Shown: positions 1 through 64,000 of the stretch, one piece after another | How positions within the stretch are numbered: position 1 is the stretch's first letter | Layout: each line of letters begins with the position of its first letter | Assembly (NCBI RefSeq): GCF_004214895.1 | Contig: NZ_CP035952.1 | Coordinates: 558,001-622,000, forward strand | Direction: 5' to 3' | Origin: Pseudomonas tructae | GTDB taxonomy: Bacteria > Pseudomonadota > Gammaproteobacteria > Pseudomonadales > Pseudomonadaceae | DNA: 64,000 bases | Notes under the pieces: model-generated | What the model was told of the DNA's origin: nothing | The model's database searches: none | Seen by the model: the letters and a program-made list of their open reading frames with translations, nothing else | Made by a program: the position numbers and the translations under genes

Positions 1-1129
1 CTGGCAAACCCTCGACCTCGACCGGCTGGCGCTAGATCCCAAGGCTTATGCGTTGCCCGATGGTATCGATCTGCTGATTAATGCCGCTGGCGTGCTCAGC
101 ACTCGGGAAGGCGAACTGTCGCTGACCCAGGACGTGGGTACCCGCGCACTGTTCGACCTGGCGGCGCAGCGTGGCGTCCGGGTTTTGCAGATTTCCGCAC
201 TAGGGGCTGGTGAACAGGCAGATGTGCTATTTCTGGCCAGCAAGGCGCGTGCGGACGACTACTTGCTCGGCTTGGGTGTTCCGGCCGTAGTCCTGCGCCC
301 GTCACTGGTGCTCGGTGCAGGCGGCACCAGCAGCCAGTGGCTGGCGCGCTTGTCGCCCTGGCCTTTGATACCACTGTTGAGCGTCAAGGCGCAGTTGCAG
401 CCCGTGCATATCGACGACCTGAGTGCTGCAGTGCTGGCGTTGTTGCGCCAGTGGCCGGCGCACCCCTGCGTCGTGCCGCTGGTCGGCCCGCAGCAAATGA
501 CCCTGGCACAGGTGCTGGATAGTCTGCGCGCTGCACAGGGCTGGGCGCCGGCCCGCTACGTGGCAGTGTCGTCACTGTTCGCCCGGCCTGCGGCATGGCT
601 TGGCGATCGCCTGGGCTGGCGGGCACTGAACAGTCAGAGCCTGAACATGGCCCAGCGCGATAACTGCGCCGACCCCGGCATCCTTGCCGAGCACAGCGGT
701 TATCGCTGCGCACCGCTGGCCTCGCGGCTGGCAACCTGGCCGAGCGCCGGCCAGAGCAGTCAGCTGGCGTTACGACCGCTGATGCTGGCAGTGCTGGTAT
801 TGATCTGGCTGGGCACTGCCGTGGTCAGCCTTGGCCCTGGCCACGACTGGGGCTTGCGCATTCTTGCCGAAGCAGGCTTGCAAGGCTTGCCCGCCACCCT
901 GGCAGTGATTGCCGGCTCGCTGTGTGATTTCGCCCTGGGCATCGGCCTGTTGCTGCGCCGCTGGCGGCGCCGGGCGCTGCAGGCGCAACTGCTGTTGATG
1001 CTCGGCTACACGCTGATCATCAGCCTGATCCTGCCGCACTACTGGTTCGACCCTTACGCTGCCGTCGCCAAGAACCTGGTGATGATGGTGGCAACCCTTT
1101 GGCTTCTATGGACTGAACCGCGTCGATGA
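1..1129 (+). CDS. SDR-family NAD(P)-binding protein fused to DoxX-like membrane domain (5' end outside window)
   Basis: The reading frame is open from the first bases of the window, so the N-terminus with the nucleotide-binding glycine motif lies upstream; the in-frame TTG at 53 is not the real start. The visible first half looks like an atypical (extended) SDR of the NAD(P)H-binding group (NAAGV strand, then a region resembling NmrA/complex I subunit-like epimerases). From about base 770 the protein becomes hydrophobic, with about four membrane segments typical of the DoxX_3-like C-terminal domain found fused to such SDRs. The stop overlaps the next start by 4 bases, so the two membrane proteins are probably translationally coupled. 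Substrate unknown. Confidence 0.8.
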   Translation, partial: WQTLDLDRLALDPKAYALPDGIDLLINAAGVLSTREGELSLTQDVGTRALFDLAAQRGVRVLQISALGAGEQADVLFLASKARADDYLLGLGVPAVVLRPSLVLGAGGTSSQWLARLSPWPLIPLLSVKAQLQPVHIDDLSAAVLALLRQWPAHPCVVPLVGPQQMTLAQVLDSLRAAQGWAPARYVAVSSLFARPAAWLGDRLGWRALNSQSLNMAQRDNCADPGILAEHSGYRCAPLASRLATWPSAGQSSQLALRPLMLAVLVLIWLGTAVVSLGPGHDWGLRILAEAGLQGLPATLAVIAGSLCDFALGIGLLLRRWRRRALQAQLLLMLGYTLIISLILPHYWFDPYAAVAKNLVMMVATLWLLWTEPRR

Positions 1130-1593
1130 GTGCTTACCTGCTGCTCAAAACCCTGCATATCCTGTCTTCCACCGTATTGTTCGGCCTGGGTGCCGGTTCT
1201 GCCTACTACGCATTGCGTGCCTGGCGCACCGGCAAGGTCGAAGTGATCGCGGCCACCTTCAAACACCTGGTGTTCGCCGACTGGGCATTTACCGCGACCA
1301 CCGCGGTTTTCCAGCCGTTGAGCGGCATCGGCCTGGTGCTGCTGGCCGGATGGCCGCCGCACCAGAGCTGGTTGATGTGGAGTTTTGGCCTGTATGTGTT
1401 TGCCGGGATTTGCTGGTTGCCGGTGGTCTGGCTGCAAATCCGCGTGCACAAGATGGCCGAGCAGGCGCAACGGGACGAAATGCCAATGCCGATGAAGGCC
1501 GCCAGCTACATGCGCTGGTGGTTTGGCCTGGGCTGGCCGGCATTCCTGGCGTTCATGGTGATCTTCTACCTGATGGTCGCCAAGCCAAGCTGA
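1126..1593 (+). CDS. DUF2269 family integral membrane protein
   Basis: A 155-residue protein with about four hydrophobic helices (near residues 5-28, 45-75, 85-105 and 128-150), matching the size and layout of the DUF2269 family, whose function is not established. The ATG overlaps the stop of the SDR/DoxX gene (ATGA), which argues for one transcript and perhaps a membrane complex. Histidine 11 in the first helix and a Trp-rich loop near residue 75 are visible, but I draw no catalytic conclusion from them. Confidence 0.75.
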   Translation: MSAYLLLKTLHILSSTVLFGLGAGSAYYALRAWRTGKVEVIAATFKHLVFADWAFTATTAVFQPLSGIGLVLLAGWPPHQSWLMWSFGLYVFAGICWLPVVWLQIRVHKMAEQAQRDEMPMPMKAASYMRWWFGLGWPAFLAFMVIFYLMVAKPS

Positions 1594-1627
1594 AGCCGCT
1601 GCCGGGGAGGCAGCGGCCGCTCAGGCA

Positions 1628-2284
1628 TCAGTCGCGCAGGCTGAGCACTTGCCAGCCGCGCTTCTGGGCCTCAGCGCGCAGGTTCGGGTCAGGGTCGACC
1701 GCCACCGGGTGGGTGACCTGCTCCAGCAGCGGCAGGTCGTTCATCGAGTCGCTGTAGAAGTAGCTGTCGTCCAGGCTGTAGCCGTTTTCCAGCAACCAAC
1801 GGTTCAGGCGCGTCACCTTGCCTTCACGGAAGCAGGGTATATCGGTACTGCGCCCGCTGAAACGGCCGTCGACCATTTCGCATTCGGTGGCCAGCAGGGT
1901 CTGCACGCCCAGGCGTTTGGCAATCGGGCCAGTGATGAAACGGTTGGTGGCGGTGATGATCACCAGCTTGTCGCCAGCGGCGCGGTGCTTTTCCAGCAGG
2001 GCCAGGGCCTTGGGCAGGATGATCGGCTCGACGCAATCGCGCATGAAGTCGCGGTGCCATTCGTCGAGTTGGGCCATCTCTGTGCTCGCGAGGATTTCCA
2101 GGCTGAAGTTCAGGTAGGCATTGAGGTCGAGCTTGCCGGCCAGGTAGTCCTGATAGAAGGCGTCGTTGCGGTTCTGGTACTCGACCGGGTCGAGAATGCC
2201 GCGTTCGCACAGGTAATCGCCCCAAGCATGGTCGCTGTCGCCGCCAAGGAGAGTATTGTCCAGATCGAATAAAGCCAGGCGCAT
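1628..2284 (-). CDS. HAD-family (subclass IB) phosphatase
   Basis: 218 residues. Motif I is FDLDNT near residue 6, with Asp7 as the expected nucleophile and Asp9 as the acid/base. The C-terminal motif IV reads [11 protein letters not shown], supplying the Mg2+-binding acids, and an ITATN stretch in the middle fits motif II. The order and spacing resemble SerB-like HAD-IB phosphatases, but the substrate cannot be read from sequence. I chose the ATG at 2284 rather than the codon 15 bases upstream because family members begin directly with [11 protein letters not shown]. It is divergent from rppH, with a 140-bp shared upstream region. Confidence 0.85.
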
Positions 2285-2424
2285 TGAAGTCACTCGCATA
2301 ACATCTGAAAAGTCCCACAGAATACGGACTTTTCACATCGGTGCACATAAGGTAAACAGGCGCGTTGCTGGCTTCGTGACCTTTGTGGAACAATGCCGTG
2401 ACATGCGTTTGCGAGGTTGCTGCC

Positions 2425-2904
2425 GTGATCGACCCCGATGGTTTTCGCCCCAATGTCGGGATCATTCTGACGAATGATCTTGGGCAGGTGCTATGGGCTC
2501 GACGGATCAACCAGGATGCCTGGCAGTTCCCCCAGGGAGGTATCAACCCCGAGGAAACGCCGGAAGATGCCCTGTACCGCGAGCTGAACGAAGAAGTGGG
2601 GCTGGAGCGAGACGATGTTGAAATTCTTGCCTGCACCCGCGGCTGGTTGCGTTATCGTTTACCCCAACGCCTGGTCCGTACCCACAGCCAACCGCTGTGC
2701 ATCGGCCAGAAACAGAAATGGTTCCTGCTGCGCCTGGTCTCCAATGAGCAGCGGGTGCGGATGGATCTGACCGGTAAACCGGAGTTCGACGGCTGGCGCT
2801 GGGTCAGCTATTGGTATCCGCTGGGCCAGGTGGTGACATTCAAGCGCGAGGTTTACCGCCGCGCTCTCAAAGAGCTTGCCCCGCGCCTGCTGGCGCGCGA
2901 CTGA
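2425..2904 (+). CDS. rppH: RNA 5'-pyrophosphohydrolase RppH (Nudix)
   Basis: 159 residues. RppH removes pyrophosphate from the 5' triphosphate of mRNAs and so starts RNase E-dependent decay. The Nudix box (GX5EX7REUXEEXGU) runs from about residue 38 to 60, with the QFPQGG lead-in and a RELNEEVG core. I use the GTG at 2425, because it gives the usual N-terminus (M/V)[11 protein letters not shown]; the upstream in-frame ATG at 2383 adds 14 residues unlike the family. ptsP follows after 22 bases in the same direction, an arrangement conserved in gamma-proteobacteria. Confidence 0.95.
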
Positions 2905-2926
2905 CGACGGAGTTCGACCCCGAGCC

Positions 2927-5206
2927 ATGCTCAATACGCTGCGCAAGATCGTCCAGGAAGTTAACTCCGCCAAGGATCTCAAGACGGCGTTGGGGATCAT
3001 TGTGTTGCGTGTCAAAGAGGCCATGGGCAGTCAGGTCTGCTCGGTGTACCTGCTCGACCCCGAGACCAACCGTTTCGTGTTGATGGCCACCGAAGGCCTG
3101 AACAAGCGCTCGATCGGCAAGGTCAGCATGGCGCCCAACGAGGGCCTGGTCGGCCTGGTGGGTACCCGCGAAGAGCCGCTGAACCTGGAAAACGCCGCCG
3201 ACCACCCTCGGTACCGCTACTTCGCCGAAACCGGCGAAGAACGTTTTGCCTCCTTCCTCGGTGCGCCGATCATCCACCACCGCCGCGTGGTCGGGGTGTT
3301 GGTCATCCAGCAAAAGGAGCGGCGCCAGTTCGACGAGGGCGAAGAAGCCTTCCTGGTAACCATGAGCGCGCAGTTGGCCGGGGTTATCGCCCATGCCGAG
3401 GCCACCGGTTCGATCCGCGGCCTGGGCCGCCAGGGCAAGGGTATCCAGGAGGCCAAGTTCGTCGGCGTACCCGGTTCACCCGGTGCTGCGGTGGGCAAGG
3501 CGGTGGTCATGTTGCCACCGGCTGACCTCGATGTGGTGCCGGACAAGAGCGTCGATGACATCGACGCCGAGCTGAAACTGTTCAACAACGCCCTGGAAGG
3601 GGTGCGCGAAGACATGCGCAACCTCTCCGCCAAGCTCGCCACCCAATTGCGCCCGGAAGAGCGTGCGCTGTTCGACGTCTACCTGATGATGCTCGACGAC
3701 GCCGCCCTGGGCGGAGAAGTGGTGCAGGTGATCAAGACCGGTCAGTGGGCCCAGGGTGCGTTGCGCCAGGTGGTGGGCGAGCATGTCAATCGCTTCGAGC
3801 TGATGGACGACGCCTACCTGCGCGAGAGGGCTTCGGACGTGAAGGATCTGGGCCGGCGATTGCTGGCCTACCTGCAGGAGGCCCGTCAGCTGTCGTTGGT
3901 CTATCCCGACAACACCATTCTCATCAGTGAAGAACTGACCCCGGCGATGCTCGGCGAAGTGCCGGAAGGCAAGCTGGTCGGCCTGCTCTCGGTACTGGGC
4001 TCGGGCAACTCCCACGTCGCCATCCTGGCCCGGGCCATGGGCATTCCGACGGTCATGGGCCTGGTCGACCTGCCGTACTCCAAGGTCGACGGCATCGACA
4101 TGATCGTCGATGGCTACAAGGGCGAGGTCTACACCAACCCCAGTGACGTGCTGCGCAAGCAGTACGCCGAAGTGGTCGAAGAAGAGCGCCAGCTGGCCCA
4201 GGGCCTGGATGCTCTGCGCGAACTGCCGTGTATCACCCTCGATGGCCACCGCATGCCGCTGTGGGTCAACACCGGCCTGCTCGCCGATGTCGCCCGCGCC
4301 CAGCAACGTGGCGCCGAAGGCGTCGGCCTGTACCGCACCGAAGTGCCGTTCATGATCAACCAGCGCTTCCCCAGCGAAAAGGAACAGCTGGCGATCTACC
4401 GCGAACAACTGGCGGCCTTCCACCCGCTGCCGGTGACCATGCGCAGCCTGGATATCGGCGGCGACAAGGCGCTGTCGTACTTCCCGATCAAGGAAGACAA
4501 CCCGTTCCTGGGCTGGCGCGGCATTCGCGTCACCCTCGACCACCCGGAAATCTTCCTGGTGCAGACCCGCGCCATGCTCAAGGCCAGTGAAGGCCTGAAC
4601 AACCTGCGCATCCTGCTGCCGATGATTTCCGGTATCCACGAACTCGAAGAAGCCCTGCACCTGATCCACCGGGCCTGGGGCGAAGTGCGCGACGAAGGCA
4701 CCGATGTGCCGATGCCGCCGGTGGGGGTGATGATCGAAATCCCCGCTGCGGTGTACCAGACCCGCGAGCTGGCACGCCAGGTGGACTTCCTCTCGGTCGG
4801 TTCCAACGACTTGACCCAGTACCTGCTGGCGGTTGACCGCAACAACCCGCGAGTCGCCGACCTCTATGACTACCTGCACCCGGCGGTGCTCCAGGCCCTG
4901 CAGAACGTGGTGCGCGATGCCCACGCCGAAGGCAAGCCGGTGAGTATCTGCGGTGAGATGGCCGGTGATCCGGCGGCGGCGGTGCTGTTGATGGCCATGG
5001 GTTTTGACAGCCTGTCGATGAACGCCACCAACCTGCCCAAGGTGAAGTGGATGTTGCGCCAGGTCAGCCTGAGCAAGTCCAGGGAGTTGCTGGCCCAGGC
5101 CATGGGCATCGACAACCCGCAAGTTATCCACAGCTCGCTGCAGCTGGCCCTGAAGAACCTGGGCCTGGCGCGGATGATCGGCCCCGGAGTTGGCAAGGCC
5201 CTTTGA
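2927..5206 (+). CDS. ptsP: PtsP, phosphoenolpyruvate-protein phosphotransferase of the nitrogen PTS (EI-Ntr)
   Basis: 759 residues. It passes phosphate from PEP to NPr (PtsO) and on to PtsN, a regulatory cascade that senses nitrogen and PEP status. Order of domains: N-terminal GAF (about 15-150), PEP-utilising N-terminal domain (from about 180), swivelling phosphohistidine domain with SGNSHVAILAR (His near residue 363), then the TIM-barrel PEP-binding domain with GSNDLTQYLLAVDRNN and the CGEMAGDP active-site cysteine motif. The ATG at 2927 gives the standard MLNTLRKIVQEV start; the ORF is open further upstream only because it overlaps the rppH end. Likely in an operon with rppH. Confidence 0.97.
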   Translation: MLNTLRKIVQEVNSAKDLKTALGIIVLRVKEAMGSQVCSVYLLDPETNRFVLMATEGLNKRSIGKVSMAPNEGLVGLVGTREEPLNLENAADHPRYRYFAETGEERFASFLGAPIIHHRRVVGVLVIQQKERRQFDEGEEAFLVTMSAQLAGVIAHAEATGSIRGLGRQGKGIQEAKFVGVPGSPGAAVGKAVVMLPPADLDVVPDKSVDDIDAELKLFNNALEGVREDMRNLSAKLATQLRPEERALFDVYLMMLDDAALGGEVVQVIKTGQWAQGALRQVVGEHVNRFELMDDAYLRERASDVKDLGRRLLAYLQEARQLSLVYPDNTILISEELTPAMLGEVPEGKLVGLLSVLGSGNSHVAILARAMGIPTVMGLVDLPYSKVDGIDMIVDGYKGEVYTNPSDVLRKQYAEVVEEERQLAQGLDALRELPCITLDGHRMPLWVNTGLLADVARAQQRGAEGVGLYRTEVPFMINQRFPSEKEQLAIYREQLAAFHPLPVTMRSLDIGGDKALSYFPIKEDNPFLGWRGIRVTLDHPEIFLVQTRAMLKASEGLNNLRILLPMISGIHELEEALHLIHRAWGEVRDEGTDVPMPPVGVMIEIPAAVYQTRELARQVDFLSVGSNDLTQYLLAVDRNNPRVADLYDYLHPAVLQALQNVVRDAHAEGKPVSICGEMAGDPAAAVLLMAMGFDSLSMNATNLPKVKWMLRQVSLSKSRELLAQAMGIDNPQVIHSSLQLALKNLGLARMIGPGVGKAL

Positions 5207-5219
5207 TTTTTTGCGGGGA

Positions 5220-5249
5220 ATGTGGGAGCGGGCTTGCCCCGCGATAGCG
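5220..5249 (+). repeat. Single REP element
   Basis: One copy of the Pseudomonas REP (TGTGGGAGCGGGCTTGCCCC followed by GCGATAG) between the convergent ptsP and NRDE genes. It runs up to, and probably into, the stop codon of the NRDE gene. No inverted partner is adjacent. Confidence 0.85.
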
Positions 5250-5996
5250 TCAAACCTGCAAGCACACCTCCCCCAGGTGCCCACCAAACGGCCCAAAACT
5301 GCGCTCCACCAGCTTGCGCCGCCCATCCGCCTCGACAATCAGCACGGTACTGGCCCGCGTCCCGTAGTTCTGGCTGGCAATAAACACGCTCGACAACAAA
5401 CGCTCGGTCCCAAGCCCCACGCCGGTCTCCGGCAGCTCGGTATCCGCCGCCTGCAGGTTATCCCCAAGCAGCTCCAGCAAGCGTTGCGGCTGCGGGTCGG
5501 CCAAATGCTGCTGCAGCCCCGCCCGCGCCTTGAGCAGTTTTGGCCAGGGCGTATCCAGGCCTGCATTGGATAAACCGTAAACGCCCTCAGCCAGCAGACG
5601 TGGGGTGCCTTGCCGGGCATTCAGGTAGCCCAGTTGCCGGTTGTCACCTACCAGTAGATTGAACCCCGAATACTGCCGGCTGCGGCTGGCCACCTGATCC
5701 AGGTATGCCTCGACACTCAGCTCGCTCTGCAGGAATGCCGCCACCAGTTCGCCTCTGGAGCGTGTGCCCAGGGCCTGCTGCGGGTCGCGAATATTGGTCA
5801 GCGCGGCGAACCGTCCGGCCGGACCTACGCCCAGCCACGTGCCTCCGGCTTCAAGGTCACGTCCGGCATAGACGCCCGGGGCATTCTCCCACGACGCCAG
5901 GGCCTGGGTCGGGCGTGCATAGAACTCGTCGCGGTTGGCCGCAACGATCAGGGGCCGGGCATGTCCGGGCCGCCAGGCGAAGACGATCAGGCACAT
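5250..5996 (-). CDS. NRDE-family (TANGO2-like) protein
   Basis: 248 residues, beginning MCLIVFAW, with Cys2 exposed after Met removal as in Ntn-hydrolase-like proteins, and the eponymous NRDE motif at residues 21-24. A TNIRDP stretch and a GGTWLG motif follow, as in the family. Eukaryotic TANGO2 homologues have been linked to haem handling; the bacterial role is not settled. No signal peptide or membrane segment is visible, so cytosolic. It converges on ptsP and diverges from the TauE/SafE gene. Confidence 0.8.
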   Translation of the reverse strand: MCLIVFAWRPGHARPLIVAANRDEFYARPTQALASWENAPGVYAGRDLEAGGTWLGVGPAGRFAALTNIRDPQQALGTRSRGELVAAFLQSELSVEAYLDQVASRSRQYSGFNLLVGDNRQLGYLNARQGTPRLLAEGVYGLSNAGLDTPWPKLLKARAGLQQHLADPQPQRLLELLGDNLQAADTELPETGVGLGTERLLSSVFIASQNYGTRASTVLIVEADGRRKLVERSFGPFGGHLGEVCLQV

Positions 5997-6088
5997 AGGG
6001 GGTCCTTTGTGTTTTCCTCACTTTATCTTCACTAGAGCCACAGGCCTACCTTCCGTTACCATGCCGGACTGAATTTACGGGGGCGACA

Positions 6089-6871
6089 ATGGAATTCGTG
6101 CTCTATCTGGCGCTGGGCGCCTGTGCAGGCGTGCTGGCCGGGTTGTTCGGCGTCGGTGGCGGCATCATCATCGTGCCGGTGCTGGTGTTCAGTTTCACCC
6201 TGCAAGGCTTCGACGCCTCGGTGCTGACCCACCTGGCGGTGGGGACTTCGCTGGCGACCATTGTCTTCACCTCGGTCAATGCCATTCGCGAGCACCACCG
6301 CAAAGGCGCGGTGCAGTGGCCGATTTTCGTCTGGATGACCTTGGGCATCTTGGTGGGTGCCGGTATCGGCGCCAAGACTGCCTCGGCGATCCAGGGCCCG
6401 ATGCTGCAAAAGATCATTGGTGTGTTTGCCCTGGTGATCGCAGCGCAGATGGCCCTGGACCTCAAGCCCAAGGCCAGCCGTGGCATTCCCGGCAAGCCCG
6501 GGCTGACTGTCGCCGGTAGCGTGATCGGCTGGGCCTCGGCGATCTTCGGCATTGGCGGCGGTTCGCTGACCGTGCCGTTCCTGACCTGGCGCAGCCTGCC
6601 CATGCAGCAGGCGGTGGCGACGTCATCGGCTTGTGGTTTCCCGATTGCCGTGGCCAGCGCCCTGAGTTTCATCTGGCTGGGCTGGCATGACCCGCACCTG
6701 CCGGCGCACAGCCTGGGTTTTGTGTACCTGCCGGCGCTGCTGGGCATTGCCTTGACCAGCATGTTTTTCGCCCGCTTCGGCGCGCGCCTGGCGCATAAAC
6801 TGTCGCCACGCTTGCTCAAACGGCTATTTGCCGCGCTGTTGTTCTGCGTCGGCCTGAGCTTTTTGCTTTAA
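6089..6871 (+). CDS. TauE/SafE family sulfite/anion exporter
   Basis: 260 residues with seven to eight predicted membrane helices. Two internal repeats each carry the glycine-rich GVGGG/GIGGG motif ([13 protein letters not shown] near residue 20 and [13 protein letters not shown] near residue 152), diagnostic of the TauE/SafE family. Family members export sulfite, sulfoacetate or related organic anions; the substrate here cannot be assigned. It lies 14 bases upstream of lgt in the same direction, an arrangement also seen in other Pseudomonas genomes. Confidence 0.88.
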
Positions 6872-6885
6872 CGAGAGGAGTCACC

Positions 6886-7695
6886 ATGCTGCCTTACCCG
6901 CAGATCGATCCAGTGGCCGTGGCCCTGGGTCCGCTGAAAATCCATTGGTACGGCCTGATGTATCTGGTCGGCATCGGCGGCGCCTGGTTGCTGGCCTCGC
7001 GTCGCCTCAATCGCTTCGATCCGACCTGGAGCCGCGAGAAACTCTCCGACCTGGTGTTCTGGCTGTCGATGGGGGTGATTGTCGGTGGCCGCCTGGGCTA
7101 CGTGCTGTTCTACGACCTGCACGCCTACCTGGCCAACCCGGCGCTGATCTTCGAGGTGTGGAAGGGCGGCATGTCGTTCCATGGCGGTTTCATCGGCGTG
7201 ATGCTGGCGGCCTTGTGGTTTGGCAAGCGCAACAACAAGTCGTTCTTCGAACTGATGGATTTCGTCGCGCCGCTGGTGCCGATCGGCCTGGGCGCCGGGC
7301 GTATCGGCAACTTCATCAACGCCGAGCTGTGGGGCAAGGCCACCGACGTGCCTTGGGCCATGGTCTTTCCGCCGTTCAGCGACCCGGCCCAGTTGCCGCG
7401 TCACCCGTCGCAGCTGTACCAGTTCGCCCTGGAAGGTGTGGCGTTGTTCCTGATCCTGTGGCTGTACTCGCGCAAACCGCGCCCGACCATGGCGGTTTCC
7501 GGCATGTTCGCGCTGTTCTACGGGATCTTCCGCTTCATCGTGGAGTTCGTGCGGGTACCCGATGCCCAGCTTGGCTACATCGCCTTTGGCTGGTTGACCA
7601 TGGGTCAGTTGCTCTGCGTGCCGATGATCCTCGGTGGTATCTTCCTGATCTGGTGGGCCTACAACCGCAAACCTACGGCCAAGGCCGCCGTTTGA
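6886..7695 (+). CDS. lgt: Prolipoprotein diacylglyceryl transferase
   Basis: 269 residues. Lgt transfers diacylglycerol from phosphatidylglycerol to the lipobox cysteine of prolipoproteins, the first step in lipoprotein maturation in the inner membrane. Visible family signatures: [10 protein letters not shown] near the N-terminus, [11 protein letters not shown], the Lgt signature [15 protein letters not shown], and RHPSQLYQ. About seven membrane helices. The ATG has a clear upstream GAGAGGAG. It is followed by thyA after 47 bases, the common lgt-thyA pairing. Confidence 0.97.
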
Positions 7696-7742
7696 ATTTC
7701 CACGGCAGGGCGATCCCCTGCCGTCCTAGCTACAGGTAAGCC

Positions 7743-8714
7743 ATGAAACAGTATCTAGATCTGGTCCGCGACGTGATCGAAAACGGCACCCTGCAGGGTA
7801 ACCGTACCGGCATCCGCACCATCAGCCTGCCGGGCGCCATGCTGCGCTTCGACCTGCAGAAGGGCTTCCCGGCCATCACCACCCGCAAGCTGGCGTTCAA
7901 GTCGGCGATCGGCGAGATGGTCGGTTTCCTGCGCGGGGTGAAGAACGCTGGCGAGTTCCGCGAGCTGGGCTGCAAGGTCTGGGACCAGAACGCCAACGAA
8001 AACGCCCAGTGGCTGGCCAACCCGTTCCGCCAGGGTCATGACGACCTCGGCGAAATCTACGGCGTGCAATGGCGCCAGTGGCCGGCCTACAAGCGCATCC
8101 CACTGAGCAACCCGGCTGCCATCGAACTGGCCAAGAGCCAGGGCTTCCAGCAGATCGCCCAGGCCGAAGAAGATGGCGAAGCCTTCGTCGTGCTGTACAA
8201 GGCCATCGACCAGATCCGCCAGTGCATCGACACCATCCACAACGACCCGGGCAGCCGGCGCATCCTGTTCCACGGTTGGAACTGCGCCCAGCTCGACGAG
8301 ATGGCCCTGCCGCCGTGCCACTTGCTGTACCAGTTCCACCCCAATGTCGAGACCAAGGAAATCTCCCTGACCCTCTACATCCGCTCCAATGACCTGGGCC
8401 TGGGCACTCCGTTCAACCTCACCGAAGGCGCCGCTTTGCTGTCGCTGATGGGCCGCCTGACCGGCTACACGCCGCGCTGGTTCACCTACTTCATCGGTGA
8501 TGCGCACGTCTACGAGAACCACCTGGACATGCTCAATGAGCAGCTCAAGCGCGAGCCGCTGGCGGCGCCGAAGCTGGTGATCAATGAGCGTGTGCCGGAG
8601 TTCGCCAAGACGGGCGTGTACGAGCCAGAGTGGCTGGAGAAGATCGAACCGAGCGACTTCAGCCTCGAAGGCTACGAGCACCACGCGCCGATGACGGCGC
8701 CGATGGCGGTCTGA
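7743..8714 (+). CDS. thyA: Thymidylate synthase ThyA
   Basis: 323 residues. It methylates dUMP to dTMP using methylene-tetrahydrofolate. The active-site region reads [12 protein letters not shown], with the catalytic Cys at about residue 192; the upstream arginine pair ([11 protein letters not shown]) binds phosphate, and the [13 protein letters not shown] and HVYENHLD segments are also typical. The protein is longer than the 264-residue E. coli enzyme because of an insert around residues 85-150 (region containing [12 protein letters not shown]), normal for pseudomonads. Its folate partner folA lies about 12 kb away in this window. Confidence 0.97.
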
Positions 8715-8739
8715 GTTCTAACTGTCTGAATATGTAACT

Positions 8740-8811
8740 GTGGGAGCGGGCTTGCCCCGCGATAGCGATGTAACTGATAAATCGCTTCGCGGGGCAAGCC
8801 CGCTCCTACAG
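8740..8811. repeat. REP inverted pair (BIME) after thyA
   Basis: Two REPs in head-to-head orientation: GTGGGAGCGGGCTTGCCCC and, inverted, GGGGCAAGCCCGCTCCTACA, separated by a short linker that itself contains the related ATCGC boxes. It lies between convergent thyA and cadR and could fold as a long hairpin that may act as a bidirectional transcription barrier. Confidence 0.9.
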
Positions 8812-8820
8812 GTACCTCAA

Positions 8821-9264
8821 TCAGTGCCCGTGGCTTCTGCCCACATGTGAAGGCTCCGCCTCTGGCGCCGTCACCGCACCATTGACCTCAAGATGCTGCA
8901 GGATCGAGCACTGAACCTCCTGGGGATGACAGTGCTGGCGCAGTTCCAGCAGTTGCGTTTGTAGCGCTTGCAGCCCATCGATGCGCGCCTTGACGTGCTG
9001 GATGTGCTCGTCGATCAACGCATTGACGCTTTCGCACTGGTCTTCCGGGCTGTCGCGCAGGCGCAGCAGGCTGCGGATTTCTTCCAGGGTCATGTCCAGG
9101 GTGCGGCAGTTGCGGATGAAGGTCAGGCGCTCGACGTGGGCCTGGGTGTACATCCGGTAGTTGCCCTCGCTGCGCGCCGGCTCCGGCAGCAAGTTTTCCC
9201 GCTCGTAGTAACGGATGGTTTCCACCGCGCAATCGGTGGCCTTGGCCAGTTCTCCGATCTTCAT
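8821..9264 (-). CDS. cadR: CadR, MerR-family Cd(II)-responsive regulator
   Basis: 147 residues. N-terminal winged helix-turn-helix (MKIGELAKATDCAVETIRYYE), dimerisation helix from about 80 to 110, and a C-terminal metal loop. Cys77, Cys112 and Cys119, and the C-terminal His140, His145 and His147, sit at the positions described for P. putida CadR, which distinguishes it from ZntR or PbrR. I start at the ATG at 9264; the ORF continues upstream through the operator but that segment is the divergent promoter. It represses and, with Cd(II), activates cadA from the shared operator. Confidence 0.95.
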   Translation of the reverse strand: MKIGELAKATDCAVETIRYYERENLLPEPARSEGNYRMYTQAHVERLTFIRNCRTLDMTLEEIRSLLRLRDSPEDQCESVNALIDEHIQHVKARIDGLQALQTQLLELRQHCHPQEVQCSILQHLEVNGAVTAPEAEPSHVGRSHGH

Positions 9265-9287
9265 CTGCAAATACCTCGACAAGTGGC

Positions 9288-9318
9288 TTGACCCTATAGT
9301 GGCTACAGGGTGTTCACT
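9288..9318 (+). promoter_or_regulatory. MerR-type cadA promoter with CadR operator
   Basis: A TTGACC -35 box at 9288-9293 and a weak TTCACT -10 at 9313-9318 are separated by 19 bp, the over-long spacer typical of MerR-regulated promoters. The spacer contains the near-perfect dyad ACCCTATAG-TGG-CTACAGGGT (9291-9311). It lies 23 bases from the cadR start and 28 bases before cadA, so one operator can serve both divergent genes. Confidence 0.88.
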
Positions 9319-9346
9319 TGGCAACAGGACATTTAAGGATGAACCC

Positions 9347-11581
9347 ATGAATCAGCCTGTCAGCCACACCCCCGGTAAAGACCCCCACGATCATGCCAAG
9401 CATGAGCACGCCCACAGCTGCTGTTCACACGATGCCGCGCCGGCCCTGGTGCAGTTGAGTGAAGCCAGCAGTGCCGGCGCGCGTTTGAGCCGTTTTCGCA
9501 TCGAGGCCATGGATTGCCCGACCGAACAGACCCTGATCCAGAACAAGCTGGGCAAGCTGGCGGGGGTCGAGCAGCTGGAGTTCAACCTGATCAACCGCAT
9601 CCTCGGCGTGCGTCATACCCATGCCGACACCGTCGCCATCGAGCAGGCGGTCGCCTCGCTGGGCATGCAGGCCGAGCCCCTGAGCGATTCCTCCGAGGAA
9701 GCTGCCGCTGCCCCTGCGCCGGTGAAAAAGCACTGGTGGCCGCTGGCATTGGCCGGTGTGGCGGCGTTGGGCGCCGAAGCCATTCACTTCGCCGAGCTTG
9801 CGCCTTCATGGGTGGTGGCGCTGGTCGCCCTGGTGTCGATCCTCAGTTGCGGCCTGGGCACCTACAAGAAGGGCTGGGTCGCCCTGAAGAACGGCAACCT
9901 CAATATCAATGCGCTGATGAGCATCGCCGTGACCGGTGCGGTGCTGATCGGCCAGTGGCCGGAAGCGGCCATGGTCATGTTTCTGTTTACCGTCGCCGAG
10001 CTGATCGAGGCGCGCTCGCTGGACCGCGCGCGCAATGCCATCGGCGGGTTGATGCAGTTGAGCCCGGACCTTGCCACGGTGCAGCAGGCCGATGGCCAAT
10101 GGCGCGAGCTGGACGTCAAGCAGGTCGCGTTGGGTGCCCTGGTGCGTGTGCGTCCCGGCGAGCGCATCGGCCTGGATGGTGAAGTGGTCAGCGGCCAGTC
10201 GAGCATCGACCAGGCGCCGATCACCGGCGAGAGCCTGCCGGTGGAGAAGGGCCCGGGCGACAAGGTGTTCGCCGGGACCATCAACCAGGCCGGTGCGCTG
10301 GAGTACCGGGTGAGTGCTGCGGCCGGGCAATCGACCCTGGCGCGGATCATCAAGGCGGTGGAAGAAGCCCAGGGCGCGCGGGCGCCGACCCAGCGCTTCG
10401 TCGACCAGTTCTCGCGCATCTACACCCCGGCCGTGTTCGCTTTCGCCCTGGCGGTAGCGGTGATTCCGCCGCTGTTCATGGCCGGCGCCTGGTTCGACTG
10501 GATCTACCGCGCCCTGGTGCTGCTGGTGGTGGCCTGCCCTTGTGCCCTGGTGATTTCTACGCCGGTGACCATCGTCAGCGGCCTGGCCGCAGCCGCGCGC
10601 AAAGGCATCCTGGTCAAGGGCGGGGTGTACCTGGAAGGCGGGCGCAAGCTCGACTTCCTGGCCCTGGACAAGACCGGCACCATTACCCACGGCAAGCCGG
10701 TGCAAACCGACTATGAAGTGCTCGAACCGCTATTCCAGGACCGTGCCCAGGCGCTGGCGGCCAGCCTCGCTGACCGCTCCGACCACCCGGTATCACGCGC
10801 CATTGCCGTGTTTGCCATTGAGCAAAAGCTGCCCCTGAGCGAGGTTGCAGCCTTTGAAGCCCTGGCAGGCCGTGGTGTGCGCGGCGAAATTGACGGTGAG
10901 CTGTATCACCTGGGCAACCATCGCCTGGTCGAAGAACTGGGCCTGTGCTCGCCGCAGCTCGAAGCCCGGCTCGATACGCTGGAGCGCCAGGGCAAGACCG
11001 TGGTGCTGCTGCTCGACAAGTCCGGCCCGCTGGCGCTGTTCGCCGTGGCCGACACGGTCAAGGACAGCAGCCGCGAGGCAATTGCCGAACTGCATGAGCT
11101 GGGTATCAAGACTGTCATGCTGACCGGCGACAATCCGCACACGGCCCAGGCCATTGCTGCCCAGGTCGGCATCGATCAGGCCCATGGCAACCTGCTGCCG
11201 GCTGACAAGCTCAAGACCATCGAAGACCTGTATGCCCAGGGCCATCGGGTCGGCATGGTCGGTGACGGCATCAACGATGCGCCGGCACTGGCCCGCGCCG
11301 AGATCGGTTTTGCCATGGCCGCAGCCGGTACCGACACCGCGATCGAGACCGCCGACGTGGCGCTGATGGATGATGACTTGCGCAAAATCCCGGCCTTCGT
11401 CAGGCTCTCGCGTCAGAGTGCGGCGATCCTGACCCAGAACATCGTCCTGGCCCTGGGGATCAAGGCAATCTTCCTGGCGGTGACCTTCGCCGGCATGGCA
11501 ACTATGTGGATGGCGGTATTCGCCGACATGGGCGTGAGTTTGCTGGTGGTCTTCAACGGCCTGCGATTGCTGCGTAAATAG
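9347..11581 (+). CDS. cadA: CadA, P1B-type Cd2+/Zn2+ exporting ATPase
   Basis: 744 residues. N-terminal His/Cys-rich tail (HDHAKHEHAHSCCSH), a heavy-metal-associated domain whose metal site reads MDCPTE, then about eight membrane helices. The ion-binding motif CPC is at about residues 397-399, the phosphorylation motif is DKTGT, the P1B-specific HP dipeptide is in SDHPVSRAI, and the hinge is GDGINDAPAL. This set is typical of the Zn/Cd/Pb subgroup. The ATG at 9347 follows AAGGAT; upstream in-frame codons overlap the operator. Expressed from the CadR promoter. Confidence 0.96.
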   Translation: MNQPVSHTPGKDPHDHAKHEHAHSCCSHDAAPALVQLSEASSAGARLSRFRIEAMDCPTEQTLIQNKLGKLAGVEQLEFNLINRILGVRHTHADTVAIEQAVASLGMQAEPLSDSSEEAAAAPAPVKKHWWPLALAGVAALGAEAIHFAELAPSWVVALVALVSILSCGLGTYKKGWVALKNGNLNINALMSIAVTGAVLIGQWPEAAMVMFLFTVAELIEARSLDRARNAIGGLMQLSPDLATVQQADGQWRELDVKQVALGALVRVRPGERIGLDGEVVSGQSSIDQAPITGESLPVEKGPGDKVFAGTINQAGALEYRVSAAAGQSTLARIIKAVEEAQGARAPTQRFVDQFSRIYTPAVFAFALAVAVIPPLFMAGAWFDWIYRALVLLVVACPCALVISTPVTIVSGLAAAARKGILVKGGVYLEGGRKLDFLALDKTGTITHGKPVQTDYEVLEPLFQDRAQALAASLADRSDHPVSRAIAVFAIEQKLPLSEVAAFEALAGRGVRGEIDGELYHLGNHRLVEELGLCSPQLEARLDTLERQGKTVVLLLDKSGPLALFAVADTVKDSSREAIAELHELGIKTVMLTGDNPHTAQAIAAQVGIDQAHGNLLPADKLKTIEDLYAQGHRVGMVGDGINDAPALARAEIGFAMAAAGTDTAIETADVALMDDDLRKIPAFVRLSRQSAAILTQNIVLALGIKAIFLAVTFAGMATMWMAVFADMGVSLLVVFNGLRLLRK

Positions 11582-11588
11582 AGGATGT

Positions 11589-12452
11589 ATGCTGAGTTCC
11601 GAGTTGAAAGCCTTCTACATGGTTGCCCGCCTGGGCAGCATTACCCTGGCGGCGAAGAAACTCGGGCTCAGCCAACCAACGGTGACCACGCAGATCCGCA
11701 ACCTGGAAAGCCAGTACGCGGTCGAACTGTTCTACCGCGGCGGCCGCCGCCTGACCCTCAGTGATGACGGCGCGAGGCTGCTGCCGATGGTCAAGGCCCT
11801 GCTGCAGCAGGAAGCCGATATCGAGTTCTTCCTGCGCAACAGCGGCCAGGGTCAAGGCAGCCTGCGCATCGCCGCCACGGCGCCTTACTACATTCTCGAC
11901 CTGGTAAAGATCTTCCGCGAACGCCTGCCGCAAGTGGAGGTGTCGGTGGAAATCGGCAACTCCCAACAGGTGCTGGAACTGCTTGAAGACTATCGGGTAG
12001 ACCTTGCGGCCTCGTCGCAACTGGTCGAGGACACGCGTCTGGTGCGGCGGGTGCTGGGTACCGATCCGCTGGTGGTGGCGGTGCACCGCAACCATGTGTT
12101 GGCCAGTCATGAGTCCATTCCGTTGTCGGCGCTGGCCGGGCATTGCCTGCTGGTGCGTGAGCAGGGCTCGACCACGCGCAAGTTGACCGAGCAGATGCTG
12201 GAAGCGGCGGGGGTGAAGGTGGGGTCGCTGCTGGAGATCGGCAGCCGCGAATCGATCCGCGAGGCGGTGTTGCGCAACATCGGCATCAGCATCATTGCCC
12301 GCCATGAAGTGCCGCATAACCCTGAGCTGCGGGTGCTGAGCCTTGAGGGGGCGCCGCTGATGCACGAGTACCTGTATTGCCTCAAGGAGCGGCGTCAGGC
12401 GCGGTTGCCGGCGGCTTTTCTGGGCCTGGCCCAGGAAGTGTCAGCATTGTAG
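11589..12452 (+). CDS. LysR-family regulator, likely of the phosphonate cluster
   Basis: 287 residues. N-terminal helix-turn-helix (FYMVARLGSITLAAKKLGLS, then QPTVTTQIRNLE) and a type 2 periplasmic-fold effector domain. It lies immediately before a phosphonate importer/degradation cluster, and its sequence resembles the aminoethylphosphonate-associated LysR group (TIGR03339 type), so I infer it controls the genes at 12641-18239. Oddly, it starts only 7 bases after the cadA stop in the same direction, so cadA readthrough may contribute to its expression. No obvious promoter of its own. Confidence 0.85.
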   Translation: MLSSELKAFYMVARLGSITLAAKKLGLSQPTVTTQIRNLESQYAVELFYRGGRRLTLSDDGARLLPMVKALLQQEADIEFFLRNSGQGQGSLRIAATAPYYILDLVKIFRERLPQVEVSVEIGNSQQVLELLEDYRVDLAASSQLVEDTRLVRRVLGTDPLVVAVHRNHVLASHESIPLSALAGHCLLVREQGSTTRKLTEQMLEAAGVKVGSLLEIGSRESIREAVLRNIGISIIARHEVPHNPELRVLSLEGAPLMHEYLYCLKERRQARLPAAFLGLAQEVSAL

Positions 12453-12520
12453 GAGCGGGCTTGCCCCGCGATAGCGATGTCACTGATAAATCGCTATCGC
12501 GGGGCAAGCCCGCTCCCACA
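12449..12520. repeat. REP inverted pair between LysR gene and phosphonate operon
   Basis: Two inverted REPs flanking the linker ATAGCGATGTCACTGATAAA; the arms extend into ATCGCTAT/ATAGCGAT, giving a long dyad. The linker is nearly identical to that of the BIME at 8740-8811 (GATGTAACTGATAAATCGC), so the two are copies of one element. Confidence 0.9.
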
Positions 12521-12545
12521 GGTGGCGTTGCATTACACCAAAATC

Positions 12546-12565
12546 TGCCTATACCACTATCGGCA
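12546..12565. promoter_or_regulatory. Candidate LysR operator before the phosphonate importer
   Basis: A 20-bp interrupted dyad, TGCC-N-ATA-N4-TAT-N-GGCA, centred 85 bases before the importer ATPase start. Both half sites match exactly (7 of 7 positions each side). Position and form suit an operator for the LysR protein encoded just upstream, but no binding data exist and the link is inferred. Confidence 0.5.
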
Positions 12566-12640
12566 ACTTTTGCTCCCCCGCCACACAACCTTCGCATTGC
12601 CTCCCTAGCATGACCCTCATTCGTTCGATGAGGTCCTGCC

Positions 12641-13705
12641 ATGAACACTCCAGTCGCAAACCCGGGCGCACACATGAAAGTGCGCGGTATTCATAAGCGC
12701 TTTGGCGCATTTACCGCCCTGCACGATGTTTCCCTCGACGTTGCCGCGGGTGAGCTGGTGTGCCTGCTGGGCCCGTCCGGCTGCGGCAAGACCACCCTGT
12801 TGCGTTGCATTGCCGGCCTCGAACGCCAGGACCGCGGCACCTTGTACATCGGCGAGCGCGACATATCCGAGCTGCCGCCCCAAGCCCGGGATTACGGCAT
12901 TCTGTTCCAGTCCTACGCTCTGTTCCCCAACCTCACCGTTGAAGCCAACATCGCCTACGGCCTGGCCGGCAGCGGTCGTGACGAAGTGCGTCAGCGGGTG
13001 GCGCAGATGCTTGAACTGGTGGGCCTGATCGGTAGTGAAAAAAAGTACCCCGGCCAACTGTCCGGCGGCCAGCAGCAGCGTGTGGCGCTGGCCCGCGCCC
13101 TCGCACCGGCACCGTCACTACTGCTGCTCGACGAGCCGATGTCGGCCCTCGACGCCCGGGTTCGCGAACACCTGTGCAGCGAACTGCGCCAACTGCAACG
13201 CCAGCTCGGCATCACCACCCTGATGGTCACCCACAACCAGGACGAAGCCATGTTGATGGCCGACCGCATTGCGGTGATGAACAACGGTCAGGTCGAGCAG
13301 TACGCCACCCCGCAGGACATCTACGACAAGCCGGCCACGCCATTCGTTGCCGAGTTTGTCGGCCAGGGCAACTGGCTGCCTTTCCAGCGCCACAGCGACA
13401 GCCATGCCCAGGTCGGTGCGCTGAACATGCGCCTGGCCGACGGTGCCAGCCAGGCTCGTAGCGGCCGGCTGTTCTGCCGCCCGGAAGCGATCAGCGTCAA
13501 CCCGCCGGTACATGAAGAGAACCTGTTCCCGGCGCGGGTGCGTGAGATTACCTTCCTCGGCAATCGCTGCCGCATGAGTTTTGAACTCAACGAACTGCCG
13601 GGCCACGCCCTGCTGGCCGAAGTCGCCCCCGAATCGATGCCGCGCCTGGGTTCCCAGGACATCTGGGTGGCCTTGCCGCCGCGCAGCCTGCAGGTGTTTG
13701 CCTGA
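12641..13705 (+). CDS. ABC transporter ATPase, 2-aminoethylphosphonate type (PhnT2-like)
   Basis: 354 residues. Walker A GPSGCGKTT at residues 44-52, Q-loop FQSYALFPNL, signature LSGGQQQRVALARAL from about residue 140, Walker B LLLLDEPMSALDA and a C-terminal TOBE-like domain. It is of the Fbp/Pot-like ATPase family; together with the fused permease, the binding protein and the downstream HpnW/HD genes it fits the putative aminoethylphosphonate importer group (TIGR03265 type). Operon with the permease (1-base gap). The alternative ATG at 12674 would remove 11 residues. Confidence 0.85.
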   Translation: MNTPVANPGAHMKVRGIHKRFGAFTALHDVSLDVAAGELVCLLGPSGCGKTTLLRCIAGLERQDRGTLYIGERDISELPPQARDYGILFQSYALFPNLTVEANIAYGLAGSGRDEVRQRVAQMLELVGLIGSEKKYPGQLSGGQQQRVALARALAPAPSLLLLDEPMSALDARVREHLCSELRQLQRQLGITTLMVTHNQDEAMLMADRIAVMNNGQVEQYATPQDIYDKPATPFVAEFVGQGNWLPFQRHSDSHAQVGALNMRLADGASQARSGRLFCRPEAISVNPPVHEENLFPARVREITFLGNRCRMSFELNELPGHALLAEVAPESMPRLGSQDIWVALPPRSLQVFA

Positions 13706-13706
13706 G

Positions 13707-15431
13707 ATGGCGGCGCCACTCGCCATGCCGATCGCCCACGCGAAGGCAGCCCAGCGCTCTGGTGTTTCACTGGGTGATCGACTGTTCGTGGTCGGCGGCA
13801 AAGGGTTGCTGCTGCTTTTTCTCACCGTGGCGGTGTTGATTCCACTGCTGGCGATTTTCTGGCGCGGCTTTAGCAGTGATGCCGGCCAGGGCGGCGGCCT
13901 GGTGGCCGCCCGCGAATTGTTCGCCAGTGCCAACTTCCACTGGCTGCTGGGCAATAGCCTGAAGGTCTCGATCAGCGTTGCAGCCATCGTCGTTCCGCTG
14001 GCTTACCTGTTCGCTTATGCCCTGCAGCGCACGCTGATCCCCGGCAAGCGAATCTGGCGTGGTATTTCACTGCTGCCGCTGCTGGCGCCGTCGATGCTGC
14101 CAGCTATCGCCCTGGTTTATCTGTTCGGCAACCAGGGCCTGCTGCGTGGGCTGCTCAGCGACAATATCTATGGCTTCTGGGGCATTGTCCTTGGCGAAGC
14201 CATCTACACCTTCCCCCATGCGCTGATGATCCTGCTTTCGGCCCTGTCGCTGGCCGATGCGCGGCTGTTCGACGCAGCTTCGAGCATGGGTGCCGGGCCT
14301 TGGCGCGCATTTCACAGCATCACCTGGCCTGCGACCCGGCAGGCGGTGTTCGCCGCGTTCTGCCTGGTGTTCACACTGACCATCACCGACTTTGGCGTGC
14401 CGGTGGTGGTGGGTGGCGACTATCAGGTGCTGGCGCTGGAGGCCTACAAGGCCGTGGTCGGCCAGCAGCAGTTTGGCCGCGGTGCCTTGATCGGTATGGT
14501 CTTGCTGGTGCCGGCACTGCTCAGTTTCGCCGTCGATGCCTGGCTGCGTCGGCGCCAGGGCGATTCGATGAGCGGCCGGGCCCAGGTGTTCCAGCCACAG
14601 CCATCGCGTACTCGCGATGCCTGCTTCATGGCCGTGGTGATCCTGATTTGCGCAGTGCTGTTGCTGGTGGTGGGCATGGCGGTGTACTCATCGCTGGTCA
14701 AGTTCTGGCCCTATAACCTGTCGCTGTCGCTCAAGCACTATCAGTTCGACGAAACCGCCGGTGGTGGCTGGCTGGCCTACCGCAACAGCCTGACCATGGC
14801 CCTGGGCACGGCGTTGATCGGCAGTGCGGTGATCTTCACCGGCGCCTACCTGATGGAAAAAACCAAGGGCCAGCGCAGCCTGAACCTGCTGCTGCGTCTG
14901 CTCAGCTTCGTGCCGATGGCGGTGCCAGGGTTGGTGCTGGGGCTTGGCTACGTGTTCTTCTTCAACCTGGCCAGCAACCCGCTGCATGTGTTCTACGGCA
15001 GCATGGCGTTGCTGGTGGTGTGCACCATCGCCCACTACCTGACCACCGCGCAGATGACCGCGACCACCGCCCTGCGCCAGCTCGATGGCGAGTTCGAAGC
15101 CGCTGCGCTGTCGCTCAAGGCGCCGCTGTACCGGCACTTTCTGCGGGTCACCGTGCCGATCTGCCTGCCGGCGCTGCTCGACATCATCCGCTACCTGTTC
15201 GTCTCGGCCATGACCACGGTGTCGGCGGCGATCTTCCTCTACAGCCCGGACACCATCCTTGCCGCCGTCGCCGTGCTGAACATGGACGATGCCGGCAACG
15301 TCGGCGGCGCTGCGGCAATGTCGACCCTGATCCTGCTCACCAGCGCCACCGTTTCGCTGCTCCTGGCCTGGGCCTCGCGCGGCCTGTTGCAACGCTCCCA
15401 AGCCTGGCGCCAGCGTGCGCCGGGTCACTGA
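13707..15431 (+). CDS. ABC transporter permease, fused double-domain (PhnU2-like)
   Basis: 574 residues with about twelve membrane helices: two permease halves in one chain. Each half has an EAA-type coupling motif, DAASSMGAGPWRAF in the first and EAAALSLKAPLYRHFL in the second, so one subunit can replace the usual dimer. Such fused permeases occur in iron(III) and in aminoethylphosphonate importers (TIGR03262 type); the neighbours favour the latter. The start is the ATG at 13707 directly after the ATPase stop; the frame is open upstream only inside the previous gene. Confidence 0.88.
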   Translation: MAAPLAMPIAHAKAAQRSGVSLGDRLFVVGGKGLLLLFLTVAVLIPLLAIFWRGFSSDAGQGGGLVAARELFASANFHWLLGNSLKVSISVAAIVVPLAYLFAYALQRTLIPGKRIWRGISLLPLLAPSMLPAIALVYLFGNQGLLRGLLSDNIYGFWGIVLGEAIYTFPHALMILLSALSLADARLFDAASSMGAGPWRAFHSITWPATRQAVFAAFCLVFTLTITDFGVPVVVGGDYQVLALEAYKAVVGQQQFGRGALIGMVLLVPALLSFAVDAWLRRRQGDSMSGRAQVFQPQPSRTRDACFMAVVILICAVLLLVVGMAVYSSLVKFWPYNLSLSLKHYQFDETAGGGWLAYRNSLTMALGTALIGSAVIFTGAYLMEKTKGQRSLNLLLRLLSFVPMAVPGLVLGLGYVFFFNLASNPLHVFYGSMALLVVCTIAHYLTTAQMTATTALRQLDGEFEAAALSLKAPLYRHFLRVTVPICLPALLDIIRYLFVSAMTTVSAAIFLYSPDTILAAVAVLNMDDAGNVGGAAAMSTLILLTSATVSLLLAWASRGLLQRSQAWRQRAPGH

Positions 15432-15470
15432 TTGTCTCTACCCACTTGCACCGTTCAAAGGAGTCGCATC

Positions 15471-16496
15471 ATGTTCAAGCCACTTGCTCTTGCCGCTGCC
15501 GTCCTCACTGCATTCAGCGTGCAGGCCACTGCCGCCAACACCCAGCTGACGGTCTACACCGCGCTTGAAGCCGAACAGCTCAAGAGCTACAAGCAGGCCT
15601 TCGAGAAGGCCAACCCGGACATTGAAATCAAGTGGGTGCGTGATTCCACCGGCATCATCACCGCCAAGCTGCTGGCCGAAAAAGATCGCCCGCAAGCCGA
15701 TGCGGTCTGGGGTCTGGCAGCGTCGAGCCTGGCGATCCTCGACCAACAGGGCATGCTGCAAAGCTATGCCCCGAAAGACCTTGGCAAGATCGGCGGCAAC
15801 TACCGCGATGCCGCCAACCCGCCGGCCTGGGTGGGTATGGACGTCTGGGCGGCGACCATCTGCTTCAACACCATCGAAGCCGAAAAGCAGGGCCTGAGCA
15901 AGCCGGTGAGTTGGCAGGACCTGACCAAGCCTGAGTACAAGGGCAAGATCGTCATGCCTAACCCGGCGTCTTCGGGCACCGGCTTCCTGGACGTCAGCGC
16001 CTGGCTGCAGACCTTTGGTGAGAAGCAGGGCTGGGCGTACATGGACGGCCTGCACCAGAACATCGGCCAATACGTTCACTCCGGTTCCAAGCCGTGCAAG
16101 CTGGCGGCGGCCGGTGAGTTCCCGATCGGTATCTCCTTCGAATACCCGGCCGTGCAGCTCAAGCGCCAGGGTGCGCCGCTGGACATCGTCTTGCCGAAGG
16201 AAGGCCTGGGCTGGGAGATCGAGGCCACCGCGGTGATCAAGGGCAGCAAGAATGAAGACGCAGCCAAGCGCCTGGCCGACTTCTCGGCAAGCCCGGCGGC
16301 CATGGAACTGTACAAGGAAAACTTCGCCGTGCTGGCCCAGCCGGGCATCGCCAAACCACAGACCGAACTGCCGGCCGACTACGAGCAGCGCCTGATCAAG
16401 AACGACTTCGCCTGGGCGTCGAAGAACCGCGACAGCATCCTGGCCGAGTGGCGCAAGCGCTATGACGGCAAGTCGGAGAAGGTGGCGCAGCAGTAA
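15471..16496 (+). CDS. Periplasmic substrate-binding protein, 2-aminoethylphosphonate type (PhnS2-like)
   Basis: 341 residues. A cleavable signal peptide (MFKPLALAAAVLTAFSVQA, cleavage near residue 22) precedes an extracellular solute-binding family 1 fold beginning TQLTVYTALEAEQ. A typical AAGEFPIGISFEY segment contributes to the ligand site. The ATG at 15471 follows AAAGGAG. Family members near phosphonate genes form the TIGR03261 group. It delivers substrate to the fused permease encoded 39 bases upstream. Ligand not proven: aminoethylphosphonate, a hydroxylated or a methylated derivative are all possible. Confidence 0.85.
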   Translation: MFKPLALAAAVLTAFSVQATAANTQLTVYTALEAEQLKSYKQAFEKANPDIEIKWVRDSTGIITAKLLAEKDRPQADAVWGLAASSLAILDQQGMLQSYAPKDLGKIGGNYRDAANPPAWVGMDVWAATICFNTIEAEKQGLSKPVSWQDLTKPEYKGKIVMPNPASSGTGFLDVSAWLQTFGEKQGWAYMDGLHQNIGQYVHSGSKPCKLAAAGEFPIGISFEYPAVQLKRQGAPLDIVLPKEGLGWEIEATAVIKGSKNEDAAKRLADFSASPAAMELYKENFAVLAQPGIAKPQTELPADYEQRLIKNDFAWASKNRDSILAEWRKRYDGKSEKVAQQ

Positions 16497-16500
16497 CAGC

Positions 16501-16535
16501 ATCGCGGGGTAGGAGCGGGCTTGCCCCGCGATAGC
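16501..16535. repeat. REP with overlapping half-copy
   Basis: ATCGCGGGG is followed directly by TAGGAGCGGGCTTGCCCCGC and GATAGC, so the short inverted copy (ATCGCGGGG) pairs with the CCCCGCGAT at the other end. It lies between the binding protein and the FAD oxidase and ends 20 bases before the latter's start. Confidence 0.8.
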
Positions 16536-16554
16536 ATTCTTGAAGGAACCTCAA

Positions 16555-17682
16555 ATGACCGATCTACTCATCGTCGGCGCCGGCATCCTCGGCCTGTCCC
16601 ATGCCTACGCCGCTGCCCGGCGCGGGCTCAAGGTGCGGGTCTTCGAGCGCAGCGCCACACCCCTGGGCGCTTCGGTGCGCAACTTCGGCCAGGCACTGGT
16701 TACGGGTCAACCGCCAGGCCAGATGCTCGAACTGGCCAAGGCCAGCAGCGGCATCTGGAAGCACTGGGCGCATCAGGCCGGCTTCGAGCTCAAGGCCAAC
16801 GGCTCGCTGCTGTTTGCCCGTACCGCGCTGGAGCTGGAACTGCTCGAAGCCTTCTGCGCCGAGCGTGCGCAAGCACATGACTACAAGATCGAGCTGCTCA
16901 GCGGCGCCGCCCTGAACGACCTCTACGGCGGCCAGTTCCGTCACCATCGCGCCGCCTTGCGCGGGCTGCAAGACCAGCAGTTGTATTCGCGCGAGGCGCT
17001 GCCGAGCCTGATCCACTTCCTGCAGCGGGCGTTGGGTGTACAGTTTCACTTCTCCACGCTGGTGCGTGGTATCGAACCCGGTCGCGTTTCGACCACGGCG
17101 GGGGAGTTCAGCGCCAGGCAGGTCGTGGTCTGCTCCGGTCACGACTATCAGACCCTGCTCGCTGAACCTATCGCTGCCTTGCAACCGCAGGTCTGTCGCT
17201 TGCAAATGTTGCGCGCCCGGCCACGCTTCAAGCTCGATCTGCAGCACGCACTGCTCACCGGCCTGAGCTGCGTGCACTACGGCGCCTTCGCCGATTTGCC
17301 CCAGGCCCAGGCACTCAAAGCGCAACTGCAGGCCAACAGCCCGCACCTGCTGGAGCACGGCATCCATCTGCTGATCAGCCCTACGCCCCACGGTGAGCTG
17401 ATCATCGGCGACTCCCACGCCTATGGCAGTGATGCATCACCCTTCAACGCCGAACAGGTCGACAACTGGTTGATCGAGCTGGCCGAGCAGACCCTGGGCG
17501 GGCGCATCGAGGTGGTCGAGCGCTGGCAGGGCGTCTATGGTTCTGGCGGGCCGGGGCCGTTTTCCCTGCTGCAGGTCGCGCCGGGAGTCAGTGCCGCGCT
17601 GATGCACAGCGGCGTCGGCATGAGTGTCGGCCCGGCCCTGGCCGAGCAGCATATCGCCCGTTTGCTGGAGGAGATCGACTAA
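16555..17682 (+). CDS. FAD-dependent amine oxidoreductase of phosphonate clusters (HpnW/TIGR03364 type)
   Basis: 375 residues. An N-terminal dinucleotide fold LLIVGAGILGLSHAYAAARR binds FAD, followed by a D-amino-acid-oxidase/sarcosine-oxidase-like body (RNFGQALVTGQPPG near residue 41) and a C-terminal GVGMSVGPALAE FAD-closing motif. Proteins of this group recur beside phosphonate genes; relatives have been reported to oxidise 2-aminoethylphosphonate or its N-methyl derivative to the aldehyde. Which reaction occurs here is unknown. The ATG at 16555 has AAGGAACC upstream; the TTG at 16540 lies inside that ribosome site. The HD gene starts 2 bases downstream. Confidence 0.85.
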   Translation: MTDLLIVGAGILGLSHAYAAARRGLKVRVFERSATPLGASVRNFGQALVTGQPPGQMLELAKASSGIWKHWAHQAGFELKANGSLLFARTALELELLEAFCAERAQAHDYKIELLSGAALNDLYGGQFRHHRAALRGLQDQQLYSREALPSLIHFLQRALGVQFHFSTLVRGIEPGRVSTTAGEFSARQVVVCSGHDYQTLLAEPIAALQPQVCRLQMLRARPRFKLDLQHALLTGLSCVHYGAFADLPQAQALKAQLQANSPHLLEHGIHLLISPTPHGELIIGDSHAYGSDASPFNAEQVDNWLIELAEQTLGGRIEVVERWQGVYGSGGPGPFSLLQVAPGVSAALMHSGVGMSVGPALAEQHIARLLEEID

Positions 17683-17684
17683 CC

Positions 17685-18239
17685 ATGGCTACAGCCGAAC
17701 AGATTGTCAGCGACGTCTTCGCCTTGTATCAGCAGCATGGTGATGAAGACTACATCGGCGAACCGGTTTCGCAGCTCGAGCATATGTCCCAGGCGGCGCA
17801 GCTGGCATTGGCCGAGGGCTATGACGATGAAGTGGTGCTGGCGGCGTTCTTCCATGACATCGGCCACATCTGTGGCGGCGCCAAAGGCAACATGGGTGGT
17901 TATGGTGCGGTCAGCCACGAACGGGTAGGCGCCAACTACCTGCGTCGTTGTGGCTTTAGCGAGCGCTTGGCCAAACTGGTGGAGTATCACGTCGAGGCCA
18001 AGCGCTACCTGACCTTGCGTCAGCCAGGTTATTACCAGCGCTTGAGCGAGGCCAGCCGACGCACCCTGGCGTACCAGGGCGGGGTGATGAGCGAGGCCGA
18101 GGCCGATGCCTTCGAGCAGGACCCGCTGTGTGAAGTGAGCCTGCGCATGCGTCAGTGGGATGAACTGGCCAAGGAAATGGATGTGCCGGTCATCGATCTG
18201 CAGTTGCTCAAGGGCAAGGCCCTAAAGCTCTTGCACTAG
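17685..18239 (+). CDS. HD-domain phosphonate-associated protein, PhnZ/TmpB-like diiron oxygenase
   Basis: 184 residues. All expected diiron ligands of the PhnZ/TmpB group are present: His33, His57-Asp58 (FFHDIGH), His78, His102 and Asp159. The substrate-side Tyr23 and Glu26 (YIGE), which in PhnZ form the gate over the iron site, and the EAKRYL segment with Lys106 are also kept. PhnZ and TmpB use O2 to cleave the C-P bond of 1-hydroxyphosphonates. It corresponds to the 'phosphonate degradation HDIG' family (TIGR03276). It overlaps the convergent GTPase gene by 18 bases. Confidence 0.88.
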   Translation: MATAEQIVSDVFALYQQHGDEDYIGEPVSQLEHMSQAAQLALAEGYDDEVVLAAFFHDIGHICGGAKGNMGGYGAVSHERVGANYLRRCGFSERLAKLVEYHVEAKRYLTLRQPGYYQRLSEASRRTLAYQGGVMSEAEADAFEQDPLCEVSLRMRQWDELAKEMDVPVIDLQLLKGKALKLLH

Positions 18240-19586
18240 CGCATCAATCTGCTCCTGGCGTTCCGCCTGATTCACCCGTGCTCCCGGATTGAGCGATGAC
18301 CACTGCGGATGCGCCCGGGCCTTGCTCAGCGCCTCCGGCAGCTTGCCTTCACGCCAGGTCTGCTCCTGTGGCGTCGCCAGCTTGATCCGCTCCATGGCCG
18401 CATGACCCCGGGCATCGAGCGCGTGAATCAGCTGATGCTGACGCAACGCCAACAGGCGCAACACGCTGTCATCCACCGTCAACTCGCGCTGGCCCTTGAG
18501 CTTGCCGAGCAGGCGCGAGCCATAGCTGCGGGCGGTCTGCAGGGCACCACCGGCAATAGCCCCGGCCAGCGCCGCAGCACCGAGGGTCAAGCCGCCAACC
18601 AGCAGGTCGACGCCCGCCCCGGCCGCTGCACCCGCCGCCACACCACTGCCCAGGCGTACGCCGAGCAACTTGAGGGTTTCCGGGTTGAACAGGTCATCGC
18701 CCCAGCGTCCATCGAGCAGGGGCAGGTCGCTGCTGGTGGCGTCTTCCTTGCGAAAGGCATAGAGCTTGAGCAGTGCTTCGACACAGCGTTGTTCGCGCTG
18801 ACGCACTTCGCGGCGCAAGGTCTCTATGGCTACGGCTTCGGCGCCAGCTTCGGCGATCACGCTGCGCCGGCAGGCGGCGCAGTCGAGCAGCAAGTCGGCG
18901 ACCAGACGCTTGGCGCTCTCACGCCGGGCCTGGCGCTGGGCCTGCTGATCGTCGATCAGGCGTTGCAGCGCGCCACGGGAGTTTTCCAGCATCAAGGCCA
19001 GGCTTTCGTACAGGCGGCGTTCGCCGTCTTCGGGCGGTGCGACGCTGTCGAAGCGCACCAGTGCGTGCAATCCCAGGCGCGCCAGCGCTTCGCGCCAGTC
19101 GGCTTCGCGATGGTCGCTGCTGGCGACGAAGTTGAGCACCGGCAACAGCGGCTTGCCGCAGCCGGCCAGCACTTCCAGCTCGTCGCGGTACTTGGCCAGT
19201 ACCGGTTCGCGGGCATCAATCACGTACAGGCCGGCATCACTGGCGAGCAACTGACGCAGCACCTTGGCCTCTTGCTCGAAACGCTGGCGTGCCTCGCTAC
19301 CTTGCAGAAAACGCTCCAGCCGCGCCGGGCCATCGAGGCGCTCGCCCGGACGCTCCAGGCGCTCAAGGTAGTCGAGCAGGGCGATTGCATCTTCCAGCCC
19401 CGGCGTGTCGTAGAGCTCCAGCAGTGGCTCACCGTCCACCGACAGGCGTGCGCCCTCGACATGACGGGTGGTGCTCGGCCGATGGGACACTTCACCGAAA
19501 CCGACATCACGGGTCAGGGTGCGCAGCAGTGAGGTCTTGCCGACATTGGTGTGGCCGACCACGGCCAGTTTCAGCGGCTTAGTCAT
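18222..19586 (-). CDS. GTPase with DUF3482 domain
   Basis: 454 residues. An Era-like G domain at the N-terminus: P-loop GHTNVGKTS at residues 11-19, G2 region STTRHVEG, and G3 DTPGLEDA. The G4 position reads NFVASSD instead of NKxD, as I expect for this family. The C-terminal DUF3482 part has a glycine/alanine-rich, amphipathic stretch near residues 315-355 that could insert in or lie on a membrane. It starts 8 bases inside the DUF2868 gene, so the two are coupled. Biological role is not established; I use ATG 19586 rather than the TTG 6 bases upstream. Confidence 0.85.
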   Translation of the reverse strand: MTKPLKLAVVGHTNVGKTSLLRTLTRDVGFGEVSHRPSTTRHVEGARLSVDGEPLLELYDTPGLEDAIALLDYLERLERPGERLDGPARLERFLQGSEARQRFEQEAKVLRQLLASDAGLYVIDAREPVLAKYRDELEVLAGCGKPLLPVLNFVASSDHREADWREALARLGLHALVRFDSVAPPEDGERRLYESLALMLENSRGALQRLIDDQQAQRQARRESAKRLVADLLLDCAACRRSVIAEAGAEAVAIETLRREVRQREQRCVEALLKLYAFRKEDATSSDLPLLDGRWGDDLFNPETLKLLGVRLGSGVAAGAAAGAGVDLLVGGLTLGAAALAGAIAGGALQTARSYGSRLLGKLKGQRELTVDDSVLRLLALRQHQLIHALDARGHAAMERIKLATPQEQTWREGKLPEALSKARAHPQWSSLNPGARVNQAERQEQIDALVQEL

Positions 19587-20970
19587 GGCCAAGCTCCAGC
19601 CAGTTCAACGGGGCGCTGTCGGCGTAACTTAAACCGAGCTGTTCCAGGGCCTGATGCCAGTCACCCAGGCGCTCTGCATCCAGGGCCTGGCCGGGCATCG
19701 CCTGCAACAGCCAGATGCGCGTGGCGCCGGCATTGCGCGCAAGCTCGGCGAGCAGCGCCAGGCTACCGCGATCAGGCGAGCGGCGCGGGTCGCAGGCAAT
19801 TGCCAGGCGCGCCGGCGGAAAGCGGCCGAGCTGCTCGAGCAGTTTGTTGCGCGACTCGCGACTGTCGAGGATGCCGGCGTTGCTCACCGTTGCCGGCAAG
19901 GCGGGTGGCCATGGGCGTGTGTCATCCAGCTCAAGGCCTACCAGCAGGGCGCCATCGCTATGAGCTTCGCCGACCCCGCGGACAATCTGCGGCAGCGTAT
20001 CAGGCGCCGCATCGTTGATGCCCAGGCGTTCGCTGCTGGGCATCAGCGCATCGCGCAGCGGGCTGTAGCCGGGCAGGTTTAGGTCCAGTTGCAGGCGCGC
20101 CCGGCCACTGCGCCAGCGCCACAGGCACAACGCGCCAAGCAGCAGGCGCGGGAGGATGCCATACACCAGCAGCACCCCCAGCAACCACCCGGCCCAGGCT
20201 CGGCGGGCCAGCTCAAGTGCTGGCTGGCTGTCGCCACTGGCGCGGATCATGGCGACATCCGGCACGCTGAAACCGAGCAGGGCTGGCAGGGAGCCGATGG
20301 CCTGGGTCAGGGCCACGAAGGTGTCGGCACCTAGAATGGTGGTTTCCCAGACAAAGCCGTAACGGCGGGTGGCGAGCAGGATCAGCAACATCATCAGTGC
20401 CGTGCCCAGGGCCACCAACCACAGGCTGTGCACCAGCAGGCCGAGCAGCCAGCGGTTGAGCTTTTGCCGTTGCAGCATCACCAGCAGGGCCGGGGCCAGG
20501 TGCGCGGCCTGGGCATCGCGGGCGAATTTTTCGCTCAGCCACAACCACAGGCGGCCAAGGGTTGCGCCCTGTTCAGCGGCGAAGAAAAAGCCCAGCAGCC
20601 AACCCAGCAACAGCAGCAGGTTGAGCCCCAGCAGGCTGCCCAGGGCCCAGAACACATTCACCGGCCGTTGACTGTCGCCAAGGGCGGCCAGGGCCAGGCC
20701 GGCGCCGCTGAGCACGGCGAGCGCCACCAGGGCCGCCAGCGCCAGGCGTGCGCCTTGTTTCCAGTGTTGCAGGGCGCTGCGCATGCCGTCGCGTTCGGCC
20801 AGCCACAAGGCGCGGTTTTCGATGCGCGCTTGCAGGTCGCCACCCGCTTGGCGGGCGCGGCGGTTGGCTTCCTGGTCTTCCAAGGGGCCTGCGTATTCTT
20901 CGCGCAGGCGCACGGCTTCAGTGAGCCAGCGTTTGTCCAGGTCAGTCAGTGCAGTCACACGCGCTTCCAT
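19579..20970 (-). CDS. DUF2868 membrane protein
   Basis: 463 residues with four hydrophobic segments (about 75-95, 110-135, 175-200 and 270-295) separated by soluble regions, and a long C-terminal cytosolic-type domain with a GADLQ-like to DTRPWPP part of unknown fold. Fits the DUF2868 family, almost always encoded next to a DUF3482 GTPase. The gene ends overlapping the GTPase start. I infer a membrane-anchored GTPase complex, but the stimulus and output are unknown. It is divergent from folA (63 bp apart). Confidence 0.83.
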   Translation of the reverse strand: MEARVTALTDLDKRWLTEAVRLREEYAGPLEDQEANRRARQAGGDLQARIENRALWLAERDGMRSALQHWKQGARLALAALVALAVLSGAGLALAALGDSQRPVNVFWALGSLLGLNLLLLLGWLLGFFFAAEQGATLGRLWLWLSEKFARDAQAAHLAPALLVMLQRQKLNRWLLGLLVHSLWLVALGTALMMLLILLATRRYGFVWETTILGADTFVALTQAIGSLPALLGFSVPDVAMIRASGDSQPALELARRAWAGWLLGVLLVYGILPRLLLGALCLWRWRSGRARLQLDLNLPGYSPLRDALMPSSERLGINDAAPDTLPQIVRGVGEAHSDGALLVGLELDDTRPWPPALPATVSNAGILDSRESRNKLLEQLGRFPPARLAIACDPRRSPDRGSLALLAELARNAGATRIWLLQAMPGQALDAERLGDWHQALEQLGLSYADSAPLNWLELGHD

Positions 20971-21033
20971 TGATCAAGTCAGCCCAAAGCATAACCCAGG
21001 CATCGAAGATCGGGCTTTGCTATCCTCGCCGGC

Positions 21034-21552
21034 ATGAAAACATCACTTCCCCTCAGCCTGATCGCGGCCCTCGCCGAGAACCGCGTGATCGGCATCGACA
21101 ACAGCATGCCCTGGCACCTGCCGGGGGATTTCAAGTATTTCAAGGCCACCACTTTGGGCAAGCCGATCATCATGGGTCGCAAGACCTGGGATTCGCTGGG
21201 CCGGCCGCTACCGGGGCGCTTGAACCTGGTGGTCAGCCGCCAGCCGGGCCTGCAGCTTGAAGGCGCCGAGGTGTTCGCCTCGCTCGATGAGGCGATGGTG
21301 CGTGCCGAGCAATGGGCGCTTGAGCAGGGCGTCGATGAGCTGATGCTGATTGGCGGTGCGCAGTTGTACACCCAGGCCATCGAGCGAGGCCTGGCGGATC
21401 GGCTGTACCTGACGCGGGTGGAACTGAGCCCGGAAGGGGATGCGTGGTTTCCGCGGTTTGATGAGGCGCAGTGGACGTTGGCGTCGAGCCAGGAGAATCC
21501 GGCTGAGGGCGACAAGCCGGCGTATCACTTCGAGGTCTGGGAAAAGGCCTGA
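21034..21552 (+). CDS. folA: Dihydrofolate reductase FolA
   Basis: 172 residues. It reduces dihydrofolate to tetrahydrofolate with NADPH, replenishing folate used by ThyA. Signatures: LIAALAENRVIGIDNSMPWH (substrate loop), LPGDFKYFKATTLGKPIIMG, then the R-K-T-W-D-S-L-G segment and IGGAQLYTQAI. Asp35-type acid is within PGDFKYF. Encoded divergently from the DUF2868/GTPase pair, with a TTTGCTATCCTC segment just upstream that could hold a weak promoter. Confidence 0.97.
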   Translation: MKTSLPLSLIAALAENRVIGIDNSMPWHLPGDFKYFKATTLGKPIIMGRKTWDSLGRPLPGRLNLVVSRQPGLQLEGAEVFASLDEAMVRAEQWALEQGVDELMLIGGAQLYTQAIERGLADRLYLTRVELSPEGDAWFPRFDEAQWTLASSQENPAEGDKPAYHFEVWEKA

Positions 21553-21557
21553 AAAGC

Positions 21558-21638
21558 ATCGCGGGGCAAGTCGGGTCGCCGCATCGCCGCTCCCACAGGT
21601 TTAGATAATCCCTGTAGGAGCGGGCTTGCCCCGCGATG
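21558..21638. repeat. Hybrid REP pair: variant 40-nt REP plus canonical REP
   Basis: The first unit (21558-21597) begins with the normal GCGGGGCAAG but carries an extra GC-rich internal piece (TCGGGTCGCCGCATCGC) before CGCTCCCACA. The second unit (21614-21638) is the usual GTAGGAGCGGGCTTGCCCC. The variant is 36/40 identical to the first unit at 55509-55548 by hand alignment. Located between convergent folA and the symporter. Confidence 0.85.
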
Positions 21639-21653
21639 AACTTCCCGAAAATC

Positions 21654-23045
21654 TCAGGAATGCGTCAGTTGCGCATGCTCCTGCGCATCCAGCACTGACT
21701 TGTCGGTCTGCTGGAGCATCTGGCTGGTAATCGCCCCCGCAGCCATCGCGCCGTTCACGTTCAACGCGGTACGGCCCATGTCGATCAGTGGCTCGACCGA
21801 GATCAGCAAGGCCACCAGCTCCACCGGCAAGCCCATGGCCGGCAGCACGATCAGCGCAGCGAAGGTCGCACCGCCGCCCACACCGGCAACACCTGCCGAA
21901 CTCAGGGTGACGATCGCCACCAGGGTGGCAATCCACAGCGGATCAAACGGGTCGATACCCACCGCTGGCGCCACCATCACCGCCAGCATGGCCGGGTACA
22001 AGCCGGCACAACCGTTCTGGCCAATGGTTGCACCGAACGATGCAGCGAAGCTTGCGATCGACTGTGGAATACCCAGGCGCAGGGTTTGTGCCTCGATGCT
22101 CAGCGGGATGCTCGCCGCGCTGGAGCGGCTGGTGAAGGCGAAGCTCAGCACCGGCCAGACTTTGCGGAAGAAGCGCAGCGGGTTCACGCCGCTCAGTGCC
22201 AGCAACACGCCATGCACCACGAACATCAGGCCCAGGCCCAGGTACGACACCACCACGAAGCTACCGAGCTTGAGGATGTCGTCCAGGTTCGAGCTGGCCA
22301 CCATCTTGGTCATCAGCGCGAGCACGCCATAAGGGGTGAGCTTCATCACCAGACGCACCAGGCGCATCACCCAGGCTTGCAGGGTATCGATGGCGGCCAG
22401 GGCGCGGTTGCCTTTTTCTGCGTCATCCTTGAGCAGTTGCAGGGCAGCCAAGCCCAGGAACACGGCGAAGATCACCACGCTGATGATCGAGGTCGGCTTG
22501 GCTCGGGCCAGGTCGGCTACCGGGTTGCTGGGGATGAACGACAGCAGCAGTTGCGGGATATTCAGGTCGCTGACCTTGCCCACGTAGTCGCTCTGGATCG
22601 CCGCCATGCGCGCGGTTTCGGCGGTGCCGGCGACCAGGCCCTCGGCGGTCAGGCCGAACAGGTTGGTCAGGACGATGCCGATCAGCGCGGCAATCGCCGT
22701 GGTGAACAGCAGGGTGCCGATGGTCAGGAAGCTGATCTTGCCCAACGACGAAGCGTTGTGCAGGCGCGCGACAGCGCTGAGGATCGAGGCGAAGATCAGC
22801 GGCATGACGATCATCTGCAGCAACTGCACATAACCGTTGCCGACCAGGTCGAGCCAGCTGATGGTCGCCTTGAGCACCGGGTTGCCCGCGCCATAAATGG
22901 CATGCAGGGCGGCGCCGAACAGCACGCCGAGGATCAGCCCGACCAGGACCTTCTTGGCCAGGCTCCAGTTGCCATGACGGGTTTGTGCCAGGCCCAGCAG
23001 CAAGGCCAGGAACGCCAGCAGATTGAGAGACAACGGCAGATTCAT
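21654..23045 (-). CDS. Dicarboxylate/amino acid:cation (Na+ or H+) symporter family, L-cystine transporter TcyP-like
   Basis: 463 residues, about nine to ten membrane helices, with the DAACS signatures [19 protein letters not shown] in the first half and [17 protein letters not shown] in the re-entrant hairpin, followed by [19 protein letters not shown]. The [13 protein letters not shown] loop and [10 protein letters not shown] substrate-binding helix are also typical. Resemblance is closest to cystine uptake proteins (TcyP/YdjN), rather than GltP/DctA; substrate is an inference. I start at the ATG at 23045, since upstream codons give no helix and lie in the AT-rich leader. The very hydrophobic N-terminus begins [12 protein letters not shown]. 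Confidence 0.85.
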
Positions 23046-23193
23046 TGAAGCTCCAGGAAAAAAAGGCGGGGCATCGCCTCTGTGTGCGATTACGAACAGA
23101 AATGCTAACAGCATGAAAACCAACGAATTTATATCGAAATGGAATTTAGATAGTCGTTTTTGGAATAACGGAAGGTCGCAAACAGAATGCTCG

Positions 23194-23610
23194 TGGCCGC
23201 TCGCACTCTCGCCATGCACCAAGGCTGACAACACCGTTCTCACAGGCCATGGCACGTTGCAGCAAATGTGGGAGCGGGCTTGACCCGCGATGCGCCGCGC
23301 GGGCGGCGCTCGATCTCAAGGACGCCACAACCCCTACGGCGTACACCTACTGGCCCTCACCTCATCTCAAGCCCCACACCTCACCGTCATCACGCAATTG
23401 CAAGATGTGTAGTGGTTCAGAGGTACAGGCTTTGAGATGGGGTAAAGCCTGCCAGGTGTATGTCGTAAGGTTTTTTGCGCTCTTAAGATCGAGCGCCGCC
23501 CGCGCGGCGCATCGCGGGTCAAGCCCGCTCCCACATTTGTTGCAACGTACCATGGCCTGTGAGATCGGCGTTGTCAGCCTGGTGCCAGGTGAGAGTGCGT
23601 GTCGAGGCCA
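23194..23610. repeat. Large imperfect inverted repeat with REP-like centres
   Basis: The left arm (about 23194-23373) is matched by the reverse complement of the right arm (about 23428-23610). Over the 99-bp core, 23222-23320 against 23482-23580, hand alignment gives 94 identical positions. Each arm contains a REP variant GGGAGCGGGCTTGACCCGCG followed by the GC-rich extension ATGCGCCGCGCGGGCGGCGC. A roughly 55-nt non-repeated centre separates the arms. Confidence 0.85.
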
Positions 23611-23684
23611 AAAAGCCTAGCGGCTAACATGCAATCGCGAGGTGTGTAGATACCTATGCCGCGATGAAACCCCACCGCTCACAA

Positions 23685-23713
23685 AATAGATATCAATTGC
23701 GAATCTATCTCAT
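23685..23713. promoter_or_regulatory. Candidate Fur-type box upstream of the sigma factor gene
   Basis: AATAGATATCAATTGCGAAT followed by CTATCTCAT is AT-rich in a GC-rich genome and roughly repeats the NATWAT hexamer pattern of Fur sites. It lies about 50 bases before the GTG start of the FecI-like gene. Iron control is expected for such genes; the match is loose, so the call is tentative. Confidence 0.45.
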
Positions 23714-23760
23714 CTTCTGCTAGCGTGCGCTCACCTTGAGGTCCATCGCCAGGAAGTACC

Positions 23761-24294
23761 GTGTCTTCGTGGAATACGCAGATTGCCCGCTTGTTCGCCG
23801 AGCACAAGAAAGCGCTGGAAGCCTTTGTTGCGCGCCGTACCGGCAATGCTCAGGTGGCAGCCGACCTGACCCAGGAATCATTCCTGCGCCTGGCGCGGTT
23901 GCCTGCCGACAAGAAGATCGACAATCTGCCGGCCTTCCTCTTCACCATTGCCAGCAACCTGGTGCGTGACCATCAGCGTCAATCCATTCGCCGCGAGCGC
24001 CTCGACGGCGGCGAACCCAGCGAGGAGCTGGCCTGCGAAACGCCCGGTGCCGACGAGCAATTGTCTGTGCTGCAGGAGCAAGCCCTGATGCACGAGGCCA
24101 TTCAAGCCTTGCCCGAGGCGACCCGCGATATCTTCCTGCTTTATCATGTCGACGAATGTTCCTACCGGGAAATTGGCGAACGGCTGCACATTTCCCCGCG
24201 TAGTGTCGAATACCAATTGCGCCGTGCGCTGATCGAATGTCGGGCCTTCATCAAGGCGCGGCTGTTCAGCGGCACGCCGGGGCCGCGTCCATGA
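23761..24294 (+). CDS. FecI-like ECF sigma factor (iron-starvation type)
   Basis: 177 residues with the two regions of group IV sigma factors: region 2 (from about residue 10, LFAEHKKALEAFVARRTGN...) and region 4 (about 120-170, EAIQALPEATRDIFLLYHV followed by DECSYREIGERLHISPRSVE). Like FecI/PupI it directs transcription of the neighbouring receptor gene. The start is a GTG at 23761 with AGGAAG upstream. The stop overlaps the anti-sigma start (ATGA). It is probably held inactive by the FecR-like partner until the ferric siderophore binds the receptor. Confidence 0.92.
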   Translation: MSSWNTQIARLFAEHKKALEAFVARRTGNAQVAADLTQESFLRLARLPADKKIDNLPAFLFTIASNLVRDHQRQSIRRERLDGGEPSEELACETPGADEQLSVLQEQALMHEAIQALPEATRDIFLLYHVDECSYREIGERLHISPRSVEYQLRRALIECRAFIKARLFSGTPGPRP

Positions 24295-25268
24295 AGCGGC
24301 TATTTGCAGCGACGGATACCCCGATGACCGACCCTCATGCCACGGACGCCGACGATGTGTTCGACCAAGCCAGTGGCTGGTACTACCGCCTGCAGGCTGA
24401 CGACGTCACGGCCGAGGAGCGCGAGGCGTTCACAGCCTGGCTGGCCAAAGGGCCGGCCCAGGCTCAGGCCTGGGACGAGGTGCTTGGCCTGCTGGGTGCC
24501 TTGCGTGAGTCGGCGCGGCAGATTCGCCAGGCCCAGCACGCGCGCTGGCGCCGGCCACGGCGGCAGCTCTGGGCCAGTGCTGCGGCCGTGCTGTTGATGA
24601 TTGGTTTGCTGGCGTTAAGCCCCTGGCCGGACCGCTGGCGCGCCGACTATGCCACCGCCACCGGGGAGTCGCGCAGCATCGCCCTGGCAGACGGTTCGCA
24701 ACTTCAGCTCAACACCGACACGGCCCTGCAGGTCGAGCTGGCCGATGGCGAGCGACGGGTGCGCTTGTTACGTGGCGAGGCCTGGTTCGAGGTCAGCCGT
24801 GACCCGGCAAGGCCGTTTGTGATTCGCTCCGGTGATGGCTGGGTCAAGGTTGTCGGTACGCGCTTCAGCGTCGCCCGGCAAGGCGAGCAAACCCGCGTGC
24901 GAGTGGCCCAGGGCAAGGTCCAGGTCAGCGCCGACAACCAGCAGTCCGTGCTGCTCGAACCTGGCCGCGCCGTCGAGTACCGCGGCGCTCAGTTGAGTCG
25001 CGAGCATGCCTTCGATGTGGCCGCTGAGTTCGCCTGGCGCCAACGCCAGTTGGTGTTCCGCGAGCAGCCGCTGGCCGAGGTGGTCGATGCCCTTAACCGA
25101 TACTGGCCGGGGCAGACCCTGGTGCTGGGCGAGCGCCTGCGCCAGCGCAAGGTCTCGGGGGTCTTCGAGATCGACAAGCCTGATGCCGTGCTCAGGGCCT
25201 TGACCCACACCTTGGGCTTGCACGCCGAGCATTACACGCCGTACCTGCGGGTATTGCGCGAAGGTTGA
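24291..25268 (+). CDS. FecR-like anti-sigma factor
   Basis: 325 residues from the overlapping ATG at 24291 (314 if the ATG at 24324 is used). An N-terminal cytosolic DUF4880/FecR_N region with conserved tryptophans (SGWYYRL, FTAWLAKGPAQAQAWDEV), a single inner-membrane helix (about residues 101-120) and a periplasmic FecR domain (GEWFEV-like GEAWFEVSRD, VVGTRFSV). The C-terminal periplasmic end resembles the STN-type fold that contacts the receptor signalling domain. It couples the receptor to the sigma factor. Confidence 0.92.
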   Translation: MKRLFAATDTPMTDPHATDADDVFDQASGWYYRLQADDVTAEEREAFTAWLAKGPAQAQAWDEVLGLLGALRESARQIRQAQHARWRRPRRQLWASAAAVLLMIGLLALSPWPDRWRADYATATGESRSIALADGSQLQLNTDTALQVELADGERRVRLLRGEAWFEVSRDPARPFVIRSGDGWVKVVGTRFSVARQGEQTRVRVAQGKVQVSADNQQSVLLEPGRAVEYRGAQLSREHAFDVAAEFAWRQRQLVFREQPLAEVVDALNRYWPGQTLVLGERLRQRKVSGVFEIDKPDAVLRALTHTLGLHAEHYTPYLRVLREG

Positions 25269-25290
25269 AAAATTTCTTACAAAAGTTTCA

Positions 25291-25314
25291 GGGTTTCCCC
25301 GTCAGCAGACGTCC
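25291..25314 (+). promoter_or_regulatory. Candidate ECF sigma promoter for the TonB receptor
   Basis: GGGTTT at 25291-25296 and CGTCC at 25310-25314, about 13 bases apart, lie just after the anti-sigma gene and 84 bases before the receptor start. The pattern, preceded by an AT-rich AAATTTCTTACAAAAG, resembles promoters seen upstream of iron-starvation sigma targets in pseudomonads. I assign it by resemblance only. Confidence 0.4.
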
Positions 25315-25398
25315 TTGATCTCGTAGGCGCAAATAATAAGCACTCTCAGATAGTGCGGCGCCACTCTACGACTTCGATGATTCTGGGGAGCACCACTG

Positions 25399-27804
25399 AT
25401 GGAAAACACCACTGCCACCCGGCGCCTGCCCGGCCTGCCGACCCTGTTGAGCCTGGCCATTGCCCTGGGCTGCGGCACCTTGGCGATGCCGACCCTGGCC
25501 GCACCTGCCGCGCAAGCGCAGGTCTATCGCTTCGAGATCCCGGCGCAATCGCTGGATGCGGCGCTGGCAGCCTTCAGCGCGGTGACCCGGGTGCAGGTGC
25601 TGGTCGGTGCCGAGGTGACCCAGGGCCTGCGCTCCCCAGGCTTGAATGGCAGTTATCCACAGGACCAAGCCCTGGCCAGGCTGTTGGCCGGCACTGGCCT
25701 GAGCGCAAGCTACATCGACCGCGACAGCGTGACCCTGGAAAAACGCCAGGGCAAAGACGACGCGTTGCAGTTGGGGGCGACCATGGTCGGCGGCAAGGTG
25801 CTCGGCGCCACCACCGAAGGGAGCCAGTCCTACACCACGGGCGCGCTGACCATCGGCAAGGGCGAACAGAAGCTCAAGGATATTCCGCAGTCGGTGTCGG
25901 TCGTTACTCGTCAGCGCATGGACGACCAGAACATGAACAGCCTGCAGGACGCCATGCGTCAGGTCACCGGGGCAACTATCAAGAGCTACAACTCCGGCTC
26001 CAGCCTCAATGACGTGTACGTGCGCGGCTTTCTGGTCGACCAGGTGCAGGTCGACGGCGTTTCGCAAATGACCGGCCAGGGCGACCTGATGACCAGCTTC
26101 GACCTGGCGATGTTCGACCGGGTCGAAGTGTTGCGCGGGCCCTCCGGCCTGTATCAGGGCGCCGGTGAACCCGGCGGCACCATCAACCTGGTGCGCAAGC
26201 GCGCCCTCGGCCAATTCGCCCTCAGTGGCGAGCTGTCGGCAGGCTCCTATGATCACTACCATTCGACCGTGGACATCACCGGCCCGCTCAACAGCGACGG
26301 CAGCCTGCGCGGGCGCTTTGTCACTGCCTATGAAGACAATAAATCCTTCGTCGATTACGCCCAGAACGAGCGGCCGATGGTCTACGGCCGGCTTGAGTAC
26401 GACGTGACCCCGGACACCACCCTGTCGTTGGGCGGCGCCTATCAGAAGAACCATTCCACCCCCGCCTTCGGCTTGCCGGCCTATGCCAACGGCAAGCTGC
26501 TGGACGTGAAACGCTCGACCTTTGTCGACGCCAAGTGGAACGAGCTGGACGAGCATGTGTGGGAAAGCTTCTTCGAGGCCGATCACACCCTGGACAACGG
26601 TGGCCAGTTCAAGACCTCGCTGACCTACCGCGACGCGGAAACCCCGACCCGCAACTTCACCTGGAGCGACGGCGCGGTAGACCCGGCCACGGGTGCCAGT
26701 TCGGCGGTGGCTTACTCCTACTACACCCACATCAAGACGCTGGGCCTGGACAGCTTCGTGACCTTGCCGGTGGAAGCCTTCGGTCGTACCCACGAATTGA
26801 CCGTGGGCGCCGAGTACCAGCACCTGGACAAGGACTTCACCTACGGCGGCGGTGAATACTTCGACACCAATGTCTTTGACCCGGGCAGCATCAATATCCC
26901 CAAGCAGAAGTACGAGATGGACAACGGCAACTGGTCCAAGTCGCACCAGTACGGCCTTTATGCCCGCACCAAGATCAGCGCCACCGACTGGCTGGACGTG
27001 ATCCTCGGCAGCCGGGTGACCTGGTTCGATAGCGAAGCGCACAACGCCAACGCCTTCTTCAACAACTTCAGCAACACCGAGACCAACATCAACCGCAAGG
27101 TCATCCCTTACGCGGCGCTGATCGCCAAGCTGACCCCGGAACTGTCGGCCTATGCCAGCTACACCAGCGTGTTCAAGCCGCAGACCGATGTCGACAGCGG
27201 GGGCCAGACCATTGCGCCGCGCAAAGGCAAACAGTACGAAATCGGCCTCAAGCGCGAGTTCTTCGATGGCCGTTTGAACGGCAGCGTGGCGCTGTTTCGC
27301 ATCTATGACGAAAACCGTGCCGAGCTTGTGGCCAACAGTCAGTACTACGAGCCCCAGGGCAAGATTCGCAGCCAGGGCTGGGAAACCGAGCTGAGCGGCA
27401 ACCTTACCGACAACTGGAGCATCAGCACCGGTTATGCCTTCACCATGCTCAAGTCGCTGAGCGGCGAGGACACCAACCAGGGCACCACCATCACGCCCAA
27501 GCACAACTTCAACCTGTGGACGAACTACGAGTTTACCGACGGGCCACTGAAGGACTTCAGCGTGGGGGGTGGGGTGCGTGCGGTGAGTGCCACGTACTAC
27601 AAGCGTGACGTGGATTTTGTTCAGGGCGGTTATGCCCTTACCACAGCTCAGGTTGGGTACAAGTTCAACGACAACCTGTCGGCGAAGCTGACGGCCAACA
27701 ACCTGTTTGATCGGACCTACTATGAGCGCGTGGACAGTTCGTGGGGGTCGAACTTCTATGGCGAGCCGCGCAACCTGACGTTGACCTTGCGCGCCAAGTA
27801 CTGA
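25399..27804 (+). CDS. TonB-dependent ferric siderophore receptor with signalling domain
   Basis: 801 residues. An N-terminal signal peptide (about 1-40, ending AAPAAQAQ) is followed by the STN signalling domain (FEIPAQSLDAALAAFSAVT, about 45-115), a plug domain (QKLKDIPQSVSVVTRQRMDD) and a 22-strand barrel ending TLRAKY with an aromatic C-terminal residue. The signalling domain marks it as a cell-surface-signalling receptor acting with the sigma/anti-sigma pair upstream. The ligand is not readable; a xenosiderophore such as a ferrioxamine-type is common for this layout. No TonB box is confidently visible. Confidence 0.92.
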   Translation: MENTTATRRLPGLPTLLSLAIALGCGTLAMPTLAAPAAQAQVYRFEIPAQSLDAALAAFSAVTRVQVLVGAEVTQGLRSPGLNGSYPQDQALARLLAGTGLSASYIDRDSVTLEKRQGKDDALQLGATMVGGKVLGATTEGSQSYTTGALTIGKGEQKLKDIPQSVSVVTRQRMDDQNMNSLQDAMRQVTGATIKSYNSGSSLNDVYVRGFLVDQVQVDGVSQMTGQGDLMTSFDLAMFDRVEVLRGPSGLYQGAGEPGGTINLVRKRALGQFALSGELSAGSYDHYHSTVDITGPLNSDGSLRGRFVTAYEDNKSFVDYAQNERPMVYGRLEYDVTPDTTLSLGGAYQKNHSTPAFGLPAYANGKLLDVKRSTFVDAKWNELDEHVWESFFEADHTLDNGGQFKTSLTYRDAETPTRNFTWSDGAVDPATGASSAVAYSYYTHIKTLGLDSFVTLPVEAFGRTHELTVGAEYQHLDKDFTYGGGEYFDTNVFDPGSINIPKQKYEMDNGNWSKSHQYGLYARTKISATDWLDVILGSRVTWFDSEAHNANAFFNNFSNTETNINRKVIPYAALIAKLTPELSAYASYTSVFKPQTDVDSGGQTIAPRKGKQYEIGLKREFFDGRLNGSVALFRIYDENRAELVANSQYYEPQGKIRSQGWETELSGNLTDNWSISTGYAFTMLKSLSGEDTNQGTTITPKHNFNLWTNYEFTDGPLKDFSVGGGVRAVSATYYKRDVDFVQGGYALTTAQVGYKFNDNLSAKLTANNLFDRTYYERVDSSWGSNFYGEPRNLTLTLRAKY

Positions 27805-27813
27805 GTTGAGGCT

Positions 27814-27867
27814 ATCGCGGGGCAAGCCCGCTCCTACAAAACTGTAGGAGCGGGCTTGCCCCGCGAT
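27814..27867. repeat. Perfect REP palindrome between convergent genes
   Basis: Two REPs with 25-base arms that match perfectly (ATCGCGGGGCAAGCCCGCTC + CTACA and its complement) and a 4-base AAAC loop. It sits between the receptor and ilvD, which converge, and is followed by a T run on the + strand, so it may act as a terminator in addition to being a mobile repeat. Confidence 0.92.
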
Positions 27868-27873
27868 TTTTAC

Positions 27874-29715
27874 TTACAGCCCGTCCAGCAGCGCCTTGTT
27901 GCGCACCGCGCCCTTGTCGGCACTGGTGGCCAGCAGGGCATAGGCCTTGAGCGCAGTGGTCACTTTACGTGGTCGCACTTCCACCGGCTTCCAGCCTTTC
28001 TTGTCCTGCTCGACACGCCGCGCCGCCAGCTCTTCATCGCTGACCAAGAGGTTGATCGAGCGGTTGGGGATGTCGATCAGCACCTTGTCACCATCCTGCA
28101 CCAGGCCGATAGCGCCGCCGGCAGCCGCTTCAGGTGACGCGTGGCCGATCGACAGGCCCGAGGTGCCACCCGAGAAGCGACCGTCAGTGAGCAAGGCGCA
28201 GGCTTTGCCCAGGCCTTTGGACTTGAGGTACGAGGTCGGGTAGAGCATCTCTTGCATGCCCGGGCCGCCTTTGGGGCCTTCGTAGCGGATGATGACGATG
28301 TCGCCAGCTTTCACTTCGTCAGCAAGGATGCCGCGTACGGCGCTGTCCTGGCTTTCGAAGATCTTGGCGTTGCCTTCGAAGACGTGGATCGACTCGTCGA
28401 CGCCGGCGGTTTTCACCACACAACCGTCCAGGGCGATGTTGCCGTACAGCACCGCCAGGCCGCCTTCTTGCGAGTAGGCGTGCTCGACGCTGCGGATGCA
28501 GCCATTCTCACGGTCGTCGTCCAGGGTTTCCCAGCGGGTCGACTGGCTGAACGCGGTCTGGGTCGGGATGCCCGCGGGGCCGGCCTTGAAGAAGTGGTGA
28601 ACCGCTTCATCGCTGGTCTGGGTGATGTCCCACTTGGCGATGGCTTCTTCCATGCTCGGGCTGTGCACGGTCGGCAGGTCGGTGTGCAGCAGGCCGCCGC
28701 GGGCCAGCGAGCCGAGAATGCTGAAGATGCCGCCGGCGCGGTGGACGTCTTCCATGTGGTACTTCTGGATGTTCGGCGCCACCTTGCACAGTTGCGGCAC
28801 TTTGCGCGACAGGCGATCGATGTCGCGCAGGTCGAAGTCGATCTCGGCTTCCTGGGCGGCAGCCAGCAGGTGCAAGATGGTGTTGGTCGAACCGCCCATG
28901 GCGATGTCGAGCATCATGGCGTTCTCGAACGCCTTGAAGTTGGCGATGTTGCGCGGCAGCACGCTCTGGTCGTTGTCACCGTAGAAGCGCTTGCACAGCT
29001 CGACGATGGTACGGCCAGCCTGCAGGAACAGTTGCTCGCGGTCGCTGTGGGTGGCCAGGGTCGAACCGTTGCCCGGCAGGGCCAGGCCTAGGGCTTCGGT
29101 CAGGCAGTTCATCGAGTTGGCGGTGAACATGCCTGAGCACGAACCACAGGTCGGGCAGGCGCTGCGTTCGTACTCGGCGACCTTTTCGTCGCTGGCGGTG
29201 GAGTCGGCGGCAATCACCATGGCATCGACCAGGTCCAGGCCGTGGCTGGCCAGTTTGGTCTTACCGGCTTCCATCGGCCCACCGGAGACGAAGATCACCG
29301 GGATGTTAAGGCGCAGGGCAGCCATCAGCATGCCGGGGGTGATCTTGTCGCAGTTGGAAATACAGACGATGGCGTCGGCGCAGTGGGCGTTGACCATGTA
29401 CTCGACCGAGTCGGCAATGATCTCGCGGCTTGGCAGCGAATAGAGCATGCCGTCATGGCCCATGGCGATGCCGTCGTCGACCGCGATGGTGTTGAATTCC
29501 TTGGCCACGCCACCGGCGCGCTCGATCTCGCGGGCTACCAACTGGCCCAGGTCCTTCAGGTGCACATGGCCCGGGACGAACTGGGTGAAGGAGTTGGCGA
29601 TGGCGATGATCGGTTTCTTGAAATCTTCGTCCTTCATCCCGGTGGCACGCCAGAGGGCGCGGGCGCCGGCCATATTGCGGCCGTGGGTGGACGTTTTCGA
29701 GCGGTAATCAGGCAT
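27874..29715 (-). CDS. ilvD: Dihydroxy-acid dehydratase IlvD
   Basis: 613 residues. It dehydrates dihydroxy-isovalerate and dihydroxy-methylvalerate in valine, isoleucine and leucine synthesis. The Fe-S ligands are visible: Cys122 ([10 protein letters not shown]) and the [15 protein letters not shown] segment, with Cys193 expected to be the third ligand. The GDGRFSGG-like [20 protein letters not shown] motif is typical. I chose the ATG at 29715, giving [14 protein letters not shown], as in other Pseudomonas; upstream codons run through a promoter region. RBS AGGAG precedes it. Confidence 0.97.
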
Positions 29716-30030
29716 GAAGCACTCCTGGCGGCTAATCAGGTAACAAAAAGGGGAGTGAGCTTCTCTTGTCCTTTGCACCGAAGGCAGGTGGCCGCTGGTA
29801 CGGATGAAGCCGAGGACGCCGCGGGATCGCCGTGCGCTCGGCCAGAGCTCATAAACCCGCCGGGGATGACTGGCGATGAATAGCCCGATTCTACACCGCT
29901 GCGGCCTTGAGGGAATGGCGTTGTGATAATTGGCCGTTGGCGCAGCCCGCAAGGTAAAGGCCTTGGCGTCGATGGGCCGGCTTTGGTTAGACTTGCGCGC
30001 CTCGCACCCCACTGGCCAAAAGGATTTGCA
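29716..30030. other. 315-bp divergent region between ilvD and the DUF4153 gene
   Basis: Promoters for both divergent genes must lie here. I see no leader-peptide/attenuator with branched-chain codons, no riboswitch-like architecture and no repeats. A GGACA-type AAAAGGA ribosome site precedes the + strand gene at 30031. Confidence 0.5.
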
Positions 30031-31704
30031 ATGCCTGCGACAAGTCGATCTTTACTGTTTTACCTGGCCATCGGCCTGATACAGGGCCTGGTGTTCCTCT
30101 TCGCCAGGCACATCCAAATCGATATCGCCGGGCTGCCATTCGGCCTCTGCTCTGCGGTGCTGGTGGCCGGGGTCAACCTGCAACTGCTCGGCAGCGCGGT
30201 ACTGCAACGCGGTACGGGCTGGCTGGTACTGGGCCTGACCCTGCTGATTGGCTTTATCAGCAGCTGGACCTTCAGCCAGGACACCCTGGGCTGGGTCTGG
30301 CAAAGCTCGTGGCTGGCTGCGGTTGTCCTTGCTTATATCTGCACCGCCTTCATTCTCAGCTGGCCAACCCGCGAAGGGCTGCGGCCGCGTTATGAAGACT
30401 TGTTCCGGCATGCCTGGAACAACGTCTTCATTGTCCTCCTGGCGTTGCTGTTTACCTTGTTGTTCTGGCTGCTGCTGTGGCTGTGTGGGCGTTTGTTCCT
30501 GATGCTCGGCATCCCCCAGGTCGAAGACGTGCTGACTTCGGCCCCCGTGTTGCGTATCGGGCTGGCAGTGGTGTTCTCCTTGGGCATGCGCATGGGCCTT
30601 GAGAACGAAAAGGTCATCGGCCTGCTGCGCGGCGTCTTGCTGACCCTGTGCCGGGTGCTGCTGCCGCTCAGTGCACTGATCGCCGTATTGTTCAGCTTGG
30701 CCCTGCCATTTACCGGGCTGCAGCCAGTTTGGAACACTGGCTATTCGACCACCATTCTGTTGTTGCTGGTGGCGACCAATCTGTTTTTGCTCAACGGCGT
30801 GTTCCAGGATGGCCATCAGGCCAATCCCTATCCGGGCGTGCTCAAGCGTCTGGTCGAGGCCTGCCTGCTGTGCTTGCCGGTGCTGGTAGCACTCGCTGCC
30901 TACTCAAGCTGGTTGCGGGTCGATCAATACGGCCTGACGCCTGAGCGCATCCTCGCCCTGCTGTTGATCGGCGTGATGCAGGTACATAGCCTGGCCGCAC
31001 TCTGGGCGGTGTTCGCATCGCGCCAGGGCTGGCTGCACAGCTTGCGGGTGAGCAACCCGTGGATTGCCCTGCTCAGTGCGGTGCTTGTGGTGCTGTTCTA
31101 CACGCCACTGTTGAACCCTCTGCAGATCAGTGCGAACAACCAGGTCGAGCGCCTGCTTAGCGGGCGCACCGCGATCCAGGAATTCGATGCCAGAACCTTG
31201 TACCACCGCCTTGGCAAGCCGGGACGCGAGGCGTTCAAGGCGCTGGAAGCGCGGCTCAAAACGGATGAGCTGTTCGACGCACAAGGTCGGGAAAAGCTGC
31301 TGGGGATCATGGATGAAGCCCATGTCCGGTATGCCGAAGACACTCGCGGCCCGAAACTCGAATGGCTGGGGCCTGAGCAACCTGGCAGCGAGGCGTTCGC
31401 CCAAATGGTCATGGCCCAGAGCCAGTGCGGCGGCAGGGGGTGCTTTCTGTGGGGGGTGGACATGGACGGCGACGGGCGCAACGAAGTGCTGATGATCCCG
31501 CGGCATACCTATGCGTCGAGCGTTTTCCTGTTTGCCCGTGAGGGCGAGGGTGAGTGGCGCGAGGTCGGTAGTCTGCACAGCATTCGCGATAACACCGAGC
31601 GACTGGTTCAATTGATCCGCAATGGGCAGATGAAACCGGTGATGCCGCGTTACAAGACGCTGACCCTCGATGGCGACGATTTGACCTGGCAGCCTAACCG
31701 CTAG
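30031..31704 (+). CDS. DUF4153 integral membrane protein with C-terminal EF-hand-like loop
   Basis: 557 residues. The first 370 residues form about ten membrane helices, matching the DUF4153 family (function unknown). The C-terminal 180 residues are predicted soluble and include a DMDGDGRNE loop at residues 477-485 (Asp477, Asp479, Asp481, Glu485), with the DxDxDG spacing of calcium-binding EF-hand or FG-GAP loops. The ATG at 30031 follows AAAAGGA; the frame is open upstream but without family similarity. Divergent from ilvD. Confidence 0.75.
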
Positions 31705-31727
31705 CGCATAGCACACTGCTTGGCCAA

Positions 31728-31798
31728 GTGGGAGCGAGCTTGCCTCGCGATGTGCTGTGACTGGCACACAGCCATCGCGGGTCAAGCCCGCTCCCACC
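31728..31798. repeat. REP inverted pair (degenerate) after the DUF4153 gene
   Basis: First unit reads GTGGGAGCGAGCTTGCCTCG with two changes from the standard REP; the second, inverted, has GGGTCAAGCCCGCTCCCAC. Linker of about 25 bases with its own short dyad TGTGCTGTGACTGGCACACA. Between convergent genes. Confidence 0.85.
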
Positions 31799-31815
31799 AA
31801 GGCAGGCCGAACGCC

Positions 31816-33012
31816 TTAGCTGTTCGGCAGCAAGCGGCAGGTGATGCTCTTGATGTAGCGGGTTTCCGGGATCGCCGGATGGACCGGGTGATCCGGGCCC
31901 TGGCCGCCGCGTTCGAGCAGTTGGATGTTGCGGTCCAGGTGGCGGGCGCTGGTCAGCAGGATATTCTGCAGATCGTCTTCGGGCAGATGCATCGAGCAGG
32001 ATGCACTGACCAGGATGCCGTCCTTGGTCAGCAGGCGCATGGCCTGTTCGTTGAGGCGACGGTAAGCGCCTTCGCCGTTTTTCAGGTCTTTCTTGCGCTT
32101 GATGAATGCGGGCGGGTCGGCCACGATCACGTCAAAGCGCTCTTCGGAAGCCTTGAGCTCTTTCAGGGCTTCGAACACGTCGCCTTCGATGCAGGTCAGC
32201 TTTTCAGCGATGCCGTTGAGACCGGCGTTACGCTCGACGCCGTCCAGGGCAAAGCCGGAGGCATCGACGCAGAACACTTCGCTGGCGCCAAAGGCACCGG
32301 CCTGCACGCCCCAGCCACCGATGTAGCTGAACAGGTCGAGCACGCGCTTGCCCTTGACGTACGGCGCCAGGCGCGCGCGGTTCATGCGGTGGTCGTAGAA
32401 CCAGCCGGTCTTCTGGCCTTCCATCACCGGGGCTTCGAACTTCACGCCGTTCTCTTCCAGGGCAACCCATTCCGGCACCAGGCCGAATACGGTTTCAACG
32501 TAACGACCCAGGCCTTCGGCATCGCGCGCGGCCGAATCATTCTTGAACAGAATGCCGGTTGGCTTGAGCACCTGGACCAGCGCAGCAATCACGTCATCCT
32601 TGTGTTGCTCCATGGTCGCCGAAGCGAGCTGGACCACCAGAATGTCGCCGAAGCGATCGACCACCAGGCCCGGCAGCAAGTCGGAGTCGCCGTACACCAG
32701 GCGGTAGAACGGCTTGTCGAACAGGCGCTCGCGCAGCGACAGGGCAACGTTGATGCGGTGCACCAGCAGCGATTTATCCAGCGCAAGCTTGGCGTCGCGC
32801 GACAGCAGGCGGGCGCAGATCAGGTTGTTCGGGCTCATGGCGACGACGCCCAGGGCCTTGCCGCCAGCCGTTTCGAGGATCGCCTGGTCACCGGCCTTGA
32901 AGCCATGCAGCGGGGTCGCGGCGACGTCGATTTCGTTGCTGTAGACCCACAGGTGGCCGGCGCGCAGGCGGCGGTCGGCATTGGCTTTGAGACGAAGGCT
33001 GGGCAGGGACAT
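31816..33012 (-). CDS. rlmI: 23S rRNA (cytosine-1962-C5)-methyltransferase RlmI
   Basis: 398 residues. An N-terminal PUA domain (SLRLKANADRRLRAGHLWVY) is followed by a central fold and a Rossmann methyltransferase domain: motif I VLDLFSYIGGWGVQA, and the catalytic region DPPAFIKRK with the following CSMHL (ASCSMHLPE) cysteine used in C5 methylation. It methylates C1962 of 23S rRNA. The ATG at 33012 gives the family start MSLPSLRLKA; upstream sequence is promoter. Divergent from the HDOD gene. Confidence 0.93.
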   Translation of the reverse strand: MSLPSLRLKANADRRLRAGHLWVYSNEIDVAATPLHGFKAGDQAILETAGGKALGVVAMSPNNLICARLLSRDAKLALDKSLLVHRINVALSLRERLFDKPFYRLVYGDSDLLPGLVVDRFGDILVVQLASATMEQHKDDVIAALVQVLKPTGILFKNDSAARDAEGLGRYVETVFGLVPEWVALEENGVKFEAPVMEGQKTGWFYDHRMNRARLAPYVKGKRVLDLFSYIGGWGVQAGAFGASEVFCVDASGFALDGVERNAGLNGIAEKLTCIEGDVFEALKELKASEERFDVIVADPPAFIKRKKDLKNGEGAYRRLNEQAMRLLTKDGILVSASCSMHLPEDDLQNILLTSARHLDRNIQLLERGGQGPDHPVHPAIPETRYIKSITCRLLPNS

Positions 33013-33166
33013 GACGTCGCTCCGGGAAAAAAGAGCGGGATTATAACCCGATGCCCGGCGCCTCGATGGGGAATAGCGACAAATTGCAACAGAGCGATGG
33101 CCTTTCGCTTCCCCCCTGGCCAGCATGATCGGGTTAGAATCGCCGCTTAGCCCCGAGTGTGTACTT

Positions 33167-34033
33167 ATGTCCCAGGAACTCTCCGCCGAACAGATCCAGG
33201 ATGCCCTGCAGGGCATCAGCGTACCGCCGCAGCCGCAGATCATGGTTGACCTGCAGTTCGAACAATACATGCCCGACCCTGACCTGGAAGTGATCGCCAA
33301 GCTGATCTCCCAGGACCCGGGCCTGTCCGGTGCGTTGCTCAAACTGGTCAACTCGCCGTACTACGGCCTGAGCAACAAGATTGCTTCGATCCAGCGCGCG
33401 GTGAACCTGCTCGGCAGTCGCTCGATCATCAACCTGATCAACGCCCAGTCGATCAAGGGCGAGATGAGCGATGACACCATCGTCACCCTCAACCGCTTCT
33501 GGGACACCGCCCAGGACGTGGCCATGACCTGCCTGACGCTGGCCAAGCGCATCGGCTCGCAGGCGGTGGACGAGGCCTATGCCCTGGGCCTGTTCCACGA
33601 TTGCGGTGTGCCGTTGATGCTCAAGCGCTTCCCTGACTATATGGGTGTGCTCGAGGATGCCTACGCCAATGCCAGTGCTGAGCAGCGTGTGGTCGACACC
33701 GAGAACCAGAAGTTCAACACCAACCACGCGGTGGTCGGTTACTACACCGCCAAGTCCTGGCGCCTGCCGGAACACCTTAGCAACGCCATTGCCAACCATC
33801 ACAACGCCCTGGCGGTGTTCAGCGATGACTCGGCGCGCAACAGCCAGCTGAAAAACCTCCTGGCGATCCTGAAGATGGCCGAGCACATCTGCGCCTCGTA
33901 CCGTGTACTGGGCAACCAGAGCGTCGACCACGAATGGAATACCGTCGGGCACCTGGTACTCGATTATGTCGGCCTGTCCGAGTATGACTTCGAGAACCTC
34001 AAGCAGACCATTCGCGAACTGGGTAGCCACTGA
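33167..34033 (+). CDS. HDOD-domain protein
   Basis: 288 residues with the HDOD output domain across most of its length (LLKLVNSPYYGLSNKIASIQ, AVNLLGSR). The metal-binding His-Asp of true HD phosphodiesterases is absent at the expected position (LGLFHDCGVP is partly kept), so catalytic activity is doubtful; family members usually act in signalling. The ATG at 33167 was chosen because the sequence MSQELSAEQIQ starts the family; the frame is open to 33125. Its stop is 3 bases from mutM, so a two-gene operon is likely. Confidence 0.85.
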   Translation: MSQELSAEQIQDALQGISVPPQPQIMVDLQFEQYMPDPDLEVIAKLISQDPGLSGALLKLVNSPYYGLSNKIASIQRAVNLLGSRSIINLINAQSIKGEMSDDTIVTLNRFWDTAQDVAMTCLTLAKRIGSQAVDEAYALGLFHDCGVPLMLKRFPDYMGVLEDAYANASAEQRVVDTENQKFNTNHAVVGYYTAKSWRLPEHLSNAIANHHNALAVFSDDSARNSQLKNLLAILKMAEHICASYRVLGNQSVDHEWNTVGHLVLDYVGLSEYDFENLKQTIRELGSH

Positions 34034-34036
34034 TCC

Positions 34037-34849
34037 ATGCCGGAATTGCCAGAAGTCGAAACCACCCGACGCGGTATCGCGCCGTACCTGGAAGGCCAGC
34101 GGGTCAGTCGGGTGATCGTGCGCGACCGGCGCTTGCGTTGGCCAATCCCGGAGGATCTCGACATTCGCCTGTCTGGGCAGCGCTTCGTCAAGATCGAGCG
34201 GCGGGCCAAGTACCTGCTGCTCAATGCCGAGGTCGGTACCCTGATCAGCCACCTGGGCATGTCCGGCAACCTGCGCCTGGTCGAGATCGGCTTGCCGGCG
34301 GCCAAGCATGAGCATGTGGACATTGAACTGGAGTCGGGGCTGGCCCTGCGTTACACCGACCCACGACGCTTCGGCGCGATGCTCTGGAGCCTCGATCCGC
34401 TCAATCATGAGCTGTTGATCAAGCTCGGCCCGGAACCGTTGACTGACCTGTTCGACGGCGAACGCCTGTTTCAGCTGTCACGTGGCCGCTCCATGGCGGT
34501 CAAACCGTTCATCATGGACAACGCGGTGGTGGTTGGGGTCGGCAACATCTATGCGACCGAGGCGTTGTTCGCTGCGGGCATCGATCCGCGTCGCGAGGCC
34601 GGGAGTATCTCGCGGGCGCGCTACCTGAAGCTTGCGATCGAGATCAAACGCATCCTGGCCTGCGCCATCGAGCGTGGCGGCACGACCTTGCGCGACTTTA
34701 TCGGCGGCGACGGCCAGCCGGGCTACTTCCAGCAGGAGCTGTTTGTGTACGGGCGAGGGGAAGAGCCGTGCAAGGTCTGCGGCAGCATCCTGCGCGAGGT
34801 CAAGCTCGGCCAGCGAGCCAGCGTCTTCTGCCTGCGCTGCCAGAAGTGA
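34037..34849 (+). CDS. mutM: Formamidopyrimidine-DNA glycosylase MutM (Fpg)
   Basis: 270 residues. It removes 8-oxoguanine and formamidopyrimidines from DNA. N-terminal [12 protein letters not shown] supplies the catalytic proline (Pro2) and glutamates (Glu3, Glu6). Further along, the H2TH region ([12 protein letters not shown]) and the C-terminal zinc finger with four cysteines (CKVC...CLRC) are complete. Located directly after the HDOD gene. Core repair function; no anomalies. Confidence 0.97.
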
Positions 34850-34855
34850 CAGTGC

Positions 34856-36543
34856 TCAGCGCGGGCTGAGCACTTGCGCGGCGCCCACGCCGCGAGGGTC
34901 ACTGGCGGCTTCCAGGGTTTGCCCGGCCTTGTCCCAGTACAACACTTGCTGATTGCCGTAGGTTCGCCCCAGGTCCTTGAGCAGGTAGCCGCGCGCTTGC
35001 AGCTCGCGCTGTTGCTCGGGGCTGAAAGCGCCGGGTTCGTGCTCGACCACATCGGGCAGGTACTGGTGGTGAAAGCGCGGTACGGCTGGCCAGTCGGCAA
35101 CCGGCTTGCCCTCGAGAAAGCCCATCATCGATAACAGCACCATGCTCGGAATTCGGCTGCCGCCCGGGGTGCCGAAGGCGGCGAACTGGGTCGGGCTCTC
35201 GATGAAGCTGGGGCTCATGCTCGACAGCGGGCGCTTGCCGGCGGCCACGGCGTTGGCCTGGCTGCCGGCCAGGCCGTAACTGTTACTGCCACGCGGGTCG
35301 GCGGCAAAGTCATCCATTTCGTTGTTCAGCACCACGCCGGTGCCCGGCGCGCTGAAGGCAGCGCCAAACGGCAGGTTGACCGAAAGCGTCGCGGCCACGG
35401 CATTGCCGTCGGCGTCGATCACCGCAAAGTGGGTGGTGTGATCGCCTTCGCGCCAGGCCGGGGCAGGCGGCAGGCTGCTACTGGGGGTGGCCTGATGCAC
35501 GTCGATGCTGTCGGCCAGGGCCGTCAGGTAATTTCGCGCAAGCAACTGTGGAATCGGGTTGGCCACATAATCCGGATCGCCAAGCAGGCCGCGGTCGCGG
35601 TAGGCACGGCGCAACACTTCCAGCACGTAATGGCTGCGCTGCACAGGCTCAGCAGTTTGCCAGGGCAGGCGCTGCAGCATCGCCAGGCTCTGGGCCAGGG
35701 CCACGCCACCGGCCGAGGGCGGCGGGGCGCTGATCAGTTCGCGCTGGCCGGCCAGTGGGTAGCGCAGTGGCTCGCGTTTGGCGGTGCGGTAGTTGGCCAG
35801 GTCGTCCAGGCTCCAGATACCACCGGCAGCCTGTACGCCCTGAACCATGGCCTGAGCGGTAGGGCCGCTATAAAAACCGTCGTGGCCTTCCTTGGCGATG
35901 CGCTCAAGGGTAATGGCCAACTGAGGCTGGCGGATTTGCGCGCCAAGGGCTGGTACTTCACCGTTGATCAGGAACAGCCGGGCGCTTTCCGGATCGTCGC
36001 GCAGCGCACTCAAGCGCATTTGCGCGCGGTCGCGGTAAACGCGGTCGACAGCAAAGCCCTGGTTGGCCAGGCGAATGGCCGGGGCCAGGGTGCTTTTGAG
36101 CGGCAGCTTGCCGTATTCGGCGGCAAGATCGGCCAGCGCTGCCGGCAAGCCGGGAATCGCCGCGGCCAGCGGACCATTGATCGACAGCCCCGGCTGGACC
36201 TTGCCGTCCTTGAGGTACATGGCTTCGCTGGCCTTGCCAGGCGCGCGCTCACGGGCATCGATGAAGGCGTAGCGCGCCGGCGTATCGCCTTCGCGCAGCA
36301 GGAAGAAGCCGCCGCCGCCAAGGCCCGAGCCGTAAGGCTCGACTACCGCCAGCGCGGCGCTGACGGCAATCGCGGCATCAAAGGCGTTACCGCCCTGTTC
36401 GAGGATTTCCTGCGCTGCAGCCGTCGCTTGGGCATGCGGAGTGGCAATGGCTGCGCGCCCCGGGCCTTGTGCCTGGGCGCAGGCTGCCGCCAGCGCCAGG
36501 GCGGCGCCAAGCAGCAGCGGAGCAAACCGGGCGACGAACGGCA

Positions 36544-36544
<1 letters not shown>
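34856..36544 (-). CDS. ggt: Gamma-glutamyltranspeptidase (Ggt)
   Basis: 562 residues. A signal peptide (about 1-25, ending ACAQA) directs it to the periplasm, where it cleaves glutathione and gamma-glutamyl compounds. The precursor self-cleaves before the nucleophilic Thr in DHTTHFAVID (near residue 380). The glycine-rich nucleophile-side segment GTPGGSRIPSM and the substrate-binding segment GGGFFLLREG with an RARERAPG-like part are also typical. The start overlaps the ferredoxin stop by one base, so the two are likely translationally linked. Confidence 0.93.
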
Positions 36545-36813
<269 letters not shown>

Positions 36814-36903
36814 TCAGCACCCGGGCATTTGAAAACCAATGGGCATAATTGTGCCGCATTAGCGCCCGCAGTGCACGCGGGCGCCTTGGTCAAATCGCCG
36901 ATG

Positions 36904-37470
<567 letters not shown>

Positions 37471-37495
37471 CTATAGACAGTGAGGCCATTTGTTG

Positions 37496-39097
37496 TCATC
37501 TGCCGGCAACCAGGCGCGTGGCCAGGGCATCGCTGAGCAGCGCACTGAGGCCATACACCGACAGTTGCGGGTTGGCGCCGATGCTGGTGGGGAACAACGA
37601 GCCGTCGTGAATCGACAGGTTGCCCAGTTGGTGATGCCGGCCCAGGCTGTCGCACACCGCCTGGCGCGGGTCCTCGCCCATGGCGCAGCCGCCCATGACG
37701 TGGGCACTGCCCAGGCGGGTGCGAAACAGTTCGAGGTTCAGCCCGTCGATCATCTGGCGGGCCTCGGCCAGGGTTTTCACATGGCGGGCATCACTGTGCA
37801 CCGGCATGACGCTGTCGGCACCTGCCGCGAACTGGATCTGGGCCATGCTCTGGAAAGCCCGGCGTATACCGTCCCAGGCGTAGGGCGAGACCTGGTAGTC
37901 GAGCACCGGCGCGCCATCGCCACGCAACTGCACCTCGCCACCGGCACTGTCCGGGTGAAAACCGTCGCGCAGCAGGGCGAGCATCACATGGGTATGCGGC
38001 AGTTGCTCCATGCGCAGGGCATTTTCCTTGCCGAAACTGCCCAGCAGGGTGCTGGCCAGCGCCGGGTGCAGGGGCGGTACTTCGAGCTTGTAACCCATCG
38101 GCCCGCTGACGCCGTCGCGCCACTGGAAATGGTCGGAGTAGATCGATTGCGGCGCGCCGTAGAAGGGGTTGACCTGATCCTTGAACAAACCGGCACTGAA
38201 GTTGACCAGGTGCAGGAAAGTGCGTTTGCCCAGGCGTTCATGAGGGTCCGGAGCGTTGGAGCGCAGCAGCAGTCCGGGGCTGTTGATGCCGCCGCCGGCA
38301 AGGATGTAGTGCCGGGCCTTGACCTTGATCTTGCGGCCGGTGGGTTCGACGCAGCGCGAGTCCATGGCTACGCAATGCAGGCCGCTGATCTGCTCGCCGT
38401 TGTGTTCCAGGTGCTCGGCGCGGGCCAGGTACAGCAGCTCGCCGCCGTGATCGAGGGTTGCCGGGATGCTGGTGACCAGCATCGACTGCTTGGCGTTGAC
38501 CGGGCAACCCATGCCGCAATAGCCCAGGTTCCAGCAACCGCGCACGTTGCGCGGGATCACCTTCCAGTTGTAGCCCAGCGCTTCGCAGCCACGGCGCAGC
38601 GCCTCGTTGTTGGCATTGGGTGGCATGATCCACGGCTCGATACCCAGGCGCTGTTCCAGGCGCGCGAACCAGGGCGCCAGTTCGGCGCTGCCCAGGCCCT
38701 TGACCCCATGTTCCCTGGCCCAGTGCTCCAGGGTCGGTTCGGGGGTTCGAAAGCTCGAAGTCCAGTTGATCAGGGTTGTGCCGCCGACCGCACGGCCCTG
38801 CAGGATGGTGATGGCGCCGTCCTTGCTCATGCGTCCGATGCCCTCCTGGTAGAGGCTGGCGTAGGCCTGGTCTTCGAGCATGTGAAAGTCGTTGCTGGTT
38901 TTCAGCGGGCCTTCTTCGATCAGCAGCACCTTGAAGCCGGCGGCACTGAGCAGCTCGGCACTGGTGGCGCCGCCAGCACCGCTGCCGATGATGGCGATGT
39001 CGGCCGCAAGGTGCAGGTCCTGGTCCAGGCGTGAGGCGTCACGGGTCTTCCAGCCACGGTTGTTGAGGCCGTCGCGGAACAGGTCGGGTACGGGCAT
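37496..39097 (-). CDS. laoA: LaoA-like GMC-family (FAD) long-chain alcohol dehydrogenase
   Basis: 533 residues, no signal peptide. FAD-binding Rossmann motif IIGSGAGGATSAE at residues 36-48 and the GMC signature region near GRAVGGTTLINW (about 101-112). A cysteine cluster Cys188-x5-Cys194-x3-Cys198 (CWNLGYCGMGC) follows. The C-terminal GGCAMGEDP and NPQLSVYGL segments hold the active-site region. Gene order with laoB, laoC and divergent laoR matches the lao operon of P. aeruginosa for oxidation of long-chain alcohols such as dodecanol. The ATG at 39097 is preceded by GAAGATG. Confidence 0.85.
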   Translation of the reverse strand: MPVPDLFRDGLNNRGWKTRDASRLDQDLHLAADIAIIGSGAGGATSAELLSAAGFKVLLIEEGPLKTSNDFHMLEDQAYASLYQEGIGRMSKDGAITILQGRAVGGTTLINWTSSFRTPEPTLEHWAREHGVKGLGSAELAPWFARLEQRLGIEPWIMPPNANNEALRRGCEALGYNWKVIPRNVRGCWNLGYCGMGCPVNAKQSMLVTSIPATLDHGGELLYLARAEHLEHNGEQISGLHCVAMDSRCVEPTGRKIKVKARHYILAGGGINSPGLLLRSNAPDPHERLGKRTFLHLVNFSAGLFKDQVNPFYGAPQSIYSDHFQWRDGVSGPMGYKLEVPPLHPALASTLLGSFGKENALRMEQLPHTHVMLALLRDGFHPDSAGGEVQLRGDGAPVLDYQVSPYAWDGIRRAFQSMAQIQFAAGADSVMPVHSDARHVKTLAEARQMIDGLNLELFRTRLGSAHVMGGCAMGEDPRQAVCDSLGRHHQLGNLSIHDGSLFPTSIGANPQLSVYGLSALLSDALATRLVAGR

Positions 39098-39124
39098 CTT
39101 CAGCCTCTTGTCGTTATCAGTGAA

Positions 39125-39658
39125 TCAGACCTTGGGTGGCCCGGGGTAGCCGCAATGAGCCCAGGAGTCGGGTAGTTCATACCAGGCCATGTGCAGCAGT
39201 TGCAGGAGCGAGGCGTGGCCCATCCGCAGCAGGTTCAGCGAGCTGTCCTGCCAGCGTTGCAAAAAGGCTTCGATCTGCGCGCTGCTGGCGTTGTCCCAAC
39301 TGCCCCAGATCCCGGTCAACGGCCCGCGGGTGACTGCCATCGCGAGTACGTCGAACAGTTGGCGGGTCAGTTTGAGCATGGCCGGCGACAGCGCCGCGAG
39401 TTTGTTGTCCAGCCTGAGCAGCAAGGCGTCGCGGTTGGCGGCCGCCTGGGTGCCGGCCAGCACGACCGGGATCAACGCCTGAAGAATCGGCAGGTCGTTG
39501 TCGCGCAAGCAGATGAAGCCATTGGCCGGTGTTTGCGCCGAGCAACCGCTGAGGCTGGCGCTCAGTCCGGTCGTGGCGAGCAGGGCGCTGGCGCCGAGGC
39601 TGAACTTGAGCAGCCCGCGCCGGCTCAGCGCGGGGTTTACAGGCAGGCTTGTAGTCAT
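39125..39658 (-). CDS. laoB: LaoB-like Tat-exported lipoprotein, small subunit of the alcohol dehydrogenase
   Basis: 177 residues. A twin-arginine signal SRRGLLKF at residues 12-19 is followed by a hydrophobic stretch and a lipobox LSGC with Cys39, so it should be a Tat-dependent lipoprotein. The rest resembles small 'subunit 3' proteins that accompany GMC dehydrogenases; it has no recognised catalytic motif. Between laoA (27-base gap) and laoC (25-base gap), all one operon. The Tat signal with no signal on LaoA suggests co-export. Confidence 0.8.
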   Translation of the reverse strand: MTTSLPVNPALSRRGLLKFSLGASALLATTGLSASLSGCSAQTPANGFICLRDNDLPILQALIPVVLAGTQAAANRDALLLRLDNKLAALSPAMLKLTRQLFDVLAMAVTRGPLTGIWGSWDNASSAQIEAFLQRWQDSSLNLLRMGHASLLQLLHMAWYELPDSWAHCGYPGPPKV

Positions 39659-39683
39659 TGTTATCAGGCCCGTAGGTGGTTGT

Positions 39684-41117
39684 TCAGCGAATGAACAGCT
39701 TGTACACCAGCTTGAGCAGCGACTTGCCGTAGGGCGGGTAGATCAGGCGCGCGGCATTCAAGCGCTGCTTGGCGAACACCGCCTTGGCCTTGCTGAAGGT
39801 CAGGAAGCCTTCATGGCCGTGATAGTGGCCCATGCCCGACGGGCCGATACCGCCGAACGGCAGATCGTCCTGGGCGACATGCAGCAGGGTGTCGTTGAGG
39901 CACACACCGCCAGAGTGGGTGTGTTCAAGCACGTGCTGCTGCTCGCTGCGCTCGTAGCCAAAGTAATAAAGGGCCAGTGGGCGCGGACGTTGATTGATGT
40001 AGGTCAGCGCCTGATCGAGGGAGTCGTAGGGCACCAGCGGCAGCAGCGGGCCAAAGATCTCGTCCTGCATCACGCGCATGTCGTCACTGACCTTGAGCAG
40101 CAGGTGCGGCGGCAGACGCCGGCCCTGACGCGGCTCTTGCGGATACAGGTCAATGATTTCGGCGCCCTTGCTGCGGGCATCGTCGAGGTAGCTCTGCAGC
40201 CGGGCCAGGTGGCGCGGGTTGATGATTGCGCTGTAGTCGGGGTTGTCGGCCAGGGTCGGATAAAAGCGCCGGACCACGCTTTGGTAGGCATTGGCGAAGT
40301 CATCCAGGCGCTCGCGCGGTACCAGCACGTAGTCAGGCGCCACGCAGGTCTGGCCGGCATTGAGGGTCTTGCCGAAGGCGATGCGTTCGGCCGCGTCGGC
40401 CAGTGGCACGCTGGCAGAGACGATCGCCGGAGACTTGCCGCCCAGTTCCAGGGTCACCGGGGTCAGGTTTTCTGCTGCGGCCAGCATCACCTGGCGGCCG
40501 ACGCTGGTGGCCCCGGTGAACAGCAGGTGATCGAACGGCAGGCGCGAGAAAGCCTGGGCAACGTCGGCTTCGCCCAGTACCACGCTGACCAGGTCCTCAG
40601 GGAAGACCTGGCCGAGCAATTGCTTGAGCAACTGGCCGGTGGCTGGCGTGGCCTCACTGAGCTTGAGCATCACCCGATTGCCCGCAGCCAGAGCGCAGGT
40701 CAGCGGACCAATGGCGAGAAACAGCGGGTAGTTCCACGGCACGATGATGCCGACCACGCCCAGCGGTTGGTATTGCACCTGCGCGCTAGCCGGCTGGAAA
40801 GCCAGGCCGACCGTGCGTTTCGAGGCTTTCATCCACTGTTTGAGGTGCTTTTCGGCATGGCGCAGGCCTTGAATGCTCGGCATCAGTTCAGCCAGCAGGG
40901 TTTCGTCGGCGCTGCGCCCGCTGAAGTCCTTGTTGATGGCGGCGATCAAGCCCTGCTGCTGGGCGAGCAGCGCACTGCGCAAACTCTTGAGCCATTGCAG
41001 GCGTTGCGCGACCAGCGGCATCGGGTTACCGGCAAAAGCCTGACGCTGGCGGGCAAACAGGCCATTGAGGTCGTCGAACTCGGTGAGCGGCAAGGGGCGG
41101 GTAGCGTCGGCGAGCAT
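39684..41117 (-). CDS. laoC: LaoC-like (coniferyl-type) aldehyde dehydrogenase
   Basis: 477 residues. Aldehyde dehydrogenase superfamily: NAD-binding GATSVGRQVMLAAA, catalytic Glu in TLELGGKSP and the nucleophile Cys in NAGQTCVAPDYVLVP. This matches the coniferyl-aldehyde dehydrogenase branch that is LaoC in P. aeruginosa. It presumably oxidises long-chain aldehydes made by LaoA. The ATG at 41117 has GGAG upstream; further upstream in-frame codons lie in the divergent promoter region with no similarity. First gene of the laoCBA transcript. Confidence 0.88.
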   Translation of the reverse strand: MLADATRPLPLTEFDDLNGLFARQRQAFAGNPMPLVAQRLQWLKSLRSALLAQQQGLIAAINKDFSGRSADETLLAELMPSIQGLRHAEKHLKQWMKASKRTVGLAFQPASAQVQYQPLGVVGIIVPWNYPLFLAIGPLTCALAAGNRVMLKLSEATPATGQLLKQLLGQVFPEDLVSVVLGEADVAQAFSRLPFDHLLFTGATSVGRQVMLAAAENLTPVTLELGGKSPAIVSASVPLADAAERIAFGKTLNAGQTCVAPDYVLVPRERLDDFANAYQSVVRRFYPTLADNPDYSAIINPRHLARLQSYLDDARSKGAEIIDLYPQEPRQGRRLPPHLLLKVSDDMRVMQDEIFGPLLPLVPYDSLDQALTYINQRPRPLALYYFGYERSEQQHVLEHTHSGGVCLNDTLLHVAQDDLPFGGIGPSGMGHYHGHEGFLTFSKAKAVFAKQRLNAARLIYPPYGKSLLKLVYKLFIR

Positions 41118-41208
41118 GCGAAACTCCACGGCAAGGCAGGGTTTATAGAGCATATACTCTAATATCGGTCCCGTGCGACTGTTTTTCACAGTGCCTGCGG
41201 GTACATAC

Positions 41209-41224
41209 CGGTGTGGATACACCG
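41209..41224. promoter_or_regulatory. Perfect 6+6 dyad in the laoC-laoR intergenic region
   Basis: CGGTGT-GGAT-ACACCG is a perfect interrupted palindrome 43 bases before the laoR start and 92 bases upstream of laoC. TetR-family proteins often bind such sites, so it is a candidate LaoR operator; alternative nearby hairpins exist (AATATCGG). Confidence 0.5.
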
Positions 41225-41267
41225 TAAGATGGACCCATTCATTCAAGCTCAACACCTGGAGCTGATC

Positions 41268-41933
41268 ATGGCCCCGCGTATCAAGACCCGCGAGCGCATC
41301 GTGCAGAACAGCCTTGAGCTGTTCAACCAGCAAGGCGAGCGCAGTGTCAGCACCAACCACATTGCCGCGCACATGGAGATATCGCCCGGCAACCTGTACT
41401 ACCACTTCGCCAACAAGCAGGAAATCATCGCCGTGCTCTTCACCCAGTATGAAGAGCTGGTGGAAAGCTTCCTGCGCCCGCCCCATGGCCGCCTGGCCAC
41501 GGTCGAGGACAAGCGTTTTTACCTCAAGGCCCTGCTGGCGGCGATGTGGAACTACCGCTTTTTGCACCGCGACCTTGAGCACCTGCTCGACAGCGACAAG
41601 GAACTGGCCGCCCGCTACCGGCGTTTTTCCCAGCGCTGCCTGCTGCAAGGCCAGGCGATCTACCGCGGCTTTGTCGAGGCCGATATCGTTGAAATGGACG
41701 AGGTGCAGATCGAGTCGTTGACCCTCAATGCCTGGATCGTGCTGACCTCATGGGTTCGTTTTCTTTGCACCACTCGCGAAAATTCCGCGCACTTGAGTGA
41801 AGAAGCCTTCAAGCGCGGTGTCTATCAGGTATTGGTGCTGGAGCTTGGCTTCGTCACCGCCAAGGCCCGCCCTGCGGTGGATGCCTTGTGCCAGGAGTTC
41901 TACGTTTCGCTTAACCAGGCACTGGAGCAATAA
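41268..41933 (+). CDS. laoR: LaoR-like TetR-family regulator
   Basis: 221 residues. N-terminal TetR helix-turn-helix: TRERIVQNSLELFNQQG, then the recognition region ISPGNLYYHFANKQEI. The C-terminal ligand domain carries a helix-rich part with a hydrophobic, long-chain-sized pocket expected for regulators of this operon, but no ligand is assigned. I start at the ATG at 41268 following CTGGAG; the frame is open to 41211 over the candidate operator. It is divergent from laoC, as LaoR is in P. aeruginosa. Confidence 0.88.
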   Translation: MAPRIKTRERIVQNSLELFNQQGERSVSTNHIAAHMEISPGNLYYHFANKQEIIAVLFTQYEELVESFLRPPHGRLATVEDKRFYLKALLAAMWNYRFLHRDLEHLLDSDKELAARYRRFSQRCLLQGQAIYRGFVEADIVEMDEVQIESLTLNAWIVLTSWVRFLCTTRENSAHLSEEAFKRGVYQVLVLELGFVTAKARPAVDALCQEFYVSLNQALEQ

Positions 41934-41972
41934 GGCCCGGGCCTTAACCGTTCAATCGTTCAGGAGACTGTC

Positions 41973-42827
41973 ATGCCCCTCGCGCAACTGATCACCGCCC
42001 AGCAATTGGCCGAACGCCTGGAGGCGCCCAAGCAGGTGATTCTCGATTGCCGCTTTGCCCTGGAGGACGTCGATTATGGTCAGCGCAGCTACGCCGAGGG
42101 GCATATCGCCGGTGCGCATTTTGCCGACCTGGAGCGCGATCTGAGTGGGCCGATCATCAAGGGCGTGACCGGGCGGCATCCGTTGCCGGCTGCGGAGCAT
42201 CTGATCGAGCGGTTGCGCGCCTGGGGCATCGACAACGACAGTGAGATCGTACTGTACGACGATGGCCCGGGCGCCTTCGCCGCCCGAGCCTGGTGGCTGC
42301 TGGCCTGGCTGGGCAAGCGCAGCGACGTTGCGATCCTCGATGGCGGCCTCAAGGCCTGGCACGCGGCCGGGCTGCCGCTGAGCCTCGACCCGCCTGGTAA
42401 ACGCGAAGGCAGTTTCAGTGGTGAGCCGGATGACAGTCTGGTGCTGGATGCCACCCAGTTGGGCGAGCGCCTGGGCGAACCCGAGCTGACCTTGATCGAC
42501 GCCCGTGGCCTGCCGCGTTTTCGCGGCGAGGTCGAGCCGATCGACCCGGTGGCCGGGCATATCCCCGGTGCGCAATGTGCTGCCTTTACCGACAATCTGG
42601 GCGCCGATGGGCGGTTTTTGCCAGCCGAGCAGCTCAAGCAGCGCTTTGCCCAGAAGCTGGCCCAGCGTTCGCCAGAGCACCTGGTAGCGTATTGCGGTTC
42701 CGGTGTGACGGCCTGTCATAACCTGTTTGCCCTGGCACTGGCGGGTTATCCCTTGGGCAAGCTGTATGCGGGGTCGTGGAGTGAGTGGATTACCGACCCC
42801 ACGCGCAAGGTGGCCACGGGCGACTGA
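41973..42827 (+). CDS. Two-rhodanese-domain sulfurtransferase (3-mercaptopyruvate type)
   Basis: 284 residues with two rhodanese domains. The catalytic loop in the second half is YCGSGVTAC, which is the CG(S/T)GVT form of 3-mercaptopyruvate sulfurtransferases, not the CRKGVT of thiosulfate sulfurtransferases. The first domain is inactive as usual (its equivalent reads DDGPGAFAARAW). A start at the ATG at 41973 follows AGGAGAC. Its physiological acceptor is not apparent; a stand-alone gene, with a BIME after it. Confidence 0.87.
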   Translation: MPLAQLITAQQLAERLEAPKQVILDCRFALEDVDYGQRSYAEGHIAGAHFADLERDLSGPIIKGVTGRHPLPAAEHLIERLRAWGIDNDSEIVLYDDGPGAFAARAWWLLAWLGKRSDVAILDGGLKAWHAAGLPLSLDPPGKREGSFSGEPDDSLVLDATQLGERLGEPELTLIDARGLPRFRGEVEPIDPVAGHIPGAQCAAFTDNLGADGRFLPAEQLKQRFAQKLAQRSPEHLVAYCGSGVTACHNLFALALAGYPLGKLYAGSWSEWITDPTRKVATGD

Positions 42828-42832
42828 GAAGC

Positions 42833-42895
42833 ATCGCGGGGCAAGCCCGCTCCCACAAGGACCCATCTTCTGTGGGAGCGGGCTTGCCCCGCGAT
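42833..42895. repeat. REP inverted pair between convergent genes
   Basis: ATCGCGGGGCAAGCCCGCTC + CCACA, a 13-base linker (AGGACCCATCTTC), then the exact inverted copy TGTGGGAGCGGGCTTGCCCC + GCGAT. It lies between the sulfurtransferase and hydrolase genes, which converge, and could be the transcriptional end of both. Confidence 0.9.
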
Positions 42896-42901
42896 GAGGC
42901 C

Positions 42902-43894
42902 CTAGAAGTCAGCCAGCCACTGCGGAATTCGCCGCTCCAGGTAATACCCCGGATTGCGCACACTGCCATCGACAAACCCCACATGCCCGCCCCTCGCGTG
43001 CAGCTCGAAGGTGGTCTGCGCCGCCAGCTCATTGGCGGCCGGTAGGCTGTGAGCAAACACGAACGGGTCGTCGCTGGAGTGGATGATCAGCGTCGGTGTG
43101 CGGTTCTCGCCGAGAAAATAACGGCTCGATGCCCGCCGGTAGTAATCCTTGGCATCGGCAAAGCCATTGAGTGGCGCGGTGACCCGGCCATCGAAATCCC
43201 AGAACGTGCGCAGGTTCTCCAGTGGCCCCAGGCGCTCCAGCGCGGCCAGGCCTTCATCATGGCCGTGGTGCTGGAAATGGCGCTGCTTGTCTTTCACATA
43301 GGCGAGCATGGCGCGCATGAAATGCGCCTGGTACACCCGGGAAAACCCAAGGCCGATGCGGTCGGCGCAATGGTCCAGGCGAAACGGCACCGAGACCGCC
43401 ACGGCCGCCTGCAACTGGCTGGCCGAGCCCGATTCGCCCAGATGCTTGAGCAGCACATTGCCGCCCAGCGAGTAACCCACAGCGTACAACGGTGCTTGCG
43501 GGCGCTGTGCGCGCAGGTGGTCGATGGTTTCGGCCAGGTCTTCGCTGGCGCCGGAATGGTAGCTGCGTGGCAGCAGGTTGGGCTCGCCCGAGCAGCCGCG
43601 CCAGTTCAGCGCCACGCTGCTCCAGCCGCAGTTGGCCAGGGCCTGTTGCAAGCCGACGACGTAGGGTGAGCTGGAGGAGCCGGTGAGCCCGTGCAGCACC
43701 AGCACAACCGGCGTTGTCGCTTCATGGGGACCGTGCCAGTCGAGGTCGAGAAAATCGCCATCGGCCAGCCACAGGCGCTCGCGCTGACGGCTCAAGGCCG
43801 CTGACCTGCGCCACAAAGGCCCCCACAGCGTCTGCATATGCGGGTTGCCCAGCCCCAGGGCGGGTTTGAAGGGGCTGGACGGGGCAGAGGACAT
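42902..43894 (-). CDS. YheT-type alpha/beta hydrolase
   Basis: 330 residues, no signal peptide. The nucleophile elbow is GYSLGGNVLLKH, with Ser as the nucleophile, followed by GLTGSSSSPYV near residue 70 (oxyanion region), and a C-terminal His in GGHVGFVDG. Domains match the YheT family of esterase-like hydrolases found beside rsmD-type genes. The substrate is unknown. I chose the ATG at 43894 giving MSSAPSSPFKP, as in other Pseudomonas, over the codon 27 bases upstream. Confidence 0.85.
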   Translation of the reverse strand: MSSAPSSPFKPALGLGNPHMQTLWGPLWRRSAALSRQRERLWLADGDFLDLDWHGPHEATTPVVLVLHGLTGSSSSPYVVGLQQALANCGWSSVALNWRGCSGEPNLLPRSYHSGASEDLAETIDHLRAQRPQAPLYAVGYSLGGNVLLKHLGESGSASQLQAAVAVSVPFRLDHCADRIGLGFSRVYQAHFMRAMLAYVKDKQRHFQHHGHDEGLAALERLGPLENLRTFWDFDGRVTAPLNGFADAKDYYRRASSRYFLGENRTPTLIIHSSDDPFVFAHSLPAANELAAQTTFELHARGGHVGFVDGSVRNPGYYLERRIPQWLADF

Positions 43895-43909
43895 CGCAGG
43901 TATCTCGGT

Positions 43910-43958
43910 AAAAAAGCGCAACAGTTGCTTTGAAGTGTAATGCCCGTTGCGCTTTTTT
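43910..43958 (-). terminator. Long-stem terminator after rsmD
   Basis: Reading on the minus strand after the rsmD stop: GCGCAAC...GTTGCGC with 13-base perfect arms including the flanking A and T runs, a 23-base loop, and TTTTTT after the stem. Since arms include A/T runs on both sides the hairpin is symmetric. Confidence 0.75.
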
Positions 43959-43966
43959 GCTGCGTG

Positions 43967-44560
43967 TCAGCCGCGCTGCCAGAGGGCGTAGTACACCTGG
44001 CCGGCCTTTTTCTCCCGGTGCAGGCGCCAGTTGCCGGGCAACTGCAGGGTCGAGGGTGGGGTTTCGCTTTCGGTGTAGATCCAGGCGTTTTCGGCCAGCC
44101 ACCGGCGCTCTTCGAGGAGTGCGCAGGTGCTGGTCAGCAGATCCTGGTTGAACGGCGGATCGAGGAACACCAGGTCGAAGGCCAGCTTCGGCTCGCCTTG
44201 CAGGTAGCGCTGGGCGTCGGTCTGGATCACCTGGCCGCGGGGGCAGCGCAGGGTTTCCAGGTTCTGCCGCAGGCTGGCGATGGCTGCCGGGTTGCTGTCC
44301 AGGGCCACCGAGTCACCGGCGCCTCGGGACAGCGCTTCGAGGTACAGCGCACCGCTGCCGGTGTAGGCGTCGAGCACCTTGGCCCCGGCGATGTGCGGCG
44401 CAAGCCAGTTGAACAGGGTCTCCCGGACCCGGTCCGGGGTCGGGCGCAGGCCCGGTGCGTCAGGGAAACTCAGGCGACGGCTGCGCCATTCGCCGGCGAT
44501 GATGCGCAGGTGGCCCTGGCCGTGGTGCGGCTTGGCCGGTTTTGCGGATGGACTGGCCAT
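43967..44560 (-). CDS. rsmD: 16S rRNA (guanine-966-N2)-methyltransferase RsmD
   Basis: 197 residues. SAM-binding motif VLDAYTGSGALYLEALSRGA and catalytic FLDPPFN identify the RsmD family, which methylates G966 of 16S rRNA. RIIAGEWRSRRL and RPTPDRVRETLFNWL are the family N-terminal signatures. The start codon overlaps the stop of the M16 peptidase gene by one base (TAATG on the minus strand), implying translation coupling. Confidence 0.95.
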   Translation of the reverse strand: MASPSAKPAKPHHGQGHLRIIAGEWRSRRLSFPDAPGLRPTPDRVRETLFNWLAPHIAGAKVLDAYTGSGALYLEALSRGAGDSVALDSNPAAIASLRQNLETLRCPRGQVIQTDAQRYLQGEPKLAFDLVFLDPPFNQDLLTSTCALLEERRWLAENAWIYTESETPPSTLQLPGNWRLHREKKAGQVYYALWQRG

Positions 44561-46059
44561 TAATGCTCCGGTACGCCAAGCGGCTGCTCGGCGGGTTTGT
44601 CAGTGGGCGGCGGCAGTGGCTTTTGCGGCACGCTGGGCCCGGCGGTGACGATGACCATCTTGTCAGCGGCCAGGTGTTTGTTCAGCGCGGCCTTGACCTG
44701 TTCAGTGGTCAGCGCCTGGGACTGCTGCATGTAGTCTTCCAGCCAGGTCAGTGGCAGGTTGTAGAAGCCGATGGCGCCCAACTGGCCGACGATGCTGGCG
44801 TTACTGGCGTTGGACAGCGGGAAGCTGCCGGCCAGTTCACGCTTGGCGTCGTCCAGTTCCTGCTGGGTCGGGCCGCTCTTGAGGTAGTCGGCGAGGATGT
44901 CCTGGACCAGCTTGAGGGTGCCCTCGCTGAGCTCGGCACGGGTCTGCAGGTTGATCATGAACGGGCCACGCACCTGCATCGGGCTGAACACCGAGTACAC
45001 GCCGTAGGTCAGGCCGCGTTTCTCGCGCACTTCGCTCATCAGGCGGGTTCCGAAGGTACCACCGCCAAGGATCTGGTTGCCCAGCGACAGCGCGGCGTAG
45101 TCCGGATCATTACGGTCGATGCCCAGTTGCGCGAGCATCAGGTGGGTCTGCTTGGAGGCAAAATCGATGTGGGTGGCACCGGCCTTGGGTTCGCTTGGCT
45201 GTGCCACCTTGGCCAGGGCCGGGCCTTTGGGCAGGGCCGCGGAGACTTGCGCGGCAATGGCTTGGGCATCGCTGCGGCTCAAGTCACCGACCAGGGCGAT
45301 CACCGTGTTGCCGGCGGCATAGGCCTTGGCGTGGAAGGCGCGCAGTTGCTCCAGGGTGATCGGCGGGATGCTTTTGGCGGTGCCGTCACTCGGGTGGGCA
45401 TAGGGGTGGGTGCCGTACAGGCGCTCGAACAGCTCGATGCCGGCCAGTTTGCCCGGGTTCTGCTTCTGGTACTCGAAGCCGGCCTGCATCTGGTTCTTGA
45501 TACGCGCCAGGGCGTCTTGCGGGAAGGTTGGTTTGCCGACCACTTCGGCGAACAGCTTGAGCGCCGGCTCACGCTTGTCGGCGGCGCTCAGGCTGCGCAG
45601 CGAGGCCACGGCCATGTCGCGGTAGGCGCCGTTGCCAAAATCGGCGCCCAGGCCTTCGAAACCTTCGGCGATGGCGGTGACATCCTTGCCGGCCACGCCT
45701 TCGTTGAGCATGGCGTTGGTCAGGGTTGCCAGGCCCAGGGCATCACCGTCCTGGCTGCTACCGGCGGCGAAGGTCAGGCGCAGGTCGAACATTGGCAGCT
45801 CGCGTGCCTCGACAAACAGCACGCGTGCGCCTTCGGCGGTGTTCCAGGTCTGGATGTTCAATTGCCGGCGGCTTGGTGCCTTGCCGTCCAGTTCTGCCAG
45901 CGATTGCAAGGTGTTGGCCGGTTTGGCGGCAGTGCTGGTGGCCGGTTGCGCGGCGTTATCGGACTGCGCAGGCTTGGCCAGGAAGAATGCCAGCAGGCCG
46001 ATCAGCAACAGCAGGCCCAGGCCGATCAGGGTGTAGCGGGGTGCGCTGCGTTCACTCAT
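44560..46059 (-). CDS. M16-family peptidase-like protein (non-catalytic half, no HxxEH)
   Basis: 499 residues. A single N-terminal membrane anchor (about residues 10-28) leads into two M16-type domains. At the position of the zinc motif, the sequence reads LATLTNAMLNEG, with no HxxEH; thus it cannot be a zinc peptidase on its own. The C-terminal domain keeps the R/Y-containing SEVREKRGLTYGVYS motif. It is encoded with an 8-base overlap downstream of the catalytic M16 gene, so they probably form a heterodimer as in mitochondrial processing peptidase. The chosen ATG (46059) follows GGAGAACGCTC. Confidence 0.87.
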   Translation of the reverse strand: MSERSAPRYTLIGLGLLLLIGLLAFFLAKPAQSDNAAQPATSTAAKPANTLQSLAELDGKAPSRRQLNIQTWNTAEGARVLFVEARELPMFDLRLTFAAGSSQDGDALGLATLTNAMLNEGVAGKDVTAIAEGFEGLGADFGNGAYRDMAVASLRSLSAADKREPALKLFAEVVGKPTFPQDALARIKNQMQAGFEYQKQNPGKLAGIELFERLYGTHPYAHPSDGTAKSIPPITLEQLRAFHAKAYAAGNTVIALVGDLSRSDAQAIAAQVSAALPKGPALAKVAQPSEPKAGATHIDFASKQTHLMLAQLGIDRNDPDYAALSLGNQILGGGTFGTRLMSEVREKRGLTYGVYSVFSPMQVRGPFMINLQTRAELSEGTLKLVQDILADYLKSGPTQQELDDAKRELAGSFPLSNASNASIVGQLGAIGFYNLPLTWLEDYMQQSQALTTEQVKAALNKHLAADKMVIVTAGPSVPQKPLPPPTDKPAEQPLGVPEH

Positions 46060-47407
46060 GAGCGTTCTCCTCGGGCAGTACGTGGGCAACGCTCAGGCGT
46101 TCATGGGTGAAGTAGGTGCGGGCGGCGTTCTGGATGTCCGCCGGAGTGACGCTTTTCAGCTCGTCCAGCTCGCTGTCGATCAGCTTCCACGACAGGCCGA
46201 CGGTTTCCAGCTGGCCGATGGCGGTGGCCTGGCTGCTGATGGAGTCGCGGTCGTAGACCAGCCCGGCGATGACCTGGGCGCGCACGCGCTCAAGCTCTTC
46301 AGCCGAAGGCGGGGTGGTCTTGAGCTCTTCGAGCAGCTTCCAGATACCGCCTTCGACATCGGCCAGGGTCTTGTGTTTCTGCAGGTTCGGCGTGGCCGAG
46401 ACCAGGAACAGGCTATCGCCGCGGGTGAACGGGTTGTAGCTGGACGAAGCGCCGGAGACCAGCTCCTGGCCGCGTTCCAGGCGGCTTGGCAGGCGCGCGC
46501 TGTAGCCGCCGTCGAGCAGAGCCGAGATCAGCCGCAGGGCGTGTACGCTGCGTGGGTCCTTGGCGGTGGCCAGGCCCGGGACGTTGAAGCCGTAGATCAG
46601 GCTCGGCAGCTGGGTTTGCACGTGCAGGTTGGTTTCCCGCAGGCCCGGCTCGGCCAGTTCCAGCGGCAGCTTGGCCGGTGGCACCGCGCGTTTCGGGATG
46701 GCGCCGAAGAAACGCTGGGCCAGGCCCTTGACCTCATCGACGGTGACATCGCCGACCACCACCAGGGTGGCGTTGTTCGGCACGTACCAGGATTCGTACC
46801 AGTGACGCAGCTCCTCGACCTTCATGCGGTCAAGGTCGGCCATCCAGCCGATGGTCGGGGTACGGTAGCTGCTGGCCGGGAAGGCCATGGCGCTGAACAG
46901 CTCGAAGGCCTTGGCGTTGGGTTGATCGTCGGTGCGCAGGCGGCGTTCTTCCTTGATCACCTCGATTTCGCGGCTGAACTCGTCGGCCGGCAGGCGCAGG
47001 CTGGCCATGCGGTCGGCTTCAAGCTCCAGCGCCACCGGCAGGCGGTCGCGGGCCAGCACCTGGTAATAGGCGGTGTAATCGTCGCTGGTGAAGGCGTTCT
47101 CTTCGGCGCCCAGGTCACGCAGGATGCGCGAGGCTTCGCCGGGGCCAAGCTTTTCGCTGCCCTTGAACATCATGTGTTCCAGGGCATGGGAAAGGCCGGT
47201 CTGGCCGGGGGACTCGTAGGTCGAACCGACCTTGTACCAGATCTGCGAGACCACCACCGGCGCCCGGTGATCCTCGCGTACGACCACTTTCAGGCCGTTG
47301 TCGAGAATGAACTCGTGGGTGGGTTGCGTATCGGCGGCAAAGGCCGCGAACGGCAGACAAACTGTGCTGAGCAACAGGCCAGCGGCGCGGCGGGCTAGAG
47401 CATTCAT
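46052..47407 (-). CDS. M16-family zinc peptidase, catalytic subunit
   Basis: 451 residues. A signal peptide (about 1-25, ending AAFAA) indicates a periplasmic protein. The inverted zinc motif H74-A-L-E77-H78 (SHALEHMMF) is present, with the downstream glutamate region ENAFTSDDYTAYYQVL completing the site. The C-terminal domain ends NAARTYFTHERLSVAHV. It precedes and overlaps the non-catalytic M16 gene. The ATG at 47407 has GGTTAAAC upstream; the ORF beginning at 47545 adds a poor N-terminus. Divergent from ftsY across about 230 bp. Confidence 0.9.
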   Translation of the reverse strand: MNALARRAAGLLLSTVCLPFAAFAADTQPTHEFILDNGLKVVVREDHRAPVVVSQIWYKVGSTYESPGQTGLSHALEHMMFKGSEKLGPGEASRILRDLGAEENAFTSDDYTAYYQVLARDRLPVALELEADRMASLRLPADEFSREIEVIKEERRLRTDDQPNAKAFELFSAMAFPASSYRTPTIGWMADLDRMKVEELRHWYESWYVPNNATLVVVGDVTVDEVKGLAQRFFGAIPKRAVPPAKLPLELAEPGLRETNLHVQTQLPSLIYGFNVPGLATAKDPRSVHALRLISALLDGGYSARLPSRLERGQELVSGASSSYNPFTRGDSLFLVSATPNLQKHKTLADVEGGIWKLLEELKTTPPSAEELERVRAQVIAGLVYDRDSISSQATAIGQLETVGLSWKLIDSELDELKSVTPADIQNAARTYFTHERLSVAHVLPEENAHE

Positions 47408-47637
47408 ACGTTGTTTAACCTGTAGGACTGCCCGCGTGGTCTTAGCGTCGGCGGGCTTGGAGGTGCTAGGATACTGATCCGGTTGCCTGAGGACCATGCC
47501 TGTCATGGATCCAGCCCGAAGGCTTGATGTCAAAATACTGCGCAAGAACGAGCCGGACTAAAAGTAGACTGTTCTGCGTTAAAAGAATTTACGAAGCGCC
47601 GCAGTGGCGCATCGCTACCCTGAGATAGCCGTCTTCC

Positions 47638-49149
47638 ATGTTTGGTTCCAACGACGACAAAAAGACGCCGGCTGCGGCTGGTGAAAAGAAAGGCCTGTTC
47701 GGCTGGCTGCGCAAAAAGCCCCAGCAACCTGTAGCCGAACAGCCACAAGCCCCTGCTCCGGTTGAAACGCAGCAACCTGCCGGGCTGCCTGCCGAGGCTC
47801 CTGCTACCGTCGCTGCGGTTGAGGTTGTGCCTGCCGCGGTTGCCGCGCCAGAGCCCGTTGCCGCTGCGCCAGTTGCCGCGCCAGTCGAGGTCCAGTCCGA
47901 ACCGTCCGTCGGCCTGGTGCTGCCTGTGCCTGAAGAGCCGGTAGCCCTGGTTGCCGACCTTGAGCCGCATACGCCGCCGCCGATCCCGCCGCGTCAGGAG
48001 CCTGTGCCGGTCAACGAGCCTGAGCCTGTACAGATTGCGCCTGAACCAGAGCCGCTTGCCGAACCAGAGCCTGCTCCCGAGCAAGCGCCCGTTATAGTTC
48101 CCGAGCCTGTGGTCGTGCCTGAGCCCGCACCTGTACTTGCAGCGGTTGAAGCACCTGCCCCGGTTATCGAGCCAGTTGCGGCCGAACCTGCCGAGCCGGT
48201 GCGTAGCGAAGAGAGCAAGGCTGGTTTCTTCGCCCGCCTCAAACAGGGCCTGAGCAAGACTAGCGCCAGCATCGGCGAGGGCATGGCCAGCCTGTTCCTG
48301 GGCAAGAAGGCCATCGATGACGACCTGCTCGATGAAATTGAAACCCGCCTGCTGACCGCTGACGTTGGCGTTGAAGCCACTTCGGTGATCGTCCAGAGCC
48401 TGACCCAGAAGGTCGCGCGCAAGCAACTGGCCGACAGCGACGCCCTGTACCAGTCGCTGCAAGGCGAGCTGGCCGACCTGCTCAAGCCGGTCGAGCAGCC
48501 GCTGCGCATCCACAACCAAGGCAAGCCGTTCGTGATCCTTGTGGTCGGCGTCAACGGCGCCGGCAAGACCACCACCATCGGCAAGCTGGCAAAAAAACTG
48601 CAGCTTGAAGGCAAGAAGGTCATGCTCGCCGCTGGCGACACCTTCCGTGCGGCGGCGGTCGAGCAACTGCAAGTGTGGGGCGAGCGCAACCAGATCCCGG
48701 TCATCGCCCAGCACACCGGTGCCGATTCGGCCTCGGTGATCTTCGACGCCGTGCAGGCCGCCAAGGCCCGTAATGTCGACGTGCTGATCGCCGACACCGC
48801 GGGTCGCCTGCACACTAAAGACAACCTGATGGAAGAGCTGAAGAAAGTCCGTCGGGTGATCGGCAAGCTCGATGCCGACGCACCTCATGAGGTGTTGCTG
48901 GTGCTCGATGCCGGTACCGGCCAGAACGCCATCAACCAGGCCAAGCATTTCAACCAGAGCGTCGAACTGACCGGCCTGGCCCTGACCAAGCTCGATGGCA
49001 CCGCCAAGGGCGGGGTGATCTTTGCCCTGGCCAAGCAGTTCGGCCTGCCGATCCGCTATATTGGCGTGGGTGAAGGCATTGACGATCTGCGTACCTTCGA
49101 AGCCGAACCCTTCGTGAAAGCACTGTTTGCCGAGCGGGAGCACCCATGA
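47638..49149 (+). CDS. ftsY: Signal recognition particle receptor FtsY
   Basis: 503 residues. FtsY docks ribosome-SRP complexes at the inner membrane. Residues about 30-195 form a long Pro/Ala/Glu-rich acidic linker domain; the NG GTPase region begins near 200, with G1 GVNGAGKTTTIGKLAKKL around residue 304, DTAGRLHTKDNLMEEL and TKLDGTAKGG. The N-terminal tail is longer than in E. coli by composition but normal for Pseudomonas. Start ATG at 47638 directly at the beginning of the family-like MFGSNDDKK. First gene of ftsY-ftsE-ftsX-rpoH. Confidence 0.96.
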   Translation: MFGSNDDKKTPAAAGEKKGLFGWLRKKPQQPVAEQPQAPAPVETQQPAGLPAEAPATVAAVEVVPAAVAAPEPVAAAPVAAPVEVQSEPSVGLVLPVPEEPVALVADLEPHTPPPIPPRQEPVPVNEPEPVQIAPEPEPLAEPEPAPEQAPVIVPEPVVVPEPAPVLAAVEAPAPVIEPVAAEPAEPVRSEESKAGFFARLKQGLSKTSASIGEGMASLFLGKKAIDDDLLDEIETRLLTADVGVEATSVIVQSLTQKVARKQLADSDALYQSLQGELADLLKPVEQPLRIHNQGKPFVILVVGVNGAGKTTTIGKLAKKLQLEGKKVMLAAGDTFRAAAVEQLQVWGERNQIPVIAQHTGADSASVIFDAVQAAKARNVDVLIADTAGRLHTKDNLMEELKKVRRVIGKLDADAPHEVLLVLDAGTGQNAINQAKHFNQSVELTGLALTKLDGTAKGGVIFALAKQFGLPIRYIGVGEGIDDLRTFEAEPFVKALFAEREHP

Positions 49150-49817
49150 TTCGATTCGAACAGGTCGCCAAGCGCTACCCCAATGGCCACGTTGGCCTGC
49201 ATGAGTTGAGTTTTCGGGTGCGTCGGGGCGAATTCCTGTTCGTGACCGGCCATTCCGGCGCCGGTAAAAGTACCTTGCTGCGCCTGCTGCTGGCCATGGA
49301 ACGTCCTACCAGCGGCAAGTTGCTGTTGGCCGGGCAGGATTTGGGACAGATCAGCAACGCGCAGATTCCGTTCCTGCGTCGGCAGATCGGTGTGGTGTTC
49401 CAGAACCACCAGTTGCTGTTCGATCGCACGGTTTTCAACAACGTTGCCCTGCCGCTGCAGATCCTCGGCCTGTCCAAGGTCGAAGTGGCCAAGCGGGTCG
49501 ACTCGGCGCTTGAGCGCGTGGCCCTGTCGGACAAGGCCGAGCTGTACCCCGGCGACCTGTCCACCGGCCAGCAACAGCGCGTCGGCATTGCCCGCGCCAT
49601 CGTCCACCGTCCGGCCTTGCTGCTGGCGGACGAACCTACCGGTAACCTCGACCCGCGCCTGGCTGCGGAGATCATGGGTGTTTTCGAAGATATCAACCGC
49701 TTGGGCACCAGCGTGCTGATCGCCAGTCACGACCTGGCACTGATCGCGCGCATGCGCCATCGCATGCTGACCCTGCAGCGCGGCCGCTTGATCGGCGATG
49801 GGGAGGCCGGGCAATGA
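49146..49817 (+). CDS. ftsE: Cell division ATPase FtsE
   Basis: 223 residues. ABC ATPase with Walker A GHSGAGKST at residues 35-43, Q-loop FQNHQLLFD, signature LSTGQQQRVGIARA and Walker B LLLADEPTGNLD. With FtsX it regulates amidases during septal peptidoglycan splitting. The start codon overlaps the ftsY stop (ATGA), and the end overlaps ftsX by 4 bases. Confidence 0.97.
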   Translation: MIRFEQVAKRYPNGHVGLHELSFRVRRGEFLFVTGHSGAGKSTLLRLLLAMERPTSGKLLLAGQDLGQISNAQIPFLRRQIGVVFQNHQLLFDRTVFNNVALPLQILGLSKVEVAKRVDSALERVALSDKAELYPGDLSTGQQQRVGIARAIVHRPALLLADEPTGNLDPRLAAEIMGVFEDINRLGTSVLIASHDLALIARMRHRMLTLQRGRLIGDGEAGQ

Positions 49818-50842
49818 GTGCGACACGCAGTCCCAAGGTTTCCGAGCGGGTAGCGCCCAAAGCCGCTGACCCTGGACCTGAGAAGAAAAAACGCGGTGGT
49901 CACGATGATGACGGCCCGGATTTCCGTACCCTGTTGCACGCCTGGCTGGAAAGCCACCGCTCGAGCCTGGTCGATAGCCTGCGGCGCCTGGGCAAGCAGC
50001 CGATCGGCAGCTTCTTTACCTGCCTGGTGATGGCCGTGGCCTTGAGCCTGCCGATGGGCTTGTCGCTGTTGCTGAGCAACGTCGAGCGCCTGGGTGGCTC
50101 GTGGCAGCGCGCGGCGCAGATTTCGCTGTACTTGAAGCTCGATGCCAGCAGCCATGAAGGCGAGGCCTTGCGCGATCAGATCAAAGGCCTGCCGGGCGTT
50201 GCCGAGGCCGAGTATGTCAGCCGCGAGCAGGCCCTCAACGAGTTCCAGCAGCAGTCGGGCCTGGGTGAAGCCTTGCGCGAACTGCCGGAGAACCCGCTGC
50301 CTGGCGTGATTGTGGTGACCCCGGCAGAAGTCGACAAACCGGCGTTGGAAGCCTTGCGCCAGCGCCTGGCCGAACTGCCCAGGGTTGAAGCTGCTCAACT
50401 GGACCTGGTGTGGGTCGAGCGCCTGGCGGCGATCCTCAAACTGGGTGACCGGTTTGTGTTTGGTTTGACCGTTTTGCTGGTGTCTGCACTGCTTTTGGTA
50501 ATTGGTAACACAATTCGCCTGCACATCGAGAACCGGCGTACCGAAATCGAGGTGATCAAGCTGGTTGGTGGCACCGACAGCTATGTACGCCGGCCTTTCC
50601 TGTACATGGGGGCCTTGTATGGCCTGGGTGCGGGGGTGTTGGCCTGGGGGGTACTGGCGTTTGGCCTGAACTGGCTGAATGACGCGGTAATCGGGCTTTC
50701 CGGGCTGTATGGCAGTGATTTTGCCCTGGCCGGGGTTCCGTCAGCTGATGGTCTGTCCCTCTTGCTTGGAGCGGTATTGTTAGGGTATATCGGTGCTTGG
50801 ATTGCGGTCGCCCGCCACTTGAGCGAGCTTGCACCGCGATAG
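49814..50842 (+). CDS. ftsX: Cell division protein FtsX
   Basis: 342 residues. Permease-like partner of FtsE with a basic N-terminal tail ([10 protein letters not shown]), the first membrane helix near residue 70, a periplasmic domain (about 95-200) and three further helices at the C-terminus ([52 protein letters not shown]). ATGA overlap with ftsE. The N-terminal tail is longer than in E. coli FtsX. The stop is at the edge of the rpoH promoter. Confidence 0.96.
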
Positions 50843-50879
50843 TGTCTTTTTGCTGGTATTGACTCTTTTCATTTTTAGG

Positions 50880-50906
50880 GAACTTGTTTCGCGGTTCCCG
50901 GTCAAT
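50880..50906 (+). promoter_or_regulatory. Sigma-E/AlgU-type promoter of rpoH
   Basis: GAACTT at 50880-50885, a 16-base spacer, then TCAAT at 50902-50906, close to the AlgU consensus GAACTT-N16/17-TCTGA. It starts 38 bases after the ftsX stop and lies 49 bases before the rpoH ATG. An envelope-stress promoter for rpoH is known in P. aeruginosa. Confidence 0.6.
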
Positions 50907-50954
50907 GTTGGCAGTGCCTATGGCACGAGTTTAGTGAGTCGGAGGTTTTTTCGT

Positions 50955-51809
50955 ATGACCACTTCGTTGCAACCTGCCTATGCCCTGGTTCCCGGTGCAA
51001 ACCTGGAAGCCTATGTGCACACGGTCAACAGCATTCCATTGCTGACGCCCGAGCAGGAGCGTGAACTGGCCGAGAGTCTCTACTATGAGCAGAATCTTGA
51101 GGCAGCTCGGCAGATGGTGCTCGCCCACCTGCGTTTTGTTGTACACATCGCGCGCAGCTATTCCGGCTACGGGCTGGCCCAGGCCGACCTGATCCAGGAA
51201 GGCAATGTCGGTCTGATGAAAGCGGTCAAGCGCTTCAACCCGGAAATGGGCGTGCGCCTGGTGTCCTTTGCGGTGCACTGGATCAAGGCCGAGATTCACG
51301 AGTTCATCCTGCGCAACTGGCGCATCGTCAAGGTGGCCACCACCAAGGCCCAGCGCAAACTGTTCTTCAACCTGCGCAGCCAGAAAAAACGCCTGGCCTG
51401 GCTGAACAACGAAGAAGTACATCGAGTCGCCGAGAGCCTGGGTGTCGAGCCACGTGAAGTGCGTGAAATGGAGAGCCGCCTGACCGGTCAGGACATGGCC
51501 TTCGACCCGGCCAGTGAAGCCGACGACGACAGTGCATTCCAGTCACCGGCCAACTACCTGGAAGACCACCGGTACGACCCTGCGCGTCAACTGGAGGATG
51601 CCGACTGGAGTGACAACTCCACCAGCAACCTGCACGAAGCCCTGCAAGGCCTGGATGACCGTAGTCGCGATATCCTCTACCAGCGTTGGCTGGCCGAGGA
51701 AAAGGCCACCTTGCATGACCTGGCCGAGAAATACAGCGTGTCCGCCGAGCGGATTCGCCAGTTGGAAAAGAATGCGATGAACAAGGTCAAAGCCTTGATC
51801 GCCGTCTGA
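50955..51809 (+). CDS. rpoH: Heat-shock sigma factor RpoH (sigma-32)
   Basis: 284 residues. Sigma-70 regions 2 ([19 protein letters not shown]) and 4 ([20 protein letters not shown]) and the RpoH box [15 protein letters not shown] beginning at residue 133, the segment unique to sigma-32 and used for DnaK/FtsH control. It directs chaperone and protease genes. The ATG at 50955 has GGAGG upstream; the ORF is open from 50829 but within ftsX. Followed by a strong terminator. Confidence 0.97.
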
Positions 51810-51830
51810 GTCGCAATACGGCAATAACCA

Positions 51831-51858
51831 AAAAGCCCCGACGTGTCGGGGCTTTTTC
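51831..51858 (+). terminator. Rho-independent terminator after rpoH
   Basis: Stem AAAAGCCCCGACGTGTCGGGGCTTTTT: CCCCGAC/GTCGGGG-type GC stem with a 2-4-base loop and a T run, 21 bases after the rpoH stop. Symmetrical A/T flanks. Confidence 0.92.
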
Positions 51859-51889
51859 ATGATTCTCCGCCACCCCTGTCGAGACTGCT

Positions 51890-52399
51890 ATGACCATTTC
51901 CTTGTACGCCGCTTCTGTTCCTGTCTTCAAGCAAATGCTCAACGCCCTGAGTGATGTGCTGAACAAGGCCGAAGCTCACGCTACGGCGAAAAACATTGAT
52001 CCGAGCGTTTTCCTCCAGGCGCGCCTGTATCCGGATATGTTCCCACTGGTTCGCCAGGTGCAGATCGCTGTTGATTTCGCCAAGGGGGTATCGGCGCGCT
52101 TGGCTGAGGTCGAGTTGCCGAAATACGATGACAGCGAAACCACCTTTGCTGAACTGCAAGCGCTGATCGGTAAGGTGCTGGCTTTCCTGGACGGCATTGC
52201 GCCAGCCCAGATCGACGGTAAGGAAGGCATTGAAATCGTGACCCGTCCGGGCACGCCCAAAGAGAAACGCTTCAGTGGCCAGGCTTATTTGCTGACCTAC
52301 GGTCTGCCGCAGTTCTTCTTCCACGTAACCACCACTTACGCAATCCTGCGTCACAACGGTGTAGAAGTAGGCAAACGTGACTACATGGGTGCTTTCTAA
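51890..52399 (+). CDS. DUF1993 family protein
   Basis: 169 residues, predicted helical and soluble, beginning MTISLYAASVPVFKQMLNAL. It matches the DUF1993 family, whose members adopt a DinB-like four-helix bundle; no metal-binding triad of histidines is obvious except His145-type in FFFHVTTTYAILRHNG. Function unknown. It stands alone between two terminators (after rpoH and at 52431), so it is its own transcription unit. Confidence 0.8.
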   Translation: MTISLYAASVPVFKQMLNALSDVLNKAEAHATAKNIDPSVFLQARLYPDMFPLVRQVQIAVDFAKGVSARLAEVELPKYDDSETTFAELQALIGKVLAFLDGIAPAQIDGKEGIEIVTRPGTPKEKRFSGQAYLLTYGLPQFFFHVTTTYAILRHNGVEVGKRDYMGAF

Positions 52400-52430
52400 G
52401 GCGTTTACCCAGTAATCAGCAAACAATAAA

Positions 52431-52461
52431 ACCCGGCAAGGTGTGCACCTTGTCGGGTTTT
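52431..52461 (+). terminator. Terminator between DUF1993 gene and mtgA
   Basis: ACCCGGCAAGGTG TG CACCTTGTCGGGT-type hairpin followed by a T run, on the + strand; the leading A-rich side allows use on the minus strand for mtgA as well. Confidence 0.85.
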
Positions 52462-53184
52462 TTATTGGTTCCAGGGCGCCCGGCGCGGGCTGTCCAGCTG
52501 AGCCAGGTAGCTGTTGCCGCCCAACTGGCGCATCTGCTGGCGAATCCAGCCGGCACGCCGTGCTACATAGCTACTGGGCTGGCTGGCGCTCCACCGCAAC
52601 GGGCTGGGCAGGACGGCGGCCAGCAGGCTGGCCTGCTGGCGCGACAACTGGCTGGCATCTACGCCGAAGTGGTGCCGCGCCGCCGCCTGCGCGCCGAACA
52701 CGCCTTCGCCCCATTCTGCACTGTTGAGATAGACCTCGAGAATCCGCTCTTTGGGCCACAACAGCTCGATCAGCCCGGTGAACCAGGCTTCCAGGCCCTT
52801 GCGCAGCCAACTGCGACCAGCCCAGAGGAACTGGTTCTTGGCCACTTGCTGGCTGAGGGTACTGGCGCCGCGGATGCTGCCACCGCGTTCGTTGTGGGCC
52901 AATGCTGCCTGGATGGCATTGAAGTCAAAGCCCCAGTGGTTGGCGAACTTCTGGTCTTCGCCAGCAATCACCGCCACTTTGAGTTCATCGGAGATCCGCT
53001 CCCATGGCTCCCAGTCCCGTTGCAGGTCAATGGGCTGGCCGTTGAACCAGGACTCGACCTTGCGCTCGGCCATCAGCGCAGTGCCAGGCGGCGGTACCCA
53101 GCGAAACAGCAGCACCAGCAGGACGCTACCTGCGGCAAACCACAGCAGGGCTCGGCTGAGGCGACGGAAAATGGAAGACAGCAT
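52462..53184 (-). CDS. mtgA: Monofunctional peptidoglycan glycosyltransferase MtgA
   Basis: 240 residues. A single N-terminal membrane anchor (about 10-28) and a GT51 domain: catalytic Glu76 in IAGEDQKFANHWGFD, then RGGSIRGASTLSQQVAKN and LEVYLNSAEWGEGVFG. It polymerises lipid II glycan strands. The ATG at 53184 gives MLSSIFRRLSR as in other Pseudomonas; a further ATG at 53220 exists but has no family support. Divergent from the DUF423 gene across about 70 bases. Confidence 0.92.
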   Translation of the reverse strand: MLSSIFRRLSRALLWFAAGSVLLVLLFRWVPPPGTALMAERKVESWFNGQPIDLQRDWEPWERISDELKVAVIAGEDQKFANHWGFDFNAIQAALAHNERGGSIRGASTLSQQVAKNQFLWAGRSWLRKGLEAWFTGLIELLWPKERILEVYLNSAEWGEGVFGAQAAARHHFGVDASQLSRQQASLLAAVLPSPLRWSASQPSSYVARRAGWIRQQMRQLGGNSYLAQLDSPRRAPWNQ

Positions 53185-53254
53185 AGGTGATGGCTTGGCC
53201 GAACCGATGGAGCGGGCCATTATACAGACCCTGTGCTGACTAGGAGTCTTCCCA

Positions 53255-53626
53255 ATGCTTCGTAGTTTTTTGCTGCTTTCGGCGTTTTTCGGATTCACCG
53301 GCGTGGCCCTGGGCGCCTTCGCGGCCCATGGCCTCAAGGGCCGGTTGAGCAGCGAATACCTGGCGATCTTCCATACTGGCGTCACCTACCAGCTGGTGCA
53401 TGCGCTGGCACTGCTCGCGGTTGCCGTGCTCTCGGTGCACCTGCCCGGGCGCCTGGTCGGTTGGGCCGGTGGTCTGTTCACCCTGGGGATCCTGCTGTTT
53501 TCCGGTAGCCTGTATGTGCTGACCCTGAGCGGCATCGGCAAGCTCGGGATCATCACCCCTTTCGGCGGCCTGGCGTTTCTTGGCGGCTGGCTGTGCCTGG
53601 GCCTTGCAGCCTGGCGCTTGAGCTGA
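53255..53626 (+). CDS. DUF423 family membrane protein
   Basis: 123 residues with four membrane helices and the family start FLLLSAFFGFTGVALGAFAA followed by HGL. The family (YgdD-type) is widespread, of unknown function. The start ATG at 53255 follows AGGAGTC. Short gap to thiS holds the thiS promoter. Confidence 0.85.
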   Translation: MLRSFLLLSAFFGFTGVALGAFAAHGLKGRLSSEYLAIFHTGVTYQLVHALALLAVAVLSVHLPGRLVGWAGGLFTLGILLFSGSLYVLTLSGIGKLGIITPFGGLAFLGGWLCLGLAAWRLS

Positions 53627-53665
53627 CCCACGGGTCCGGATCGAGACGAATGGCGCGGCCCGGCC

Positions 53666-53695
53666 TTGGGTTTGCGCCCTGATCAGGGCTAGAAT
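53666..53695 (+). promoter_or_regulatory. Predicted sigma-70 promoter of thiS with palindromic spacer
   Basis: TTGGGT at 53666-53671, 18-bp spacer, TAGAAT at 53690-53695, 33 bases before the thiS ATG. The spacer contains the perfect 14-bp palindrome GCCCTGATCAGGGC at 53676-53689, in a position typical of a repressor operator. No regulator is known to me. Confidence 0.5.
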
Positions 53696-53727
53696 GCGGG
53701 CCCCTAAAAATAATGGCGGCCGTGCGC

Positions 53728-53928
53728 ATGCGCATTCAACTGAACGGTGAACCTTTCGAAGTGGCCGATGGCGAAAGCGTCGCGGCCCTGCTCAACCGGC
53801 TTGACCTGGCGGGTCGCCGGGTGGCGGTCGAGCTCAACCTGGACATCGTGCCGCGCAGCCAGCACGACAGCACCGCGCTGAACGAAGGCGATCAGGTGGA
53901 AGTGGTGCATGCCATTGGCGGTGGCTAG
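53728..53928 (+). CDS. thiS: Thiamine biosynthesis sulfur carrier ThiS
   Basis: 66 residues, ubiquitin-like fold, ending in the required C-terminal Gly-Gly (HAIGGG), which becomes a thiocarboxylate. It donates sulfur to the thiazole made by ThiG. The start giving MRIQLNGEPFEVADG matches the normal length; the ATG at 53713 would add five residues. Followed by thiG after 48 bases. Confidence 0.95.
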   Translation: MRIQLNGEPFEVADGESVAALLNRLDLAGRRVAVELNLDIVPRSQHDSTALNEGDQVEVVHAIGGG

Positions 53929-53976
53929 GCCTTCGCGATTTACCTGCAAGTCCCTCAACCTTCAAGAGGATTACCG

Positions 53977-54771
53977 ATGAGCAATGTTCGTAGCGACAAG
54001 CCCTTCACCCTGGCCGGTCGTACCTTCCAGTCGCGCCTGCTGGTCGGCACCGGCAAGTACCGTGACCTGGAAGAAACCCGCCTGGCCATCGAGGCCTCGG
54101 GTGCCGAGATCGTCACGGTAGCCGTGCGCCGCACCAACATCGGCCAGAACCCGGGCGAACCGAACCTGCTCGACGTGCTGCCGCCAGACCGCTACACCAT
54201 CCTGCCGAACACCGCTGGCTGCTTCGATGCGGTCGAAGCCGTGCGCACCTGCCGCCTGGCCCGTGAACTGCTCGATGGCCACAACCTGGTCAAGCTCGAA
54301 GTACTGGCCGACCAGAAGACCCTGTTCCCCAACGTGATCGAGACCCTCAAGGCCGCCGAAGTGCTGGTCAAGGACGGGTTTGACGTAATGGTCTACACCA
54401 GCGACGACCCGATCATCGCTCGCCAACTGGGCGAAATCGGCTGTATCGCGGTAATGCCGCTGGCTGGCCTGATCGGGACGGGCCTGGGGATCTGCAACCC
54501 GTACAACCTGCAGATCATCCTCGAAGAGTCGAAAGTACCGGTGCTGGTCGATGCCGGCGTCGGTACTGCATCCGATGCCACCATCGCCATGGAGATGGGC
54601 TGTGAGGCGGTGCTGATGAACTCGGCGATCGCTCACGCACAGCAGCCGATCATGATGGCCGAAGCCATGAAACACGCCATTGTCGCTGGCCGCCTGGCTT
54701 ACCTGGCCGGGCGTATGCCGAAAAAACTCTATGCCAGCGCCTCGTCGCCGCTGGATGGTCTGATCAAGTAA
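53977..54771 (+). CDS. thiG: Thiazole synthase ThiG
   Basis: 264 residues. ThiG builds the thiazole phosphate ring of thiamine from deoxyxylulose 5-phosphate, glycine-derived dehydroglycine and ThiS-bound sulfur. A TIM barrel; the imine-forming Lys is in [10 protein letters not shown], and the phosphate-binding loops ILPNTAGCF and [14 protein letters not shown] are seen. Start ATG at 53977 after AGAGGA. Third gene of thiS-thiG-trmB. Confidence 0.97.
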
Positions 54772-54780
54772 GAGCCCCTG

Positions 54781-55503
54781 ATGACTGAATCGCAAGAAAC
54801 GCCGAGCACCACCGAAGGCGAAGAGCGCCAACACCGCCGCATCAAGAGTTTCGTGATGCGCGCCGGGCGCATGACCGAAGGCCAGCAACGTGGCCTGGAC
54901 CAGGGTGGGCCGTTGTTCATCCTGCCCCTGGCTGACAGCCCGGTGGACTACGACCAGGTCTTCGGCCGCTCGGCGCCGCGTACCCTGGAGATCGGCTTCG
55001 GCATGGGCCACTCCCTGCTGGAAATGGCCGCTGCCGCCCCCGAGCAGGACTTCATCGGTGTCGAAGTACACCGTCCGGGTGTCGGTGCGCTGCTCAATGG
55101 CGTGCTGACCCAGGGCCTGAAGAACCTGCGGGTGTATGACTGCGATGCCATCGAAGTGCTGAACAAGTGCGTGGCTGACAACAGCCTCGACCGGCTGATG
55201 CTGTTCTTCCCCGACCCTTGGCACAAGAGCCGCCACCACAAGCGTCGCATCGTCCAGCCGGAGTTCGCAGCCCTGGTGCTGAGCAAGCTCAAGGTCGGCG
55301 GCGTGTTCCATATGGCGACCGACTGGGAGCCCTATGCCGAATACATGCTGGAAGTGATGAACGTTGCCCCGGGTTATCGCAACCTGGCTGCCGACGGCAA
55401 GTGCGTTGAGCGTCCGGCCGAGCGCCCGATCACCAAGTTCGAACGCCGTGGCGAGCGACTTGGGCATGGGGTGTGGGATCTGAAGTTCGAAAAACTGGCT
55501 TGA
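54781..55503 (+). CDS. trmB: tRNA (guanine-N7-)-methyltransferase TrmB
   Basis: 240 residues. It methylates G46 of tRNAs. SAM-binding [15 protein letters not shown] and the family [21 protein letters not shown] are diagnostic. Encoded 9 bases after thiG, and the thiG-trmB adjacency is conserved in pseudomonads. The N-terminus begins [20 protein letters not shown], an expected basic extension. Confidence 0.96.
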
Positions 55504-55508
55504 GGTCT

Positions 55509-55589
55509 ATCGCGGGGCAAGTCGAGGCGTCGCACCGCCGCTCCCACAGAGGTGTTTTGGGCTCTGTGGGAGCGGGCTTGCCCCGCGAT
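55509..55589. repeat. Hybrid REP pair: variant 40-nt REP plus canonical REP
   Basis: First unit (55509-55548) is the variant with the inserted TCGAGGCGTCGCACCGC before CGCTCCCACA; second (55565-55589) is the normal TGTGGGAGCGGGCTTGCCCC. Same architecture as at 21558-21638. Between trmB and the DUF3392 gene, which converge. Confidence 0.85.
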
Positions 55590-55594
55590 GCTAT

Positions 55595-55918
55595 TCAGCG
55601 CCGATCAGCGACTACGCCGATCAACACCAGCACAATCAGCAACACCGGCGCCAACGCATAGTTGTTGAACTGCGCCAGGCCTTTGATGACCCACGGCGTG
55701 GCATAGATCAGCGCCGCACCACTACCGATCATCACCAACACGGCCATGAACGGTACGCGCAAGGCGCCTGCTAGGCCGCCCAGGCGTTGTTCGACCCAAC
55801 CTTTGATGTCGGTGCCAAACAGCACCAGCAAACAGCCCACCAAGGCCAGGGAAATCTCCGACAAGTTGCTGCGACTCCAGCGGGAAACAGTCGAGAGCAG
55901 GTCGAGTACCAGGTCCAT
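55595..55918 (-). CDS. DUF3392 family membrane protein
   Basis: 107 residues with about two to three hydrophobic segments (23-38, 58-78 and 86-105), matching the DUF3392 family of unknown function. It is last in the metX-metW-DUF4426-rdgB-hemW-DUF3392 run; the ATG at 55918 lies 9 bases after the hemW stop. Two codons upstream a TTG begins the longer ORF, without support. Confidence 0.78.
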   Translation of the reverse strand: MDLVLDLLSTVSRWSRSNLSEISLALVGCLLVLFGTDIKGWVEQRLGGLAGALRVPFMAVLVMIGSGAALIYATPWVIKGLAQFNNYALAPVLLIVLVLIGVVADRR

Positions 55919-55927
55919 TCGCAATCC

Positions 55928-57142
55928 TTAGGTCAAGAAATACTGCAGCAGGTCGTTGAGGAACAGCTGGCCTCGTGGGGTGGCGACCAGTCGCGAGGTT
56001 TCGACCTGCAAAAGGCCTTTTTGTTCGGCCTCGCGACGGGCCTCGGCTAGCTGTTCCAGCGGCAACCCCGTGCGCAGGCTGAATTGATCGGCGTCCACGC
56101 CTTGGGTCAGGCGCAGGGCGTTCATCAGGAACTCGAAGGGCAGCTCATCCACCGGCAGCAGCTTCTCGCCGGCCTTGAAGGCCTTGGCCGGGTTCAGGTA
56201 GTCCTTGGGCAGGCGAGTCTTCCAGGTGCGCAGGATACGCCCGTCCGGGTGGCTGAGCTTGCCGTGGGCGCCGGCACCGATGCCGATGAAGTCGCCAAAA
56301 CTCCAGTAATTGAGGTTGTGGCGGGCCGCGCGGCCGGGCAGGGCGTAGGCTGAGACTTCATATTGGCGGTAGCCATGGCTGGCCATCAGCGCTTGTCCCG
56401 CTTCCTGGATGTCCCACAGGATGTCGTCCTCGGGCAGCAGCGGTGGCTGGTTCCAGAACACCGTGTTCGGCTCCAGGGTCAATTGGTACCAGGACAAGTG
56501 CGTTGGGTTCAGCGCGATGGCCTGGCGCAAGTCGCCGAGGGCGTCGTCCAGCGACTGGTCGGGCAGGCCGTGCATCAGGTCGAGGTTGAAGTTGTCGAAG
56601 CCTGCGTTGCGCGCCATGTCGGCGGCGCGAATGGCCTCGTCACCGTTGTGGATGCGCCCGAGCGCTTCGAGCTTGGCCTGCTGGAAACTCTGGATGCCGA
56701 TCGACAGGCGATTGATGCCCAACTGCCGGTAAGCCTTGAACTTCTCCTGTTCGAAGGTCCCGGGGTTGGCTTCCAGGGTGATCTCAATGTCGTGGGCAAA
56801 CGCGATGCGCTGCTCCACACCCACCAGCAAGCGGCCCAGGGCGCGGGCGCTGAACAGGCTCGGGGTGCCGCCGCCAAAGAAGATCGAACTGATCGGGCGG
56901 CCATAGACGGCGCCCAGCTCCTGGTCCAGGTCGGCCAGCAGAGCGTCGACATAGGCTTCTTCAGGCAGCTCGGGGCTGGCGGTGTGGGAGTTGAAGTCGC
57001 AGTACGGGCATTTACGCACGCACCAGGGGATATGAATGTACAGCGCCAGGGGTGGCAACTGTGGCAGGGCCACCCGCGGTGCTTGGGAAGTAAAGCCAGC
57101 CTCGCCCAGGTGCAGTGGCTGTGCCGGCGAACGATCGGTCAT
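55928..57142 (-). CDS. hemW: HemW, radical SAM haem chaperone-like protein
   Basis: 404 residues. Cys41, Cys45 and Cys48 ([12 protein letters not shown]) bind the [4Fe-4S] of radical SAM enzymes, and the HemW-type motif HNLNYW with GIGAGAHG ([21 protein letters not shown] region) is present, which distinguishes it from HemN coproporphyrinogen oxidase. It transfers haem to respiratory enzymes. The ATG at 57142 overlaps the rdgB stop by four bases. Upstream codons belong to rdgB. Confidence 0.92.
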
Positions 57143-57735
57143 GCCAGGCCCAGACGTTGACGCAACAGGCTCATGGCGCGGGCACGGTGGCTGATCTGGT
57201 TCTTGTCGGCAGGGCTCAGCTGGGCGCTGGAGCAGTCGCGCTCCGGTACCCAGAACAGCGGGTCGTAGCCAAAACCGTGTTCTCCGCTGGCCTGGGTCAG
57301 GATGCGGCCGTGCCACAGGCCTTCGCAGAGGATCGGTAGCGGGTCGTCGGCGTGGCGCACCAGGGCCAGCACGCAGACGAACTGGGCGCCGCGCTGCTCC
57401 TGCGGGACATCCTTGAGCACATCGAGCAGCTTGGCGTTGTTGGCCGCATCGCCCTTGCCATCGGCGTAACGCGCTGAATAAATGCCGGGCGCGCCGCCAA
57501 GGAAGTCTACGGCCAGGCCCGAGTCGTCGGCCAGCGCCGGCATGCCGGAAATACGCGCGGCATTGCGCGCTTTGAGAATGGCGTTCTCGACGAACGACAG
57601 ACCGGTTTCTTCCGGTTCGACGCTGCTGAATTCGCCAATGGAACGCAGTTGCACGGTGTCACCGAGCATGGCCTGCAGTTCCTTGAGTTTGCCGGCGTTG
57701 TGGCTGGCCAGTACGATTTGCTGAAAAGTCATCAT
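57139..57735 (-). CDS. rdgB: XTP/dITP diphosphatase RdgB
   Basis: 198 residues. It hydrolyses deaminated purine nucleotides (dITP, XTP) and so avoids mutagenic incorporation. Family motifs: [13 protein letters not shown] near the N-terminus, [27 protein letters not shown] [11 protein letters not shown], and SHRARA. The start is MMTFQQIV; the second Met is equally possible. It overlaps the DUF4426 gene upstream (4 bases) and hemW downstream. Confidence 0.95.
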
Positions 57736-58166
57736 TGCCCTGGGAAAAGCTCTTGGTTGAAGCTGATGGTTTCGGTCTTGCCATCAACCCCAACGTTGAT
57801 GGTGAAGGTGCGGGTTTCCTGCTGCGGAACCGGATATTGGGCAATGTAGTAGATCGCCCCTTGTTCGTTGATCTGCTTGAACTTCAACGGTACCGAGTTG
57901 CTGGTCAGGTCTTTGACTGTGCCGCTGACTTGGGTGACCATCGGCTTGCCGGCCTTGATGACCGAAACGTTGATCACGCCCTGATTCTTGCTGCGAACCA
58001 GCTCAGTGGCCTTGGCGGTTTCGGGCGTCAGAAAAGTTGAAATAAAGGTGCTGTAGTGCACCGTGGTATCCCCGAACACTTCCTTGCGCTCGCCCTTGAT
58101 GGCATCGGCGGCGACTGCCGACAGGCTCAGGCTGGCAACCAGTAAACAGCTCAACAAGCGACCCAT
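57732..58166 (-). CDS. DUF4426 periplasmic protein
   Basis: 144 residues with a signal peptide (about 1-20, ending AVAADA), so likely periplasmic. The mature part, beta-rich, contains the [19 protein letters not shown] region typical of DUF4426. Function unknown. It sits between metW (24-base gap) and rdgB (overlap), suggesting a shared transcript for Met biosynthesis and housekeeping genes. Confidence 0.83.
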
Positions 58167-58190
58167 GATCGTTCTCCTCCAGTGTGCGGG

Positions 58191-58811
58191 TTAAACCGCG
58201 ACCTTGTGTTCGGTAAGGCCGGGGCTGCTGACACGGTAAATGCCGATCTCACCTAGAAGATTAGGCCATAGCTTGCTCGCCCACCCGTGGCGGTGCAAAT
58301 GGTCGACCGCCAGGCGGTCGAGGACCTGGGCGCGGCGTTCGCCGCACAGGGCCTCGAAGTCTTCAAAGGTGCAGAAGTGGATGTTCGGCGTGTTGTACCA
58401 GGTATACGGCATGAAGTCGGATACCGGCATGCGACCTTTGGTCGCCAGGTACCAGCGGCAGCGCCAGTGGCCGAAGTTGGGGAAAGTGATGATGCACTGG
58501 CGGCCCACGCGCAGCATCTCGTCGAGGATCCGGTCAGGGTACTCCACGGCCTGCAGGGCCTGGGTCATGACCACCACGTCGAAACTGTTGCTGGCGAAGT
58601 TGCCCAAGCCCTTGTCGAGGTCCTGTTCGATGACGTTGACGCCCTTGGCCACGCACTGGGCGATGTTGTCAGGGTCGATTTCCAGGCCGTAGCCTGCGAC
58701 CTGCTTGTGGTCGCGCAGCGACGCCAGCAGCTCGCCACTACCGCAACCGAGGTCGAGTACCCGGCTGCCGGCGGGGATCCAGTCTTGGATGATTTCCAGG
58801 TCGGCTCTCAT
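58191..58811 (-). CDS. metW: MetW, methionine biosynthesis protein
   Basis: 206 residues with a SAM-methyltransferase-like fold: VLDLGCGSGELLASL near residue 20. MetW is encoded next to metX in many bacteria and has been found necessary for full homoserine acyltransferase activity in some; no enzymatic activity of its own is assigned. Seven bases downstream of metX. No signal or membrane segment. Confidence 0.93.
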   Translation of the reverse strand: MRADLEIIQDWIPAGSRVLDLGCGSGELLASLRDHKQVAGYGLEIDPDNIAQCVAKGVNVIEQDLDKGLGNFASNSFDVVVMTQALQAVEYPDRILDEMLRVGRQCIITFPNFGHWRCRWYLATKGRMPVSDFMPYTWYNTPNIHFCTFEDFEALCGERRAQVLDRLAVDHLHRHGWASKLWPNLLGEIGIYRVSSPGLTEHKVAV

Positions 58812-58818
58812 AAGGTCC

Positions 58819-59958
58819 TCAGCAGACGATGCGGTTCATGTAGTTCGTGAAACCCGTGATGTAGCGCGGGGTCGGGATCAGGAAGGCATCGTGGCCATAG
58901 GGCGAGTCGATATCCAGGTAGCAAACGTTCTTGCGTGCGGCGATCAGGGCGTCGACGATCTCCCGCGAGCGTGCTGGCGAGAAGCGCCAGTCGGTGGTGA
59001 ACGACATCACGCAGTAATCTGCCGTGACATGGGCCAGGGTCGCTGCCAGGTCGCCGCCGTGGCTGGCGGCCGGGTCGTAGTAGTCCAGGGCCTTGGTCAT
59101 CAGCAGGTAGGTGTTGGCGTCGAAGCGGCCGGAGAACTCTTCGCCCTGATAGCGCAGGTAGCTTTCGACCTGGAACTCGACGCTGTGGAAGTCGTAGTTG
59201 AGCTTGTCGCTTTTGAGCTCACGGCCGAATTTTTCGCCCATGGAGTCGTCGGACAGGTAGGTGATGTGGCCGACCATGCGCGCCAGCATCAGGCCGCGCT
59301 TGGGGATCACGCCCTGATCCTGGAACGAGCCGCCGTGGAATTCAGGGTCGGTGAGGATGGCCTGGCGCGCCACCTCGTTGAAGGCGATGTTCTGCGCCGA
59401 GAGCTTGGGTGCCGAGGCGATGTCCAGGCAGTGACGCACGCGGTCGGGGTAGGTGATGGTCCACTGCAGTGCTTGCATGCCACCCAGGCTGCCACCGACG
59501 ATGGCGGCCCATTGCGCGATGCCCAGGCGATCGGCCAGGCGCGCCTGGCTGTGTACCCAGTCTTCCACGGTCAATACCGGGAAATCGGCGCCATAGGGCT
59601 TGCCGGTGAGCGGGTTGAGGCTGCTGGGGCCGGTGCTGCCGTTGCAACCGCCAAGGTTGTTGAGGCTGACCACGAAGAAGCGATTGGTATCGATCGGCTT
59701 GCCGGGGCCGATGCAGCTGTCCCACCAGCCCGGTTTGCGGTCGTCGGGGCTGTGATAGCCGGCCGCATGGTGATGGCCGGATAGCGCATGACAGATGAGC
59801 ACGGCGTTGCTGGCGCTGCTGTTGAGCGTGCCGTAGGTTTCGTAGATCAGTTCATAGGAGGCCAGCGAGCGACCGCATGCCAGCGCCAGCGGCTCGCTGA
59901 ATTGCGCCAGTTGCGGTGTTACCAGACCGACCGAATCTTCGGGAAAGACAGTGGACAT
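58819..59958 (-). CDS. metX: Homoserine O-acyltransferase MetX
   Basis: 379 residues. It acylates homoserine (succinyl- or acetyl-CoA) for methionine synthesis; acyl donor cannot be fixed from the sequence here. Alpha/beta hydrolase fold with the nucleophile Ser in [13 protein letters not shown], and the C-terminal [10 protein letters not shown] and PYGHDAFLI with the expected catalytic His. First gene of the metX-metW run; no SAM riboswitch is seen upstream. Confidence 0.95.
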
Positions 59959-60023
59959 CGACCCTGCTCACGCTTGAATGAGGCGTAAGTCTAAAGACCA
60001 CCGGGGTGGGGGGCAAGGAGCGT

Positions 60024-60080
60024 ATCGCGGGGCAAGCCCGCTCCTACTGACGTGCTGTAGGAGCGGGCTTGCCCCGCGAT
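60024..60080. repeat. REP inverted pair
   Basis: ATCGCGGGGCAAGCCCGCTC + CTAC, an 8-base centre, then GTAGGAGCGGGCTTGCCCCG. It lies just before the metX promoter and the end of yggT; the right edge is 3 bases from the YggT stop codon. Confidence 0.9.
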
Positions 60081-60083
60081 AGA

Positions 60084-60674
60084 TCAGACCAGCAGGCGCA
60101 GAATCTCCGGCATCCCGCTCATCGCCGCCAGGTTGTTGATCACCAGCATGTCGATCAGCTTCAGCGCCATGAATGCCAGGATCGGCGAGATATCCAGGCC
60201 GCCCAGGTTCGGCAGGATACGCCGGAACGGTGCGAGGAACGGATCGCAGATCTGGTTGATCAGCTCGGCGCCTGGGTTGTGGCTGCCCGGTGCGACCCAC
60301 GAGAGGATCACGCTGATGATCAGGGCGAAGAAGAAGATCTTCAGGAACAGCGCCGTCACCCCGATGATCGACCAGACCAGCAACTGCAGCGGGTTGCCGG
60401 TGGTGCCGTAGGCCAGCAGCAAGGTCAGGCCCATCACCAGCAGCTGGATGATGATCGCCAGCAGCAGCGACGACATGTCCAGGCCGAACAGGCTCGGGAT
60501 CACCCGGCGCATCGGCTTGAGCAGCGGTTGGGTGGCGCGTACGGCGAACTGGCTGAGCGGGTTGTAGAAGTCCGCACGCACCAGTTGCAGGACAAAGCGC
60601 AGGACCACGATCAGCAGGTAGAGGCTGCCCAGGGTCTGCAGTACATAGATTGCAGCGGTGTTCAATCCGATCAT
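60084..60674 (-). CDS. yggT: YggT family membrane protein
   Basis: 196 residues with two YGGT repeats, each a pair of membrane helices (about 5-30 and 60-85 first; 95-120 and 160-185 second). Each repeat carries the proline/arginine loop, LSQFAVRATQPLLKPMRRVI in the first and PFLAPFRRILPNLGGLD in the second. Family function is not settled; a link to osmotic or cation tolerance has been suggested. The start at 60674 is 10 bases after the proC stop, thus in one operon. Confidence 0.92.
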   Translation of the reverse strand: MIGLNTAAIYVLQTLGSLYLLIVVLRFVLQLVRADFYNPLSQFAVRATQPLLKPMRRVIPSLFGLDMSSLLLAIIIQLLVMGLTLLLAYGTTGNPLQLLVWSIIGVTALFLKIFFFALIISVILSWVAPGSHNPGAELINQICDPFLAPFRRILPNLGGLDISPILAFMALKLIDMLVINNLAAMSGMPEILRLLV

Positions 60675-60684
60675 GTTCGGCTCC

Positions 60685-61503
60685 TTAGTTGCCCAGTTGT
60701 TCGGCCATTTCAGCCGAGCGGTGCGCGGCGGCACCCAGCGCCTGTTCCACCAGCGCTTCGAATCCATTGGCCTGGAACGACTTGATCGCCGCTTCCGTGG
60801 TGCCGGCCGGCGAGGTGACCCGGCGGCGCAGTTCGGCGGCGTCGACGTCACTGCTGACAGCCATGTGGGCGGCGCCCAGGGCGGTTTGCAGGGTCAGCTT
60901 GGCGGCGGTTTCCCGTGGCAGGCCAAGTTTTTCACCGGCGGCGGTCATGGCCTCGATCAGCAGGAAGAAATACGCAGGGCCACTGCCGGACACCGCGGTC
61001 ACTGCATCGAGCTGTTGTTCGTTGTCCAGCCACAGGGCGATGCCCACGGCCGACAGCAGTTGCTCGGCCTGCTGACGCTGAGCCGGCGTCACCTGGGCGG
61101 TGGCGAACAGGCCGCTGACGCCCTGACGCAGCAGCGCCGGGGTGTTGGGCATGCAGCGTACGATCGGCTGGGCGCCAAGCCAGTTGTTCATGCTTGCACA
61201 GGTGATCCCGGCGGCAATCGAGACCACCAGTTGCTCAGGCACAAGGCTCGGCTTGAGGGCCTCGCACACGGCCTTCATTGCCTGCGGTTTGACCGCCAGC
61301 ACCACCACGTCGGCGCCTTCGATGGCCTGGGCGTTGTCAGCGAACATCTCGATGCCGTGTTCGGCATGGATTTTTGCCCGCTGCTCGGCGCCCGGGTCGC
61401 TGGCGCGGATCTGCGAAGCTTCCAGGCCCTGGGCGCGCAGGCCGCCGATCAGGCTGGCAGCCATGTTGCCGGCGCCGATAAAGGCAATACGAGTCTTGCT
61501 CAT
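60685..61503 (-). CDS. proC: Pyrroline-5-carboxylate reductase ProC
   Basis: 272 residues. It performs the last step of proline synthesis with NAD(P)H. The N-terminal nucleotide motif IAFIGAGNMAASLIGGL and the C-terminal ProC signature GSGPAYFFLLIEAM (then RRRVTSPAGTTEAAI) are present. Between yggS upstream (38-base gap) and yggT downstream. Confidence 0.96.
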   Translation of the reverse strand: MSKTRIAFIGAGNMAASLIGGLRAQGLEASQIRASDPGAEQRAKIHAEHGIEMFADNAQAIEGADVVVLAVKPQAMKAVCEALKPSLVPEQLVVSIAAGITCASMNNWLGAQPIVRCMPNTPALLRQGVSGLFATAQVTPAQRQQAEQLLSAVGIALWLDNEQQLDAVTAVSGSGPAYFFLLIEAMTAAGEKLGLPRETAAKLTLQTALGAAHMAVSSDVDAAELRRRVTSPAGTTEAAIKSFQANGFEALVEQALGAAAHRSAEMAEQLGN

Positions 61504-61541
61504 GTCAGGTCCTTGATAGGGAAAGAGGGAATAAGCATGGG

Positions 61542-62228
61542 TCAGGGCTGGCCGTAGTCGCGGGCACCGAACAGCGCAGTGCCGATACGCACCCAGGTTG
61601 CGCCCTGGGCAATTGCGGCTTCCAGGTCATGGCTCATGCCCATGGACAAGGTATCGAGTGGCAAGCCCAGGCTCGCCTGCAACTCGCGAACCCGGGCAAA
61701 GGCCGCTTGCTGGGCCGCCTCGTCGTCGGTCGGCTCGGGAATCGCCATCAGCCCGCGCAGGCGCAGGCGTGGCAGCGCGGAAATGGCGCGGGCCAGGGCT
61801 GGCAACTCTTCGGGGGTGCAGCCGGACTTGCTCGCTTCGCCACTGACGTTGACCTGCAGGCAGATATTCAATGCAGGCAGGTCGACAGGGCGTTGCTCGG
61901 ACAGGCGTTGGGCGATTTTCAAGCGGTCCACGGAATGTACCCAGGCAAAGTGCTCGGCAATCGCACGAGTCTTGTTCGACTGAATGGGGCCGATGAAGTG
62001 CCAGGTCAAGGGCAGGTCGGTCAATTCGGCCTGTTTGTTCAGCGCTTCCTGCAGGTAATTCTCACCGACATCGCGTACGCCGGCGGCGAAGGCTTCGCGC
62101 ACGGCAGCGGCGGGTTTGGTCTTGCTCACGGCCAGCAACTGCACCGCCGCAGGCTCGCGCCCGGCGGCCAGGGCGGCGGCACGGATGCGTGCGGCGAGGG
62201 TGGAAAGGTTGTCTGCTATGGTGGACAT
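61542..62228 (-). CDS. yggS: PLP-binding homeostasis protein YggS (PLPBP)
   Basis: 228 residues. Alanine-racemase-like TIM barrel with the PLP-binding Lys36 in LLAVSKTKP and the phosphate loop GMSHDLEAAIAQGATWVRIG. It has no known catalytic reaction and is thought to buffer PLP. First gene of the yggS-proC-yggT operon, divergent from pilT. Confidence 0.94.
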   Translation of the reverse strand: MSTIADNLSTLAARIRAAALAAGREPAAVQLLAVSKTKPAAAVREAFAAGVRDVGENYLQEALNKQAELTDLPLTWHFIGPIQSNKTRAIAEHFAWVHSVDRLKIAQRLSEQRPVDLPALNICLQVNVSGEASKSGCTPEELPALARAISALPRLRLRGLMAIPEPTDDEAAQQAAFARVRELQASLGLPLDTLSMGMSHDLEAAIAQGATWVRIGTALFGARDYGQP

Positions 62229-62294
62229 TGATCGATGCCAGCGGCTCTTTGGGTCTGCGGCATTCTACCTGCTTGGCGGCCTTTGGGGAGTCTC

Positions 62295-63323
62295 ATGGAT
62301 GTGACGCAACTGCTGGCGCTGGCAGTGCAGGCTGGCGCCAGCGACCTGCACCTGGCAGCGGGCGAGGTCCCGGCGCTACGGCTTGAAGGGCGTTTGCGGC
62401 CGATGACGCTGCCACGGCTGACACCCGGGCAGATGAATGAATTGCTCGCTCAGCTCATGTCCGCCGCGCAGCAAAAGGATTTTGAAACACATCTGGATAT
62501 CGACTTTGCCTTTGCCGTGCCAGCATTGGCGCGCTTTCGGGTCAATGCATTCCAGCAACACCAGGGCGCCGCTGCAGTGCTGCGGGTGATTCCGGCACAG
62601 GTCAGCAGCCTCGCCGAGCTCGGTCTCGGGGATGTGTTTCGGCAGATTGCCGAACTGCCGGGCGGGCTGGTGCTGGTCACCGGGCCCACCGGTTCGGGTA
62701 AATCAACCACCCTGGCAGCATTGGTCGATCACCTGAACCGTGAGCGGTCGCTGCATATCGTTACCCTCGAGGACCCCATCGAGTTTATCCACCGCTCGCA
62801 GCGCAGCCGGATCAGCCAGCGCGAAATCGGCCGACACAGCCATGGCTTTGCCCAGGCCTTGCGCGCCGCGTTGCGCCAGGATCCGAATGTGATCATGCTC
62901 GGGGAGCTGCGTGACCCGCAGACCATCGGCCTGGCCCTGACTGCGGCGGAAACCGGGCACCTGGTGCTGGCCACGGTGCACACCGGCTCGGCAGCAAAAA
63001 CCATCGACCGCTTGGTGGATGTGTTTGCTGCCCAAGAGAAGCAGTGGGTGCGTGCCATGCTCGCCGAGGCGTTGCAGGCGGTGGTGTCGCAGGTGCTGAT
63101 CGAACGCGTTGGCGGTGGCCGGGTGGCGGCCCATGAGGTTCTGCTGGCAACACCTGCCGTGCGCAACCTGATCCGCGAGGGCAAGGTGGCGCAGTTGCAA
63201 TCGGTGATTCAGACAGGTGGGGCGCAGGGCATGCAAACCCTGGAAGGTTGCCTGCAGGATCTGCTGCGCCGAGGGCTGATCAGCCCTGACAGCGCCCCGG
63301 AGCGGGCGCCGGGGCAGTTCTAG
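62295..63323 (+). CDS. pilT: PilT-like type IV pilus retraction ATPase
   Basis: 342 residues. Secretion ATPase with Walker A GPTGSGKST (130-138), Asp box TLEDPIEFIH, Walker B IMLGELRD, and the His box TVHTGSAAKTIDR. The retraction-specific AVRNLIREGKVAQL motif is retained. I start at the ATG at 62295, giving MDVTQLLALAVQAGASDLH; upstream in-frame codons overlap the yggS promoter. Next to yggS as in P. aeruginosa, but no pilU follows. The stop overlaps the convergent C40 peptidase gene. Confidence 0.9.
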   Translation: MDVTQLLALAVQAGASDLHLAAGEVPALRLEGRLRPMTLPRLTPGQMNELLAQLMSAAQQKDFETHLDIDFAFAVPALARFRVNAFQQHQGAAAVLRVIPAQVSSLAELGLGDVFRQIAELPGGLVLVTGPTGSGKSTTLAALVDHLNRERSLHIVTLEDPIEFIHRSQRSRISQREIGRHSHGFAQALRAALRQDPNVIMLGELRDPQTIGLALTAAETGHLVLATVHTGSAAKTIDRLVDVFAAQEKQWVRAMLAEALQAVVSQVLIERVGGGRVAAHEVLLATPAVRNLIREGKVAQLQSVIQTGGAQGMQTLEGCLQDLLRRGLISPDSAPERAPGQF

Positions 63324-63955
63324 CGCTTGGCCAGGGCCAGTTGCTGGCTTTTGGGCAGAACGCGTTTGGCAACGACGTAACGGCTTTGCCAGTAAGGCTT
63401 GTTCAAGGTGTCGATGCTGACCCGCTTGCCGGTACGCGGGGCGTGGATGAAGCGGTCGTTACCCAGGTAAATGGCGACATGGTTGACCCGGCGGCTCTTG
63501 ATGTTGAAGAAAATCAGGTCGCCTGGCTTGAGGTCGTTGCGGTCGACCTTGATGCCGTGGCCGCTGGCCATGGCATTGGAGGTGCGTGGCAGGTCGACTT
63601 CATCGATGTCGTTGAAGGCGTATTTGACCAGGCCGCTGCAGTCAAAGCCCTTGCTCGGGCTGCTACCGCCCCAGCGGTACGGGGTGCCGAGCACGTTGAC
63701 CGCGCGGCTGAGCACATCGCTGCTCTGTTGCGGCGACATGGCAGCGGCGACCGGCAGCGGCGTGCTCGAGCGGCTGCTGCGCTTGGGGTTGTGCTGGACT
63801 TTGCTGCTACCGACGCTCTTGTGTGGGCGCGTAGCAGTGGAATTGGAGGTATACCCGGAGAAACCGTTGGGTAACCGTTGCTCACGATTGGTGGCGTGGG
63901 CAGCCAGTGGCAATAATAGGCAGATGGTCAGCCATGTCTTGAAAAAAGGACGCAT
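63320..63955 (-). CDS. C40-family (NlpC/P60) peptidase, secreted
   Basis: 211 residues. A signal peptide (residues 1 to about 21, ending LAAHA), a low-complexity Ser/Arg/Thr-rich linker (about 38-70), then an NlpC/P60 domain: catalytic Cys106 in FDCSGLVKYAF, His159 in NHVAIYLGN and a third polar His171 near FIHAPRTGK. It cleaves peptidoglycan peptide links. The ATG at 63955 gives the signal peptide; the frame is open to 63985. Converges on pilT (4-base overlap). Confidence 0.88.
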   Translation of the reverse strand: MRPFFKTWLTICLLLPLAAHATNREQRLPNGFSGYTSNSTATRPHKSVGSSKVQHNPKRSSRSSTPLPVAAAMSPQQSSDVLSRAVNVLGTPYRWGGSSPSKGFDCSGLVKYAFNDIDEVDLPRTSNAMASGHGIKVDRNDLKPGDLIFFNIKSRRVNHVAIYLGNDRFIHAPRTGKRVSIDTLNKPYWQSRYVVAKRVLPKSQQLALAKR

Positions 63956-64000
63956 AGGCAGGGCTCTAGGTGAGTTGGCGCGCAACTTTATAACAGCTTT

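Follow-up and report, generated by a model that had tools for sequence, protein, structure and literature searches.

The locus studied here raises the question of what an HD-domain oxygenase of the PhnZ type may do in an operon that encodes an aminophosphonate importer and a FAD amine oxidoreductase and that has no recognised hydroxylase gene beside it, and whether the FAD and HD enzymes act in series or in parallel. An earlier note on this DNA had proposed that the importer brings in an already hydroxylated aminophosphonate, which the FAD enzyme would process before the HD enzyme cleaves it. The window, that is, the whole 64 kb stretch analysed, corresponds to bases 558,001-622,000 of a single 5.69 Mb contig. 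Articles are cited by PMC number and statements about them refer to excerpts of their text.

The operon and the phosphonate genes of its genome

Six co-directional genes occupy positions 11589-18239 of the window (Table 1). In a profile search all six products, including the three importer subunits, exceeded the curated cut-offs of NCBI phosphonate-cluster models, which confirms the gene set named in the earlier note (importer, LysR, FAD oxidase and HD enzyme together). The intergenic gaps are 188, 1, 39, 58 and 2 bases, the HD gene being the last of the operon, 2 bases behind pbfD, and an open frame on the opposite strand overlaps its end and closes the operon. Matches to a simple Pho box consensus with up to three mismatches numbered four in the window, 3.97 being expected by chance, and none was in the operon; the stretch containing phnWX, scanned with a simple consensus, gave one match, not adjacent to these genes. 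Between a thymidylate-synthase-like gene and the operon (window positions 7743-11581) there are a large P-type ATPase gene and a MerR-type regulator gene, both named by eye, and a gene of like size to the ATPase is found in the same place in many loci of the genus.

Table 1. Genes of the operon, with family models and scores. PhnU2 is given from 13707, the first ATG behind PhnT2 (score taken from 13704), and PhnS2 from the ATG at 15471 (scores taken from 15477).
Product	Model	Position	Strand	Score (bits)	Cut-off (bits)
LysR regulator (aminoethylphosphonate-associated)	TIGR03339	11589..12452	+	405.7	341.1
PhnT2, ABC transporter ATPase	TIGR03265	12641..13705	+	525.7	457.7
PhnU2, ABC transporter double permease	TIGR03262	13707..15431	+	764.5	593.25
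PhnS2, periplasmic aminophosphonate-binding protein	TIGR03261, PF13343	15471..16496	+	540.1	392.75
FAD amine oxidoreductase, PbfD family ('HpnW')	TIGR03364, PF01266	16555..17682	+	448	285.1
PhnZ-type HD-domain oxygenase ('phosphonate degradation HD-domain oxygenase')	TIGR03276	17685..18239	+	226.3	214.6

The absence of PhnW and PhnX proposed for this DNA does not extend beyond the 64 kb window, where no PhnX above the cut-off was found. In fact, a bona fide phnW-phnX pair with an adjoining LysR gene is located approximately 1.7 Mb from the operon (G000:C1, about 2,257,890-2,259,930), PhnX scoring 322.9 bits (cut-off 220) and PhnW 552.6 bits (cut-off 400.8). By tblastn the window gave no match at E 1e-3 to PhnW, PhnX, PhnA, TmpA, PhyH or TauD (two queries for the last), and the sole match of PhnY was an aldehyde-dehydrogenase-like stretch of 26% identity, well away from the operon. 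The window contains no match to class-III aminotransferases, the fold of PbfA, so that the proposed lack of a PbfA-like gene there holds; in the whole genome, 12 of 12 class-III aminotransferases are below the 525-bit PbfA cut-off, the best score among those listed being 252.7. PhnJ of the C-P lyase was not found in the genome either. The genome-wide search that the earlier note had suggested therefore yielded phnW and phnX together with one PhyH gene, and neither a TmpA relative nor a PbfA.

The HD protein and its distribution in the genus

The HD protein contains the H...HD...H...H...D diiron ligand set, which is also present in 90 of 90 Pseudomonas-type rows, and H33, H57, D58, H78, H102 and D159 (window numbering) are invariant in an alignment of 46 sequences. 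The YxxE substrate-gating loop corresponds to Y23-I-G-E26, each of the two gate residues being conserved in 89 of the 90 rows. In structural alignments the protein is 44-46% identical to PhnZ, with the same predicted fold. A first HD tree was disturbed by long-branch rows (L167, L050 and others) and gave a p-AU of 0.299 for a clade of PhnZ plus the Pseudomonas proteins; in a second tree, which had a reduced set of rows and included 16 PhnZ homologues, the HD protein groups with PhnZ, apart from the TmpB clade, with a 100/99 split. By its residues, therefore, the HD protein is predicted to be a PhnZ-type Fe(II)/Fe(III) mixed-valent diiron oxygenase.

We surveyed 149 genomes of the genus, our own included, establishing the gene content of loci by six-frame profile hits and tblastn. 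Strong HD matches (130 bits or more) were present in 90 genomes, and three of these (G041, G042 and G146) were set aside, their HD proteins being 31-34% identical to that of the window, with no importer or PbfD adjoining, even though those of G041 and G042 are above the family cut-off. This leaves 87 genomes with a PhnZ-type HD gene and 83 with PbfD: 75 with both, 12 with HD only, 8 with PbfD only (among them G041, which has a separate importer-PbfD operon, L171) and 54 with neither. PhnX above the cut-off was found in 83 of 83 PbfD genomes, in 85 of the 87 HD genomes and in 8 of the 54 with neither enzyme.

The operon arrangement is common in Pseudomonas. Among the 90 strong-HD neighbourhoods, 69 have the importer and PbfD, another 4 have these and, within the operon, phnX as well; in 2, PbfD and HD are seen where the contig ends; 9 have the importer and HD but lack PbfD; HD stands alone in 3, and the last 3 contain another HD type. 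None of the three lone HD genes has a transporter nearby, so the importer is not strictly needed, and two of them are in genomes without PhnX. With the exception of a metagenome bin that bears the name Paucimonas, the 80 named loci nearest to PhnS2 all belong to Pseudomonas; of the 80, 54 have both enzymes near the binding-protein gene, 14 HD only, 6 PbfD only and 6 neither (one of these six ends at a contig end). Because both enzymes are found in 75 of 149 genomes, importer-linked or not, their pairing is not due to chance. Furthermore, dN/dS was 0.05-0.23 for HD genes over 13 pairs, some with saturated synonymous change; 9 of these pairs contain a gene from an HD-only or lone locus and gave 0.08-0.21, so that such genes also look selected for.

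phnX lies inside the operon in 7 loci of the genus (L046-L049, L170 and the two PbfD-only loci L171 and L172), where it precedes the binding-protein gene, a spot that is empty in most loci of the genus. A second HD type, 32-40% identical, was seen in two Pseudomonas genomes and three others of the same family (L059, L063, L143-L145); no importer or PbfD adjoins it, and each copy is near a recurring weak PhnX-like match (27-44 bits).

Two enzymes, one importer and no recognised hydroxylase

Characterised PbfD enzymes make phosphonoacetaldehyde from N-methyl-aminoethylphosphonate and, less well, from aminoethylphosphonate (AEP), and one of them, from A. baumannii, is annotated as TIGR03364 (PMC10590968, in excerpt). 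Like them, the FAD enzyme of the window is above the TIGR03364 cut-off and its genome encodes PhnX, which consumes phosphonoacetaldehyde, and its substrate is predicted accordingly to be of this kind. We then followed the two enzymes on a tree of importer proteins with 92 rows, 9 of the 101 genus loci (including the three lone HD genes) being excluded as they have no full ATPase-permease pair in the stretch examined. The absence of HD with PbfD kept amounts to 7 changes and that of PbfD with HD kept to 2, and both sets of changes are also forced by well supported branches. We read these changes as losses, although some of the 7 may be gains because L171, L172 and L174, three of the 8 HD-less rows, branch deep. 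No remnants of the missing partner gene were detected by tblastn in the 9 HD-only, 3 lone-HD and 8 PbfD-only loci.

A serial scheme, in which an imported hydroxy-aminophosphonate loses its N-methyl or amino group through the FAD enzyme and is then cleaved by the HD enzyme, would account for the short distance between both genes and for their frequent company (Fisher p about 4e-20, a value without kinship correction). It would also agree with an older TIGR03364 note that proposed hydroxy-AEP as substrate (quoted in PMC10590968) and with a supply of PhnHD by HpnW, a point left open in the excerpts of PMC11203657. However, this co-occurrence fits a shared operon and importer, and only if taken alone would it fit a series too. 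A series would predict neither the separate retention of the two genes (12 HD-only and 8 PbfD-only genomes) nor the tie between PbfD and PhnX, which a series does not need, whereas two branches that share an importer predict both: none of the 83 PbfD genomes is without PhnX, and two of the HD genomes are. All these data suggest that two parallel branches fit better than one series, which we regard as very improbable. Thus, of the earlier interpretation, the FAD-first step is not supported, given the PbfD literature, the presence of PhnX in all PbfD genomes and the occurrence of each gene without the other; the part that stands is that the importer may feed a hydroxylated aminophosphonate to the HD enzyme without a recognised hydroxylase.

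This second part depends on whether the HD enzyme has a distant partner, as would be the case in an unlinked PhnY*-PhnZ route for AEP, perhaps with a hydroxylase of an unrecognised family. According to PMC8177086 (in excerpt), PhnZ and TmpB work together with hydroxylases. No PhyH or TauD match of the genome falls in the window, and a TmpA query (542.8 bits to NF049936) found no relative in the genome at E 1e-10, so that the absence of a PhnY*/TmpA hydroxylase from the window, claimed previously, is borne out by all three types of query. Nor did the queries used locate any PhyH-, TmpA- or TauD-like gene within 8 kb of the HD gene in the 90 HD loci, some of which end at contig ends. The genome does contain one PhyH gene (L009) and two or more TauD-like genes. 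We discarded the PhyH gene as a hidden PhnY*, since its occurrence (25 of 149 genomes) is not tied to that of HD: 9 of the 87 HD genomes have it, a smaller share than among the others (16 of 62). Nor does the presence of PhyH genes as a whole go with HD (55 of 87 against 40 of 62). By contrast, TmpA-like genes are more common among genomes with HD (50 of 87) than among the rest (12 of 62, counts without kinship correction), and this counts against a hydroxylase-free explanation; our candidate reading of it is shared ancestry. TmpA-like genes are missing from 37 of the 87 HD genomes, our own included, and 11 of the 87 have neither a PhyH nor a TmpA-like gene, while AEP is already served by PhnW-PhnX. 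Taken together, the evidence makes an unlinked partner unlikely.

The HD enzyme could also be an oxygenase that acts alone on some other 1-hydroxyphosphonate, for instance hydroxymethylphosphonate or a 1-hydroxyethyl compound. According to the excerpts consulted, PhnZ shows some tolerance among (R)-1-hydroxyphosphonates (PMC10574752) and other PhnZ relatives favour hydroxymethylphosphonate or trimethyl compounds (PMC11203657), and the window protein gives weak scores to the hydroxymethylphosphonate model (117 bits) and to the TmpB model NF049941 (132.4 bits), both below the cut-off of 300. Its position in the PhnZ clade, its PhnZ-like loop and its place beside an aminophosphonate importer argue for a different substrate, and we hold this alternative to be improbable too, to a degree close to that of the unlinked partner. 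A hydrolase or detoxifier acting on phosphonoacetaldehyde or another product of PbfD is the least credible proposal, given the full oxygenase ligand set, the conserved gate residues and the retention of HD in 12 genomes without PbfD.

We therefore favour, with a probability of about 0.63, a scavenging operon for relatives of AEP with two parallel enzyme branches and no need for a hydroxylase. In this scheme, the LysR protein would sense AEP-like phosphonates and PhnS2-T2-U2 would import them, (R)-1-hydroxy-AEP included. PbfD would oxidise N-methyl-AEP, and perhaps also AEP itself; the phosphonoacetaldehyde formed in this way would be hydrolysed by the unlinked PhnX to acetaldehyde and phosphate, and PhnW, encoded beside PhnX, would take plain AEP. 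In the other branch the HD enzyme, with O2, would cleave imported (R)-1-hydroxy-2-aminoethylphosphonate to glycine and phosphate; this compound is a natural product that PhnW and PhnX handle poorly (PMC8154272, in excerpt). The substrates, the transport of the hydroxylated compound, the regulation and the catalytic activities are predictions, set beside the gene content, families, active-site conservation, fold prediction, unlinked PhnX and separate occurrence of the enzymes computed here. Such a gene set would import small natural phosphonates and probably widens the phosphorus diet of the cell.

Some further observations concern the oxygenases of the hydroxylase families. In a handful of genomes, with coordinates compared by eye, a TmpA-like gene lies about 140 kb from the HD gene. 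Of the TauD matches of the genome, L135 was rejected as a candidate, being a taurine dioxygenase (507.6 bits, cut-off 313); the others are a weaker relative (L136, 240.8 bits), a fusion protein recognised by eye (L137, 118.7 bits to PF02668) and a match of 24.7 bits (L138). The PhyH-family gene (L009; L045, 7,311-8,063) adjoins a LuxR-type regulator gene, and 16 of the 25 genus genomes that have it contain no PhnZ-type HD gene.

Comparison with known systems and HD genes beyond the genus

The operon resembles the clusters of Achromobacter insolitus and A. aegrifaciens, in which HpnW, PhnHD, PhnX, an importer and a LysR regulator are encoded together and phnW is elsewhere in the chromosome (PMC11203657, in excerpt): both have a LysR gene, a PhnSTU importer, a TIGR03364 FAD enzyme, a TIGR03276 HD protein and an unlinked phnW. 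It differs in that phnX, inside the Achromobacter cluster, here lies next to the distant phnW, and in that the Achromobacter HD protein is 30% identical to PhnZ, well below the value of the window protein. As the same source also describes pseudomonads with TIGR03276 proteins, PhnW and PhnX and no PhnY*, and calls the functions of HpnW and PhnHD a conundrum that its authors leave open, our finding is a variant of a published puzzle; in the open-licence literature we came across neither the genus-wide occurrence of this six-gene operon nor the separate loss of its two enzymes. Like the oxidative PhnY*-PhnZ pathway (HF130_AEPn_1), the operon includes an HD protein that belongs to the PhnZ clade, retains every metal and gate residue and has the same predicted fold, but no recognised hydroxylase gene adjoins it, its neighbours being those of the FAD oxidase and importer. 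The operon is also unlike TmpA-TmpB, since TmpB forms a separate clade and the genome has no TmpA relative.

According to the excerpts of PMC8154272, phnZ homologues are present in 15 of 1,186 phnWX and 24 of 75 phnWAY clusters, never with pbfA. The window operon is like the phnWX-pbfA, phnWX-phnZ and phnWAY-phnZ clusters of that article in that a hydrolytic AEP pathway is supplemented, with no recognised hydroxylase, by an accessory enzyme that in our case is predicted to act on hydroxy-AEP. However, its PhnZ-type gene is linked to pbfD and the importer and not to phnWX, and a search for phnZ near phnWX would therefore miss it. In P. putida BIRD-1, AEP importers of the PF13343 type and PhnWX-dependent use of AEP have been described (PMC8316502 and PMC9311074, in excerpt).

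Outside the genus, 31 genomes had a match, and 28 of them (G218, G262 and G342 left out) provided 29 HD loci. A TmpA-like gene adjoins HD in 11 loci, one of which also has PhnW, PhnA and PhnY; 6 have PhnA and PhnY (one PhnY match is weak and broken), 2 are beside a PbfD-PhnX pair, 1 is in an importer-PhnW-PhnX operon, and in 9 no such gene exceeds 90 bits. NCBI models served to check one TmpA, one PhnA, one PhnY and both PbfD proteins. An HD relative is also carried by 28 plasmid records, of which 4 were examined. In a Comamonas plasmid, PhnX-PbfD is divergent from HD; TIGR03276-type HD genes are found in C-P lyase clusters of plasmids of Variovorax sp. SRS16 (L273, 6989-7537) and Nostoc sp. 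ATCC 53789 (L274, 6989-7549), in the latter between a pathway diphosphatase gene and phnJ; and in a Hymenobacter plasmid the HD gene (61% identical) is between an MFS transporter and a SusC gene. No hydroxylase is annotated in these four stretches, for which the gene table is incomplete.

A broader proposal, which we put forward tentatively and at somewhat less than even odds, is that hydroxylase-free PhnZ-type oxygenases are usual in pseudomonads, and perhaps beyond, as a portable and self-sufficient module that would convert (R)-1-hydroxy-AEP to glycine and phosphate and be added to whatever importer or pathway is present (PbfD/PhnX, PhnW-PhnX, PhnWYA or C-P lyase). If so, hydroxy-AEP would be a common phosphorus source on land and the presence of phnZ would not indicate oxidative degradation of AEP. 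Should the HD enzyme act on imported hydroxy-AEP by itself, phnZ-like genes tallied in genomes and metagenomes as evidence of that degradation would often reflect use of a different, little-measured natural phosphonate, the conundrum of HpnW and PhnHD would be settled as two parallel branches, and many pseudomonads would be predicted to live on more kinds of phosphonate than expected from the PhnWX pathway.

Finally, in other Proteobacteria, adjacent PbfD and PhnX genes divergent from or facing an HD gene were observed at three loci (L154, 7721-10441; L165, 8277-10845; L272, 4774-7549). The HD proteins of L154 and L165 are outside the group of PhnZ and the Pseudomonas proteins, and the PbfD-PhnX-HD trio may have been assembled more than once.
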